DNA of 52,341 bases from Candidatus Omnitrophota bacterium (GTDB lineage: Bacteria > Omnitrophota > Gorgyraeia > Gygaellales > Profunditerraquicolaceae). Under the pieces are notes generated by a model. That model was not told where the DNA came from and made no database searches. It was given only the letters and a program-made list of their open reading frames with translations. Made by a program: the position numbers and the translations under genes. Position 1 is the first letter of the stretch. Every line of letters starts with the position of its first letter. Of this stretch, positions 1-52,341 are shown in pieces. The DNA lies in assembly GCA_028712505.1 (NCBI GenBank), contig JAQTQC010000003.1:53056-105396 (forward strand). Direction: 5' to 3'.

Positions 1-78
1 TATCTGGTGGCGGAGAGTGGCCCTGCTCCGCTTTCGCTTCGCAGGACTGCCTCTCTTGTATCTGGTGGCGGAGAGTGG
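1..78. repeat. Direct repeat of a tRNA 3' end (copies at 1-20 and 59-78)
   Basis: The same 20 bases occur at 1-20 and at 59-78. Read on the minus strand, the unit is the last part of the T-stem, the 3' acceptor strand, the discriminator A, CCA and four more bases of the neighbouring tRNA. The 38 bases between the copies contain a short inverted repeat (CCTGC/GCAGG). A second tRNA 3' end just downstream of a complete tRNA is the usual footprint of site-specific integration, but a local duplication would look the same. The first copy touches the window edge, so it may extend further. Seen directly: the repeat. Inferred: the cause. Confidence 0.7.
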
Positions 79-139
79 ATTTAAACCACCGACCAAGCGG
101 GTATGAGCCGCGTGCTCTATCAGGCTGAGCTACTCCGCC
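63..139 (-). tRNA. tRNA with CAU anticodon, probably elongator Met, CCA encoded
   Basis: The minus strand folds as a full cloverleaf: acceptor GGCGGAG/CTCCGCC, D-stem GCTC/GAGC, anticodon loop CTCATAC, T-stem GGTGG/CCACT, discriminator A and an encoded CCA (63-65). The anticodon is CAU. The first pair is G-C and the anticodon stem lacks the three consecutive G-C pairs of initiator tRNA, so an elongator is more likely, although the D-loop (AGCCTGATA) resembles initiator D-loops. It follows acsE by 11 bases on the same strand, so it may be cut from the acs transcript. The other two tRNAs in the window have no encoded CCA. Confidence 0.9.
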
Positions 140-150
140 AAAATCAATTT

Positions 151-939
151 TTATTTTTTTCTATAAGCCTCTAAATACGAATCGCAATAAATATTTTTAT
201 TTAAAATTAATTCTGCGGTTATTAGCGTATCCATCAGCTCTTTATCTTTAGGATCAAGTATAGCAGAATCTAAGCCATATGCAACTGCCATAGTTAAAAA
301 AGTTCGGTTGATCAGGCTACGTAAAAAAACCCCCTGAGAAACATTGCTTAAGCCAAGAATAGTTTTTGGTCCGGGTTCGGAGATGATCTTAAATTCGGCG
401 ATAGATTCCAGTATATCTTTCATTTGCGCCTGGGCTACGTTAACCGGTAAAACAATAGGATCCAGGTATAAGTCTTCAACAGGGAAACCTTTTTCCTGAC
501 ATTCGGCTATAATAGATGCCGCTAGATCCAATCGCTGGTCTTTATTCTGCGGGATCCCTTTTGCACTGATGGTAATTCCGATTAATTGAGATTTATATTT
601 TTTTGCTAAAGGCAAAAGTATATCCAACTTTTCTTTATCAGCCGTAGTGGAATTGATGATTGTTTTGTTTTTAGCTACCCTTAACCCCTCTTCGATTACC
701 GCGGGCTTACTCGAATCCAGACAAAGCGGTTTGTCGGTTACCTCCTGGATTACCTCTACAAGCCAGGCCATATCAATTAACGGTTGTTTTGATGCCGGGC
801 CGCAATTTACATCTAAAGCATCCGCACCGCAAGTAATCTGCTCTAATGCGCAAATCTGTATCGCCTTTTTATTGCGCTCCTTGATTGCTGAGCCTATCTT
901 AGAATACATACCGTTGATTAATTCCCCGATAACAAACAT
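151..939 (-). CDS. acsE: 5-methyltetrahydrofolate:corrinoid/Fe-S protein methyltransferase
   Basis: This is the pterin-binding TIM-barrel enzyme that transfers the methyl group from methyl-tetrahydrofolate to Co(I) of the corrinoid Fe-S protein in the Wood-Ljungdahl pathway. It acts in the cytoplasm. Visible motifs are DVNCGP (43-48), LDSS (74-77) and GLSNVSQG (196-203). An in-frame ATG lies two codons upstream at 945, but the ATG at 939 has an AGGAG at proper distance and gives 262 aa. That places Asp75 and Asn199 at the numbers known for the Moorella enzyme. It is the last protein gene of the acs cluster, 18 bases after acsD. Identification is firm. Confidence 0.95.
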   Translation of the reverse strand: MFVIGELINGMYSKIGSAIKERNKKAIQICALEQITCGADALDVNCGPASKQPLIDMAWLVEVIQEVTDKPLCLDSSKPAVIEEGLRVAKNKTIINSTTADKEKLDILLPLAKKYKSQLIGITISAKGIPQNKDQRLDLAASIIAECQEKGFPVEDLYLDPIVLPVNVAQAQMKDILESIAEFKIISEPGPKTILGLSNVSQGVFLRSLINRTFLTMAVAYGLDSAILDPKDKELMDTLITAELILNKNIYCDSYLEAYRKK

Positions 940-957
940 AATCATTCTCCTAAACTA

Positions 958-1899
958 CTATGATTTATTTTTAAAAAGTATATCTATATGTTCGCTTACT
1001 TTCTTAGCTGCCTCTGGATGGCGCAAGATTAAAAGATCGGCCCCTGCCTGCATAAGACTGGTGGCTGTGATTATCTCCCAGATAATTCCTTGTTCAGGGC
1101 TAATCCTGGCTTCTTTTGCTCTCCAGGATTCCTGTCCGGCAAAACAAATAAACGGAGAAGCCAAGGTTTTATCTCCCGATAAGCCTGCCAGCCTGGCTCT
1201 TTCCATAATAGAATAAGCGTATTCTAAGCCGTAACCTAAAGCCCCGATGGTAGGATTGATAGCAATCCTTTCGAGGTTTAAGCCCATATCCGAAATTAAT
1301 ATATTCAATTGTTTGGCGATATTGATATCTATAGGGCTTTCAGCGATAATATTATGCCCATCCGCCATAATACTGGCAACCAGAGTTTTGTAATTTTCCT
1401 GAACAGCACAGCCAATCAGGCAGCGTTCATTTCTGGCCGACTCAGAGCAAGCAGGTAAAATCTGGTTATCTTTGGCATCGTCACCGCAGCCGATAATTAT
1501 TAACGGTACTTTTACCCTACTTAGGAGAATAGAGATAAATTCCGCAGCTTCCTTGGGGCCTTTATTTCCAAAATCAGGATGCGCACCCTGCATTCTTACG
1601 CAAAGCAGCTTTGCCTTAAATTCATTTATGCATTTATCAGCCCAGTCAAACGGATTGTCCAAAGCTTTTCCATAAGCAGCAACCAATTCTTCAGGCCAAT
1701 CAAGCGGTGAAACATCCCAGATTTCAAAAGCAATCGCAGTAGGATTGGGGATATCCCCCTCTTTAAACAACAAGGGTAAACTTTTCTGACCACCTATTTT
1801 TACGGTATTGGCTCGGGTTCCTCCTTCTTTTGCATCCGCTCCGATAGTCAGGGTAGAAATTACACCCGCCCATTTCTCAAGCACTAATTGCGTTTCCAT
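958..1899 (-). CDS. acsD: Corrinoid iron-sulfur protein, small subunit (CdhD/AcsD family)
   Basis: This is the small subunit of the corrinoid Fe-S protein, which with AcsC holds the cobamide that carries the methyl group from AcsE to acetyl-CoA synthase. The 313-aa length matches the family. Diagnostic stretches are TVKIGG (32-37), GCGDDAKD (137-144) and NPTIGALGYGLEYAYSIMER (215-234). The fold is a TIM barrel with no cluster ligands of its own. The start lies 16 bases inside the end of cooC, which implies coupled translation. acsD and acsC are separated by the maturation genes cooC and acsV rather than adjacent to each other. Confidence 0.95.
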   Translation of the reverse strand: METQLVLEKWAGVISTLTIGADAKEGGTRANTVKIGGQKSLPLLFKEGDIPNPTAIAFEIWDVSPLDWPEELVAAYGKALDNPFDWADKCINEFKAKLLCVRMQGAHPDFGNKGPKEAAEFISILLSRVKVPLIIIGCGDDAKDNQILPACSESARNERCLIGCAVQENYKTLVASIMADGHNIIAESPIDINIAKQLNILISDMGLNLERIAINPTIGALGYGLEYAYSIMERARLAGLSGDKTLASPFICFAGQESWRAKEARISPEQGIIWEIITATSLMQAGADLLILRHPEAAKKVSEHIDILFKNKS

Positions 1900-2636
1900 A
1901 TTTTTTCCCCCAGGGTATTCAGCGCTATCAGTATTGCTGCCTTATTTCTTAAGCTAAAGATCGACTCTCCTCTTAAGCTTAATTTCTCAATTAAGGGATC
2001 TGGCGGCAGGCAGCCAAGATAATCCAGACCGGTTTCTTCTATCGCCGCCTTTTTTATATTACCTTTAAAACGGTTTATCAGGATGAAACGTTTTTTTACC
2101 TCAAATTTTAATTGTAATGCCAGCTGATTAATTCTTTGAGCTGACCTCAAGCCTATTTTTGAAGCATCTGAGACAACCACAAGCATATCAGCATAACGGC
2201 TAGTGCGTCTAGACAAATGCTCCAGGCCTGCCTCGTTATCAATAATTATATAATCATAATCCTTGATTAGCCCGGACATCACCGACCTCAGGACATTATT
2301 CACGTAACAATAACATCCCGGGCCCTCCGGCTTACCCATACTTAGAATATCAAATCCCTCTTCTTCTTGAATTGCCGATTGCACCTGGTATTCTATAAAT
2401 CGTTCTTTAGTCATTCCCGAAGGAACTATTTCAGGGTTTAAGGATATCTCATCTAAAATAGTCCCGATATTACGACCGGGTTTTAAACCAAGAACTTCAC
2501 CTAAATTACTGTTTGGGTCTGCATCGATAGCCAAGATCGAACCTGCTTTAGCTTCTTTAATTCCGCGAATAATTAAAGAAGCCACGGTAGTCTTGCCGGT
2601 CCCGCCTTTTCCGGCCATTGCGATAATGCAGCCCAT
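1884..2636 (-). CDS. cooC: CooC-type nickel-inserting ATPase for CODH/ACS maturation
   Basis: This is a MinD/ParA-class ATPase of 250 aa. It has a deviant Walker A motif (AGKGGTGKTT, 8-17), the CooC-specific Cys-x-Cys (C108, C110 in GCYCYVNN) that binds metal at the dimer interface, and a Walker B-like stretch YDYIIIDNEAG. In characterised relatives, ATP-driven dimerisation helps load nickel into carbon monoxide dehydrogenase or acetyl-CoA synthase. It overlaps acsV by one base (TAATG) and acsD by 16. The presence of this gene implies that acsA and/or acsB exist elsewhere in the genome, because the targets are not in this window. Confidence 0.92.
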   Translation of the reverse strand: MGCIIAMAGKGGTGKTTVASLIIRGIKEAKAGSILAIDADPNSNLGEVLGLKPGRNIGTILDEISLNPEIVPSGMTKERFIEYQVQSAIQEEEGFDILSMGKPEGPGCYCYVNNVLRSVMSGLIKDYDYIIIDNEAGLEHLSRRTSRYADMLVVVSDASKIGLRSAQRINQLALQLKFEVKKRFILINRFKGNIKKAAIEETGLDYLGCLPPDPLIEKLSLRGESIFSLRNKAAILIALNTLGEKIWKRN

Positions 2637-4561
2637 TAGAACCTCACGCTGGGAAACTTTGCCAAATCAGTATGCGGAAAAAACAACGCCTGGCCGTATT
2701 CATCCATATACCTTGAATCAACAGATAATTCAAAATAAGTGATCTTGGAAGCCAGGGTGTTGGCCATAGCCATAGCCTGGCTTGATAAAAGGATCTGGTT
2801 TGCTCCAGCCAGAGAGCTGTTGCCGATAAAGGCAAATTTTGAACGCGGAAGATCCGGTAATAACCCGATTTCAATCGCCCTTTCGATATCCAAATATGTG
2901 CCAAACCCGCCGGCGATAAATATCTTATGAACTTCAGAAAAAGATAAATCCAGATGTTTAACCAAAATCGCTGTAGCTGAGAAGATTGCCGCTTTTGACC
3001 GCTTCAGGTTTTCAATATCCGCTTCAGTAATTACTATATCCGATAAAGCGTCGGATTCATGTTTAAAACAAACTATAAACTCTTTGCCGGTAGCTGTCTG
3101 ACGGATACGTTTTCCCTCAACTTTGATCTTACCGCTTCGATCAATGATCCCGGCCTCCAACATAGAACTAAGCAGATCAATATAGCCTGAGCCGCAGATT
3201 CCCCTCGGTTTTTTATCACCGATAGTAGCATATTTAACCTCAAAGTCAGTTTTATTTATGCTTACCTTTTGAATCGCTCCATTGCTTGCGCGCATACCGC
3301 TGGTAATGCCGCTTCCTTCAAAAGCCGGACCGGCGGAGGCAGCGCAGGCTACCAAGAAATCCTTGCTTCCCAAGACAATCTCCCCGTTTGTGCCGATATC
3401 GATGAGCATGCAAAGCTTATCATTTTGATATATGCCGCTTGAGAGAACTCCGGCAGTAGTATCTCCCCCGACATAGCTGGAAACTCCCGGTACACAGGAG
3501 AGCAGGCCTCGAGGGTTGATATTTATTCCGGCTTCTGCAGCCCGTAAAACAGGCAAAAAGTTTGCCGTAGGGACATATGGTTCTTTGCGGATATGTCCAG
3601 GGTCTACGCTTAAAAGCAAATGAATCATGGTGGTGTTTCCCGAACAAACAATGCAATTAACATCGTTTAAATCTATATTATTTTCCTGGACCAGCTCACG
3701 GATTATCTGGTTCATCGTATTGCAAACAGCCTGATGCAGTTTTTCAAGACCGTCGCTTTGCCCGGCATAAACTATCCGAGTGATCACATCATTACCAAAA
3801 GTAGTCTGTTGATTATAAGTTGCTTTTGTGCCAAGTACTTTTTTTGAATTTAAATCTACCAATTGTCCGGAGATTGTAGTTGTGCCGATATCAAAACAAA
3901 AACCAAAATTCTTATCGGTAGTATTTCCCGGCTCAACCAAAACAATTTCGACAGTATCATTACGCTTCCCTAGGGTAAGCGTGACCTTCCAATCAGAATC
4001 ACGCAACAACTCTCCTAATTGGCGGATATTAAATAGGCCTGTTTGGATTACGGGAAAATCTTCATAAGTCCGTAGAGCCCGGTAGATCCTTTCTAAATCA
4101 CTTATACTATCGTTTAGCGTCGGCGCAGGCAATTCCAAATAGATCTTTGTGGCAAACGGAGAATGTTTGAAAAGGCCTTCTTTTAGCTTGGGCTCAACCG
4201 GATGTATATCTTCTGTTTTTGAATAGAGATTTCCTAAGCCTTCCCCGATTCTTGCAGAGTTCGGATTATCAAAGATAAGCCGCGAGCTTTCAGGGATCTC
4301 AACCTCCAGGTCGCTGTGGATATTTGTAAGACAGGCAAGGTAGATGTTATTTTTCCTTTCCTCTTCGCTAATTATCCCGTTAAGTTGCTCGCTGACCTGT
4401 CCTTTTTTAAGAACTACTTTGCATCTTCCGCAAACTCCGTCACCGCCGCAAACAGAATTAATATAGACTCCTGCGGATATAGCCGCGGAAAGAATAGTTT
4501 TATCCTTTTCAGCAAGGACTGTCTTATTATCGGGTAAAAAGGTGACTTTAAATTTCTGCAT
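2636..4561 (-). CDS. acsV: RACo-type reductive activator of the corrinoid Fe-S protein
   Basis: This 641-aa protein has an N-terminal plant-type [2Fe-2S] ferredoxin domain with ligands C38, C44, C47 and C77. A linker follows, and then an ASKHA-fold ATPase with phosphate-binding stretches FDIGTTT (223-229), CSGNTTMIHL, IDIGTNGEIVLG and IAGGFGTYLD. In acetogens this protein uses ATP to drive an uphill one-electron reduction of Co(II) to Co(I) in AcsCD. The gene lies directly after acsC (9-base gap), so activator and target are made together. Length and both domains match the family. The symbol acsV follows Acetobacterium usage, and other genomes simply call it RACo or an ASKHA ferredoxin. Confidence 0.92.
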   Translation of the reverse strand: MQKFKVTFLPDNKTVLAEKDKTILSAAISAGVYINSVCGGDGVCGRCKVVLKKGQVSEQLNGIISEEERKNNIYLACLTNIHSDLEVEIPESSRLIFDNPNSARIGEGLGNLYSKTEDIHPVEPKLKEGLFKHSPFATKIYLELPAPTLNDSISDLERIYRALRTYEDFPVIQTGLFNIRQLGELLRDSDWKVTLTLGKRNDTVEIVLVEPGNTTDKNFGFCFDIGTTTISGQLVDLNSKKVLGTKATYNQQTTFGNDVITRIVYAGQSDGLEKLHQAVCNTMNQIIRELVQENNIDLNDVNCIVCSGNTTMIHLLLSVDPGHIRKEPYVPTANFLPVLRAAEAGININPRGLLSCVPGVSSYVGGDTTAGVLSSGIYQNDKLCMLIDIGTNGEIVLGSKDFLVACAASAGPAFEGSGITSGMRASNGAIQKVSINKTDFEVKYATIGDKKPRGICGSGYIDLLSSMLEAGIIDRSGKIKVEGKRIRQTATGKEFIVCFKHESDALSDIVITEADIENLKRSKAAIFSATAILVKHLDLSFSEVHKIFIAGGFGTYLDIERAIEIGLLPDLPRSKFAFIGNSSLAGANQILLSSQAMAMANTLASKITYFELSVDSRYMDEYGQALFFPHTDLAKFPSVRF

Positions 4562-4570
4562 AGGTCAGGA

Positions 4571-5902
4571 CTAGTTTAAGTTTTTTAAAAACGCGGGGAT
4601 TCCTGCAGCTTCCTTGGGGCCGACAATCACCTTAAACCCGGATTGTTCTTCAAGGTCGCCGCTTAAAATAGCTACATATCCTGGAATAATTAAATTTTTA
4701 TGATCCACGATGTCTTTAATCCCGCATCTATCCAGTGATTTAGTAATAGATTCAGCGTTAAATTTCTCCGCGGCCCAGGCAGTTAATACCGACATACCTT
4801 CGGTATCTACGCTCAAGATATAAGAAGGAATCTTGCTCGCCTCTACTTCCCCTAATACGGTATAGTAACTTAAAGAAAAATTGGTGGTTATTAAAACCGG
4901 GGATTCTTTAGTAGCCTTGCCAATCGGATAAAGCTTGGGTTCAATCTGCAATGGTTTTTGTGGGTCAGTATAGATATTTTGTCTTAGGGTTAATATAGAT
5001 AATACTGCCCAGGATTCAATACCCTTGATTAAGACAATCCCGGCGTATTTAGCTATACAAGCAGCTGCTTCTACGGCTTCGTCATAAGGATTAGTTTTAT
5101 CTACGATAACTAAGCTGGGGTAGCCTAAGGCACGATTTGATTTTTTGAGCGCCTGACGGCGAAGCTGGGTTAAATCCCATATTTTATCGCCAATATCCTT
5201 CACCCCGGTATCCAGGATTATATCTTTAATCCCCAAAGAGCTGAGCTCTTTGGTTAAATGCGCTAATTCGTTGATATCCTGGCTAGCGACAACCACCGGC
5301 AATTGGAATTCTTTCGCTATAGGAGCTATCTGATTCAAATTATCTTTTGTCGCGCAATAAAGCAATGGCCGGCGTGCTGCAGTAACAGCTGCCGCTTGTC
5401 TTAAAGCCGCAGGGTCATCAGATATCAACATAATCGGAAGCGTCGTATTATTCAAAACTAACTCGCTTGCCTCCAGGAATCTTTTTGTGTTGCTATTTTG
5501 TTTTACAGCAATCAAGTTCACTTCCAGCAATTGGCCTACACGTTCAAAACTAAACTGTTTTATCTTCTCTATCCGTTTCTTGATTTGTATATCAGCCAGG
5601 CTGTCATCGATAATAAAGCCCAGGCCCGCAGGATTGCGGAATTTCTCCTCATGTCTGAAGAGAACTGTTTCGTTGCCAACCTCAAACTTTGATTGGTTAG
5701 CACCTAAAGTTATAAGCTTGATTGCAGGAAGCGACTGTTCTTCTAAAGTGTTTTTGGCTTCCGGGGAGACAAAAGGACATTTCTCGATCGTCAGCGTTTT
5801 CTTAGCCAATTGCATAGCAAAAGCAAGGCAGGTAGCAAACCCACACTGCTTGCAATTTGTTTTAGGCAGCAGCTTATAGATATCCAAACCAGAAAGCGCC
5901 AT
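4571..5902 (-). CDS. acsC: Corrinoid iron-sulfur protein, large subunit (CdhE/AcsC family)
   Basis: This is the large subunit of the corrinoid Fe-S protein. The N-terminal domain binds a low-potential [4Fe-4S] cluster, followed by a TIM barrel and a C-terminal cobamide-binding domain. The open frame runs to 5992, but the ATG at 5902 is preceded by AAGGAG at good distance and starts MALSGLDIYKLLPKTNCKQC. This gives 443 aa and places the cluster ligands at C17, C20, C25 and C42, the same positions as in the Moorella protein. A 136-base leader with small hairpins separates it from larB, so this gene may have its own promoter or processing site inside the long operon. Confidence 0.95.
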   Translation of the reverse strand: MALSGLDIYKLLPKTNCKQCGFATCLAFAMQLAKKTLTIEKCPFVSPEAKNTLEEQSLPAIKLITLGANQSKFEVGNETVLFRHEEKFRNPAGLGFIIDDSLADIQIKKRIEKIKQFSFERVGQLLEVNLIAVKQNSNTKRFLEASELVLNNTTLPIMLISDDPAALRQAAAVTAARRPLLYCATKDNLNQIAPIAKEFQLPVVVASQDINELAHLTKELSSLGIKDIILDTGVKDIGDKIWDLTQLRRQALKKSNRALGYPSLVIVDKTNPYDEAVEAAACIAKYAGIVLIKGIESWAVLSILTLRQNIYTDPQKPLQIEPKLYPIGKATKESPVLITTNFSLSYYTVLGEVEASKIPSYILSVDTEGMSVLTAWAAEKFNAESITKSLDRCGIKDIVDHKNLIIPGYVAILSGDLEEQSGFKVIVGPKEAAGIPAFLKNLN

Positions 5903-6038
5903 AATTATCTCCTTACACAGAAAATGCACACTCGCGCAATTACGCTGTATAGCGCATACCAAGACAATACTCCGCCATTCGGCGGATGCCAACCCAGAAC
6001 CTCTTAAGCGTTGGGTGCCTATTAACGCCGGGTTATTG
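5903..6038 (-). other. Gap with small inverted repeats between larB and acsC
   Basis: This is the largest gap in the 14-kb gene run. On the minus strand it holds a 6-bp hairpin with a four-base loop (TCCGCC/GGCGGA at 5971-5986), a CCAAC/GTTGG pairing around 5988-6015 and a short CGCT/AGCG stem. A poor promoter match (TTGTCT, 17 bases, CGTAAT) overlaps it. I do not recognise a cobalamin riboswitch or a T-tract terminator. It could be an acsC leader, an mRNA processing site or only a spacer. Confidence 0.3.
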
Positions 6039-6716
6039 TCAACGCGGTGTGTTATTGATCAGGCTGGCGAAATAACCCGCTCCAAAACCATTATCAATAT
6101 TCACTACTGTTACCCCCGGAGAACAACCGTTTAACATAGATAAAAGCGCGGCTAACCCGGAAAAACTTGATCCATACCCGCAGCTGGTGGGGACAGCAAT
6201 AACTGGCGATTTGGCCAATCCACTGACCAGGCTGGCTAAAGCGCCTTCCATTCCGGCTACGACAATAATTACTTTAGCCTTTTTTATTTTGTTGACATTA
6301 CTCATCAACCGATGAACTCCTGCAACACCGACATCGTAAAGTTTATCTACCCGGTTCCCCATCACCTCTAATGTTTGTGATGCCTCTTCAGCTATCGCGA
6401 TATCGCTGGTGCCTGCAGAAATGACCAGAACCCGTCCCTTAAAAGATTTCTTGGGTTTAGCCAAAAAATAACCGATTTTCGCCAGGGGGTTATACCTTAG
6501 GACAGGAATGGATTTATTTAAGAAGGAGAATGTTTCCTTATCTAGTTTAGTTAATAAGAGGTCTTCTTTTAAGTTGATTATCTTTTGAGCTATCTTTTTT
6601 AGGTGTTTTTTATCCTTGCCTGGAGAATAAACTACCTCCGCAAACCCTTTTCGCCTTTTTCTGTCTGTGTCCAACTTGGCAAACCCCAGATCGCAGAAAC
6701 CTTTTCTTACGGACAT
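6039..6716 (-). CDS. larB: LarB, nickel-pincer cofactor biosynthesis (AIR carboxylase-like)
   Basis: LarB carboxylates and hydrolyses nicotinic acid adenine dinucleotide, the first step to the nickel-pincer nucleotide cofactor of lactate racemase-type enzymes. The C-terminal PurE-like domain is clear, with AGTSDIAIAEEA, YDVGVAGVHRL, PTSCGYGSSFSG and NIDNGFGAGYFA. At 225 aa it is shorter than usual (about 245-250). The protein begins near the DLGFA-x-LD segment, and the helical N-terminal stretch is missing. Only four bases separate it from the upstream HTH gene. larC and larE are not in the window. Its position next to nickel-dependent acs genes is suggestive, but I know of no role for this cofactor in CODH/ACS. 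Confidence 0.85.
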   Translation of the reverse strand: MSVRKGFCDLGFAKLDTDRKRRKGFAEVVYSPGKDKKHLKKIAQKIINLKEDLLLTKLDKETFSFLNKSIPVLRYNPLAKIGYFLAKPKKSFKGRVLVISAGTSDIAIAEEASQTLEVMGNRVDKLYDVGVAGVHRLMSNVNKIKKAKVIIVVAGMEGALASLVSGLAKSPVIAVPTSCGYGSSFSGLAALLSMLNGCSPGVTVVNIDNGFGAGYFASLINNTPR

Positions 6717-6720
6717 CTAT

Positions 6721-7032
6721 TTATAAACCCCGGTAAACAAGAAAACCAAGAAGGGCGATTAAAAATGCTGCAAGGATATAAAAATCATTGAAATAAAGAA
6801 AATCATATAAACTATCCTGCAGAGCCTTCTCTTCTTTTATCTGGCATTCTGGATGTTCATTAAGGTGAGCTTTTTTATATTGCTCCACCTGTTCTTTCTT
6901 AAACCTTAAATAAAGTCCCCCTATTTTATAGGCTGGGATTATTCCCTTTTCCGCTAGGTCTAAAACATCTTTTTCAAACACACCCAGAATAACTGATACA
7001 TCTCTAACTGTAAGTAGTTTTTCTTCAGCCAT
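6721..7032 (-). CDS. Excisionase/MerR-type HTH protein with a C-terminal membrane anchor
   Basis: This 103-aa protein has residues 6-55 with the helix-turn-helix plus beta-wing pattern of the excisionase/HTH_17 class: LLTVRDVSVILGV, then a second helix ending in AEKGIIPAYKIGG and a final FKKEQVEQY helix. A polar linker follows, and then one hydrophobic segment near residues 82-100 that ends in YRGL. It therefore looks like a DNA-binding domain tethered to the inner membrane with its N-terminus in the cytoplasm. It starts 6 bases after the bactofilin gene, whose own C-terminus carries a similar HTH domain. I do not recognise a named family. The target could be DNA or a protein, since this fold can also bind proteins. 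Confidence 0.75.
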   Translation of the reverse strand: MAEEKLLTVRDVSVILGVFEKDVLDLAEKGIIPAYKIGGLYLRFKKEQVEQYKKAHLNEHPECQIKEEKALQDSLYDFLYFNDFYILAAFLIALLGFLVYRGL

Positions 7033-7038
7033 AGCTTA

Positions 7039-7542
7039 TTATTTCCCTATTTTGCCCTCAGCAACCCAGCTATCAATCGCCTTACGTTCAAACTTCCAAT
7101 CGTTACCATCTTTATTTCCTGGCACCTTTCCTGAATTAGCCCATTCCATGATCGAATTCAACTCTACCTCCAAATACTTGGCCAACTGTTCAGGATTAAG
7201 AAAATCATGCAACATTGAACACTGCCCCTCAAGAATCGCTCCTTCGGCAATATTGAGTTTAGCTGGATAGATATGACCCTCTACGATTGCTTGTGGTAAA
7301 AGCGTAAGTCTTTCTTTAGCAGTGATCCTTCCTTTAACCCGACCTCCAACAATTATGTTATCCCCGACAATATCAGCGTTGATTACGGCTGTAGCCCCTA
7401 TAGTAAGATTGCCCCGGGTATCCAAGTTACCCTCAAACTTCCCGTTAATCCGCAGATTAACCGGATCTTTAAAAGTTAAAGTACCCTGCATTGCCGCATC
7501 AACATCTAAGGTTTTCTCTTCCAATTTCTTTTTAAACGCCAT
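7039..7542 (-). CDS. Bactofilin fused to a C-terminal excisionase-type HTH domain
   Basis: The ATG at 7542 is chosen because AAGGAGG sits six bases before it. An upstream in-frame ATG (7563) lacks this. The product is 167 aa. Residues 15-105 form the right-handed beta-helix of bactofilins (repeats such as GTLTFKDPVNLRINGKFEGN, TIGATAVINADIVGDNIIVG). These proteins polymerise without nucleotide and act as a membrane-associated scaffold. Residues from about 115 on (LNPEQLAKYLEVELNSIMEW through KAIDSWVAEGKI) match the layout of an HTH_17/excisionase domain, which is unusual for bactofilins. It overlaps mgtC by 11 bases and precedes another HTH protein. A role in linking DNA or an HTH partner to a cytoskeletal polymer is inferred. 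Confidence 0.85.
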   Translation of the reverse strand: MAFKKKLEEKTLDVDAAMQGTLTFKDPVNLRINGKFEGNLDTRGNLTIGATAVINADIVGDNIIVGGRVKGRITAKERLTLLPQAIVEGHIYPAKLNIAEGAILEGQCSMLHDFLNPEQLAKYLEVELNSIMEWANSGKVPGNKDGNDWKFERKAIDSWVAEGKIGK

Positions 7543-7999
7543 GAGTGCCCTCCTTGTTTTCAAGTTTAAGGTTATCTATAAGGCGGTCCTCTATGAAACG
7601 TAATAAATACAATACAAGCAAAACCAATACTGTGGTATAAACCGCTACCCTGATAAAACCACATCCTACTGCCAGGCCTATTCCTGCAACTACCCATAAA
7701 CTGGCAGCAGTAGTCAATCCTCTTACCCTTTCGGGCTCACGAATAATTGTGCCTGCGCCTAAAAAGCCAATCCCGGTGATCACGCCGGCGGCGATACGCG
7801 CTGGGTCTAATGCAACTCTATCCTTATATATATCAAAAACATATAGAGATGTCAACATGATAAGACAAGAACCCAAGGCTACTAATATATGCGTACGTAA
7901 GCCGGCATCTCTGCGGTGTACCTGACGCTCAAGTCCGATCAATCCGCTTAAAACCAGGGTTAATAATAAACGCATAATCATTTGAAAATCAGAAGACAT
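7532..7999 (-). CDS. MgtC/SapB family inner-membrane protein
   Basis: This 155-aa membrane protein has four or five hydrophobic segments and the MgtC signature: GLIGLERQVHRRDAGLRTH near the first helix, then AGVITGIGFLGAGTII and RGLTTAASLWVVAGIGLAVG. Family members act in magnesium-limited growth and can modulate F-type ATPase. Many free-living bacteria carry short versions such as this one, without the C-terminal ACT-like domain, and their role is unclear. Its end overlaps the bactofilin start by 11 bases, and it begins 12 bases after tsaD. No magnesium-responsive leader can be seen because there is no leader. Confidence 0.88.
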   Translation of the reverse strand: MSSDFQMIMRLLLTLVLSGLIGLERQVHRRDAGLRTHILVALGSCLIMLTSLYVFDIYKDRVALDPARIAAGVITGIGFLGAGTIIREPERVRGLTTAASLWVVAGIGLAVGCGFIRVAVYTTVLVLLVLYLLRFIEDRLIDNLKLENKEGTHGV

Positions 8000-8011
8000 C
8001 TAATCCTCCTT

Positions 8012-9001
8012 TTAATTATTAAGCTGAGTATTTAAATAAAGCGTGTCGCGCGCCCCTTGTTTATAAAGAAAATAAGCCAAACCGCTAACCATGGCCGCAT
8101 TATCCATACATAAACTTATATCCGGGAAAAAACAATCAACTCCTGCATTGTTTGATGCTTCCAGTAACTTTTTGCGCAAACAATTATTTGCAGCTACTCC
8201 CCCTCCGATTAAAAGCTGTTTTACATCTTTACGTTTACAGGCAAGCAGAGATTTATTTACCAATACATTTATCGCGCTCTCTTGAAAAGAAGCGGCTATG
8301 TTGGAATTTTTTATCCCAGGTTTTGAACGGTTATCCTTTAAGCAATACAGGACGGCAGTTTTTATGCCGCTAAAACTGAAGTCTAATTCTCCTTTTGTAC
8401 CTGAGCAGGAAAACTTAATCCTATGCTTATCACTTTTTTTAGCTAATTTTTCAATTAAAGGTCCGCCGGGATAACCCAAACCCATGATCTTCGCAACTTT
8501 GTCAAACGCCTCTCCGCAAGCATCATCCTGAGTTTGTCCTAGTAGCCGGATATCGGAAAAATCTTTTAGATAAAAAAGGCTGGTATGTCCTCCGGAAACT
8601 ACCAGAGCTACGCAGGGTAATTTTATATTCTTGTGGCAAAGAATACTGGCATAGATATGACTATATACATGATTAACCCCTAACACCGGTTTACCTAAGC
8701 TTAATGCCAGGGCTTTGGCAAAAGAAACTCCCACTAAAAGCGAACCCGGCAACCCTGGACCGGTAGTAACCGCGATCAAGTCAATATCCTTTTCTTTGAT
8801 CTTGGCTGTTTTAACTGCCTCTTTGTACACCTCGGCGATGCTTTCTAACTGCAAACGCGAAGCTATCTCTGGAATTACTCCTCCGTATTTACTATGTAGC
8901 CTTAAACTTGACTCAACTACATTAGCCAGGATCTTTTTCCCATCCCTAACTATGCCGACCCCGGTTTCATCACAGGAAGTTTCAATTCCTAAAACAATCA
9001 T
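8012..9001 (-). CDS. tsaD: tRNA N6-adenosine threonylcarbamoyltransferase TsaD
   Basis: TsaD transfers the threonylcarbamoyl group to A37 of ANN-decoding tRNAs. This is a universal modification made with TsaB and TsaE, which are not in the window. The 329-aa protein starts with LGIETSCDETGVGI and has the metal-binding H111-x3-H115 (HVYSH), GPGLPGSLLVG (81-91), the GEAFDKVAK region and the C-terminal MDNAAMVSG with the third metal ligand. The first ATG overlaps the deacetylase gene by four bases (ATGA). It is in the middle of the gatC-acsE run. Confidence 0.96.
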   Translation of the reverse strand: MIVLGIETSCDETGVGIVRDGKKILANVVESSLRLHSKYGGVIPEIASRLQLESIAEVYKEAVKTAKIKEKDIDLIAVTTGPGLPGSLLVGVSFAKALALSLGKPVLGVNHVYSHIYASILCHKNIKLPCVALVVSGGHTSLFYLKDFSDIRLLGQTQDDACGEAFDKVAKIMGLGYPGGPLIEKLAKKSDKHRIKFSCSGTKGELDFSFSGIKTAVLYCLKDNRSKPGIKNSNIAASFQESAINVLVNKSLLACKRKDVKQLLIGGGVAANNCLRKKLLEASNNAGVDCFFPDISLCMDNAAMVSGLAYFLYKQGARDTLYLNTQLNN

Positions 9002-9777
9002 TTGGCTATCTCCGAAACAAAAACAAATCTATAACCTGATTTTACCAATTCTGGGATGAGTTCTCTCAACACCTGAAGCGTATTTCTGCGGTCATGACCT
9101 ATACCTATTGCATAGCCTTTTCTCCTGGCCAGATCCCTTAACTTAAATACCTGTCCTTTTATATAACTTGGATCATCGCGATTATCAAGGAAGATGTCTC
9201 TTTTTGCAAAACGTACCTTTATTTTTGATGACAGCGAGGGACAAATAGACTGCGCAGTTACGAAACTATCCAAAAAATATAATTTTCGTCTTTTTGTCTC
9301 GGCCATGATCAAAGCGCTTGCCTGGGCATCTTCGGTAATCCGTGACCCCATATGGTTGGATATGCCCTTTGCAAATAAAACCGACGCTAAATCCTTGTCA
9401 ATAATGTTATAAATCTGAGTCGCATTCATGGATGTGGTAATGGTGTCCTTTTCTAATCCGTATTTTTCCTTAGGTTCCATCGGCAGATGCAGGATTATTT
9501 CAAATCCAAGATCATTCAGTTTTTCCGCAATCAAACCGGAGTTTTTTAAGTTTGGCAGGATCGCACAAGTCAGGGGTTGTTTTATTTCTTCAGCAATCCC
9601 GAGATTGTTGGAATTATATCCCCAGTCGTCAATTACAATAGCAATTTTACCTTTTATTATAGGAGGAGCAACAAGTCGTTTTCGCGCCAGCTTCTTATCC
9701 ACAGGAGTCAAAATAACTGCAATGAATGCAAGAAAGGATAGGATTAAAAGAACGATAATTACCAGCCTCTTATTCAT
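8998..9777 (-). CDS. Divergent polysaccharide deacetylase family protein (YibQ-like)
   Basis: This 259-aa protein has an N-terminal membrane anchor or uncleaved signal (residues 4-26) and a periplasmic NodB-like barrel of the divergent polysaccharide deacetylase family. Conserved elements are IAIVIDDWGYN (with D50-D51), ILHLPMEP and ISNHMGSRITED, plus a late GIGHDRRNT. The family is found next to ctpA and EnvC-type envelope genes in many diderms, as here (ctpA immediately upstream, overlap ATGA). Its substrate is not established, and peptidoglycan or glycan trimming is inferred from fold and neighbours. Confidence 0.88.
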   Translation of the reverse strand: MNKRLVIIVLLILSFLAFIAVILTPVDKKLARKRLVAPPIIKGKIAIVIDDWGYNSNNLGIAEEIKQPLTCAILPNLKNSGLIAEKLNDLGFEIILHLPMEPKEKYGLEKDTITTSMNATQIYNIIDKDLASVLFAKGISNHMGSRITEDAQASALIMAETKRRKLYFLDSFVTAQSICPSLSSKIKVRFAKRDIFLDNRDDPSYIKGQVFKLRDLARRKGYAIGIGHDRRNTLQVLRELIPELVKSGYRFVFVSEIAK

Positions 9778-11051
9778 TTCTCAGCCTGCTTATAAAGCTC
9801 AATGGCTTTCAGGGTATTTAAAGCGCGCATTATTTGAGGATCATTCTTGTAATCAAAAGAATCTGCGCGAACCGGACTACTCTTTTCAGCCGATTCAATT
9901 TCCTTGAATATCTCGGCGCCTTTATTTAATTCTTTCGGTTCATTGTCCGGACTATTTTCTTTTGCTGCCTCAACCAGGATATCGGGAGTGATTCCCTTGC
10001 CATGAATTATCTTACCGGAAGGAGTAAAATAGTGACTGGTGGTTAAGCGTAACGCCGAACCATCGCCTAGCGGAATAACTGTCTGTACTGAACCCTTGCC
10101 AAAAGAAGTTTTTCCGATAACTATGGCGCGTTTATAATCCTGCAGAACCCCGGCGACAATCTCACTGCCTGAAGCAGAACCTTCATTGATTAAGACCACC
10201 ATTGGTAGATCCAGGATTGCACTTTTGCTATCAGAATAAAATTCGAGATTCTGCTCTTCTTTTCTTCCCTTGGTGTAAGCGATCATCTTATCGGTAGGCA
10301 CAAACCTGCCGGCAATCTTTACGGCGACATCCAGCAATCCTCCGGGGTTATTGCGTAGATCTAAAATCAACGAGTTCATCTTCTGTTTGGATAAATTGCT
10401 CAGGGCATTGTTAAAATCTTTTAAGGTGTTTTCCCGAAATTCGGACAGGCGGATGTAAGCGATACCATCTTCTAGGATTCGGGCTTGTTTGATATCCTTG
10501 ATCTTGATAATATCCCGGATGATCTTAAAGTCTATAAGCTTGTTTTCAGAATCCCTCAATACAGTAAGGTTAACCACCTCGCCTGGCTTACCGCGCATTT
10601 TCTTAACTGCGTCAGTAAGCGATAGCTCGCGCGTCAATTCGCCGTTGATCTTTACAATGTGATCGTTTGCTTTTATGCCTGCTTTCCAGGCGGGGGTATC
10701 TTCAATAGGGGTGATTACCGTTAATAACCCGTCTTTAATAGTGATCTCTATACCTAGACCGCCGAATCTGCCTTCTGTGTCTACCTTTAGCTCATTATAT
10801 GTTTCTGGGTCCATAAATTGACTATGCGGATCAAGAGAAGCAAGCATGCCTTTTAAAGAACCGTAGATTAAATCCTTGGGTTTTGTATCTTCTACGTATT
10901 CACTTTGGATAATTGCCAGGGAATCAGAAAATAATTCTACCTGCCGGTATAGATCGTCGTGATTTTTATTTTTGTTGGCAGAAAACGCGCCGGTTACCCC
11001 GGCAAACAAAAGCACGGCTAACAAAAAACCGATCAGCACATTCTTACGCAT
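9774..11051 (-). CDS. ctpA: C-terminal processing protease, S41 family (CtpA)
   Basis: This is a periplasmic serine protease of 425 aa with an N-terminal signal or anchor (residues 4-22). A PDZ domain lies at about 95-170 (GGLGIEITIKDGLLTVITPI) and the S41 catalytic core at about 190-375. The nucleophile is in GSASGSE (S294) and the catalytic lysine in FGKG (K319). DLRNNPGGLLDVAV is the oxyanion-side strand. Such proteases trim the C-termini of periplasmic proteins and regulate peptidoglycan hydrolases. It overlaps gatB by 8 bases and is followed by the deacetylase gene. Confidence 0.95.
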   Translation of the reverse strand: MRKNVLIGFLLAVLLFAGVTGAFSANKNKNHDDLYRQVELFSDSLAIIQSEYVEDTKPKDLIYGSLKGMLASLDPHSQFMDPETYNELKVDTEGRFGGLGIEITIKDGLLTVITPIEDTPAWKAGIKANDHIVKINGELTRELSLTDAVKKMRGKPGEVVNLTVLRDSENKLIDFKIIRDIIKIKDIKQARILEDGIAYIRLSEFRENTLKDFNNALSNLSKQKMNSLILDLRNNPGGLLDVAVKIAGRFVPTDKMIAYTKGRKEEQNLEFYSDSKSAILDLPMVVLINEGSASGSEIVAGVLQDYKRAIVIGKTSFGKGSVQTVIPLGDGSALRLTTSHYFTPSGKIIHGKGITPDILVEAAKENSPDNEPKELNKGAEIFKEIESAEKSSPVRADSFDYKNDPQIMRALNTLKAIELYKQAEK

Positions 11052-12477
11052 CCGTTAACCTCCGCCTTATCAATTCTCCGACTATCTTGGGATTAGCCTT
11101 GCCGCCACTTTTTTTCATCACCTGACCTACTAAGAACATAAGCGCATTTGTCTTTCCTGCCTTGAAACTGATTACGGATTTTTCATTTTCCTGCACAACA
11201 TCGCAGATAATCTGTTCAAGCGCAGCTGTATCGGATATCTGCAACATATTATTTTCTTTAATTATCAGGGATGCTGGTTTCTGAGAGTCGATCATCTGAG
11301 TCAAAACAAGCTTGGCCGAAAGATGTGAAATCGACTGATTCTCTACGAAACCAATCAGGCTAATTAATTCCTCCTGGTTGACGTTTAGTTCATATAGATT
11401 TAATTTCCGACTATTAGCTTCCGATAGTAAGGGGCCAATCAACCAGTTTACAACGGTCTTTTTATCTTTTTCAGGGTATTTCTGAATACAGTCTTCGGAA
11501 AATTGCGCATTTTTCTTAGAGCTGACCAAGATTTTGGCATCATACTCAGACAGACCGTAATCTCGCATGAAACGCTGCATCTTTTCCTGGGGTAATTCCG
11601 GCAATTGAGTTTTTATCCTAGAAACCATCTCTTGATCAATTACAAAGACCGTCAGGTCGGGATCGGGAAAATACCGGTAATCCTTAGCCCCTTCTTTACT
11701 GCGCATGGAAACAGTTTCGTTTTTTTGCGCATCCCAGAGCCGGGTTTCCTGCGACATCGCCTGTCCAGCTTCAAGCAATTCAGTCTGACGGCCTATCTCA
11801 AAAGTTAGAGCATCTTTTACCCCTTTAAAAGAATTCATATTTTTTAACTCTGTTTTAACCCCTAGTTCTTTAGCGCCTTCAGGCCGCAGAGAGATATTGG
11901 CGTCGCAACGTAAAGAACCCTTTTCCATATCGCAATCAGAAACATCCAGATATTCAATGACATTTTTTAAACTGGTCAAATAATCAAAAGCCTCTTGCGG
12001 GCTGGATAAATCCGGCTCACTGACAATTTCCAGCAAAGGAACCCCGGTGCGGTTAAAATCCACTAGGCTAGAACTAGTTTCATGGATGAGCTTGCCCGCA
12101 TCTTCCTCTAAGTGCACCCGGGTAATCCCGATACGTTTTATTTTACCATCACTGGATATATCTAAATAACCATTACGGGATAACGGTAGATCAAATTGAG
12201 AGATCTGGTAATTTTTTGGCAAATCCGGATAGAAGTAGTTCTTGCGGTCAAACTTGGTATGTTCCTGGATTTGACAGGAAAAAGCCAATGCCAGCTTAAT
12301 CGCCGAATTAAGCGCTTCTTTATTGTAAACCGGAAGCGTCCCGGGAAACCCCAGGCAAACCGGACAAACAGAAGAATTAGGTGTCTTGCCAAAATCAATA
12401 GGGCAACCGCAAAATGCCTTGGTTTTAGTATTTAACTGTAGATGTACCTCTAAGCCAATAACTGTCTGATATTTCAT
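11044..12477 (-). CDS. gatB: Aspartyl/glutamyl-tRNA amidotransferase subunit B
   Basis: GatB carries the kinase and tRNA-binding parts of GatCAB, which turns Glu-tRNA(Gln) and/or Asp-tRNA(Asn) into the amide forms. The 477-aa length is normal. It begins [15 protein letters not shown], has the zinc-type cysteines C23, C25, C38 and C41, the [17 protein letters not shown] segment, and a C-terminal YqeY-like tail ending in [20 protein letters not shown]. Overlaps of four bases with gatA and eight with ctpA suggest one transcript. It indicates that this organism lacks direct glutaminylation and/or asparaginylation. Confidence 0.97.
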
Positions 12478-13907
12478 AGCCGTGGTTTGACTTTATGCCA
12501 TTCTGTATTTTGCTCAAAAGCATGGGCCACCCTAAAGAGCATCTCTTCATTAAATGGTTTAGCCATAATTTGTAAACCCACAGGAAGCCCATTTTTAGTA
12601 AACCCGCAGGGTATGGATATTGCCGGGATTCCCGCCAGGTTCACTGATATAGTATAGATATCCGAAAGGTACATTTTTAAAGGATCCTGAGTCCTCTCGC
12701 CTATTTTAAAAGCAGGGGTAGGAGAAGTAGGGGCAACAATACAATCAAAATCTTTAAATACCGCATCAAAGTCATTCTTTATCAAGGTACGCACCTTTAA
12801 AGCACGTAAATAGTAAGCATCATAATACCCATGCGACAAAGCAAAAGTCCCCAAGATTATCCTGCGTTTTGCTTCTTCTCCAAACCCCTCCGCCCGGGTC
12901 TTTTTATACATATCAATAAGACTGGTTGATTTAGCCCGGTAACCGTATTGCACTCCATCAAACCTGGCCAAATTCGAGCTGGCTTCGGCGGTTGCAATAA
13001 TGTAATAAACCGGGACAGCATATTGAGTATGCGGCAAGCTCACCTGGTTTATTGCTCCGCCCAAAGATTTAAGCCTGTTGACCGCTTCTTCAATAACAGA
13101 TTTAACCTGGGCATCCATGCCTTCAATAAAATATTCCTTAGGGGTGCCGATCTTTAAACCCTTGATTTCATTACCTAAGCTTTTAGTATAATCAGGCACT
13201 TCTTGATTCACTGAAGTTGAATCATTGGGATCGTAACCTGAAATAATCCGAGTTAATATTGCCGCATCTTCCACATCTTTTGTGATCGGTCCGATTTGAT
13301 CGAGACTGGAAGCAAAAGCAATCAGTCCAAAACGCGAAACCCGCCCATAAGTGGGTTTTAACCCTACTACCCCGCAAAAAGACGCGGGTTGGCGTATCGA
13401 ACCTCCGGTATCTGAACCTAATGCCCAGATTGCTTCATCGCTGGCAACCGCAGCAGCCGAACCTCCGGAAGAACCACCGGGAACAGATCCTAAATCCCAG
13501 GGGTTATGCGTTGTGCCAAAATATGAGTTTTCTGTGGATGAACCAAAAGCAAACTCGTCCATATTTGACTTTAAGGGGAAAATACTGCTGCCAGCTGCTT
13601 TTAATTTACTGATAACCGTTGCATCATATGGCGGTTGGAAATCAGCGAGGATCTTAGAACAACATTCGGTATTTAACCCTTCGGTACAAATGTTATCTTT
13701 TATAGTTATAGGCAATCCGGCTGATAAAGCAGAGGCCTGCAGATTCAAACTGAGTTTATCTCCAGGTTTAAACCTGGCATAAGCCTTAACCTTAGGTTCA
13801 ACTGCTTGGATACGTGCATACAGAGAATCTAATATGCTTTTAGAAACAACTTGGCCTTTTTTAAGCCTATCCAGCAATTCGTGAGCGGTAAGTTGATTTA
13901 AGTCCAT
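12474..13907 (-). CDS. gatA: Aspartyl/glutamyl-tRNA amidotransferase subunit A
   Basis: GatA is the amidase that releases ammonia from glutamine for the GatB kinase site. The Ser-cisSer-Lys triad of the amidase-signature family is complete: K70 in LPITIKDN, S146 in [10 protein letters not shown] and S170 in [14 protein letters not shown]. The 477-aa length is standard. The gene follows gatC with a two-base gap and overlaps gatB by four bases. Nothing in it is unusual. Confidence 0.97.
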
Positions 13908-13909
13908 AG

Positions 13910-14197
13910 TTATTCTATTATTTTCGGAACGCTGAAGAAATTCCCGATCTTACTAGGGGCGTTTTCCAAAGCCTTATCCGGAGTCAAGCAGACATGAGGT
14001 TTATCTTCCCGCAAAACATTGCTTATGGGCAGGATATGGCTGGCAGGTTTAACCTGTTCAACATCCAGCGCACTTAATTGATCGATAAAGCCGATTATGT
14101 CATGCAATTGCCGAGAGAGTCTTTCCAACTCTTCAGGCTTGAGCTCGATACGCGCTAAATGCGCAACATACTCAACTGTTTCTTTGTCGATTGCCAT
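13910..14197 (-). CDS. gatC: Aspartyl/glutamyl-tRNA amidotransferase subunit C
   Basis: This 95-aa subunit wraps around and stabilises GatA. It has the typical helical start ([19 protein letters not shown]), the [15 protein letters not shown] segment and the C-terminal region ending in [10 protein letters not shown]. It is the first gene of the long minus-strand run to acsE. A good Shine-Dalgarno (GAGGAGA) precedes the ATG, and a consensus-like promoter lies at 14220-14248. Confidence 0.95.
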
Positions 14198-14219
14198 ATT
14201 CTCCTCATTTTAAAAAATT

Positions 14220-14248
14220 ATTTTAACATTCTTTATCTCAAAAGTCAA
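14220..14248 (-). promoter_or_regulatory. Sigma-70-type promoter of the gatC operon
   Basis: On the minus strand, -35 TTGACT (14243-14248), a 17-base spacer and -10 TAAAAT (14220-14225), with TG one base before the -10 (extended -10). The gatC start follows 22 bases downstream. A second copy of the block ATTGACTTTTG lies further upstream (about 14276-14286), without an equally good -10. Confidence 0.75.
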
Positions 14249-14326
14249 TGAGCACTTGATTTATGAAGCAGGGCGGCAAAAGTCAATATGCGAATCAAGC
14301 ACCTTATAGAATTTATCCAGCGCAGT

Positions 14327-14354
14327 CCTTGTTTGAGCAATAGCGAAAACAAGG
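14327..14354. promoter_or_regulatory. Inverted repeat, possible operator or leader hairpin
   Basis: CCTTGTTT (14327-14334) and AAACAAGG (14347-14354) form a perfect 8-bp inverted repeat with a 12-base gap. It ends 16 bases upstream of the -35 of the plus-strand glycoside-phosphorylase gene and lies between two divergent promoters. Its centre-to-centre distance is about two helical turns, which would suit a dimeric regulator. No regulator gene is nearby. Function is inferred only from position and symmetry. Confidence 0.35.
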
Positions 14355-14370
14355 ATGATCCCCTTTTAAG

Positions 14371-14398
14371 TTGACAAAGCAAATAAAACCTGTAAAAT
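14371..14398 (+). promoter_or_regulatory. Sigma-70-type promoter of the glycoside phosphorylase-like gene
   Basis: -35 TTGACA (14371-14376), a 16-base spacer and -10 TAAAAT (14393-14398). Transcription would start near 14405, leaving a leader of only about 18 bases with no Shine-Dalgarno before the ATG at 14423. It is divergent from the gatC promoter 123 bases away. Confidence 0.75.
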
Positions 14399-14422
14399 AC
14401 TACTAATTAACTTTTACTCAAA

Positions 14423-17400
14423 ATGAACAAAAAAACCCCAAAATTTAAATCAAAATATTATCTAAACGGACAGGATCAGTTTGTCATTGAAAATTACAAC
14501 TACTCCAAACCGTTTGCTAATTTCTTTCCTGGAATTGCCGGAAAATACGGCGTCCCGATGTGGGTTTTCTACGTCAATCGCGGACAATGTATCTCCAGCT
14601 TCGGAATTAAAGATAAAGACCAGGCTATTCTGGAATTTTTTCCGGCAAATAAATCCTGGCAGTTTGTTTCTGCTCAAGGTTTCCGTACTTTTATTAAGAT
14701 CAAAACCGCGAAAGAACCGCTTTACTACGAACCTTTCCACAACGGATATGCAAACCTTAAATACCAGATAACCAACTCTATGCGGATAGGTTCAAGCCAG
14801 CTTATCATTGAGGAAGAGAACATGACTTTGGGTATTAAAACCCGGGTAGAATATTTTAATATCCCCAATGATACCTATGCTGGATTGAGCCGGATTGTAA
14901 GCGTTGAAAACACGGGTGGTAAACTTAAATCTATACAGCTTATTGATGGACTGCCTCAAGTCGTTCCTTACGGTACCCACAATTTCTTCTTAAAAAAGAT
15001 GGGCCGCACTATTGAGGCCTGGATGAATATCGATAACTTGGAAAACGATATCCCTTTTTATAAACTTGCGGTTGATCCAGCCGATCGACCGGAAGTAGTG
15101 CATATTGACGGTGGAAACTTCTATCTTGGTTTTCATTTTAAGGGGGCTAAGGCGGAAATCATCCGTCCGATCGTTGATCCTGAAGCTGTCTTTGGGTCAA
15201 TTACTGATTTCTCCTACCCCGCTCAATTCTTAAACAACACCAAATTCACATATCCTGCAAAACAGATGCCTAAAAGCAAGACTCCTTGTGCTTTGCTTTT
15301 AATGAACCTGGAATTGAGGCCCAAGGAACAAAAAACTTTTTACTCGATTATCGGTCAGGCTCGTAATGTTAAAACTTTAAATACCTCAGTTCCCAAAATC
15401 ACGAAATTCGGTTACATCGAGAGAAAATTAAATGAAAACCTTGAGCTTATCCAGAGATTAAAAAATGACGTCTTGACTAACAGCAGCTCTAAAGAGTTCA
15501 ATTTATACTCCGGGCAGACTTACCTTGATAACATCATGCGCGGAGGATATCCTGAGATTTTTAAATCCGGACTGATATTTTATCTTTATTCGCGCAAACA
15601 CGGCGATTTAGAAAGAGACTATAACAAGTTTCAGCTACAGCCTACCTATCTATCTCAAGGTAATGGCAACTACCGGGATGTAAATCAAAACCGGCGGAAT
15701 GATTGCTGGTTTAATCCTGAGGTGAAAGACGAGAATATAATCTTTTTCATGAATTTGCTTCAGGTTGACGGTTTTAACCCCTTGGTGGTAAAACCTGATA
15801 GTTTTCTGCTCAAAGAAAACCTCGATCTATATGAATTGCTCGAGACTATAGTTGACAAAGACGGCATAAGGAAACTTGAGCCATATTTAAAGAAACCTTT
15901 TACCCCGGGAGAATTAATCTTTTTTGTCGAAGAAAACAAGATAAAGCTTAACCTGTCCTATGATGATTTTCTGGATGCTGTTCTTTCCGCTTCTTTAAAA
16001 ACCCAGGAAGCAGAACACGGAGAAGGATTCTGGACTGATCACTGGACTTACAACCTAGACTTGATCGAAAGTTATCTGGGGATATACCCGGAAAGATTTA
16101 ATGAATTATTCTTTGAAAAGAAAGTTTTTACTTTTTACGATAACGCTGAAGTGGTTAGACCCCGCAGCGAAAGATATATCCTGTATAACGGCAAGCCCCG
16201 GCAATTACACTGCCTTACTCTTAACAGCGCGAAGAAAGAGATGCTCTATAACCGCCAACATAACCCGCATCTTTTAAGAACGCAGCATGGAAACGGCGAG
16301 ATTTATTATACCACGCTTATTGCTAAACTTTTGAATCTTGCGGTTAACAAATTAGCTTCTTTGGATCCTTTTGGCATCGGTATTGAAATGGAAGCCGGCA
16401 AACCCAACTGGTTTGATTCTCTTAATGGCCTACCTGCCCTCTTTGGTTCATCTACCTGTGAAACCTTTGAACTTAAGCGTTTGCTAAAAATGATAAAATT
16501 AGCATTGGAGCAGTCTAAAGAGAAGGCAGTAGAACTCGCTGAAGAAACCCGGGATTTCATCAAACAACTTTACCTAATTTTAAACGAAGACAGCTTCTCT
16601 TATTGGGATAAAAGCAACACCTTAAAAGAGACTTATCGCCATAATAATCAAATGGGGTTCTCTGGTAATTTAGCATACGCGGATACCAATGAGTTGCTCT
16701 TATTCATCAATTCTGCCTTAGTAAAAGTTGAAACCGGATTAAATAAAGCATTTAACAAATCAAAAGGCACTTATGATTCATATTTTATCAATGAAGTAAC
16801 CGAATTTGATCTGCTTAAAGACCATTACCTAAAACCTAAAAAGTTCAGGCAAACACCTGCTCCCTTGTTTTTAGAAGGACAAATGCATGCGCTGAGATTA
16901 TGCCAGGAGCCCAGAGAAGCTTTGGCTATTTATAAAGCAACCCAAAAAAGCCCCCTCTTTGATAAAAAGTTAAAGATGTATAAGGTAACGGCCGCGCTTA
17001 AAAGTATGCCCGAGGAGATTGGGAGGTGTCGGATATTTACTCCCGGATGGCTGGAAAATGAGTCTGTCTGGCTGCATATGGAATATAAATATATCCTGGA
17101 AATGCTTAAAACCGGATTAACTAAGGAATTCTACGCTGAATTCAAGAATGTACTCATCCCTTTTCTTAACCCTGAGAAATATGGCCGTAGCATCTTGGAA
17201 AATTCATCTTTTCTGGCAAGCAGCGCTTTCCCTGATAAGAAATTGCATGGAAATGGCTTTGTAGCCAGGCTTTCAGGTTCGACTGCGGAATTCCTGCAAA
17301 TTTGGCTGACTATGAATGCCGGCAATAACCCGTTCTACCTGGATCACAACAAGCAACTCAACCTGACATTTAAACCATCCCTGCCAGGTTGGTTATTTAG

Positions 17401-17623
17401 CCGCAAAGGAGAATATTCTTTTAACTTCTTGAGTTCGGTAAAGGTAACTTACCACAACCCGAAAAGAAAAGATACCTTTGGCAAAAACAGCGTCAAGGTA
17501 TCTAAAGTAATCCTTTCTGAAGACGACAACTCTATAGAGATAGATTCTGCGAACATCCCTTCAGTCTACGCTCAGAAAATCAGGTCCCGGCAAATTAATA
17601 AAATCGATATCTACCTGATATAA
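14423..17623 (+). CDS. Large glycoside phosphorylase-like protein (GH94/GH149/GH161-type)
   Basis: This is the only plus-strand protein gene, 1066 aa, with no signal peptide and so presumably cytoplasmic. The N-terminal third looks like the beta-sandwich of inverting glycoside phosphorylases, and the rest like an (alpha/alpha)6 barrel. Stretches typical of proteins annotated as cellobiose-phosphorylase-like are GNGNYRDVNQNRRND (about 410-424), GEGFWTDHWTYNLDLIESYL (about 533-552) and EAGKPNWFDSLNGLPALFGS (about 656-675). Acidic residues in the first and third are candidates for the general acid. GH94 enzymes are usually about 800 aa, and the size fits GH149 or GH161 (beta-1,3-glucan phosphorylases) better. 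The substrate cannot be read from sequence. No Shine-Dalgarno is seen. Confidence 0.65.
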   Translation: MNKKTPKFKSKYYLNGQDQFVIENYNYSKPFANFFPGIAGKYGVPMWVFYVNRGQCISSFGIKDKDQAILEFFPANKSWQFVSAQGFRTFIKIKTAKEPLYYEPFHNGYANLKYQITNSMRIGSSQLIIEEENMTLGIKTRVEYFNIPNDTYAGLSRIVSVENTGGKLKSIQLIDGLPQVVPYGTHNFFLKKMGRTIEAWMNIDNLENDIPFYKLAVDPADRPEVVHIDGGNFYLGFHFKGAKAEIIRPIVDPEAVFGSITDFSYPAQFLNNTKFTYPAKQMPKSKTPCALLLMNLELRPKEQKTFYSIIGQARNVKTLNTSVPKITKFGYIERKLNENLELIQRLKNDVLTNSSSKEFNLYSGQTYLDNIMRGGYPEIFKSGLIFYLYSRKHGDLERDYNKFQLQPTYLSQGNGNYRDVNQNRRNDCWFNPEVKDENIIFFMNLLQVDGFNPLVVKPDSFLLKENLDLYELLETIVDKDGIRKLEPYLKKPFTPGELIFFVEENKIKLNLSYDDFLDAVLSASLKTQEAEHGEGFWTDHWTYNLDLIESYLGIYPERFNELFFEKKVFTFYDNAEVVRPRSERYILYNGKPRQLHCLTLNSAKKEMLYNRQHNPHLLRTQHGNGEIYYTTLIAKLLNLAVNKLASLDPFGIGIEMEAGKPNWFDSLNGLPALFGSSTCETFELKRLLKMIKLALEQSKEKAVELAEETRDFIKQLYLILNEDSFSYWDKSNTLKETYRHNNQMGFSGNLAYADTNELLLFINSALVKVETGLNKAFNKSKGTYDSYFINEVTEFDLLKDHYLKPKKFRQTPAPLFLEGQMHALRLCQEPREALAIYKATQKSPLFDKKLKMYKVTAALKSMPEEIGRCRIFTPGWLENESVWLHMEYKYILEMLKTGLTKEFYAEFKNVLIPFLNPEKYGRSILENSSFLASSAFPDKKLHGNGFVARLSGSTAEFLQIWLTMNAGNNPFYLDHNKQLNLTFKPSLPGWLFSRKGEYSFNFLSSVKVTYHNPKRKDTFGKNSVKVSKVILSEDDNSIEIDSANIPSVYAQKIRSRQINKIDIYLI

Positions 17624-17698
17624 AATATAAACTAACCGAACAATCTGTTGTAATCTAGGAGGCTTCCCTGTCTTGGTAAGCTTAATGGGGTATATTGG

Positions 17699-20554
17699 TT
17701 AAAATTTGCGGCGGTAATAAACGCGGATAATATGCTGAGTATCTAAAGTGAGCATGCTGCCGCCATAGGGATCCAGAGAAGATATATTACCGATAGAACT
17801 GGTATCTCCTACTCCATACTCCAGGCTAAATTCATCATCCTTAGACGGCATGTATCTGAATTCGCTGAAAAAGTTATGGTGGCCTACGACGCCATCCGTA
17901 AGGACATAGTCTGTACCGTTATAAACAAGATCTTTGCACCGGGAATAGATATATTTAAATGACATACCGATTTTCTCGGTTGGCATATAAGTAACTTCCA
18001 TTCCCATATGGTTCATATTGTCATTGATTAAAGAAGCAGTTTCATATTCATTGCGCGTATAATCCAAATAAATCTCCATATTTTTCATCGGAACAATCCG
18101 TAAACCTGTCTTGAAAACATTATAAAAATCATATGGAGCCTGGGGAAAAATCCCCTGACCGTAAAGAAATGGGTTGACCGAACTATAATAATTTCCGTTT
18201 TGGTAATAACGTCCGTATAAAGATGTATCATCCCTGAGGACATTTTGAGGGAAATTTCCGTAGGCCAATGTATAATCATTTGTACGCTCATATATACCAT
18301 TTAAACTCAACCAATCGAAGAAATCGTAATTTAATCCCAAAGACCCTGTTTTAATCGATGGGTCCTCGCCGTCAGGAACAGCGGCATTTGTGTAAAACTC
18401 TCCGGTTGAGCCATCATAAATATACGGATCTATTCCGCCTACAGTATCAGGCATTTTCTGGTAGATACCTAAAACCTTAGCGGTTAATTTATCGGTTAAT
18501 TTTAATGTCGCTTCATCGCGTACGGTATTTTCCACAAATTTACCGCTGGTATTATGCACGTTATGCATATCAAAAAGGTTGTAAAACCTATCCTCTAGGA
18601 AAGTCTCGATACGAAAACCAAATGTATTCCTGCCAGCATCAATTCCATCACCAATACGCGAAGAATTAAGTTCATCCCAATTAGTTTTAGATCCGTTCAA
18701 ACCCTGAGAATAATAATCCATCGGCTTGCGAAAATGGATGTGTCTTGACCAAAAGACATCCTGGCGGGTATTATGAAAATCCGAAAGAGCGGAATCAAAC
18801 CCTTTATCCATCCGGCTGGCGTAAAACTTGCTCTTAACCAAAAATGTTTCATCTTTAGCCAACGCTATTTCGTCATAACCGTACTTTAAATCCATGATGC
18901 TTTGCTGAGGATAGCGTGTAATAAAAGAAAAATAATACGCATTGCCACGGGCCTCTGTTTCATAAGTCGAATCGGTCATATCATAATTTGACTTAGAAGT
19001 AAGGAATTCGGCTTGGGCCTTTAGACCATCAACAATTTCATATCCTAAATCAACACCACCCACAAAATTCTGGCTGTCCAATTTCTGCGGGTCAGTCTTA
19101 TAGCCTAAACGAGAGGTAAATGTACCCCCTAGCATGAAATTATCCGAAAAATGGTGTTTAAGGCGGCTGGCGGTAATCAGGTTATCCATTTGATCGTAAT
19201 CCTGCCAGAGATGTTTTGGGGTAGCCACCGTAGTATCAAAGGTGGTGGTCTCTTCCGGTTGGAAATTAAAAGAAAACCCCCGCAAAGCAGTCAAATATTT
19301 ACCAGTACTGTCTTTAGATATAAAAGAAAGCGAATCATCCCAGGAGCCTTTTGTGAAACTGCCGGGCGAGGTACCGGAATGATATACTCCCGGAGTATAC
19401 ATACGCAACCATTTGCTATCTTTCCACCATATTCCATGATTACTTATGTTTAAGGGATCGTCAGAAGAATAAGCCTGATCCTGATACCCCATCGGGAAAG
19501 CCCGCAGCTTGACTGTATCATTGGTATAATCCAGCCACAATTCGCGTATAGGTTGGAAAGTAGTGTTTAATTTTGATTCAGGAATAGTATAGCCTGAAAT
19601 TGTAGCGGCAGTGGTCTTGCCGTCTTTTAATTTCAATTCAGGGATATTAAGAGCAGTGCCATTATTAAGACTATAAAAAGTATGGTTGAGGACATAACCT
19701 GTGTTCGCCCAGGAATACAGCTGGATATCTGCGGTATCAGAACCATTACTGACTGTCATCTTGCTGCTCTTACCCGTGAAACTCCACGGGTCTATAGTAA
19801 GATTGGTATGAAAATTAAACCCTTGCTCATTTTCAGTATCTAAATTAACACTAAGTGAATCGTAAATAGCAGGATCATAAGTATTAAAGCCGCGGTTAAA
19901 CCCATCATACGAAGTCATGCGCCAACTGAAAAATTTTTCATTTAGATCAAAATTGGCACGTTTCCAGATGAAATCATCGGGAGTAGCGCCGAAACTCACC
20001 TGCATCTCTCCGCTTATTCTTAATGGCCCGGCTTTGATTCCCCTTTTCTTCTCGTCCTTCTTGATATCTTTATCTGACGAATCCTTAGAAGCAGTATAGG
20101 GAGTAATCCAGGTTGGTTCTGCGCTTTTTAAGTTATTAAGCGCCTGGTCCATGGCTTCTTCTTTTGATAACTCTGAACTTTTTTGCTGCACAACAACCTG
20201 TTCGACAGGTTTAACAGGTGCAGGAGGCTCAATCGCGGGTAGGTCAAGAGATGTCGAGGGTTTAACCGATACAGGGGGCTCAACAACAACAGGCTCCTCT
20301 TTATAAAGCATCTCACTATTAAATATCTTATTTATATAATCTTTGGCTTGCCGGTTATCCGGGTCGATCGAAAGGACTTTGGTGAATTCCGAAAGGGCTT
20401 CATCTACTTTTCCTTGGATATAATAAGTCTTGCCTATTTCGCAAAGATAATCTACTTCTATGCTACTTTGGCCAAAAGCTGGAGTAAAATTTAAAAAAAT
20501 AAGCGCTAAAGAAACTAGCGCCATAGTTTTATATAAAAAAGGCTGTTTAATCAT
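17699..20554 (-). CDS. Secreted TPR protein with a large outer-membrane beta-barrel
   Basis: This 951-aa protein is of unknown family. It has an N-terminal signal peptide (hydrophobic 11-27, likely cut after AFG), one or two TPR repeats at about 34-80 (YYIQGKVDEALSEFTKVLSI), a Pro/Val-rich linker (about 84-122) and an acidic/basic linker to about 175. About 770 residues then show alternating aromatic strands, ending VYYRRKF. A terminal Phe on an amphipathic strand is the classic signal for BAM-mediated barrel insertion. The gene stands alone between a convergent gene and a terminator, with a consensus promoter. The ATG at 20554 has no Shine-Dalgarno, and Met11 (20524) is an alternative start that keeps the signal. 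Its transport or adhesion role is unknown. Confidence 0.8.
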   Translation of the reverse strand: MIKQPFLYKTMALVSLALIFLNFTPAFGQSSIEVDYLCEIGKTYYIQGKVDEALSEFTKVLSIDPDNRQAKDYINKIFNSEMLYKEEPVVVEPPVSVKPSTSLDLPAIEPPAPVKPVEQVVVQQKSSELSKEEAMDQALNNLKSAEPTWITPYTASKDSSDKDIKKDEKKRGIKAGPLRISGEMQVSFGATPDDFIWKRANFDLNEKFFSWRMTSYDGFNRGFNTYDPAIYDSLSVNLDTENEQGFNFHTNLTIDPWSFTGKSSKMTVSNGSDTADIQLYSWANTGYVLNHTFYSLNNGTALNIPELKLKDGKTTAATISGYTIPESKLNTTFQPIRELWLDYTNDTVKLRAFPMGYQDQAYSSDDPLNISNHGIWWKDSKWLRMYTPGVYHSGTSPGSFTKGSWDDSLSFISKDSTGKYLTALRGFSFNFQPEETTTFDTTVATPKHLWQDYDQMDNLITASRLKHHFSDNFMLGGTFTSRLGYKTDPQKLDSQNFVGGVDLGYEIVDGLKAQAEFLTSKSNYDMTDSTYETEARGNAYYFSFITRYPQQSIMDLKYGYDEIALAKDETFLVKSKFYASRMDKGFDSALSDFHNTRQDVFWSRHIHFRKPMDYYSQGLNGSKTNWDELNSSRIGDGIDAGRNTFGFRIETFLEDRFYNLFDMHNVHNTSGKFVENTVRDEATLKLTDKLTAKVLGIYQKMPDTVGGIDPYIYDGSTGEFYTNAAVPDGEDPSIKTGSLGLNYDFFDWLSLNGIYERTNDYTLAYGNFPQNVLRDDTSLYGRYYQNGNYYSSVNPFLYGQGIFPQAPYDFYNVFKTGLRIVPMKNMEIYLDYTRNEYETASLINDNMNHMGMEVTYMPTEKIGMSFKYIYSRCKDLVYNGTDYVLTDGVVGHHNFFSEFRYMPSKDDEFSLEYGVGDTSSIGNISSLDPYGGSMLTLDTQHIIRVYYRRKF

Positions 20555-20564
20555 AGTTGTAAAT

Positions 20565-20592
20565 ATTATATATAAAACTTAATTCATGTCAA
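20565..20592 (-). promoter_or_regulatory. Consensus sigma-70 promoter of the outer-membrane protein gene
   Basis: Perfect -35 TTGACA (20587-20592), 16-base spacer and perfect -10 TATAAT (20565-20570). Only 10 bases separate the -10 from the ATG at 20554, so the transcript would start about 4 bases before, or at, the start codon. It begins right after the T-tract of the terminator of the preceding unit. Confidence 0.85.
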
Positions 20593-20593
20593 T

Positions 20594-20625
20594 AAAAAAA
20601 CCAGGTAATTTTTATTACCTGGTTT
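20594..20625 (-). terminator. Intrinsic terminator of the 112-aa gene
   Basis: An 11-bp perfect stem (AAACCAGGTAA 598-608 with TTACCTGGTTT 615-625, offsets from 20000) is followed on the minus strand by a continuous run of T (seven including those in the stem). It lies 29 bases after the stop codon of the 112-aa gene. The plus-strand side has no T-run, so it works in the minus direction. Confidence 0.9.
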
Positions 20626-20654
20626 AAAGTCTTAAACCTTGATTTGACTATTAA

Positions 20655-20993
20655 TTAGCCGATCTGTTCACCTATTTTCTCAATAGCGGTAAGACGTATG
20701 CTTAATGTATGCACGAAAAGAATAAGGAAAAGCCTGCCCTTATTTACCGCAAGCATGCTTCCCTTGATTTTACAGAAAAAATGTTCACATTTCTGCTGGG
20801 TATTTCTTTCTTTTAGTATATAAAGGTAAGGGGCAGGTTTCTCGGCATCAGGTTTCTCAACCTGACGCACCACGTAGGCAAAATGCCGACGGACTACACT
20901 ATGCACGCCCTCCTTATCTGCTATCTCAGAGCTGGCGATCACTCTTCGGCTTCTGTCAGCTGATGTTAAATTTTTATAAAGCAAGTCTCTCAT
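20655..20993 (-). CDS. Unknown 112-aa protein with its own promoter, leader and terminator
   Basis: I do not recognise this family. The protein is basic and lacks a signal peptide. An N-terminal charged region (LLYKNLTSADRSRRVIASSE) is followed by VRRHFAYVV, a Pro-rich turn, a strand-like YLYILKERN, two cysteines (residues about 79 and 84, in KCEHFFCKIKG) and a hydrophobic stretch LFLILFVHTL. The unit is plainly regulated on its own, with a promoter at 21074-21102, a leader with two strong hairpins and an intrinsic terminator. That makes it very likely a real gene despite its size. Autoregulation by binding its own leader RNA is possible for such a small basic protein, but this is inference. 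Confidence 0.75.
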   Translation of the reverse strand: MRDLLYKNLTSADRSRRVIASSEIADKEGVHSVVRRHFAYVVRQVEKPDAEKPAPYLYILKERNTQQKCEHFFCKIKGSMLAVNKGRLFLILFVHTLSIRLTAIEKIGEQIG

Positions 20994-21001
20994 CCTAATC
21001 C

Positions 21002-21065
21002 AGCTGGGTTGCTATCCAGCAACCCAGCTCCCTCTTATTGGCTAGTGGGGTTATTAAACCTCCAC
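21002..21065 (-). promoter_or_regulatory. Two-hairpin 5' leader of the 112-aa gene
   Basis: Between the promoter and the ATG at 20993 the minus-strand RNA forms two hairpins. The first (21045-21065) pairs GTGG-GGTT with AACCCCAC, with one bulged A and a four-base loop. The second (21002-21029) is a perfect 12-bp stem with a four-base loop, ending 8 bases before the start codon. It has no T-tract, so it is not a standard terminator. It sits over or next to the weak GGA ribosome site and could control translation. I cannot match it to a known riboswitch or ribosomal-protein leader. Confidence 0.6.
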
Positions 21066-21073
21066 ACAAGTTA

Positions 21074-21102
21074 ATTATGCAACCAAACGAGAGCTGTTTC
21101 AA
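21074..21102 (-). promoter_or_regulatory. Promoter of the 112-aa gene
   Basis: -35 TTGAAA (21097-21102), 17-base spacer and -10 CATAAT (21074-21079) on the minus strand. Transcription would begin near 21067, immediately before the first leader hairpin. Confidence 0.7.
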
Positions 21103-21152
21103 TAGGAAACCGCCTTAAAAAGAAAGCGCTTGCTTATTCATCCGACGAGAAA

Positions 21153-21791
21153 CTATTTTTTGGATTTGTTGAAATAAAGACGGGGTTCTTTACCTTGAAA
21201 TATTCTCAAAAGATTGGATTTATGGCGGATGGTCACAAAAACGCAAAGAATGAGACTAACCGTCGCTAAAATAGCCGATTGCTTCAATATTACGACGGAA
21301 AGCGGAAGAACTATCGCCGCCACGATGGAAGCTAAAGATACCATTCTCCAGATCAAAAATACAACTAACCAGGTTACTACTAATATCCCGATTACTATGC
21401 CTAATCCGGGTAGTTTTAGCGCCAAGCCAAGCAATACGCCAAAGCTGGTCGCAATACCTTTTCCACCTTTAAATTTAAGAAATATAGTCCAAATATGCCC
21501 ACAGATGGAACATAAACCCATGATAATACGTAAGTTATACTCCTGCCATAAAACAGGTTTACTGCTGAAGTAATCACCCAAGAAAACAACTACGATAAGA
21601 CCTTTCAGGATATCTAACAATAAAACCGTAATCCCCAGCCTTTTTCCCAAAGCGCGCATTGCATTAGTTGCTCCGATGTTGCCGGATCCAACCTTACGGA
21701 TATCAATTCCTTTGATCTTCGCAAAAAGATAAGCTGTGGGAATTGAACCTAATAAATAACTAGCTATTAACGCGACGACTGTCCAGAGCAT
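21153..21791 (-). CDS. plsY: Acyl-phosphate:glycerol-3-phosphate acyltransferase PlsY
   Basis: This integral membrane enzyme of 212 aa makes lysophosphatidate from acyl-phosphate and glycerol-3-phosphate, the first step of phospholipid synthesis. The conserved loops are present: GSIPTAYLFAK, VGSGNIGATNAMRALG, GHIWTIFLKFKGGKGIAT and the late TIRHKSNLLRIFQGKE. About five to seven hydrophobic helices are visible. The start lies 32 bases inside pgsA, so the two phospholipid enzymes are coupled. It is the last gene of the run. Only a very weak candidate terminator (AAGCGCTT then a T-rich stretch) follows. Confidence 0.95.
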   Translation of the reverse strand: MLWTVVALIASYLLGSIPTAYLFAKIKGIDIRKVGSGNIGATNAMRALGKRLGITVLLLDILKGLIVVVFLGDYFSSKPVLWQEYNLRIIMGLCSICGHIWTIFLKFKGGKGIATSFGVLLGLALKLPGLGIVIGILVVTWLVVFLIWRMVSLASIVAAIVLPLSVVILKQSAILATVSLILCVFVTIRHKSNLLRIFQGKEPRLYFNKSKK

Positions 21792-22323
21792 ATAAAATCT
21801 TAAATCCTCTCTTCACGTAGTCAATTCCGGAAACAACAGTAAATATTACCGCAACCCACCAGATAAAAGCAGCCTGTTTGTATTGCAATAAAACGCAAAG
21901 CACTGAAAGCATCTGGAATGTGGTTGTAAGTTTGCCCCACTTAGTAGGATACACATCCAACGACTGTTTAACCATATATATAACCACCGCCCCTATGATG
22001 ATAATCACATCGCGGGATATCACGATAAAGGTTACCCAGAGAGGAAATTCTAATTCTAGCCTGCTTATAGGGGATAGAAATATGAAAGCACTCATCAGTA
22101 AAAGCTTATCCCCCAGGGGATCCAGGATTAATCCTGCTTTTGATTGCAGCTTAGCCCTTCTGGCGATAAAACCATCCAGGCCATCAGAGATTGCACCAAG
22201 GATAAATATAACCAAAGCCAGGATCCTCAAGAATTGCCTCTCCGGGGTATAATATACTAGGCAGGCAATAAAAAACGGGACACTTAGAATACGAAAGGTG
22301 GAAATCTTATTCGCTATATTCAT
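21760..22323 (-). CDS. pgsA: CDP-alcohol phosphatidyltransferase, likely PgsA
   Basis: This is a membrane enzyme that joins CDP-diacylglycerol and glycerol-3-phosphate to give phosphatidylglycerophosphate. The family signature DG-x2-AR-x8-G-x3-D-x3-D is complete in DGFIARRAKLQSKAGLILDP plus LGDK. The open frame extends to 22353, but the ATG at 22323 overlaps the lepB stop as ATGA and starts MNIANKISTFRIL, the usual beginning, giving 187 aa. Five to six hydrophobic helices are visible. PgsA is preferred over the cardiolipin-type and phosphatidylserine synthases by length and by the neighbour plsY, but the substrate is inferred. Confidence 0.9.
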   Translation of the reverse strand: MNIANKISTFRILSVPFFIACLVYYTPERQFLRILALVIFILGAISDGLDGFIARRAKLQSKAGLILDPLGDKLLLMSAFIFLSPISRLELEFPLWVTFIVISRDVIIIIGAVVIYMVKQSLDVYPTKWGKLTTTFQMLSVLCVLLQYKQAAFIWWVAVIFTVVSGIDYVKRGFKILYALDSRRVNS

Positions 22324-22907
22324 TTTATCAACTTTATACGATGTAGCGGCCAATAAACAATCAAGGCTTTACCGAGCACACTCTTTTTTGGGACAAACCC
22401 CCAATAACGGCTATCCTTAGAAGTAATTGAATTATCTCCTAAGACAAAATAGCTATCCGGAGGAACCACTATTTTCTGTCCCTCAGCAGAGAATTCCCCC
22501 CGGTTATAATAATAGATCTGCTTAAAAATAGGATCGTTGGCCGGTTGATCATTGATGTAAATTGACCCCCCTTTGATCTCAACTGTTTCACCAGGCAGGC
22601 CAACCAACCTCTTGATGAAATCCTTTTTCTTATCCTCAGGGTAAACAAAAACTATCACATCCCCTCTTTTGGGTTCTCTTAATGCAGGTAGACAAAAATC
22701 AGTCAGTGGCACCTTGGCTCCGTAAATGAATTTATTTACGAATATCAGATCACCTTCCTGCAAAGTCATGCGCATGGAACCGGTGGGTATCTTATATGCC
22801 TGGATAAAGAACATCCGGATAACCAAAGACAGCAGGAAAGCTATAATGATTGATTCTGTCCAATCGCGCAATACAGATTTCTTTACTGGTTTCTTTTGAG
22901 AACTCAT
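22320..22907 (-). CDS. lepB: Signal peptidase I
   Basis: This 195-aa inner-membrane serine protease removes signal peptides from exported proteins. It has one N-terminal membrane helix (about 18-36), the catalytic Ser44 in IPTGSMRMTL and Lys99 in DFIKRLVGLPGE, and the box GDNSITSKDSRYWGFVP. The single-helix layout is the short type. It overlaps both lepA and pgsA by ATGA. The lepA-lepB pair is the classic order. Confidence 0.96.
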   Translation of the reverse strand: MSSQKKPVKKSVLRDWTESIIIAFLLSLVIRMFFIQAYKIPTGSMRMTLQEGDLIFVNKFIYGAKVPLTDFCLPALREPKRGDVIVFVYPEDKKKDFIKRLVGLPGETVEIKGGSIYINDQPANDPIFKQIYYYNRGEFSAEGQKIVVPPDSYFVLGDNSITSKDSRYWGFVPKKSVLGKALIVYWPLHRIKLIK

Positions 22908-24703
22908 ATCTTTAATACCTCCAGAAATGCCTCTTGAGGAATCTCTACCTTACCAAATTGCTTAAGTCTCTTTTTTCCTTTTCGTTGTGTTTCCCAAAGC
23001 TTGCGTTTGCGGGTAATATCTCCTCCCGAACATTTGCTTGTGGCATGCTTACCAACCGGACGCACTTTCTCAGAAGCTAAGATCTGGCTACCTATAGCTG
23101 CCTGGATAACCACTTCAAACAGCTGGCGAGGAATCAACTCCTTCAATTTGCCGACTAAAAGATGAGCCCTTGAAGTAGCCTTGTCTTTAAACATCAGCGA
23201 TGAGAAGGCATCGCAAACCTGCCCGTTTAAGAGTATATCCAATTTTACCAATTTTGTAGCTAAGTACTCTTTAAACTCATAGTCCATTGAGCCATAACCA
23301 CGGGTGATTGATTTAATCCGGTCATAGAAATCAACGATTATCTCAGATAAGGGAATCTGAAAAATCACCTTTACCCTGTCTTCGCTCAGGTATTCGTTAG
23401 AAACAAATATCCCTCTGCGGGATTTAGTAAAATCACAAACGGCTTCGATAGATTCCACGGGCACAATCATCAAAAGGCTGGCATACGGTTCCTGAGCTTC
23501 AGCTATATCCTGGGAAGCTGAAAGCTTAGCCGGAGTGTCAACCTCGATAAGCTGCCCGTCCTTTGTTTTTATGCGATAAACTACATTCGGAACGGTAAGT
23601 ATAAGATTTAAATTATATTCCCGCTCTAAACGCTCCTGAATAATCTCCATATGTAAAAGCCCCAGAAAGCCGCAACGAAAACCCGTGCCAAACGACTGGG
23701 AATTCTCCGGCTCAAACACAAAAGAGGCATCGGATAATTTTAATTTATCCATGGCATCGCGTAATTCAGGAAAATCAGCTGGATTAACCGGGTAAATACC
23801 GCAAAAAACCAGGGGTTTGACTGTACGGTAACCGGGCAAGGCCTCAGAACAGGGATTTTTAGGATCGGTGATTGTATCCCCGATAATTACCTCCCGGGGA
23901 TCGCGCATATTGGCAGTGAAATAACCAACCTCTCCGCAGCTTAAAGAATCTACAGCAGAATATTTTAAATCTTTAAAAACACCCAGTTCCTCGATTTTGT
24001 ATACCTTGCCAGTATGAAACATCTTCAGGCTGGTTTTCGGGGTAATCAAACCATCTATAACCTTGACAAAAACAACTACTCCTTTAAAAGAATCAAAACG
24101 GCAATCAAAAATCAGGGCTTTAAGCGCCCCATCAGATTGACCGCCGGGACAAGGAATGGTCTCGACTATTTTATCCAGTATTTCAATGACCCCTTTGCCT
24201 TCTTTGGCCGAGGCCAGGATAATTTCCTCTTCTTTAAAACCTAAAACAGTTTCTACCTGTGCTTTAACCCGTTCCACATCAGCAGAAATCAAATCAACCT
24301 TATTAATCACCGGAATAACCTGGAGATTGTTTTCCAGAGCCAAATAGTAATTACCTACAGTTTGCGCTTCAATGCCTTGGCCAGCATCCACCACCAGTAT
24401 TGCGCCTTCGCAAGCAGCCAAAGATTTAGATACCTCGTACGTAAAATCAACATGTCCTGGAGTATCGATCAGGTTTAAAATATATTCTTTATTAAACTTT
24501 TTGGAAAAATAATTCAACCTGACCATGGAAGCTTTTATGGTAATACCGCGTTCCTTTTCCAGCTCCATATCATCGAGAAGCTGATCTCCTCTATGTCGAA
24601 TATCCACGGCTCCGGTTAACTCCAGTATCCGGTCAGCCAAAGTAGATTTACCGTGATCAATATGGGCGATAATAGAAAAATTCCTCAGAAGCGATCTATC
24701 CAT
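22904..24703 (-). CDS. lepA: Elongation factor 4 (LepA)
   Basis: This translational GTPase of 599 aa acts on stalled or back-translocating ribosomes. The G motifs are in order: AHIDHGKSTL, the RGITIKAS switch, DTPGHVDFTYE, NKVD. The EF-G-like domains follow, then the LepA-specific C-terminal domain (GKHATSKCSGGDITRKRKLW). It starts directly at the end of cmk and overlaps lepB by four bases. Confidence 0.98.
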   Translation of the reverse strand: MDRSLLRNFSIIAHIDHGKSTLADRILELTGAVDIRHRGDQLLDDMELEKERGITIKASMVRLNYFSKKFNKEYILNLIDTPGHVDFTYEVSKSLAACEGAILVVDAGQGIEAQTVGNYYLALENNLQVIPVINKVDLISADVERVKAQVETVLGFKEEEIILASAKEGKGVIEILDKIVETIPCPGGQSDGALKALIFDCRFDSFKGVVVFVKVIDGLITPKTSLKMFHTGKVYKIEELGVFKDLKYSAVDSLSCGEVGYFTANMRDPREVIIGDTITDPKNPCSEALPGYRTVKPLVFCGIYPVNPADFPELRDAMDKLKLSDASFVFEPENSQSFGTGFRCGFLGLLHMEIIQERLEREYNLNLILTVPNVVYRIKTKDGQLIEVDTPAKLSASQDIAEAQEPYASLLMIVPVESIEAVCDFTKSRRGIFVSNEYLSEDRVKVIFQIPLSEIIVDFYDRIKSITRGYGSMDYEFKEYLATKLVKLDILLNGQVCDAFSSLMFKDKATSRAHLLVGKLKELIPRQLFEVVIQAAIGSQILASEKVRPVGKHATSKCSGGDITRKRKLWETQRKGKKRLKQFGKVEIPQEAFLEVLKI

Positions 24704-25357
24704 TTATTTACACAACTCCAACATCTTATCTACCACTCCCCCTATGGAAAGTTCTGTGGTATCGATATAAATTGCATCTTCCGCTTTGCGTAAGGGGGAA
24801 ACCTCCCGGGTTGAATCAATCTTATCGCGGTTAGAAAGATCTTTAGCCACATCAACTTCCGCCACATTCTGGTTCAGCCCTTTTAATTCTTTAAAACGCC
24901 GATTTACGCGTACTTCAGCAGAAGCATCGATAAAAAACTTCTTTTCGGCGCCAGGAAAGACTACCGTACCTATATCTCTACCCTCTAAAACGCAATCCCC
25001 TTTTCTTCCCAGCTCTCTTTGCATTTTAACCAATACCTGCCTTACCCCTTTGATCTTAGAAACATCGGAGACATACTGCGTGATCCTCGGCCGACGTATC
25101 TCTAAAGAGACATCTTTCCCGTCAAGAAGAACGCTCAATGAACCATCGGGATTGCTGCGCAAATCTATAACGGTCTCTAAAGCAAGAGCATTGATTTTAT
25201 GCTCATCATAGATATCAACATTATTATCCAGGGCCTTCAAGGTTAAAGCCCTGTACATTGCCCCAGTATCAATATAAAGAAAACCCAGCCTTTTGGCTAA
25301 GATCTTGGCTACGGTACTTTTTCCAGCCCCAGCCGGGCCATCGATAGCGACAATCAT
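24704..25357 (-). CDS. cmk: Cytidylate kinase
   Basis: Cmk phosphorylates CMP and dCMP. The 217-aa protein has the P-loop IDGPAGAGKSTVAK, the YIDTGAMYRALT segment, LEGRDIGTVVFPGA and the NMP-binding RRFKELKG. The gene overlaps tyrA by four bases and abuts lepA with no gap. Cmk next to aromatic amino acid genes is a common bacterial arrangement. Confidence 0.97.
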   Translation of the reverse strand: MIVAIDGPAGAGKSTVAKILAKRLGFLYIDTGAMYRALTLKALDNNVDIYDEHKINALALETVIDLRSNPDGSLSVLLDGKDVSLEIRRPRITQYVSDVSKIKGVRQVLVKMQRELGRKGDCVLEGRDIGTVVFPGAEKKFFIDASAEVRVNRRFKELKGLNQNVAEVDVAKDLSNRDKIDSTREVSPLRKAEDAIYIDTTELSIGGVVDKMLELCK

Positions 25358-26184
25358 CCCAATCTCTCTCTCTTTTTCTTAGCAGTTAAAAGTATATTTG
25401 TTAGAAATTTCTTGTTTTTTCTTTCCAAGGCAAGTTTCAAAAAGGCAAGCTTTTTTTGGAAGACAGCTAAACAGGACAGGATATTTTCCCGGTTGCTCAA
25501 AAATACCTCGCTCCAGAGATTTGCGTCCGAGGCTGAAATCCGCGTAGTATCCCTAAGGCCACCGGAACTTAAAGTTAAGAATCGATCCGGGATAGAGTTG
25601 ACCAAAGAAAAGGCAACGATATGCGGTAAATGGCTGGTAAAAGCCAAGACCTGATCGTGTTTTTCCGGAGTCAAAATAACTACTTTACTGCCTAGTCTGC
25701 GCCATAGACGGCAAACTTTGTTCAGGGCTTTCTTATTAACCCGGGCCGAAGGGGTAATAATGCAGATGGAATCCTGAAAGATCCCTGCAGAAATATTGGC
25801 AGCCCCCCTTTTTTCTGAACCTGATAACGGATGGCATCCAATAAAACCAGGGATGATCCGATTAATCTTGGAGACTATATCCCTTTTGGTGCTACCCACA
25901 TCAATAACTATGCAATTGTCTTTTATCTTCTTCGCGATCTTGAGAGCAAAATTAATATTTGCTTCCGGAGGCATCGCCAAAATAATTAAGTCGGCGTCTT
26001 TTATGACATCCAGAGATGACCCGATACAATCAATAGCTCCGAGCTTTTTAGCTAGTTCTACATTACTTTTATGCCGGCTAAAACCGGTAACTAGAGAAAC
26101 CAGGTGTTTTGCCTTTAAATCCAAACCCAGGGAGCCACCAATCAAACCCGTGCCGATAATTACTGTTTTATTGAATAGTTTCAT
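25354..26184 (-). CDS. tyrA: Prephenate (or arogenate) dehydrogenase
   Basis: This 276-aa NAD(P)-dependent enzyme converts prephenate to 4-hydroxyphenylpyruvate, or arogenate to tyrosine. It has the Rossmann motif VIIGTGLIGGSLG (8-20), the conserved GCHPLSGSEKRG and the catalytic-region AFTSHLPHIVA. It ends without a C-terminal ACT domain, so feedback control by tyrosine through such a domain is not expected. The overlap is ATGA with both neighbours. Prephenate versus arogenate specificity cannot be read reliably. Confidence 0.93.
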   Translation of the reverse strand: MKLFNKTVIIGTGLIGGSLGLDLKAKHLVSLVTGFSRHKSNVELAKKLGAIDCIGSSLDVIKDADLIILAMPPEANINFALKIAKKIKDNCIVIDVGSTKRDIVSKINRIIPGFIGCHPLSGSEKRGAANISAGIFQDSICIITPSARVNKKALNKVCRLWRRLGSKVVILTPEKHDQVLAFTSHLPHIVAFSLVNSIPDRFLTLSSGGLRDTTRISASDANLWSEVFLSNRENILSCLAVFQKKLAFLKLALERKNKKFLTNILLTAKKKRERLG

Positions 26185-27200
26185 AAGATTTCTCTTCCCA
26201 CGGAACCGGCAACCTTTTTAAGTTCGGTCATAAGACCGGAAAATTTTTCCGGAATAAGCGACTGTTCACCGTCAGAAACAGCCTCCTCTGGATGATTATG
26301 CACCTCAATAATCAAACCATCGCATCCTGCGGCAACAGCTGCCTTTGCCAAGGATGGGACCAACCCCCATTTACCGGCGGCATGAGAGGGGTCAACAATG
26401 ATTGGCAAATGAGATAGTTGTTTGGTTACCGCAACTGCGCTTATATCCAAAGTGTTACGGGTAGAATCTTCAAAAGTTCGAATGCCTCGTTCGCAAAGGA
26501 TCACCGAAAAATTACCTTCACTTAAAATATACTCGGCGGACATAAGCATATCTTTAACAGTGGAAGCCATCCCCCGCTTTAAAAGCACCGGCTTCTTGGT
26601 TGCCCCCACCTCTTTCAATAAATTAAAATTTTGCATATTACGGCAGCCTATCTGCAGGACATCCGCATAATCAGCAACCAGGCCAACATCCCGGGCATCC
26701 ATTACCTCGGTTACAGTAACCAAACCTAACTCATTACCTACTTCCCTGAGCATCTGCAGTCCGGCTTTTCCCAACCCCTGAAAACTATACGGGGATGTCC
26801 TGGGCTTAAAAGCCCCGCCGCGTAAAACAGTCGCTCCGGCTTCTTTTACCTGCCTGCCTATCTCGTATAAACGGTCGATATTCTCAATTGAACACGGCCC
26901 GGCCATGATCACTAAAGGCTTACCGCCAATCTTTACACCCTTGCCGAGCTCGATTATAGAATCCTCTTTTTTAAACTCTCGAGAGACCAGACGGTATGGC
27001 GAAAGCACAGGGATAACTTTCTCGACTCCCGGGAAAACCTCAAGCGGAGTAACCCGTAAAATATCCTCCGGGCCGATAACCCCGATAATCGTCCTCTCCG
27101 CCCCCTTGGAAACATGCGGGTTTAACCCTAGAACCTTAACTTTCTCAATAATGTGGTTGACCTGCGTTTCAGTCGCTTCAGGTTTCAAAACGATAATCAT
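26181..27200 (-). CDS. aroF: 3-deoxy-7-phosphoheptulonate synthase (DAHP synthase, type I-beta)
   Basis: This is the first enzyme of the shikimate pathway, joining phosphoenolpyruvate and erythrose-4-phosphate. The 339-aa protein has an N-terminal ferredoxin-like regulatory domain (1-70, starting MIIVLKPEATETQ) as in the Thermotoga enzyme, where it binds tyrosine or phenylalanine. The barrel follows, with MAGPCSIEN, GAFKPRTSPYSFQGLG, LLKRGMAST and VDPSHAAG. Feedback inhibition in this pathway is therefore likely to act here. Its start overlaps the hisC end by one base. Confidence 0.95.
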   Translation of the reverse strand: MIIVLKPEATETQVNHIIEKVKVLGLNPHVSKGAERTIIGVIGPEDILRVTPLEVFPGVEKVIPVLSPYRLVSREFKKEDSIIELGKGVKIGGKPLVIMAGPCSIENIDRLYEIGRQVKEAGATVLRGGAFKPRTSPYSFQGLGKAGLQMLREVGNELGLVTVTEVMDARDVGLVADYADVLQIGCRNMQNFNLLKEVGATKKPVLLKRGMASTVKDMLMSAEYILSEGNFSVILCERGIRTFEDSTRNTLDISAVAVTKQLSHLPIIVDPSHAAGKWGLVPSLAKAAVAAGCDGLIIEVHNHPEEAVSDGEQSLIPEKFSGLMTELKKVAGSVGREIL

Positions 27201-28309
27201 TAAGATTTCTCCTTGAGCACTTTTCTTAAAACACGGATAAATCTTTCGTTTTCTTTTTGAGTACCGATGGTTACGCGGATAAAATCTTTTAGACCATATT
27301 GCTCCATGTCCCGGACGATCACCCCAAACTTCAACATAGCTTTAAAAACCTCCAAGCCATCTCTTCCGGTATCAATAAGGATAAAATTAGAAACTGACGA
27401 CAAAAAACCCAGCCCCATTTTAGAGAGCTCTTTGTAAATAAAGTTCTTTCCCTCTAAGACCAGTCGACGGGTCCTCTTAAGGAATTCCTTATCGTCTAAA
27501 GCCGCCAATCCGCCTTCTTGCGCCAGGTTATTAACATTGAATGGCTGTCTGACTCTTTCCATATAAGAGATAAGCTCGCTATCAGCCATAGCATAACCCA
27601 AACGCAGACCCGCTAAACCAAAACTCTTGGAAAAAGTCTTAAGAATAATCACCTTCTTTTTTCTTCTTAAATAGCTGATCGAATCCGGGTAATCATCGAC
27701 ATCGACAAAATTATCATATGCTTCGTCAAAAACAACCAGGACTGATTCAGGCAGGGCATTTAAGAAATCCGCCATTTCATATTTAGTTACGTATGTGCCG
27801 GTTGGGTTATTCGGATTAGCTATAAAAACCAACTTGGTCTTTCTGTCCACCAGCTTGAGTATCGCGTCTAAATCGTATTTAAAATAACGCAGCGGAGCTT
27901 TTTTAATCTTACGGTCATTAACCTGGGCGATAATCTCATATTCCAGGAAAGTGGTTTCCGATGTAACAATGTTCTCATCTGGTTCAACAAAAGTTTTGAT
28001 TACTACGTCAATAAGTTCATCGGAACCATTGCCGAGAATAAAATTTTCTTTCTCCAGAGAGAAATATTTAGCCAGACGCTTTTTAAGATAAAATCCCTGC
28101 GAATCCGGGTAACGATTAACCCGCAAAAGGCATTTTTTTATAGCGCTGATTGCCTTAGGAGACGCCCCAAAGGGATTCTCATTAGAAGCAAGCTTGATCA
28201 CATCTTTTAAGCCTAATTGCCTCTTGGTCTCTTCAATCGGTTTTCCACCAATATAAGGTTTTATATTCAACACGCTTTCACGCACTAATTCCTTCACTTT
28301 ATTTATCAT
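27200..28309 (-). CDS. hisC: HisC-family aminotransferase, probably aromatic/histidinol-phosphate
   Basis: This is a PLP-dependent class I/II aminotransferase of 369 aa. Visible motifs are LASNENPFGASP, the PLP lysine in TFSKSFGLAGLRLGYA, and NPNNPTGTYV. The frame extends to 28351, but the ATG at 28309 overlaps the pheA stop (ATGA) and starts MINKVKELVRESV, as expected for the family. The family is named for histidine synthesis, but here it sits between pheA and aroF. In this context it probably makes phenylalanine or tyrosine from the keto acids, perhaps also serving histidine synthesis. Confidence 0.92.
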   Translation of the reverse strand: MINKVKELVRESVLNIKPYIGGKPIEETKRQLGLKDVIKLASNENPFGASPKAISAIKKCLLRVNRYPDSQGFYLKKRLAKYFSLEKENFILGNGSDELIDVVIKTFVEPDENIVTSETTFLEYEIIAQVNDRKIKKAPLRYFKYDLDAILKLVDRKTKLVFIANPNNPTGTYVTKYEMADFLNALPESVLVVFDEAYDNFVDVDDYPDSISYLRRKKKVIILKTFSKSFGLAGLRLGYAMADSELISYMERVRQPFNVNNLAQEGGLAALDDKEFLKRTRRLVLEGKNFIYKELSKMGLGFLSSVSNFILIDTGRDGLEVFKAMLKFGVIVRDMEQYGLKDFIRVTIGTQKENERFIRVLRKVLKEKS

Positions 28310-29367
28310 TCTCCTACAGGATAAGATCCCAATATTTTCAAATATATACACCTACGTTCTAATTCATCCAACGCCTTTTTAATCTTATAATCATCCTGAT
28401 GCCCTAAAATATCGACAAAGAAATAATATTCCCATGCCTTCCTCTTTGACGGCCTCGACTCAATCTTTGTAAGATTAACCCCGTACTTGCGAAAAGGCAA
28501 AAGCATATCATATAAAGCACCCACCCTATCTTTGATTGAAAAAAGCAACGAGGTCTTATCTTGCCCTGTGCGCGCCGCCACGTTCTTCCCGATCACCAGA
28601 AAACGGGTCGCGTTCTTCAATGAATCTTGAATACCGCTTGCCAACACCTTGAGCCCATACACCTTAGAGGCTAAAAGAGAGGCGATTGCCGCACTATTCC
28701 TTTCCTTCTTTGCCAATTCCGCCGCCCGGGTAGTGCTAGATACATCCACTAATTCAGCAGCGGGTAAATTCTTTTGCAGCCAGATACGACATTGACCAAA
28801 AACCTGCGGATTTGAATATACCTTTTTGATCTTATTCTTCGCACAATTCGCTAATAAATTATGCGATACATTCAAGATCACCTGGGAGCAAATTTTTAAA
28901 TCTGAATCCACCAACATATCCAAGGTATGGGTTACCGCACCCTCTACGGAATTCTCAACAGGAACCACGCCGTAATCTGCAGCTCCTCTTTCAACCTCAA
29001 GGAATACTTCCGGAATACTTCCACAGGCAACAAATTTAACCTGAGAACCAAATCTTTTCAGGGCTGCCAGATTGCTAAAGGAAGCCTCTGGCCCCATATA
29101 AGCAATCTTTAAAAGTTTTTCTAGGGCCAAACTGGCAGACATAATCTCACGATATATCGCCTCAAGCGCCTTCTTGTTCAAAGGCCCCTTATTTAGAAAA
29201 GAGGCCTTACGCAAAACCTGCATCTCTCTTTCGGGTGAATAAATACTCATGCCGTTATTAATCTTTTCGTTGCCGATTTCCTTTGTGACCTTGGCGCGTA
29301 AATTCAGCAAGTTGATCAATTTGCGGTCGAGTATATCAATTTTCCTGCGCATCTTTTCCAGAGTCAT
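28306..29367 (-). CDS. pheA: Bifunctional chorismate mutase/prephenate dehydratase (P-protein)
   Basis: This 353-aa protein has three domains: an AroQ-type chorismate mutase (1-85, MRRKIDILDRKLINLLNLRA), a prephenate dehydratase (about 88-265, from IAYMGPEASFSNLAA to the TRF motif in NATRFLVIG) and a C-terminal ACT domain (about 275-350, with GALYDMLLPF and KIESRPSK) that usually senses phenylalanine. GGAGG six bases before the ATG supports the start, which lies 32 bases within scpB. Confidence 0.96.
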   Translation of the reverse strand: MTLEKMRRKIDILDRKLINLLNLRAKVTKEIGNEKINNGMSIYSPEREMQVLRKASFLNKGPLNKKALEAIYREIMSASLALEKLLKIAYMGPEASFSNLAALKRFGSQVKFVACGSIPEVFLEVERGAADYGVVPVENSVEGAVTHTLDMLVDSDLKICSQVILNVSHNLLANCAKNKIKKVYSNPQVFGQCRIWLQKNLPAAELVDVSSTTRAAELAKKERNSAAIASLLASKVYGLKVLASGIQDSLKNATRFLVIGKNVAARTGQDKTSLLFSIKDRVGALYDMLLPFRKYGVNLTKIESRPSKRKAWEYYFFVDILGHQDDYKIKKALDELERRCIYLKILGSYPVGE

Positions 29368-29956
29368 TTTTAACCTCCAAATTCGCCTCAGGTATCTCTT
29401 CTATATCATCAGCCTTGTTTTCTGCTTCTTTGGCCAGGGCATTAAACTCATCCATCTTAGGAAGATCATCCAAAGACTTCAAACCAAAGTGCTCCAAGAA
29501 TTGACGGGTAGTCCCAAAAACAAAAGGTCTACCGGCTATCTTCTTCCTGCCGCAGATACGGATCAAATTCTTATCCAAAAGGCTTTTCATCACACCGTCA
29601 ACATTTACATTACGCAGAGATTCAATCTCTGATTTAGTCAACGGTTGTTTATAAGCGATAATCGCCAGGCTTTCCAGGGCGGGTTTGGATAACTTATCGC
29701 TAAAGCGATACTTAAAAAGTTTTTTTAAAAAAGGCGAAAAAACAGTTGCGGCAATCATTTGAAAGCCACCGGCGATCTCGACTATACGCAAACCCCGGTT
29801 CTGTATTTCGTATTCGGACTTTAATTCATCGATAACTTTGCGCACGCTTGGTGCATCCGGAATGCCCAATACCTTTTTTATCTGCTCGATAGTCACCGGT
29901 TTTTCCGAAACAAAGATCAAAGCTTCAATTGCTGATTTTAAATTATTCTCTTCCAT
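29336..29956 (-). CDS. scpB: Segregation and condensation protein B
   Basis: ScpB is the winged-helix partner of SMC and ScpA in chromosome condensation. The 206-aa protein has the two typical WHD units: KSAIEALIFVSEKPVTIEQI at the start and LAIIAYKQPLTKSEIESLRN, then FVFGTTRQFLEHFGL. The last 40 residues are acidic and likely disordered. scpA is not adjacent, which is unusual but not rare. It follows ruvA by 8 bases, where many genomes have ruvB. Confidence 0.94.
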   Translation of the reverse strand: MEENNLKSAIEALIFVSEKPVTIEQIKKVLGIPDAPSVRKVIDELKSEYEIQNRGLRIVEIAGGFQMIAATVFSPFLKKLFKYRFSDKLSKPALESLAIIAYKQPLTKSEIESLRNVNVDGVMKSLLDKNLIRICGRKKIAGRPFVFGTTRQFLEHFGLKSLDDLPKMDEFNALAKEAENKADDIEEIPEANLEVKNDSGKDAQEN

Positions 29957-29964
29957 TATTCCCT

Positions 29965-30588
29965 TTAACTTAGGCGTGATTGTTTATAAACTAAATTGAG
30001 CAACTCTTCTGTTGTATCCACCCGGTGGTTTGAATCCAGGACCTTCTTGATCATAGCAATGGCTTCAGCCCGTTTATATTGCAATTGCAAAAGGACATCT
30101 AAAGCCTCTTCGGATATACCTTTTGCTGAAGCCTTTACCTGTAGATTGTGATCTCGGATTAAGCCAAATTTTCCAACTTTATTTTGCAGCTTGGCTACGA
30201 TTTCTTTGGCTCTCTGCTCTCCTATTCCAGGAAGTGACTTAAGAAAACCCAGGTCACCCTCATCAATCGCCCGGGCGATTGATGAAATGGGTTTATTCAA
30301 TGCTTTAAGTGCCGCGCGCGGCCCAATACCAGAAACAGTGATAAAAACTTCAAAGAAATCTTTTTCCACCTGGCTAAGGAATCCAATCAATATCGGTACA
30401 CTTTTAGACTGCTCGACTTGATGGTAATGATAGGTCAACATGGCAATCTTGCCGTCTGTACTACAAGATTCATCGATGCGTTGCATAACACAGGCCGGGA
30501 CAAAAACGTTATAACCAATCCCGTCCAAATCCAGGATAAGATAATTATCTCCTTTTTCCGAAATTTTCCCTGAAATCCTAGAAATCAT
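29965..30588 (-). CDS. ruvA: Holliday junction DNA helicase subunit RuvA
   Basis: RuvA binds the four-way junction and loads RuvB. The 207-aa protein has domain I (MISRISGKISEKGDNYLILD), two helix-hairpin-helix units (ISGIGPRAALKAL and LPGIGEQRAKEIVAKL) and a C-terminal domain III for RuvB contact. It overlaps ruvC by four bases. ruvB is not in this window. A 26-bp perfect palindrome lies inside the gene at 30260-30285. Confidence 0.96.
   Translation of the reverse strand: MISRISGKISEKGDNYLILDLDGIGYNVFVPACVMQRIDESCSTDGKIAMLTYHYHQVEQSKSVPILIGFLSQVEKDFFEVFITVSGIGPRAALKALNKPISSIARAIDEGDLGFLKSLPGIGEQRAKEIVAKLQNKVGKFGLIRDHNLQVKASAKGISEEALDVLLQLQYKRAEAIAMIKKVLDSNHRVDTTEELLNLVYKQSRLS
30260..30285. 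repeat. 26-bp perfect palindrome inside ruvA
   Basis: Thirteen bases starting TCATCAATCGCCC are followed at once by their exact reverse complement. As a result both strands encode the peptide SSIARAIDE. It lies in the segment between the two helix-hairpin-helix regions of RuvA. Chance expectation for a perfect 26-bp palindrome in 52 kb is well below one. It could be a dimeric-protein site, a cruciform, or chance allowed by codon choice. Confidence 0.9.
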
Positions 30589-31067
30589 ATCTTTGACTTT
30601 ATAATATAGCTATGTGCTATAGCCAAGGCTAAAGCATCGGTAACATCCATGTAGCGTGGTAAAGTTTCTAAACCCAGGGAATTGGCAACCATCCTCTGTA
30701 CCTGAGCTTTAGATGCCAACCCCTTTCCTACAATCGCTTTTTTTATGCGGGTAGCGCTGTATTCAAAAAAAGGGATACCCTTGCTAGCCGCTGCCAAACA
30801 GATAACCCCTCTTGCCTGCCCTAAAATATAGGAAGTCGTGGGATGGCGGTAATGTGAATATATTTTCTCAAGCACCAGGCAATGAGGATGTGTATCCTCG
30901 ATTAATTTAATGACTCCCCGGTATATTTTATCTAACCGTTTCGAAGTATCTTCTTTTGCCCGAGTCTGGATTATTCCTGCTTCATGCAAAAATAAGCGGC
31001 CCCGGCTAACCTGGATAACGCCATAGCCGGTAATAGCCAGAGCAGGATCAATCCCCAGGATAATCAT
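30585..31067 (-). CDS. ruvC: Holliday junction resolvase RuvC
   Basis: This 160-aa RNase H-fold endonuclease cuts Holliday junctions. The four acidic residues are in place: D7 (LGIDPALAITGYG), E67 (VLEKIY), D141 and D144 (MDVTDALALAIAH). The start overlaps the yebC stop as ATGA, the common yebC-ruvC-ruvA order. Confidence 0.96.
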   Translation of the reverse strand: MIILGIDPALAITGYGVIQVSRGRLFLHEAGIIQTRAKEDTSKRLDKIYRGVIKLIEDTHPHCLVLEKIYSHYRHPTTSYILGQARGVICLAAASKGIPFFEYSATRIKKAIVGKGLASKAQVQRMVANSLGLETLPRYMDVTDALALAIAHSYIIKSKI

Positions 31068-31819
31068 TCCTCAGAAGCAACCTCGTTCATAATTTCATCC
31101 GGAATATCGAAGTTGGCATAAACCTGCTGCACGTCATCGTGATCTTCCAGGGCTTCTATTAAACCTAAGACCTGTTTTGCTTCATTACCGGAAACTTTTA
31201 CAGTAGAAGACGGAATCATGGTTAATTCGGCATCTTCCCATTTAATTCCTTTATCCTGCAACGCCTGCTTAACCTTTTCCAGGTCCTGAACAGAAGTATA
31301 AATTTCATACATATTATCTTCATGTTTCATATCTTCAGCCCCGGCATCCAAAACTATATTCATAAGCTCATCTTCTTTAATCGTTTCCTTTGGAACCGAG
31401 ACATATCCTTTTTGGGTAAACATCCAGCTTACCGAACCGGCACCAGCCATGTTCCCACCCCTTTTTGACACAATATTGCGTAACTCCGCAGTAGAACGGT
31501 TTTTATTATCAGTGAGTGAATCGATTAGAATAGCAACACCGCCCGGGCCATAAGCTTCATACATCACCGCCTCATATACTACGCCAGGCAACTCTCCGGT
31601 TCCCCGCTTAATTGCCATCTTCACGTTATCCGAAGGCATATTCGCTTCTTTAGCTTTCTGCATTATCGCACGCAGACGAGGATTACTATCCGGGTTGCCT
31701 CCTCCATCCCTGGCAACTACGGTAAGCTCTTTAATGATTTTCGTAAAAGTTGCGCCACGTTTTGCGTCAGCAATACCTTTTTTACCTTTATTTGTCTTCC
31801 ATTTAGAATGACCTGACAT
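31064..31819 (-). CDS. yebC: YebC/PmpR family DNA-binding or translation-related protein
   Basis: This 251-aa protein is of the YebC/TACO1 family, with the invariant start MSGHSKWKTNKGKKGIADAK and the segments AIMQKAKEANMPSDNVKMAI, AYGPGGVAILIDSLTDNKNR and NMAGAGSVSWMF. Family members were described as transcription regulators, and more recent work links them to translation of difficult peptide sequences. A strong AGGAGGAA ribosome site precedes the ATG. It follows the RNase P RNA gene by 48 bases and leads the ruvCA block. Confidence 0.95.
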   Translation of the reverse strand: MSGHSKWKTNKGKKGIADAKRGATFTKIIKELTVVARDGGGNPDSNPRLRAIMQKAKEANMPSDNVKMAIKRGTGELPGVVYEAVMYEAYGPGGVAILIDSLTDNKNRSTAELRNIVSKRGGNMAGAGSVSWMFTQKGYVSVPKETIKEDELMNIVLDAGAEDMKHEDNMYEIYTSVQDLEKVKQALQDKGIKWEDAELTMIPSSTVKVSGNEAKQVLGLIEALEDHDDVQQVYANFDIPDEIMNEVASEE

Positions 31820-31867
31820 AACTTCCTCCTTAATTGTCTATCCTGTTTTTGTTCTTAATAAAATTAC

Positions 31868-32209
31868 AGCAGGCAGAATAAGCCGGGTTCTGTCTTGATG
31901 CGAATTTGCGCATCGATTAGTGGCTATTCCTCTCAATCAGCGCGTTACCACGCCAACTTTAGCAGCTTACCCGAGATTTTCTTTTCGCCCAAAAGCGAAA
32001 AATCGCGCCGGATGAGCGCTTATCTCCTATTCTACATTGCTCCACGCAGAGATTGCCGCGTTTCACCTCGCTAGCCTTTCGGCTGCTACTCGTCTCTGTG
32101 GCTCTAATCCGCATGTCTATTCAACATGGGCGGGAATTACCCACTGCGTTATCCTCTGGAGCCCGGACTTTCCTCCCTATTCACATAGGGCAGCCACATC
32201 CTGCCTGCT
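31868..32209 (-). ncRNA. rnpB: RNase P RNA (bacterial type A)
   Basis: The minus strand holds the universal RNase P RNA boxes: GAGGAAAGTCCGGGCTCC near the 5' end, GTGAAACGCGGCAA and GGAGCAA in the middle, and AGACAGAACCCGGCTTA near the 3' end. The ends pair as helix P1 (AGCAGGCAG with CTGCCTGCT), which fixes the limits to within a few bases and gives about 342 nt. The 5' end coincides with the last base of the rnhA stop codon, so RNase P RNA is probably cut from, or initiated within, the rnhA transcript. It processes tRNA 5' ends. Apart from the RNA there is no other gene between 31820 and 32208. Confidence 0.95.
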
Positions 32210-32616
32210 TATTTCTTCAATGCTTCCTTGATCGCTGCTGTTGCCAATCTGTCCGCGCAAGCATTCTCTTCCCGCGGAATATGATTAACCAAAACTTTTT
32301 TAAAACCGTTCAAAAGACGCACAGCTCGTTCATAAAGACCTATCAAACCTTCATGCCTGACCTTATAAACCCTGTTGATTTGTCTGGCCAGGAGCTGGCT
32401 ATCGGTATTAATCTTTAAAGTCTCAGCTTTTAATAATAAAGCCTCTTCCAACGCATATATGAGAGCGGTATATTCTGCTATATTATTCGTAGCTTGACCA
32501 ATATAATTAGAAATCTCTTTGATTAAGCGGCCATCTTCATAGATTACAATCCCCACTCCGCTATGCCCCGGATTACCCTTTGAGGCACCATCAATATAGA
32601 TATCTAGACAATTCAT
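32209..32616 (-). CDS. rnhA: Ribonuclease HI family protein
   Basis: This 135-aa RNase H-fold nuclease is specific for RNA in RNA-DNA hybrids. The DEDD catalytic set is complete: D9 (IYIDGASKGNPG), E48 (NIAEYTAL), D72 (NTDSQLL) and D122 (NACADRLA). It is of the short type without a hybrid-binding domain, close to the reverse-transcriptase-like RNase H of Gram-positives. The start overlaps the zinc-ribbon gene by four bases, and the stop codon touches the RNase P RNA. Confidence 0.93.
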   Translation of the reverse strand: MNCLDIYIDGASKGNPGHSGVGIVIYEDGRLIKEISNYIGQATNNIAEYTALIYALEEALLLKAETLKINTDSQLLARQINRVYKVRHEGLIGLYERAVRLLNGFKKVLVNHIPREENACADRLATAAIKEALKK

Positions 32617-33332
32617 TCTGCGATATAGAAAATACGGTTACACACTTCACAGGTAACAATATGTTCGTACATTTTGATCAAATTAATCACTTGGGGAGGC
32701 ACTAACATATGACATCCGCCACAGGAATTGTCCAAAACCGTAACAATCGCCAGTCCTCCGCGGCTTGAGAGTATCTTATCGTATTCGGCCAGCATTTTAG
32801 GGTCAACCCCTGGCGTGATCTGTTTTCTTTGAGCCTGCAGCTGATTTAAACGTTCGTCAATCTCCTTTACGCGTAATTCGACCTTTTTTTTCTCATCCAG
32901 GAAAATCTTCTCTTCTGCCTTTAATTTAATATTTTCCTGTTCAATTTTTTCTTTTATCTTATCCGAATCCTCGAATGATATGAGTATTTTCTCCTCAATC
33001 AAAGAACCATCGGCTTTAGTATCAGCAATCTGCTGTAGCATAGTTTGGAATTCTTTATTGGTCTTTAAAGAATACAGCTGACCTTGAAGCTTTTTCACTG
33101 CTTCGGCATTAGCCGCCAATTCCAGTTCCTTTTCCTTGCGTTGTTTTTGCAGTTCCAGGGATTCTTTTTCAAGAGACATCAAATTCTGCTTCTTAGCCTC
33201 GAAGGATTCCTCTATCGCCTTTATCTCTAAAGGCTTAGCTTCTTTTTCGTTTTTCAAAGCGTAAATCTCGCTATCTAACTCCTGCAGCTTTACTAAACCC
33301 ATAATTTGCGCTTTCAAATCGACAGTGGCCAA
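32613..33332 (-). CDS. Coiled-coil protein with C4-type zinc ribbon (COG1579-like)
   Basis: This 239-aa protein has residues about 5-185 forming a long charged coiled coil and a C-terminal zinc ribbon with C-x2-C pairs in CGGCHMLVPP and CEVCNRIFY. The start is TTG at 33332, supported by AGGAG five bases before, and no better ATG is nearby. The family is often found near nif3-like and RNase H genes, as here, but its biochemical role is unknown. A link to nucleic-acid binding or cell-envelope function has been suggested by context only. It is the first gene after the two tRNAs. Confidence 0.88.
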   Translation of the reverse strand: MATVDLKAQIMGLVKLQELDSEIYALKNEKEAKPLEIKAIEESFEAKKQNLMSLEKESLELQKQRKEKELELAANAEAVKKLQGQLYSLKTNKEFQTMLQQIADTKADGSLIEEKILISFEDSDKIKEKIEQENIKLKAEEKIFLDEKKKVELRVKEIDERLNQLQAQRKQITPGVDPKMLAEYDKILSSRGGLAIVTVLDNSCGGCHMLVPPQVINLIKMYEHIVTCEVCNRIFYIAE

Positions 33333-33356
33333 TTTTTCTCCTGGTTATAAATTATT

Positions 33357-33430
33357 TGGGCGATAGAGGACTCGAACCTCTGACATCTACAATGTGAATG
33401 TAGCGCTCTAACCAACTGAGCCAATCGCCC
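33357..33430 (-). tRNA. tRNA-Val (CAC)
   Basis: The minus strand forms a 74-nt cloverleaf: acceptor GGGCGAT/ATCGCCC, D-stem GCTC/GAGC, anticodon stem CTACA/TGTAG with loop TTCACAT (anticodon CAC, codon GUG) and T-stem AGAGG/CCTCT. The discriminator is A. CCA is not encoded. It is transcribed after the upstream CAU tRNA, 15 bases away. Confidence 0.95.
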
Positions 33431-33445
33431 ATAGAAAATCTACTA

Positions 33446-33519
33446 TGGGCCCACAGGGACTCGAACCCCGGACCAATTGATTATGAGTCAACTGCTCTAA
33501 CCGACTGAGCTATGGGCCC
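33446..33519 (-). tRNA. tRNA with CAU anticodon (Ile2 or Met)
   Basis: A 74-nt cloverleaf on the minus strand: acceptor GGGCCCA/TGGGCCC, D-stem GCTC/GAGC, anticodon stem GTTGA/TCAAT with loop CTCATAA, T-stem CGGGG/CCCTG, discriminator A, no encoded CCA. The anticodon is CAU. The acceptor start GGGCCCATAGCTCAG and the GGTCC variable region resemble lysidine-modified tRNA-Ile2. With another CAU tRNA at 63-139, one being Met and one Ile2 is plausible. Features of initiator tRNA are absent. Confidence 0.9.
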
Positions 33520-33533
33520 TAAAATAATACTAT

Positions 33534-33562
33534 ATAATACTATTTTTAGCGGTTTTTAGCAA
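33534..33562 (-). promoter_or_regulatory. Promoter of the two-tRNA unit
   Basis: -35 TTGCTA (33557-33562), 17-base spacer, -10 TATTAT (33534-33539) on the minus strand, 14 bases before the 5' end of the CAU tRNA. It lies within the gap after the PAS/GGDEF/HD-GYP gene. Confidence 0.7.
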
Positions 33563-33574
33563 GTTAAAAAGGAA

Positions 33575-36500
33575 TTATTTTTCTTTCTTGATAACGGTGA
33601 GGAAGTTGTTTACAATTCGGGGGTCAAATTGAGTTCCGGATGCCTTTTTGATCATTTCCAGCGCCTTGGCCTTAGTAAAAGCCTTATGGTACGGCCGGTC
33701 ACTGATCAAGGCCTGGTAAACATCCGCAATGGCGATAACCCTAGCCCCAACTGGTATATCTTCTCCCCTGATACCGCTGGGATATCCTTTACCATCCCAT
33801 CTTTCATGATGATAAAAGATAAAGGGGATCAAAGCATGTAAAAACTGAATCGGACGGATTATATCTGCCCCGATCTGCGGATGTTTTTTAATCTCCTCAA
33901 ATTCTTTCTTATTAAGTTTACCTTTTTTAAGCAGTATGTTCTCGCTTATACCGATCTTGCCTAAATCATGCAGCATAGCCGCCTGTTTTATCAATTCAAT
34001 ATCTTCCCTGGGGAGGCTCAGGCTTTTGGCAATTTCTGTAGCATAATGCACTGTGCTCTCTACATGTTCCCCGGTATAGTGATCTTTTAATTCAATGGTC
34101 TTGGCAAACGCAAAAATTGATTCTGTAAGCCCTTGTTTTGATTTCATAGTGAGCTTATCGATTGTCTTCTTTAGCGTCTTTACCCCTCCCCCTGCTTTAG
34201 CAATCTTTCTTTTTCCAGAAAAGTTATTCATATCCAGAGTAGAATAAGCACGGTTACCACCCTGCTCTTTAGCTTTATTAAGCACCGTATTGGCTAAATT
34301 GACTAGGTCTGTCCCGCTCTTAGCCCTATCTTCCGGAAATGATACAGCTGATAAACTCAATTTTAATCTTACACTTTGTTTTTGGTTTCCGAAATTGATA
34401 AAGTTCAACGATTCCAGCAACCTCTGGGCCATACTAAAAGCCGCATCCCTGCCTAATCTCGGTGAAATGATCAGGAATTCTTCCCCGGCATAACGTATTA
34501 GGGTATCGTACCTGCGCACCATCCGCTTGAGCTGCCGGGATAATTGTTTTAAAACTAAATCTCCGAAAGCGATGCCATAAACATCATTTATGGATTTAAA
34601 ATAATCTATATCCAGCATGATAATCGCTAGACTATGCGCAAACCTGCGTGTACGATGGAATTCTACCTCCACCACATCTTGCAGGTAACGACGGTTATAA
34701 AGCCCGGTCTGTGAATCAACCAGTGAGATACCTTTTAACTTTTCATATGATTTAAGCAGTTCTTGATGTAGTTTACTTTTTTCTAATTCCGCCTTTTTAT
34801 GCAAAGAAACCTCCTGCAAAAGGTCAGCAGTGCGCTCCTCCACGATTTCTTCCAAGTGCTCGCGGTAACGTCTTAAACCCTCCTCAATCTTTTTCCTCTC
34901 GCTGATATCGCTATTTACCTCAGCGACTAACCATTCACCGTTTTCATCCTGAAAAGGAATAGTCGTCACTGAAATCGGACGGTTATTTTCTTTAGGCAGA
35001 ACCTCCTGGCTGATCACGGTTTTCTTGGTCTTGAAAGACTTCTCGAGAGCACAATCGGAGCAAGGAGTTTTACGGTCCATAAAATAATCAAAGCACTGTC
35101 TACCTTCCCATGGTCCATATACTTTTGCCCATTCCGGATCTATATAGCGGATGTAATAATTCTTATCTATAATATCCAGCCCGGTCTTAGTCGAACCTAA
35201 AATAAACTCTATCTGCTGGCGTAATCTTTTTGCCTGTAATTCCGCCGCCTCTTTCGATTTGACTTCGGATTCTAATTCTTTTGTCCGATGTTCAACTAAA
35301 AGCTCGAGTTTTTCACGATACACCCGCAGCTCAGACTCATTTTCTTTATTCCGGGTGATGTCGCGATTACTAGCCCTGCGGCCGAGAAGCTTGCCTTCTT
35401 TATTATAAATTGGGACGCAGACATGGCTAACCCATACAATCTTGCCGCTGCGGTTGACTATACGAAAATCGATTTCCAATTTCGTACACTTCTCAGTAGC
35501 TTCTTTTACCTGCTTGTGCAATTTTTCAACGTCATCTTTATATATGATCTTCTCGATTAAGGCTGGATCCTGCATAAAATCATCCGGCGTAAAACCCGTA
35601 ATCCGTTCGCAGGAAGGGGATACATAAATCATCCGATTATCCATGCCCTGCCAATATTCCCAGCCATAGGTAAAATCGGCAATAGTACGGAATCTCTCCT
35701 CACTTACACGCAAGGCTTCTTCGGTCTCCATACGTTTCGATATATCGCGCGCATACTCTATTACTCCAACGAGCTTCTTGTTTTTATCATCGAACATCGG
35801 AAAACTATAAAGATCGAGATAGCCGTTGTTGCCATTCCCGTCTACAAACGAGATAACCCTGGAGGCTGGTTTTAAAGTTTCCAGAGTCTCCCTGACAGGA
35901 CAGATCTTGCAAGGTTTATCTGCTCCATGAAAGGCCTTATAACATTTTTTACCGACCAGGGGCATATTATGCGCATGCCATTTCTCCTTAGTGGGGTTGG
36001 CTCTCAAAACGTTTAAATCAGTATCCAAAACACTGATTCCATCCTGGATGCTGCTGATCACGCAATTCAAGAAACTGCCGGTGGCAAGCAGTTCTTCTTC
36101 CGCTTTAGCGCGGTCACGTATTTCTTTACGCAGACTCTCGTTAAGGCTGGTCAGCTCTGCTGTCCTGACCTTAACCCTGATTTCAAGCTCAGAACGGATA
36201 TCTCTTTGTTTTTCCTCCTCTTCTCTACGCTCGGAGATATCCCTGGCAATACCGATTGTCCCGATTACTTTACCTTGATCATCAAAAATCGGAGTTTTAA
36301 CAGTCTCTATCCAGGTGTCTTCATTTTCCTTACTAACCAGCCTCTCTTCAATACACTTGCACTTCTTGTTGTTTATTACTTCAAGATCATCCGAACGATA
36401 ACTCTCCGCTAGATCTCTTGGCCAAACGTCTAAATCAGTCTTACCCACAATTTCATCGGCCTTAAAGCCACAAGCCTTAGCAAAAGCTTCGTTGACTACG

Positions 36501-36685
36501 ATAAACCTGCTATTGATATCTTTGAGCCAAGCCATATCCGGAATATTATTCAAGATAGCCTTCTGCTGAAGCTCGGTATTGCGTAGCTTCATGATTGTTG
36601 ATTCCGGACTATTCTTAAGATTATCAAACTTGGCCAGGGCATCTTGACCTGACTTAGTTTGATTTTTTTCCTTTTGATTTTCCAT
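33575..36685 (-). CDS. Four-PAS sensor with GGDEF and HD-GYP domains
   Basis: This 1036-aa c-di-GMP protein has no clear membrane segment. The order is PAS at about 40-150, 205-315, 325-445 and 490-595, separated by coiled coils, then GGDEF (655-820) and HD-GYP (850-1035). The GGDEF active loop reads AGEEF (733-737), so the first Gly is Ala. A putative inhibitory RxxD (R724-D727) is kept five residues before it. The phosphodiesterase part is intact: HD at 906-907 and the HHERWDGKGYPSG motif (959-971). PAS2 and PAS4 share Cys-x10-Cys-x2-Cys (C248/C259/C262 and C531/C542/C545). It probably degrades c-di-GMP in response to a redox or small-molecule cue. It follows rpoD by 18 bases and has no Shine-Dalgarno. 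Confidence 0.9.
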   Translation of the reverse strand: MENQKEKNQTKSGQDALAKFDNLKNSPESTIMKLRNTELQQKAILNNIPDMAWLKDINSRFIVVNEAFAKACGFKADEIVGKTDLDVWPRDLAESYRSDDLEVINNKKCKCIEERLVSKENEDTWIETVKTPIFDDQGKVIGTIGIARDISERREEEEKQRDIRSELEIRVKVRTAELTSLNESLRKEIRDRAKAEEELLATGSFLNCVISSIQDGISVLDTDLNVLRANPTKEKWHAHNMPLVGKKCYKAFHGADKPCKICPVRETLETLKPASRVISFVDGNGNNGYLDLYSFPMFDDKNKKLVGVIEYARDISKRMETEEALRVSEERFRTIADFTYGWEYWQGMDNRMIYVSPSCERITGFTPDDFMQDPALIEKIIYKDDVEKLHKQVKEATEKCTKLEIDFRIVNRSGKIVWVSHVCVPIYNKEGKLLGRRASNRDITRNKENESELRVYREKLELLVEHRTKELESEVKSKEAAELQAKRLRQQIEFILGSTKTGLDIIDKNYYIRYIDPEWAKVYGPWEGRQCFDYFMDRKTPCSDCALEKSFKTKKTVISQEVLPKENNRPISVTTIPFQDENGEWLVAEVNSDISERKKIEEGLRRYREHLEEIVEERTADLLQEVSLHKKAELEKSKLHQELLKSYEKLKGISLVDSQTGLYNRRYLQDVVEVEFHRTRRFAHSLAIIMLDIDYFKSINDVYGIAFGDLVLKQLSRQLKRMVRRYDTLIRYAGEEFLIISPRLGRDAAFSMAQRLLESLNFINFGNQKQSVRLKLSLSAVSFPEDRAKSGTDLVNLANTVLNKAKEQGGNRAYSTLDMNNFSGKRKIAKAGGGVKTLKKTIDKLTMKSKQGLTESIFAFAKTIELKDHYTGEHVESTVHYATEIAKSLSLPREDIELIKQAAMLHDLGKIGISENILLKKGKLNKKEFEEIKKHPQIGADIIRPIQFLHALIPFIFYHHERWDGKGYPSGIRGEDIPVGARVIAIADVYQALISDRPYHKAFTKAKALEMIKKASGTQFDPRIVNNFLTVIKKEK

Positions 36686-36703
36686 ATTGAAATAAATAAT
36701 AGA

Positions 36704-38257
36704 TCAATACTCTCTCTGATGCGCCAAAGTCATATCCATAAAAGTACGCAACCTGCGTGAGCGCGAAGGATGACGAAGTTTTTTCAAGGCCTTAGCTTCA
36801 ATCTGTCTGACTCTCTCGCGGGTAACTCTAAAAACATTGCCCACTTCTTCCAGGGTACGCGAAGATCCATCATTGATACCGAAACGCAAGATTAAAATCT
36901 TCTTTTCTCTTTCCGTCAAAGTGCTTAAAGCGGAATTCATCTCGTCTTTTAACATTGAACGCACAGTTTCATTCGCCGGAGAGACTGCTTTCTTATCCTG
37001 GATAAAATCCCCGAAATGAGTATCTCCTTCATCGCCGATAGGCATCTGCAATGAAATGGGCTCCTGGGCAATCTTCAGTATAGATTTTATTTTACCTTGA
37101 GGAAAACGCATTTTATGAGCGATCTCTTCAGGTGTAGGCTCACGTCCGTTCTTCTGGACAAAGACCCTTGAAAAACGAATTATTTTATTTATTGTCTCGG
37201 TCATATGCACAGGGATCCGGATCGTCCGCGCCTGATCGGCAATCGAACGGGTAATTGCCTGACGGATCCACCAGGTAGCATAAGTTGAGAATTTATAGCC
37301 CCGCTTATACTCAAATTTTTCCACCGCACGCATCAAACCGATATTACCCTCCTGGATCAAATCCAGAAAAGAAAGCCCCCGATTAGTATACTTTTTAGCA
37401 ATACTTACGACTAACCGCAAGTTAGCTTCTACTAATTTCTTTTTTGTACGACTGAATCTAAGGTGCGCAGACTTTATCAATTTCATCTGCTCCTTAATCT
37501 TGTTATAGGGCTCCGCGATCTCTTTTAAAATCTGGGATTTGCGCTCCCGGTTAGTTTTACCTGAACGCTGCAGATGCTCAAGCTCCTTAAGTAAAGCGCT
37601 TAAATTACGCACTGCCGCTTCGATTACAGAAGTAGTAAAATTAAGCTGTAAAATAAGGCTGATCGTATTATTTTCGCTGCGAGAATGTTTGGCCTTTGCT
37701 ACAAAACGCTTAAACCTTCCGATTACGTTATTTTTCTTTATCTTGATATCCTCTTTAACCACCTCTTCCATATTGATCTTATCTTCCAGGATATCATTGG
37801 CAACCGCCAGGACTTCATTCCTAGCAAACTTGGTTACCAGAACCACGCGTTTAAACCTGTCCTCCGCCTCTTCGATCTTTTTAGCCAATTCAATTTCGTT
37901 TTCACGGCTTAGGAGCGAAATAGACCCCATCTGCTTCAAATACATCTTTACCGGATCATCCAAAGGCATAAAACGTTCTTCACTCTTGAGTTGTTCACTG
38001 AGCAATTCATCTCTTGCCTGCGCCAAATCCTGTTTATCCTGCTGCGCCCTATTTACAGATAAAGCCGCATCTGCCTCGCCTTCAACCACCTGGATATCCT
38101 CATTTCCTAATAGCTCAAAAAGATGATCTATTGCTACAGTGCTTGAGAGATCCTCAGGCAACAGGTCATTTACCTCATCATAAGTAAGAAACCCTTTACG
38201 CTTACCCAGGGCGATTAATTTTTCCATATCCTTGCTAGGTTGCTCTCTTTTTTTCAT
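36704..38257 (-). CDS. rpoD: RNA polymerase primary sigma factor RpoD (sigma-70)
   Basis: This 517-aa housekeeping sigma factor has region 1.1 at the N-terminus ([20 protein letters not shown]), region 1.2 with [20 protein letters not shown], regions 2.1-2.4 ([40 protein letters not shown]), region 3 and region 4.2 ([20 protein letters not shown]). An intact 2.4/4.2 agrees with the TTGACA/TATAAT promoters seen in this window. It follows dnaG with a three-base gap, which is the macromolecular-synthesis arrangement without rpsU. Confidence 0.97.
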
Positions 38258-38260
38258 TCT

Positions 38261-40027
38261 CTAGTCGCCTTTCTTGATTAAATTATGGAACTCTTTAATA
38301 AGACTATTCAATTTTTGCTCATCTCCCAAGGATTGAGCGCTTTTTATTTGTATATGCAGATGCTCTCTTTGGGATTTTAACCTTTGCACTTTAATCCGCG
38401 CAATACAATCATTGACTGCCTTTTCCCTGTCCTGACCGGCAAGCTCGGGCATGAACATCGACTCACAAACAAGCTGACTGACATCATCTTCACTAAGATA
38501 ATTCATCAGGATACTGGGCTCAATATTTTTCCCCTGGGTAAACAAATCATGCATTACCGAAACAATCTTGGCAGTGCGCATATCGGAAAAATCAGCGGGC
38601 GAAAGCTCCTGCATTATTTTCTCGATCAAATCTCTTTCTTCGAGCATAAACTTGATTAAAAGCTTCTCTGCAGGATTAATCCCGGTGGATATCTTCCCCG
38701 GACGCACTGTTTCATTCCGGGGCTCCATCGAAGATGGCTTTAATTTATTTAATTCCTCAATTATATAGTGTTCCGAAATCTTGATCTCCTCCGAAAGGCG
38801 TTTCACATATTCACCCCTGAGGATAGCATTATCAAACTTATTGATAGTCGAGAGCATTTCTGAAGCAATTTTGCTTTTACCATGCGCCTCTTTGATATTA
38901 TGGCGGGATTTTAATATTTCCAGTTTATAATCAAAAAGGTTTTTAGCATCTTTGATTTTAGCTTTCAAGACATCAATACCTTCCCGGCGCACCAGAACAT
39001 CAGGATCCAGGCCTTTTGACAGAGGAACAATTTTAACCTGAATTCCTTCTTCGATCAGCATATCCAGGCTTCTTAAAGTAGCAACCTCTCCGGCAGTATC
39101 ACCATCATAGATCATTACCACGTTATGCGTATAACGCTTAAGCAGTCTGATCTGTTCCAGGGTAAGCGCGGTACCCTGAGAAGCAACTACATTATTCAAC
39201 CCCTCTTGATACGGAATCATAAAGTCCAGATAACCTTCTACGATAACTACAAAATCGTTATCCCGTATATAATCTTTTGACAAATTCAAGCCAAAAAGGT
39301 TCTTCCCCTTGATATAAACCGGAGTTTCCGGAGAATTTATATATTTGGGCAGAGTCTTATCCATTACCCGTGCGCCGAAACCAATTACCCTGCTGCGGAC
39401 ATCAAAGATAGGAAAAATAATTCGATTGCGAAAACGGTCATAATAGCCTCCGGAGTCCTTAGGTAAGATCAAGCCCGCCTTTTCCATCAGAGAGATGCTG
39501 ATGCCTTTTGACCTTAGATAATTGATCAAACCGTCCCATCCGGAGGTTGCTAACCCCAAATGGAATTCTTTGATTGTTTGAAGTTTGATCCCCCGGTTTA
39601 GAAGATAATCACGCCAGGCTGTTGCGCCTGAAGCAGCAAGATTATTTTCATAGAAATTTACAGCCAATTCATTTACTCTATAAATCTGGGTGCTTAAGCT
39701 GACTGCCCTGGCTATTTCCGGCTTGTCCTGTTCCGGCAGGGTAATTCCGGCTTTTTTTGCCAATATCTCAACAGCCTCGGGAAACTCCATCCGCTCATGT
39801 CGCATCAGGAACCTAAAAGCATTCCCTGACTCACCGCAGCCAAAACAATGGTAAATCTGGCGTTCCGGAGAAACTGTAAATGACGGTGTTTTTTCGTGAT
39901 GAAACGGACAATTGGCCTTGAAGTTACGCCCGGCCTTTTTAAGGGGTATGTAACCAGAGATGATTTCAACGATGTCTACCCTGCTAAGTATGTCTTCCAA
40001 GAGGCTTTCTGGTATACGCCCGGACAT
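38261..40027 (-). CDS. dnaG: DNA primase
   Basis: DnaG makes RNA primers for replication. The 588-aa protein starts with the zinc-binding domain (C40, H43, C61, C64 in CPFHHEKT and YHCFGCGESG). The catalytic core with the TOPRIM motifs (VIVEGYLDFM, VMIYDGDTAGE) follows, then a C-terminal helicase-binding region. It lies between the nif3-like gene (two-base gap) and rpoD. Confidence 0.97.
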   Translation of the reverse strand: MSGRIPESLLEDILSRVDIVEIISGYIPLKKAGRNFKANCPFHHEKTPSFTVSPERQIYHCFGCGESGNAFRFLMRHERMEFPEAVEILAKKAGITLPEQDKPEIARAVSLSTQIYRVNELAVNFYENNLAASGATAWRDYLLNRGIKLQTIKEFHLGLATSGWDGLINYLRSKGISISLMEKAGLILPKDSGGYYDRFRNRIIFPIFDVRSRVIGFGARVMDKTLPKYINSPETPVYIKGKNLFGLNLSKDYIRDNDFVVIVEGYLDFMIPYQEGLNNVVASQGTALTLEQIRLLKRYTHNVVMIYDGDTAGEVATLRSLDMLIEEGIQVKIVPLSKGLDPDVLVRREGIDVLKAKIKDAKNLFDYKLEILKSRHNIKEAHGKSKIASEMLSTINKFDNAILRGEYVKRLSEEIKISEHYIIEELNKLKPSSMEPRNETVRPGKISTGINPAEKLLIKFMLEERDLIEKIMQELSPADFSDMRTAKIVSVMHDLFTQGKNIEPSILMNYLSEDDVSQLVCESMFMPELAGQDREKAVNDCIARIKVQRLKSQREHLHIQIKSAQSLGDEQKLNSLIKEFHNLIKKGD

Positions 40028-40029
40028 TA

Positions 40030-40914
40030 TCAGCCCCTCCTGATTCTGGTGAAGCCGGAACAGGAAACTACCTGAAATTCTTGTCTTGCGGATTTCTCAA
40101 TGTTGTCCAGAAGTAAATTCAACCCCAAGGTATCGCTAGATATGTGCCCGGCGATAACTACATTTAGATTAACTTCTTTTGCCTTTTTAAGGTAATCCTC
40201 GCTTAGATGCATTGAAACCAGAGTCCTTACACCGGCTTTATATAGCTTGCTGAAAACATCCTTGGACCCTTCGGTTCCACCTGTCATCTCAAGTAATATT
40301 TTGCCTGTCGGCCTTTTTAAATTACCAAGTATCATCCTGGGCCCGGTATTAAACTTTTCGGCAATCTGATATTCAGGGATATCCTTTAGCAGCTTAACTA
40401 TATCTCCTACCGAACGAAGGACATTTCGTTTACGCTCGAAAATAACTCTGAGAAATTTATGTACATGATTATCGGCAGGAGTATGCAGATTTACAAAAGG
40501 CAGATTAAGAAGTCTGGCGGCATCAACCGGACGGGTATGATTTTGCGGTAATACCCTGCGCTCCACCTCCAGCATCCTTTCATCAACCAACCTGAGCGCT
40601 GTTTTATAGGCTACTCCGGCCTGCTGCAATAAATCCACCTGCAACCGCATAACTTCATGCAAACCGACATAGGATTTACCCTCGGGGTGATGGGCAACTA
40701 CCAAATCCAAACCTTCCTTTTCGCGGATACGCTCAGCCAGCAGAAGTTCAGCTACCTCAATATCAATACCAACCATAATTTTATTTACTTCAGCATTGGG
40801 CCTGCCGAAAAGAATTCCCGAATCGGGAAAAGAAACAATCTTTTTCTTATCTCCGCGCGGGTCGGCAAGACGGCCGAAGCGGATCGCCTGGTTGAAAAAA
40901 TCGATTAATTTCAT
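40030..40914 (-). CDS. NIF3-like metal-binding protein
   Basis: This 294-aa protein is related to the Nif3/YbgI dinuclear-metal family. LVVAHHPEG (about 71-79) and the late GHISSDTLGLNLLLDNIE (about 255-272) carry metal ligands, and the middle holds HTPADNHVHKFL. It lacks the inserted PII-like domain of longer members. Family function is unresolved, with suggested GTP cyclohydrolase-like or nucleotide-binding roles. Genes of this family often sit near sigA/dnaG and the COG1579 zinc-ribbon protein, and both are nearby here. It overlaps cvpA by ATGA. Confidence 0.8.
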   Translation of the reverse strand: MKLIDFFNQAIRFGRLADPRGDKKKIVSFPDSGILFGRPNAEVNKIMVGIDIEVAELLLAERIREKEGLDLVVAHHPEGKSYVGLHEVMRLQVDLLQQAGVAYKTALRLVDERMLEVERRVLPQNHTRPVDAARLLNLPFVNLHTPADNHVHKFLRVIFERKRNVLRSVGDIVKLLKDIPEYQIAEKFNTGPRMILGNLKRPTGKILLEMTGGTEGSKDVFSKLYKAGVRTLVSMHLSEDYLKKAKEVNLNVVIAGHISSDTLGLNLLLDNIEKSARQEFQVVSCSGFTRIRRG

Positions 40915-41492
40915 TTTTTTGTAAAATTACCCCTGACTTCGTTTACGACAATGTTGGATTTTTCCTGCGGAAAGAATTTAGAAAAAACACTATCCCAGAT
41001 CCAATTGTATGCTTGAGCGGAAACCGAAGAAAACCTGCTACCAAGATAAGAATGTTTTACTGAACCGCTAAGATAGCTTACACTTGAAATCATCAATAAA
41101 TAAACTAATAATCCAACGCTAAAATACCATCTTACCAACCCCAGGATGAGTCCTCCGTATTTATTCAAATTGGGGGCAGCCTCCATTTTCATAAAGCGAT
41201 AGAAGGTGATACGCAAGAGTACAAAAAATAAATAAGCCAGTAAAGCCAAAAGACAAAAAACCAGGAAATCCGCAAATTCCAAAGGAACAGCTTGGTGAAG
41301 ATAGCGCTCCCGGATCATATCTGCGATAGAAACATAATAATGCGAAGCAATATATATGGCAAATACAACACCAGAAAGCTTGAAAAATTCTATAGCTAAT
41401 CCGGTTCTAATAGCGATGTAACATATTCTGAATAATAGAATTAAGATAAGTAAGTCAAGAAAATTAAGCTGTTGAAAGATATCAATGAACAT
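40911..41492 (-). CDS. CvpA family membrane protein
   Basis: This 193-aa inner-membrane protein has four hydrophobic helices (about 12-30, 32-52, 70-95 and 110-140), a CvpA-type start (FLDLLILILLFRICYIAIRT) and a late GLVRWYFSVGLLVYLLM. The family is linked to colicin V production and envelope stress resistance. AGGAGG precedes the ATG. It is the first gene of the dnaG-rpoD operon, with a strong promoter right before it. Confidence 0.82.
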   Translation of the reverse strand: MFIDIFQQLNFLDLLILILLFRICYIAIRTGLAIEFFKLSGVVFAIYIASHYYVSIADMIRERYLHQAVPLEFADFLVFCLLALLAYLFFVLLRITFYRFMKMEAAPNLNKYGGLILGLVRWYFSVGLLVYLLMISSVSYLSGSVKHSYLGSRFSSVSAQAYNWIWDSVFSKFFPQEKSNIVVNEVRGNFTKK

Positions 41493-41522
41493 TATATCCT
41501 CCTAATTAATGAAATATTTGAA

Positions 41523-41552
41523 AGTATAACATATATTCGACTGGCTTGTCAA
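41523..41552 (-). promoter_or_regulatory. Strong promoter of the cvpA-nif3-dnaG-rpoD operon
   Basis: -35 TTGACA (41547-41552), 18-base spacer, -10 TATACT (41523-41528) with TG one base upstream, so an extended -10. It starts a new transcript in the 76-base gap after the UXS gene. The Shine-Dalgarno TAGGAGGA of cvpA lies downstream. Confidence 0.85.
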
Positions 41553-41568
41553 GGAAAGGGGCTGCAAA

Positions 41569-42501
41569 TTACCCTTTAAACCAGGATATGGTCCGCTCAA
41601 GACCCTCTTGCAGACAAACAGAAGGCTGCCAGGAAAGCATTTCTCTAGCCCTGTCAATATCCGGCTGGCGTTGTCGGGGATCATCCAACGGTAGCTGTTT
41701 GTAAACTATCTTACTTCTAGACTTGGTTATCTTTAAAATCAACCTAGCTAACTGCATTATCGTAAACTCATTAGGATTTCCTAAATTCACCGGTTCGTTG
41801 AGCCTAGAAAACATCAGGCGGAGCAGTCCTTCGACTAAATCGTCGATATAACAGAAACTCCGGGTCTGTTGGCCTTTTCCGTAAACAGTTAAAGGCTGAT
41901 TTCTTAACGCTGAAAATATAAAATTAGGCACTACCCTACCGTCATTATGGCGCATTTTTGGGCCGTAAGTATTAAAAATGCGCACAATTTTAGTATCAAG
42001 CTTGTGCACGCGGTGATAGGCCATGGTAAGTGCCTCGGAAAAACGTTTGGATTCATCGTAACAACTGCGCACACCTATTGAATTAACATGCCCCCAATAA
42101 CTTTCTTTTTGCGGATGGACCAACGGATCTCCGTAGACCTCCGAAGTGGAAAATAAAAGAAAGGCAGCCTTTTTCTTTTTGGCCAAGCCTAAAGCATTAT
42201 GAGTCCCTAAAGAACCGACTTTTAAGGTTTCTATTGGAAAATCCAGGTAGTCTTTTGGGGAAGCAAAAGAAGCGCAATGCAAGACATAATCTATCCTTCC
42301 CGGGATATTTATATAATTCGAAACATTACACTTATTAAAACGAAAATCCTTATATCTAAACAACTCTTTAATATTGTCCGGGGAACCTGTGGCAAAATTA
42401 TCCAGACAAATGACTCTATAACTATCAGTAAGCAGCCTTTCGCACATATGCGAGCCGATAAAACCCGCTCCGCCGGTAATCAATACTGTCTTTTTACGCA
42501 T
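41569..42501 (-). CDS. UDP-glucuronate decarboxylase-like SDR (UXS family)
   Basis: This is an extended short-chain dehydrogenase of 310 aa. It has the NAD-binding [10 protein letters not shown] (9-18), the [10 protein letters not shown] segment and the active-site stretch [10 protein letters not shown] (Tyr-x3-Lys), which with its Arg residues is typical of UXS enzymes that turn UDP-glucuronic acid into UDP-xylose. UDP-glucuronate would come from the ugd product in the same operon. dTDP-glucose dehydratases are related but carry different active-site residues. It is the last gene of the envelope-sugar operon and overlaps the epimerase gene by 8 bases. Confidence 0.85.
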
Positions 42502-43429
42502 TTTTCTTCCAATAATCCACCGTAATCTTTAATCCATTCTCAAAATCAACAACCGGCTTGAATTTAAGAATTCTGGCTGCCTGCCTTATATCTGCTAAAG
42601 ACCGGAAGATATCCCCTGGCCGGCTCTTTAACAATATCGGGGAGACATCCTTGCCTAAGATCTTATTTAGCTGTTTAACCAGATCCAGTATGGTAATATC
42701 TTTGCCTCCGGCGATATTAAAAACCCCGTATTCCAATGCACTAGCCTCGGCCGCCAAGATGTTAGCCTCTACCACATTTCTTACAAAAGTAAAATCCCGT
42801 GACTGCCGGCCATTGCCAAAAACCGGAGGCTTCTTATTTTTAATTAGGTATTTAATGAATTTCGGGATAACCGCCGCGTATTCATCGTTAAACGCCTGGC
42901 GCGGACCAAAAACATTAAAATAACGCAAAACAACTGTGGATAAACCAAAGTGCCGACTGAATATCCGGCAATAACACTCTCCCGCTAATTTACTCAAAGC
43001 ATACGGCGAAATAGGTTCAGGGATAAGAGTTTCTTTTTCGGGAAAAACCCTTACCTGGCCATAAACCGAACTTGATGAGGCAAAAACAAAACGCCGGACC
43101 TTGTTCTTTCTTGCCGCCTCAAGCATATTCAAAGTCCCGTCGATATTAACCCGGTTATAGGTATGCGGATCGCACATCGACCTTGAAACGTTTCCTAAGG
43201 CTGCCTGGTGTAATACGAAATCCATCCCTTGGGTGGCCTTAAGACATATATTTAAAGAACAGATATCTCCTTTGATTAAATCAATCTTCTTCTCTAAACA
43301 TCCTAGATTAGAGATTCTGCCGTTTGAGAAATTATCCAAGACGCGCACCTGATGCTTTTTCCCGACCAAGGCCTCAACAATATGTGAGCCGATGAAACCA
43401 GCGCCTCCGGTTACCAGATATCTACTCAT
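42494..43429 (-). CDS. NAD-dependent UDP-sugar 4-epimerase (WbpP/GalE-like)
   Basis: This is an extended SDR of 311 aa with [12 protein letters not shown] (5-16), the catalytic Tyr-x3-Lys in [20 protein letters not shown] and [10 protein letters not shown]. The pattern is that of group 2-3 epimerases such as WbpP, which interconvert N-acetylglucosamine and N-acetylgalactosamine or their uronates. Its partner, the WbpA-like dehydrogenase, is immediately upstream with a four-base overlap, supporting a role on UDP-N-acetylhexosaminuronic acids. The exact substrate is inferred. Confidence 0.8.
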
Positions 43430-44736
43430 AAACGCTCAACTTTATTTTTGTGCCCGCCTTTATAAACATTCCGAGAATCAAATATTAACTTTGCGTTTTT
43501 CAATAGCTTGGAGTAATCCACACCCGAGTGATCAGTGGCAATCAAAATACAATCAAATCCCCTTATTTTTGCATCAGTTAAGGCTACAGATCTTAGGTCA
43601 ATATCCTTTAGTTTGAGAAAAGGAATAAGCGGATCTGAATAGGAAACTTTTGCGCCATGCCGGTTTAAACTGCTGATCACATCAACACTAGGAGATTTAC
43701 GCAAATCTTTAACATCTTTCTTGTAAGTAACTCCGATTACCAGTATTCTTGAATTCTTTATATCCTTATTTCTCCGGATCAAACACTCCTCAATCCTTTT
43801 TACAATATACTCGGGCATACAATTTATTATATTTGAAGCCAGACTGATAAAACGAGAATGAAAACCAAAGCTTTTGGCCTTCCAATGCAGATACAGAGGA
43901 TCTTTAGGGATACAATGCCCCCCTACTCCCGGCCCCGGATAAAAAGGCATAAACCCAAAAGGCTTTGTACTGGCGGCCTGAATTACCTCCCAGATATCGA
44001 TATTCATTTTATGCGCCATCATTGATAATTCATCAACCAAGCCGATATTAATCAAGCGATAAGTATTCTCCAGGAGCTTTACTGTCTCGGCGCAACGGCT
44101 GCTGCTTACCGGAACTACCTTTTTAATAATAATACCATAAACTAAGGCAGCCAGCCGGCCGGCTAAAGGATTGATCCCTCCGACAACCTTGGGTATTTTA
44201 TGCACGGGGAATCTTTTATTGCCCGGATCGATCCTTTCGGGGGAAAAACAAAGGTAGAAATCCCGGCCATGGACAAGACCCTTTGCCTGAAAAATAGGCA
44301 AGATCTCTTCCTCCGTAGTCCCAGGATAAGTGGTACTTTCTAAGATTATCAGCGCGCCTTTCTTTATATGCAGCGCAGCTTCTTTTACCGCGTTCTTGAT
44401 AAAAGATATATCCGGAAGGTTCTTTCCTTTAAGTGGAGTAGGTACGCAAACCAGGACTACATCTGCCTCTTGAATATCCGAGAAATCATGGCTGGCTTTA
44501 AAATAACCGCTTTTTAAGCTATTTATTAATTCCTGGTTGCTGATATCGCTAATATAAGAAATCTTCTTAACAATAGATTTAAGGCGATCCCGATCAATTT
44601 CAATACCAGTTACCGACACGTGCTTTCTGACAAACTCTAAAGCCAGAGGAAACCCCACATAGCCTAAGCCAATTACCGCTATCTTTAACTTACCATTTTT
44701 TATTTTTTCTCTAAATTCAGAAATAATCTTATTCAT
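43426..44736 (-). CDS. UDP-N-acetylhexosamine 6-dehydrogenase (WbpA/WecC-like)
   Basis: This is a nucleotide-sugar dehydrogenase of 436 aa that oxidises a UDP-N-acetylhexosamine to the uronate. The Rossmann motif VIGLGYVGFPLA (21-32), LESTTYPGTT and the catalytic cysteine C275 in GGHCIPKDP are present. The FGFMPFYPGPG stretch is typical of the WbpA group. The frame extends to 44814, but the ATG at 44736 overlaps the ugd end by 8 bases, with AGGGGA just before, and starts MNKIISEFREKI at the expected distance. UDP-GlcNAc is more likely than UDP-ManNAc as substrate, but this is inference. Confidence 0.87.
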   Translation of the reverse strand: MNKIISEFREKIKNGKLKIAVIGLGYVGFPLALEFVRKHVSVTGIEIDRDRLKSIVKKISYISDISNQELINSLKSGYFKASHDFSDIQEADVVLVCVPTPLKGKNLPDISFIKNAVKEAALHIKKGALIILESTTYPGTTEEEILPIFQAKGLVHGRDFYLCFSPERIDPGNKRFPVHKIPKVVGGINPLAGRLAALVYGIIIKKVVPVSSSRCAETVKLLENTYRLINIGLVDELSMMAHKMNIDIWEVIQAASTKPFGFMPFYPGPGVGGHCIPKDPLYLHWKAKSFGFHSRFISLASNIINCMPEYIVKRIEECLIRRNKDIKNSRILVIGVTYKKDVKDLRKSPSVDVISSLNRHGAKVSYSDPLIPFLKLKDIDLRSVALTDAKIRGFDCILIATDHSGVDYSKLLKNAKLIFDSRNVYKGGHKNKVERL

Positions 44737-46027
44737 TTCCCCTACCCACGCCGATATAAGTGAAACCCTTGGCCTTAAGAAATTTAGGGTCGTATATATT
44801 CCTTGCATCGACAATCAGCGGCCGTTTAAGTGATTTCTTTAATTTAGCAAAATCCATCTCTTTAAATTCATTCCATTCCGTAGCTACAATCAGGCAATCA
44901 GCGGAACTGCCAGCCTGATAAAGGTCTTTACAAAAAACAGCATCCTTCAGGAATTCTTTCGCCTTATCCATCGCCTTGGGATCGTAAACCTTCACCTTTG
45001 CGCCCTCCTGGATTAAAGAGCGGATCAAATCAATGCTTGGCGCATTCCTAAGGTCGTCGGTATTGGGCTTAAAGGCAAGCCCCAAAACCGCTATAGTCTT
45101 GTCTTTTATAATCCACAGCTCATCTTTTATCTTCTGCAAAACAAATTTCTTCTGCTCTTCATTGGCATCTCTGACTGCTTTAAGGATCTCGAAATCATAA
45201 CCTAATTTTTCCGCAATACTTATAAATGCCTCAAGGTCTTTGGGAAAACAGGAACCACCGTATCCGATTCCCGCATGCAAGAAATGGCGACCAATCCGAC
45301 TGTCCAAACCCATGCCTTCGGCAACCTCTTTCACATCCGCGCCAACTTTATCGCAAATACGCGAAATAGCGTTAATAAATGATATTTTAGTAGCCAGGAA
45401 GGCATTGGAGGCGTGTTTAATTAATTCCGCTGATTTTATGTTAGTGACCAGGATCGGCCGGTTTAAGGGTTGATATAAACTGCTCATAATCTGTTTTGCC
45501 TTAGCGCTTTCTACTCCCAAGATAATCCGGTCAGGATGGGTAAAGTCATTTATCGCCGAACCCTCTCTCAGGAATTCCGGGTTGGAGACTACATCAAACT
45601 TGTGCCCTTTCTTGATATAGGTTGAAATTGTTTTTTTCACCCAGGCGCAAGTCTCAACCGGCACAGTGGATTTTTCGACAATTACCCGATAACCGTCCAT
45701 ATTCTGGGCGATAGTCCGGGCAACATTTTCGATTCCGGTTAAATCCGCTTCCCCGTTTTCAAGCGCCGGAGTCCCCACCGCGATAAAAATCACTTCACTC
45801 GACTTAACCGCAGACTTAATGCTCGAGGTAAATTTAAGTCTTTTATTCTTCAGATTAAGCTTAATCACCTCCTCCAACCCAGGCTCATATATCGGAACAA
45901 TCCCTTTTGTGAGATTGGCGATCTTTTTAACATCATTATCAGCGCAAATAACCTTATTGCCCAATTCCGCGAAACATGCGCCGGTGACTAAACCTACGTA
46001 GCCTGAACCGATTATCGATATATTCAT
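44729..46027 (-). CDS. ugd: UDP-glucose 6-dehydrogenase
   Basis: This 432-aa enzyme oxidises UDP-glucose to UDP-glucuronate. It has IIGSGYVGLVTGACFAELG (5-23), VEKSTVPVET (118-127), SNPEFLREGSAI and the catalytic C260 in GYGGSCFPKD, and it ends in the standard UDP-binding domain (LGLAFKPNTDDLRNAP). AGGCGG precedes the ATG. It starts 30 bases after lptD, so it is likely on the same transcript. It supplies the UXS enzyme at the end of the operon. Confidence 0.95.
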   Translation of the reverse strand: MNISIIGSGYVGLVTGACFAELGNKVICADNDVKKIANLTKGIVPIYEPGLEEVIKLNLKNKRLKFTSSIKSAVKSSEVIFIAVGTPALENGEADLTGIENVARTIAQNMDGYRVIVEKSTVPVETCAWVKKTISTYIKKGHKFDVVSNPEFLREGSAINDFTHPDRIILGVESAKAKQIMSSLYQPLNRPILVTNIKSAELIKHASNAFLATKISFINAISRICDKVGADVKEVAEGMGLDSRIGRHFLHAGIGYGGSCFPKDLEAFISIAEKLGYDFEILKAVRDANEEQKKFVLQKIKDELWIIKDKTIAVLGLAFKPNTDDLRNAPSIDLIRSLIQEGAKVKVYDPKAMDKAKEFLKDAVFCKDLYQAGSSADCLIVATEWNEFKEMDFAKLKKSLKRPLIVDARNIYDPKFLKAKGFTYIGVGRGNE

Positions 46028-46057
46028 TTATCCGCCTTTTATAAGATGTTTAGGATT

Positions 46058-48256
46058 TTATTGCGCGCCGGATTTCTGTTCACTGACAGACTGGTCAAAA
46101 CCAAATTCATTCTCAGGAAAAGCCTTAAGCCTAAATACAAAATAAACTGTAGTACCTGTATCTTCTTTTTTATTCAGCGTAAGATCCATTTCCCAACAGT
46201 GCAAATCCCGGGTAAAGGTATATTCCTGCTCCTGTGAACCGCTGTCAAGCGTACTCGTCTGTTTAAAGTTATAACGTTGGTACATCTTGAATTTCCACTT
46301 CGGGTTCAGGCGCCAGTTAAAACCAAAGGTAACTTCATTTTTACCTTTTCTTTCATAACGCTGACCAAGACTAAAAGACCGCTCTTTTCCTAGATCAAAA
46401 ATTAAATCATAATTAGCTAACGAAAACTTATTATAGTTTACGTTTGTATGATCTGAGTGCTCATAAGTTACCTCAGATTCTACCCTCATCCAGGAATACG
46501 GCAATATCTTAAGTTTAAAAAGAATATCCGAAAAGTTGTCCTTAAGATTCTCTCCGGTGCGCGGAGTAAGTATCGCATTATCTCCTGTCTTAGGGTCGAG
46601 CACATAGTCAGTAGTAATCAACAAATCCACTAAATCGACACTCTGCCCCTTACGTTTGGTTTGTATCTTATTAGACAAACTTAAGGTAGCAGTATTACCT
46701 CGGTGTATATCATCAACATCATCGATCTGTTTTATATTGCTGATCGGTATAGTCGGCACATGAGTATATAGATATCCCACGCTCGGAGTAATGATGTGGC
46801 GCAGTCCATTGATGTCTAGGCCGAGAAAATTGGTTTTGGCTTTATAGGTGCGGAAAAACTTGGTACTCACATCCATGCCGCTATAAAAAACAGTCCGGAT
46901 TATTCCGTGCTGACCGTTTTCGCCTTTATCATACAGGGTTTGACGACTGGCGACAAATGGCTTTAACCGGATAAAACTTATTCTCGTAGGCAAAGAAAGT
47001 GTGTTTGTTGTATCAAGGCGGGTTGAGGAAACATCGTTAGCTGTTACAGGTTCTGTAGTCGCCTTTTTATTATAGGAACCGAATTGAGTTGAATCTTCAA
47101 AATATAACGGAGTATTTCCTAGCTGCAAACTTGGCAGGTTATAATTTATTTCCGGCATCTTATCCAATTGATCAAACCAGTGGTTAGTGCGTTTTTGCAA
47201 GAGTATATCCAAGCTGGAATAATCAAAAGCGTGATGGAAAAGACCGTAGCTTAAAGGTTCAGAATCTTTTTCGTATTCACGGAAAAAATAATCCTTAAAA
47301 ATATTATGGTTTGCGTCATACTTCCTTCGCTCATCCACGATTTTATAATATTCCGCGGTAAAATTAGTACGCTCATCGATATCCCACCTGTGCCGCCAAC
47401 GCATAAAATAACGCTGGAACTCCGTAGGCGCGCCTGCCGGCTGGTTATCAGGTTTTTCATTGGTATAATAAAACTTGAAATCACCTTTACCTAAGAAAGT
47501 CTTGAAATAATTTACCTCAAAACCTTCACCCCAACCCAGCTTACTGCGGTAATCAAGAAAAACAAGGGCATTTGCCTTCTCTGTAAGGTTATAGCGCCAG
47601 GCGCTTAAAAGATACGGGCCCCAATCCTTACGCTTGCCCGGCTCAACCTGCACATGCATAATCGGTTCTTTCATTGAATAGTTAAATTGAGGCAGATAGA
47701 GAACTGGTACTGTACCCAGATAAAGAGTGGTTTGTCTGGAACGCACCTTATCTCCAGGAGACATGCTGATCCTTTTAGACGCCATGCGGAAATGCGGATG
47801 GTCCATGTTACAAGTAGTAAAATAACCTCCTTTTGCTACAAATTCGCTGTCACTTACCTTCTCCACTTTTTTGGCCTTGCCAAAATAAGGATTAGCCCGG
47901 AAATCAGCATTATAAATTACGCCGGTCTTATTCGTAAAATCATAGACTATTTTTTCCCCGGTAATCACCCCATTTACATCCTCAAGGCGGGCATTACCTT
48001 CAGCCACGCCCTCTTTTGACTGCATATTAACCTTCATTTTGCTGCAGGTCAATTTCGAGCCTTTATAGATAACTTCGATATTACCGGTAGCAACAACCTC
48101 TTTATTATCGGCAGAATATTCTACATTATCACCGTTAATGATTATCGGGGATTCTTTACTGTCCGCAGCAGATGCCAAATCAACAGAAGAAATAAAAACA
48201 ACCAGCATAACTCCGGAGAAAAACAGCCTATTTAATTTTAAGAACCTATTTAGCAT
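46058..48256 (-). CDS. lptD: LPS assembly outer-membrane protein LptD
   Basis: LptD is the barrel that puts lipopolysaccharide into the outer leaflet. The 732-aa protein has a signal peptide (about 1-30, cut after ASA). An N-terminal OstA/LptA-like beta-jellyroll lies at about 36-150 ([20 protein letters not shown]), then the conserved [12 protein letters not shown], and a barrel from about 200, including [13 protein letters not shown]. Two cysteines at about 71 and 149 are in the N-terminal part and one is near the C-end, fewer than in the E. coli protein. The barrel does not end in Phe but in a polar tail. The gene shows that the cell has LPS, and it overlaps the transaldolase gene by 11 bases. 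Confidence 0.93.
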
Positions 48257-48905
48257 TATTCGTTTGGGGGATTTTCTTATAGTCTTCCAGGAACCGGTTT
48301 ATTCCAATATCGGTCAACGGATGTTTGATCAGTTGCTCAATCACTGAATAAGGTATAGTGGCAATATCTGCCCCGATTAAAGCCGCGTTAACCACATGCA
48401 TCGGATTACGCACAGAGGCAACAATGATCTGGGTTTTAAAACCGTAATTTTCATATATCTTTTTTATATCCTTTATTAAATTGATCCCCTCCTGGGCAAT
48501 ATCGTCAAGCCTGCCGATAAAGGGCGAGATATAAGTCGCTCCGGCCTTAGCTGCCAACAATGCCTGGGTGGGTGAAAAACAAAGCGTAACATTTGTCATA
48601 ATCCCTTCAGCAGTTAAGATCTTTACTGCTTTCAACCCTTCTTTTATAAGGGGAATTTTAACTACGATATTCTTAGCCAGCTTGACTAATTCATGGGCTT
48701 CAGCAACCATTCCGGCACATTCAAGACTAATAACCTCAGCACTAACCGGACCGCTAACCAAAGCACAAATCTCTTTTAATACCTGCTCCGGGTTGCGCGC
48801 CTCCTTGGCCATAAGCGTAGGATTGGTAGTTACTCCATCAATAAGACCAAGGCTGGTTGCTTCTTTTATCTCTTTAACACTTGCGGTATCAATAAAAATT
48901 TTCAT
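48246..48905 (-). CDS. Transaldolase / fructose-6-phosphate aldolase (small TalC type)
   Basis: This 219-aa TIM-barrel enzyme starts [20 protein letters not shown], has the DGVTTNPTL segment and the Schiff-base lysine K83 in [10 protein letters not shown]. Short proteins of this type work either as transaldolases of the pentose phosphate pathway or as fructose-6-phosphate aldolases. Sequence alone does not separate them. It overlaps the ROK gene by four bases and lptD by 11. Confidence 0.92.
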
Positions 48906-49828
48906 TTGTTCAGCCTCTCCCTGACTAAATATCCTGCTCCAATTATTCCAGCATTATTGCCTAGTTTTGCCTTAAGTATCTTAACCCTTTTTGCCTGCAC
49001 GCTCATTGCGCGCATAAAAATAGTAGCTCTAACACTTGCAAACAAAACACTGCCAGCGTTGGATACCCCTCCGCCGATTACAATCACGTCAAGATTAAGC
49101 AAATTCACAATCCCGCTTAAAGCCAGGCCCAGTTTTTTACCGACTTCGCCCCAAAATGCCAAAGCCTTACGGTTATTAGCTTGTGCCAAACAGCTTACTT
49201 CTTCAAGGGTAACTCTAGGACCAAATAGTTTACGTGCCTGTTTGATGATCCTGCCATTACCGATATAGGCCTCAAGGCAAGCCTCTGAGCCGCAGCCACA
49301 AACAGGCCCATGCTCATTAAGCGGAAAATGTCCTATCTCTCCGGCAGCATTATCAATACCGCGATAGAGGGAATTATCAATAATCAATCCACCTCCAACC
49401 CCTGTTCCCAAAGTCAGGCATAAAGCATTTGGATACCCCTTAGCCGAACCAGCCATATGCTCTGCTAAGGCCATTAATTTAGCGTCATTGTCAATAAAAA
49501 CCGGTAGGCCGGTTTTCTGTTCCAGGATCTTCTTTAAGCCTACTTCTTTCCATCCCGGAATATTCGGCAAGAAATGCACTATACCTTGACGGGTATCTAC
49601 CGGCCCAGGTAAACCGATACCTATACCCAAAACAGAATCTTTAGATATCCCTAATTTTAGAAGAAAACTGTTTACAGAATCAATCAGCCCGCTAATAAGT
49701 TTTTGCTTATTATCAAAACTCTTTGTGCCAAATATGCTTTTGGCTTTGATTTTCAAAGCATTGTCGAGCAAGGCACATTTCAGATTGGTCCCGCCTAGAT
49801 CTATAGCAATAATAAAACGTTTAGCCAT
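48902..49828 (-). CDS. ROK-family sugar kinase (probable glucokinase)
   Basis: This 308-aa cytosolic kinase has the ATP site [16 protein letters not shown] (6-21), the sugar-binding [24 protein letters not shown] and the ROK zinc motif in [12 protein letters not shown] together with GHFPLNEHG. There is no N-terminal winged helix, so it is an enzyme and not a repressor. Glucose or N-acetylmannosamine are possible substrates. It is the first gene of the envelope-sugar operon. The promoter lies so close that the mRNA would start at the ATG, and no Shine-Dalgarno is present. Confidence 0.9.
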
Positions 49829-49835
49829 GGGTGGT

Positions 49836-49864
49836 ATTTTATATTAAAACTAAAGATTTTTCAA
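49836..49864 (-). promoter_or_regulatory. Promoter of the ROK kinase-lptD operon
   Basis: -35 TTGAAA (49859-49864), 17-base spacer, -10 TAAAAT (49836-49841). Only seven bases separate the -10 from the ATG at 49828, so the predicted transcript is leaderless. The bases before the ATG (ACCACCC) contain no ribosome-binding site. Confidence 0.7.
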
Positions 49865-49880
49865 GGAATAAGTCTCTTAT

Positions 49881-50876
49881 TTAGGCAGGGCAGAAACAAA
49901 CCTTATTCTTTCCCGTTTCCTTTGCCAGATATAAAGCCTGATCAGCCATCTCAATCAAATCTTTCATATGCTCAGTATGATCGGGATAAGTGGAAACACC
50001 GATACTGACCGTAACTTTTAATTCTTCATCATAAGCCTTAATTGTCGAAGCCTCGATTGCCTGACGGATACGTTCGGCGGCAAAAGAAGCCTGCTCCTTA
50101 TCTGTTTCCGCCAATACTATAGCCAACTCCTCACCGCCGTATCGTCCGATAAAATCTATCTGCCTGACCATATCGCCTATAGTCTTGGAAACTTGCCGCA
50201 GTATCGCATCACCAACCAGATGCCCATAACGATCATTGAATTGCTTGAAATTATCCAGGTCGATCATCAGAAAACAAAGGTGCAGCTTATTCTTTCTGGA
50301 ACGTTTAAGCTCTTCACTGAAACGTTCCAGAAAATACCTGCGGCAATAAACCTGGGTCAACGCATCAGTAATCGCCATCCCCTGGACCTTCTGATAAAGA
50401 TGTGCCCTTCTGAGCCCGATCAAAAGTTGTTGCACCAGAATCCCGAATTTTTCCTTATCCTCCTCAGAAATCCCGTCCACTGCCAGATACCCCGCAGTCT
50501 GGTTCTCTTCGGTATTTAAAGGAAATACGGTATAATCTTTATATTTGCCTAAGTTGGCACTGTCTTTTATATACTGGCATTCTTTAAAGCCGATATGCTT
50601 CCTAAGATTTTCATAAAAAATAGTAAAAATCTTTTCTTCATCCAGCCCTTTGCATATATCTTTAGTCAGTTCATAAAGCGCGAGTGTTTCCATAAAGATT
50701 TTATTCAAACGTAGATTCTCGGAATCTAAAGCAAGCTTGTTTTCTTTTAGACTATCCAACTCATTAAGCAAAGAGGTTTTTTTAGCTTCTCTGCGCTTGA
50801 AACGGACGGACAGAATGTCGAATAAAAAAATATTCCAGCTAACGGCGAAAATCAAAAATAATATCAGATAAAGCAT
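49881..50876 (-). CDS. Membrane-anchored GGDEF protein (GGEEL, I-site present)
   Basis: This 331-aa protein has one N-terminal membrane helix (about 2-22), a short coiled coil, a small GAF-like region (about 65-160) and a GGDEF domain (168-331). The active loop is GGEEL (247-251), with a product-inhibition RxxD (R238-D241) five residues before it. Loop position 5 is Leu where Phe is usual, so activity is likely but not certain. It overlaps the neighbouring GGDEF gene by 13 bases and shares its layout, which suggests an old tandem duplication. Signal is unknown. Confidence 0.9.
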   Translation of the reverse strand: MLYLILFLIFAVSWNIFLFDILSVRFKRREAKKTSLLNELDSLKENKLALDSENLRLNKIFMETLALYELTKDICKGLDEEKIFTIFYENLRKHIGFKECQYIKDSANLGKYKDYTVFPLNTEENQTAGYLAVDGISEEDKEKFGILVQQLLIGLRRAHLYQKVQGMAITDALTQVYCRRYFLERFSEELKRSRKNKLHLCFLMIDLDNFKQFNDRYGHLVGDAILRQVSKTIGDMVRQIDFIGRYGGEELAIVLAETDKEQASFAAERIRQAIEASTIKAYDEELKVTVSIGVSTYPDHTEHMKDLIEMADQALYLAKETGKNKVCFCPA

Positions 50877-52147
50877 ACCCGGTTTCTTCCCTTTCGCTTA
50901 GCATCATACATGGATTTATCCGCTTTCTGGATCAGCTCATCGTCATCTTTTGTATCCAGCGGCAGACAGGCCAGCCCAATCGATACCGTAACCGATGTAT
51001 TCTGACGGCGCAGCAAGATCTTCTCTCTTCCAATCTTCTGGCGTAATTCCTCTGCCACCTCCAAAGCCCTCTGCTTATCTATCTCCGGAAGCATAACTAA
51101 GAATTCCTCGCCGCCAAAACGGCATAACAAAGGATTTAAAAGGCTCAAAGATTCTTTTAATAAGGAACTAACTTTCTTCAAGACGATGTCCCCAGCAGTA
51201 TGTCCGAATTTATCATTGTATTGCTTGAAAAAATCAATATCGATCATCATTAACGCCAGGCGCTGATCCAGGCGCAGGCAGCGCTTTGCCTCATCCTTTA
51301 GCCTGCTGATAAAATACTGTTTAGTGTAAAGTCCAGTCAAATCATCATGGATAGCCAGATCCTGGGTTTTTTGAAAAAGCAGACTGTTTTCCAGGGCTAC
51401 CGCACCTAACCCTGAGACTAGGGAAAGGAAACGTAAATCGTCCTGGTTAAAGGATCCCCTTTTATCACTCTCCAGGCGCAAAAGTCCAAGCAAAGAATGG
51501 TGGCTGATCAACGGCGAGCTAATCAGCGATAAAATCGGACGCATCTCCTGGCTACGCAAGACATCCAGATCGAAACGAAAATCATTCTTTAGGTCTTCAA
51601 TAAGAAGTTCCCGGGAATGCCTTAATACCCAATAATCGAAGATATCCCCTTCTTTAGAAAGGATGACCATCTGGCGGTCTTCTTTGATAGAATGGATAAG
51701 GCTTAATTTCTGAGTATGGTTGTCCAGCAGGTAGAAAAGCGCCGAACCACAAGAATTTGAAATCAGGGAATAAACCGTAGAGCTTAAGACATTAACAACT
51801 ACCTCCAGCCTCAGACTCCTGTTTAATTCCTCAATTACCTTTTTCAGGTTATTATAACGGGTAATCCTGAATTTAAGCGCCGCGCCAAACTCCCGGGCCT
51901 TGAGATTTTCGGAATTGGTAATGTTTATCTGTTCTTTGATATTCTCAAGCTGGGATTCAACCAAAGAATTCTTTTCGGAAAAGAATTTCAATAGATAGAA
52001 AAAGATGGAGATATTGGACAGGAGGAAAAAAATGAATACGAATGGATTAATTCGTTGATGAAGAATAAATAAGTTAATTGCAGTAGCGACAATGACGGAA
52101 AGCGACAAAAGTAGGCAAAGCTTCTTCCGGGAGATTTTCTGGTGCAT
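50864..52147 (-). CDS. Membrane GAF-GGDEF diguanylate cyclase (GGEEF, no I-site)
   Basis: This 427-aa protein has two N-terminal membrane helices (about 8-30 and 34-55), a coiled coil (60-110), a GAF domain (about 110-255) and a GGDEF domain (265-427) with a canonical GGEEF loop (345-349). The residues five upstream do not form RxxD, so product inhibition through an I-site is not expected. With its partner downstream, the pair offers one feedback-limited and one unrestrained c-di-GMP source. It begins 32 bases after the ABC ATPase gene. Confidence 0.92.
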   Translation of the reverse strand: MHQKISRKKLCLLLSLSVIVATAINLFILHQRINPFVFIFFLLSNISIFFYLLKFFSEKNSLVESQLENIKEQINITNSENLKAREFGAALKFRITRYNNLKKVIEELNRSLRLEVVVNVLSSTVYSLISNSCGSALFYLLDNHTQKLSLIHSIKEDRQMVILSKEGDIFDYWVLRHSRELLIEDLKNDFRFDLDVLRSQEMRPILSLISSPLISHHSLLGLLRLESDKRGSFNQDDLRFLSLVSGLGAVALENSLLFQKTQDLAIHDDLTGLYTKQYFISRLKDEAKRCLRLDQRLALMMIDIDFFKQYNDKFGHTAGDIVLKKVSSLLKESLSLLNPLLCRFGGEEFLVMLPEIDKQRALEVAEELRQKIGREKILLRRQNTSVTVSIGLACLPLDTKDDDELIQKADKSMYDAKRKGRNRVCFI

Positions 52148-52179
52148 AAAAACCTTCCAACTAAACCAGGGTTTAAATC

Positions 52180-52341
52180 TTAAACAATAGTCTCTTCGGT
52201 GTTTTTATCGAAGAAGTGGACTTTGCTCATATCAAAGACTACGTCCATCTCCTGGTTTACCTTCGGCCGGTCATGCGCGCCGACGCGGGCAATAAAGGTG
52301 TGCCTGCCCGTATTAAGATAAAGATAGACCTCTGAACCCAT
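52180..52341 (-). CDS. Sugar ABC transporter ATP-binding protein, C-terminal fragment (UgpC/MalK-like)
   Basis: Only the last 53 codons are in the window, and the gene continues past the right edge. The translation runs MGSEVYLYLNTGRHTFIARV to the end VHFFDKNTEETIV. This is the TOBE/OB-like regulatory domain typical of the MalK/UgpC/MsmK group, including its GSE-x-YLY and FDMSKVHFFD pieces. The ATPase domain itself cannot be seen. It drives import of an oligosaccharide or glycerol-phosphate through an unseen permease. Family is fairly secure, substrate is not. Confidence 0.8.
   Translation of the reverse strand: MGSEVYLYLNTGRHTFIARVGAHDRPKVNQEMDVVFDMSKVHFFDKNTEETIV

Follow-up and report, generated by a model that had tools for sequence, protein, structure and literature searches.

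Published descriptions present bactofilins as minimal beta-helix proteins whose tails are short and disordered, and little is understood of how they select and retain partners. For BacA of Caulobacter crescentus a membrane-targeting sequence (MTS) has been described, and in Caulobacter the overproduced membrane-bound client PbpC can replace this MTS (PMC12448750). In the BacNOP-PadC-ParAB system of Myxococcus xanthus, a bactofilin carries a client-binding site in a C-terminal extension: the tail of BacP binds PadC (PMC12448750; PMC5703909). The MreB filament is docked by RodZ with an N-terminal cytoplasmic HTH of the Xre type (HTH_25), which binds MreB and itself, not DNA (PMC6946637). A further HTH protein with a protein ligand is the MerR-like CbpM, which binds the J-domain of CbpA and was judged to be non-DNA-binding, the corresponding Tyr and Arg being replaced (PMC4063869). 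For its part in chromosome segregation RocS, which has an N-terminal wHTH and a C-terminal membrane element, must bind both the membrane and DNA (PMC11500499). Here we describe a gene pair from Omnitrophota in which a bactofilin and a small membrane protein carry the same type of HTH domain.

A bactofilin with a C-terminal winged helix

The window, which is the whole stretch of 52,341 nucleotides analysed here, contains on the minus strand a gene (7039-7542, ATG start at 7542) for a 167 aa protein that fuses a bactofilin to an HTH_17 domain. The Bactofilin domain (PF04519) spans residues 12-108 (7219-7509, minus strand) and was found by Pfam with 85.8 bits against a cut-off of 27.9; the HTH_17 domain at residues 114-163 (7054-7203, minus strand) scored 35.0 bits against a cut-off of 27. 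Both domains were present in all 105 diverse homologues scanned. The fusion gene is the only PF04519 match in the window's genome, and the four HTH_17 matches of this genome are the bactofilin, the membrane partner encoded next to it and two small stand-alone proteins.

The AlphaFold2 model of the bactofilin, built on 105 diverse homologues, has a beta-helix core from approximately residue 18 to 108 (pLDDT about 88-96), for which Foldseek returned the canonical bactofilins BacA (2n3d; TM-score 0.84 by target length, the best match) and T. thermophilus bactofilin (6rib and 6ria) as the top solved structures. With these the protein shares the Bactofilin domain, the beta-helix and, in the taxonomic order to which the window belongs, an MTS-like N-terminus, and like other bactofilins it may polymerise through its core without a nucleotide. 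Most bactofilin tails are reported to be short and poorly conserved (PMC12448750), whereas the Omnitrophota protein ends in a folded and conserved winged helix, modelled with helices at 117-124, 128-137 and 153-161 (pLDDT about 80) and a wing at 143-152 with strands 143-145 and 148-152. The nearest folds of this tail are the RdfS excisionase, DNA-bound BldC and DNA-bound RacA, with weak E-values and Foldseek probabilities of about 1. Its turn and recognition helix are acidic, and E125 and E133 are conserved.

The N-terminal residues MAFKKKLE (7519-7542, minus strand) combine hydrophobic and basic residues and resemble the sequence MFSKQAKS of C. crescentus BacA. A hydrophobic residue is found at positions 2-4 in all 90 near relatives and in 49 of 80 distant members; the 31 distant members that have no such residue may thus need another anchor.

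A tail-anchored partner with the same domain type

The membrane partner gene (6721-7032, minus strand) encodes 103 aa with an N-terminal HTH_17 domain, a linker and a C-terminal membrane helix. HTH_17, at residues 6-54 (6871-7017, minus strand; 35.6 bits), is the only HTH family to pass its cut-off in this protein and is carried by all 90 partner homologues scanned with Pfam. The AlphaFold2 model, built on 90 homologues, shows a winged helix (helices 9-16, 20-29 and 46-56, wing strands 35-37 and 41-45), then a linker modelled with low confidence, and after it a juxtamembrane helix (66-81) and the membrane helix (83-101). Its nearest folds are BldC, RacA and MerR regulators, with RacA (5i44) among the top matches (probability 1.00, TM-score 0.66 by target length); CbpM (3ucs, a weak match) and the pSK1 Par domain come lower down. 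A membrane-like stretch of 19 residues is present in 165 of 168 partner homologues and is followed by a median of one residue, so the protein is tail-anchored; its HTH domain would lie on the cytoplasmic side.

The preliminary description of this DNA, made from the sequence alone, had proposed an HTH_17-type domain at the C-terminus of the bactofilin and at the N-terminus of a single-pass membrane protein. Pfam finds the domain at both places, the models fold both as winged helices, and the partner ends in a hydrophobic helix, so this part of the description is correct. Two findings had been named that would refute it, a bactofilin tail modelled without a winged HTH and a pair missing from every related genome; neither occurred.

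A juxtamembrane motif, D-F-[FL]-Y-F-N-D-F-Y-[IV], together with the membrane helix covers partner residues 77-103 (6724-6804, minus strand). Among 90 diverse homologues D77, F78, N82 and F84 are at least 90% conserved and Y85 is invariant. The motif, DFFYFNDFYI in the window, is better conserved than the linker or the membrane helix and is retained in lineages that have no bactofilin. Such conservation suggests a contact with a further membrane-side partner or with lipid.

Distribution and gene neighbourhood

We searched 285 sampled Omnitrophota genomes with profiles for the two proteins: the fusion profile matched in 239, the partner profile in 252 and both in 237, the Fisher test of this co-occurrence being descriptive since it ignores phylogeny and is inflated by adjacency in incomplete genomes. 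Within the genus, the fusion is present in all 23 members searched, the window's genome included, and in one of them it is interrupted by masked bases. Almost all of the fusion matches listed span both domains. Conservation in 239 genomes rules out a chance or misread open reading frame as well as a frameshift or an assembly fusion. The best-matching records are named Omnitrophota with the exception of two named only "bacterium" and one Pacebacteria record. The latter, PFLP01000057.1 (labelled Candidatus Pacebacteria; L044), encodes an Omnitrophota-type bactofilin-HTH protein with 84% identity over the full length and is probably a misbinned contig. Seven plasmid records matched the bactofilin query, none of them covering most of it; a Leptospira plasmid bactofilin, annotated with approximately 146 aa and matching without full query coverage, was considered as a fusion example from outside the phylum and is unsupported.

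Of 222 loci, 219 have the partner gene immediately downstream of the bactofilin gene and in the same orientation, at a median distance of 15 bases. One of the other three stops at the edge of its contig, and two (L024 and L073) show one and the same N-masked junction of a single genome, beyond which the downstream half of the partner can still be read in the same frame; the merged 271 aa open reading frame seen there is an artefact of the masked bases. In the window the gap is 6 bases (7033-7038), and the upstream mgtC family gene (7532-7999, minus strand; Pfam MgtC, 145 bits) overlaps the start of the bactofilin gene by 11 bases (7532-7542). Joint production had been suggested before from this overlap and this gap; both are confirmed, and the phylum-wide conservation of adjacency and order, which holds at every readable locus, strengthens the suggestion.

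Upstream in the same operon is tsaD (8012-9001, minus strand; Pfam TsaD, 296 bits), a conserved neighbour, and downstream is larB (6039-6716, minus strand; NCBIfam LarB, 282 bits against a cut-off of 175), which part of the class has conserved at this place. The usual order in the window's class is tsaD-mgtC-bactofilin-partner-larB, with cdhD and acsV next in part of it. mgtC is a conserved neighbour in one class and is missing there in others. In other classes (families f47, f51, f56 and f59; L226-L236) the pair is intact and tsaD, mgtC and larB no longer adjoin it; the genes that follow the pair there look like those for an acyl-carrier-protein synthase and a YdjC-like deacetylase. Since the pair stays together where these neighbours differ, the conserved unit is the bactofilin-partner pair and not the operon. 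Among the conserved neighbours of the pair we found no par-type or other segregation genes.

Elsewhere in the window, two long genes (14423-17620, plus strand, 1066 aa; 46061-48256, minus strand, 732 aa) gave no Pfam match at an E-value of 0.001. A PAS-GGDEF-HD signalling protein of 1036 aa (33578-36685, minus strand) and a GAF-GGDEF protein (50867-52147, minus strand) are also encoded, their domains pointing to cyclic-dinucleotide signalling in a small genome.

Loss of the bactofilin

We inspected 19 genomes picked mainly because the fusion profile had no match. Bactofilins of any kind are absent from 18 of them, and the nineteenth (G128) has the fusion; the fusion is thus the bactofilin of the phylum. 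G128 had appeared to be a genome with the fusion only, which we reject: its partner is too divergent for the threshold and is encoded next door (L283). The other apparent case, G213, is a weak match. Almost all Omnitrophota seem to build their only bactofilin with an extra winged-helix domain, next to a small membrane protein that has a matching HTH.

At least 12 genomes (families f9, f15, f32 and f37) keep the partner at the usual place of the pair, mostly directly after mgtC or tsaD and with the bactofilin gene cleanly absent. These partner-only loci (L238-L248 and L250) belong to G045, G061, G069, G116, G169, G195, G198, G212, G234, G267, G276 and G277, and any bactofilin was absent from all nine of the 12 genomes that were tested. 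Since about a dozen genomes are of this kind, we reject the idea that the partner strictly requires the bactofilin. A partner that is kept after bactofilin loss has some role independent of the bactofilin and is more than its second half; a mechanism must above all account for this asymmetric loss, in which the partner outlives the bactofilin.

Sequence features of the two HTH domains

We compared the turn and recognition helix, taken as the stretch from -13 to -1 before the conserved Gly, with the same region of stand-alone HTH_17 domains. This control comprises 22 domains, drawn from ten Omnitrophota genomes, which fall into a few families and are only predicted to bind DNA. The mean net charge of this region is -2.92 in the bactofilins (n = 170) and -2.14 in the partners (n = 168), against +2.45 in the stand-alone domains (n = 22). 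For the wing the mean charges are +0.3, +2.2 and +3.0, respectively. Of the stand-alone domains, 72% have the canonical Tyr in the recognition helix; neither bactofilins nor partners commonly do, Met, Leu and similar residues taking its place. An acidic residue (Glu or Asp) comes next in 88% of the bactofilins and in 72% of the partners. Both domains keep a basic residue in the wing, which is Arg in 100% of the partners.

The acidic turn and recognition helix and the missing Tyr lower the probability of canonical DNA binding, with the strongest case for the bactofilin. They do not disprove it: in a winged helix the wing can be the main DNA contact, that of the partner is basic with an invariant Arg, and the DNA-binding domains of RacA and BldC are among the nearest folds.

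For covariation between the two proteins we computed mutual information from 168 bactofilin-partner pairs and, as the reference, from the same sequences re-paired at random within clusters of relatives. Only the block combining both HTH domains clearly exceeded this reference, with a z of 6.5; core x HTH reached 2.1 and the remaining blocks -1.0 to 1.3. The leading positions are W134 and V160 of the bactofilin with L6, G39 and F44 of the partner, and their signal comes mostly from one clade (families f25, f27, f30 and f43); because this single clade dominates it, the covariation between the HTH domains is a hint only. Members of this clade (for example L185-L188, L191-L195, L199-L207 and L223-L224) share substitutions that go together in the two HTH domains: in the bactofilin W134 becomes L and V160 becomes A, and in the partner LRF becomes LRL and L6 becomes Y.

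Discussion

RodZ with MreB is a described system that may work alike, and the partner's HTH may bind the bactofilin filament as that of RodZ binds MreB. RodZ, however, has an Xre-type HTH_25 and a periplasmic part, whereas the partner has a MerR/excisionase-type HTH_17 and lacks a periplasmic domain; moreover, unlike in RodZ-MreB, the Omnitrophota filament itself carries an HTH of the partner's type. The partner is not RodZ: the HTH family is wrong, and a membrane helix at 83-101 of 103 residues leaves no room for a periplasmic domain. The genome of the window encodes MreB and a separate HTH_25 protein, the HTH_25 match being on another contig. As both occur in genomes of this group, the pair would be an additional cytoskeletal-membrane link and not a substitute.

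The likeness to BacNOP-PadC-ParAB lies in the client-binding bactofilin extension. BacP, however, has a disordered tail and a soluble, ParB-like client in PadC; the Omnitrophota bactofilin ends in a folded HTH and has a membrane protein as its partner. A partner of the PadC/ParB type was rejected, as the Pfam scan found no ParB-like (ParBC) domain in the partner or the flanking genes. RacA and RocS share the N-terminal winged helix of the RacA type with the partner, and RocS also the C-terminal membrane element (PMC11500499). RacA and RocS are, however, DNA binders with coiled coils, whereas the recognition helix of the partner is acidic and the partner is coupled to a bactofilin. A coiled coil of RacA or RocS length was not predicted by AlphaFold2 in the partner, only the linker and the short helix 66-81. 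By these comparisons the pair is outside the RacA/RocS family. In CbpM a fold of the MerR type serves to bind protein, and the Tyr and Arg that would contact DNA are replaced; CbpM differs from the partner in what it binds and in having no membrane helix.

We tentatively propose, at slightly less than an even chance, that the pair is a membrane-docked bactofilin scaffold in which the HTH modules are protein-docking domains. The filament would form through the beta-helix and display one winged-helix docking module per bactofilin subunit, and the cytoplasmic winged helix of the 103-residue tail-anchored partner would hold it at the inner face of the membrane, either by direct HTH-HTH contact or via a shared partner. 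Both domains would descend from MerR/excisionase-type DNA binders that were converted to protein-protein modules, as is paralleled by the Xre-type HTH of RodZ and by CbpM. The adaptor would matter more in the distant members that have no hydrophobic N-terminal residue, and the scaffold could serve shape, wall synthesis or another purpose. In its favour are the joint occurrence of the two proteins in 237 genomes, the adjacency of their genes, also where tsaD, mgtC and larB no longer adjoin them, the acidic recognition helices of both and the hint from covariation. Domains, predicted folds, co-conservation, adjacency and acidic helices are thus observed, while the loss of DNA binding, the HTH-HTH docking, the cytoplasmic orientation and the scaffold function of the pair are all inferred. 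Replacement of the BacA MTS by PbpC is a direct functional precedent for the partner as a connector, and RodZ is a conceptual one. Several observations speak against docking: the window's bactofilin has an MTS-like N-terminus and may need no anchor, the partner outlives the bactofilin, the covariation stems from one clade among 168 pairs, and both domains keep a basic wing residue.

The persistence of the partner in several lineages without any bactofilin would fit a partner that is merely co-transcribed and serves another process, while the bactofilin HTH recruits clients, as the BacP tail does with PadC, or bundles filaments laterally. We consider this unlikely: the same domain type and the same acidic shift occur in both proteins, the two genes stay together even where every other neighbour is different, and a fusion-only genome is not established, given the divergent partner of G128 and the weak match of G213. 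A partner without a bactofilin would also fit an independent membrane-DNA link, and with it the tether of the preliminary description, in which filament and membrane protein would both bind DNA and so hold part of the chromosome at the envelope, much as RacA with DivIVA or RocS does. The partner's nearest folds, DNA-bound BldC and RacA with the DNA-binding domain of pSK1 Par lower down, agree with it, as do the layout shared with RocS and the basic partner wing (mean +2.2) with its invariant Arg. On the other hand, the turn and recognition helix are acidic in both proteins (-2.9 and -2.1 against +2.45) and lack the Tyr, the bactofilin wing is near neutral (+0.3), and segregation genes are absent among the conserved neighbours, so that we regard the tether as still more doubtful. 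Its fullest form, in which a phylum-wide bactofilin array of DNA-binding heads and its tail-anchored twin constitute a ParABS-independent chromosome-membrane tether with an unusual acidic recognition helix, is slightly less probable again. Of the preliminary description, the two domains, the fusion, the gene pair and the joint production are supported and conserved across the phylum; DNA binding by the heads is not supported, as the acidic recognition helices lower its probability without disproving it. The tail-anchored HTH architecture, the MerR-like fold and the co-transcription would also suit a membrane-bound transcription factor that the bactofilin sequesters and releases through HTH heterodimers; the recognition helix is acidic, however, no receiver, sensor or effector domains were found and no conserved target was identified, which makes this reading very improbable.

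In the searched literature, of which coverage is incomplete, we found no description of a bactofilin with a C-terminal HTH or of bactofilins in connection with Omnitrophota, and relative to this literature the phylum-wide HTH-bearing bactofilin is a new variant. In a largely uncultured phylum the bactofilin would come with its own permanent, folded docking module and with a single membrane protein conserved alongside it. The pair offers a specific two-component hypothesis for the coupling of bactofilins to the membrane, and it may be a second case, independent of RodZ, in which an HTH domain was turned into a connector between cytoskeleton and membrane.
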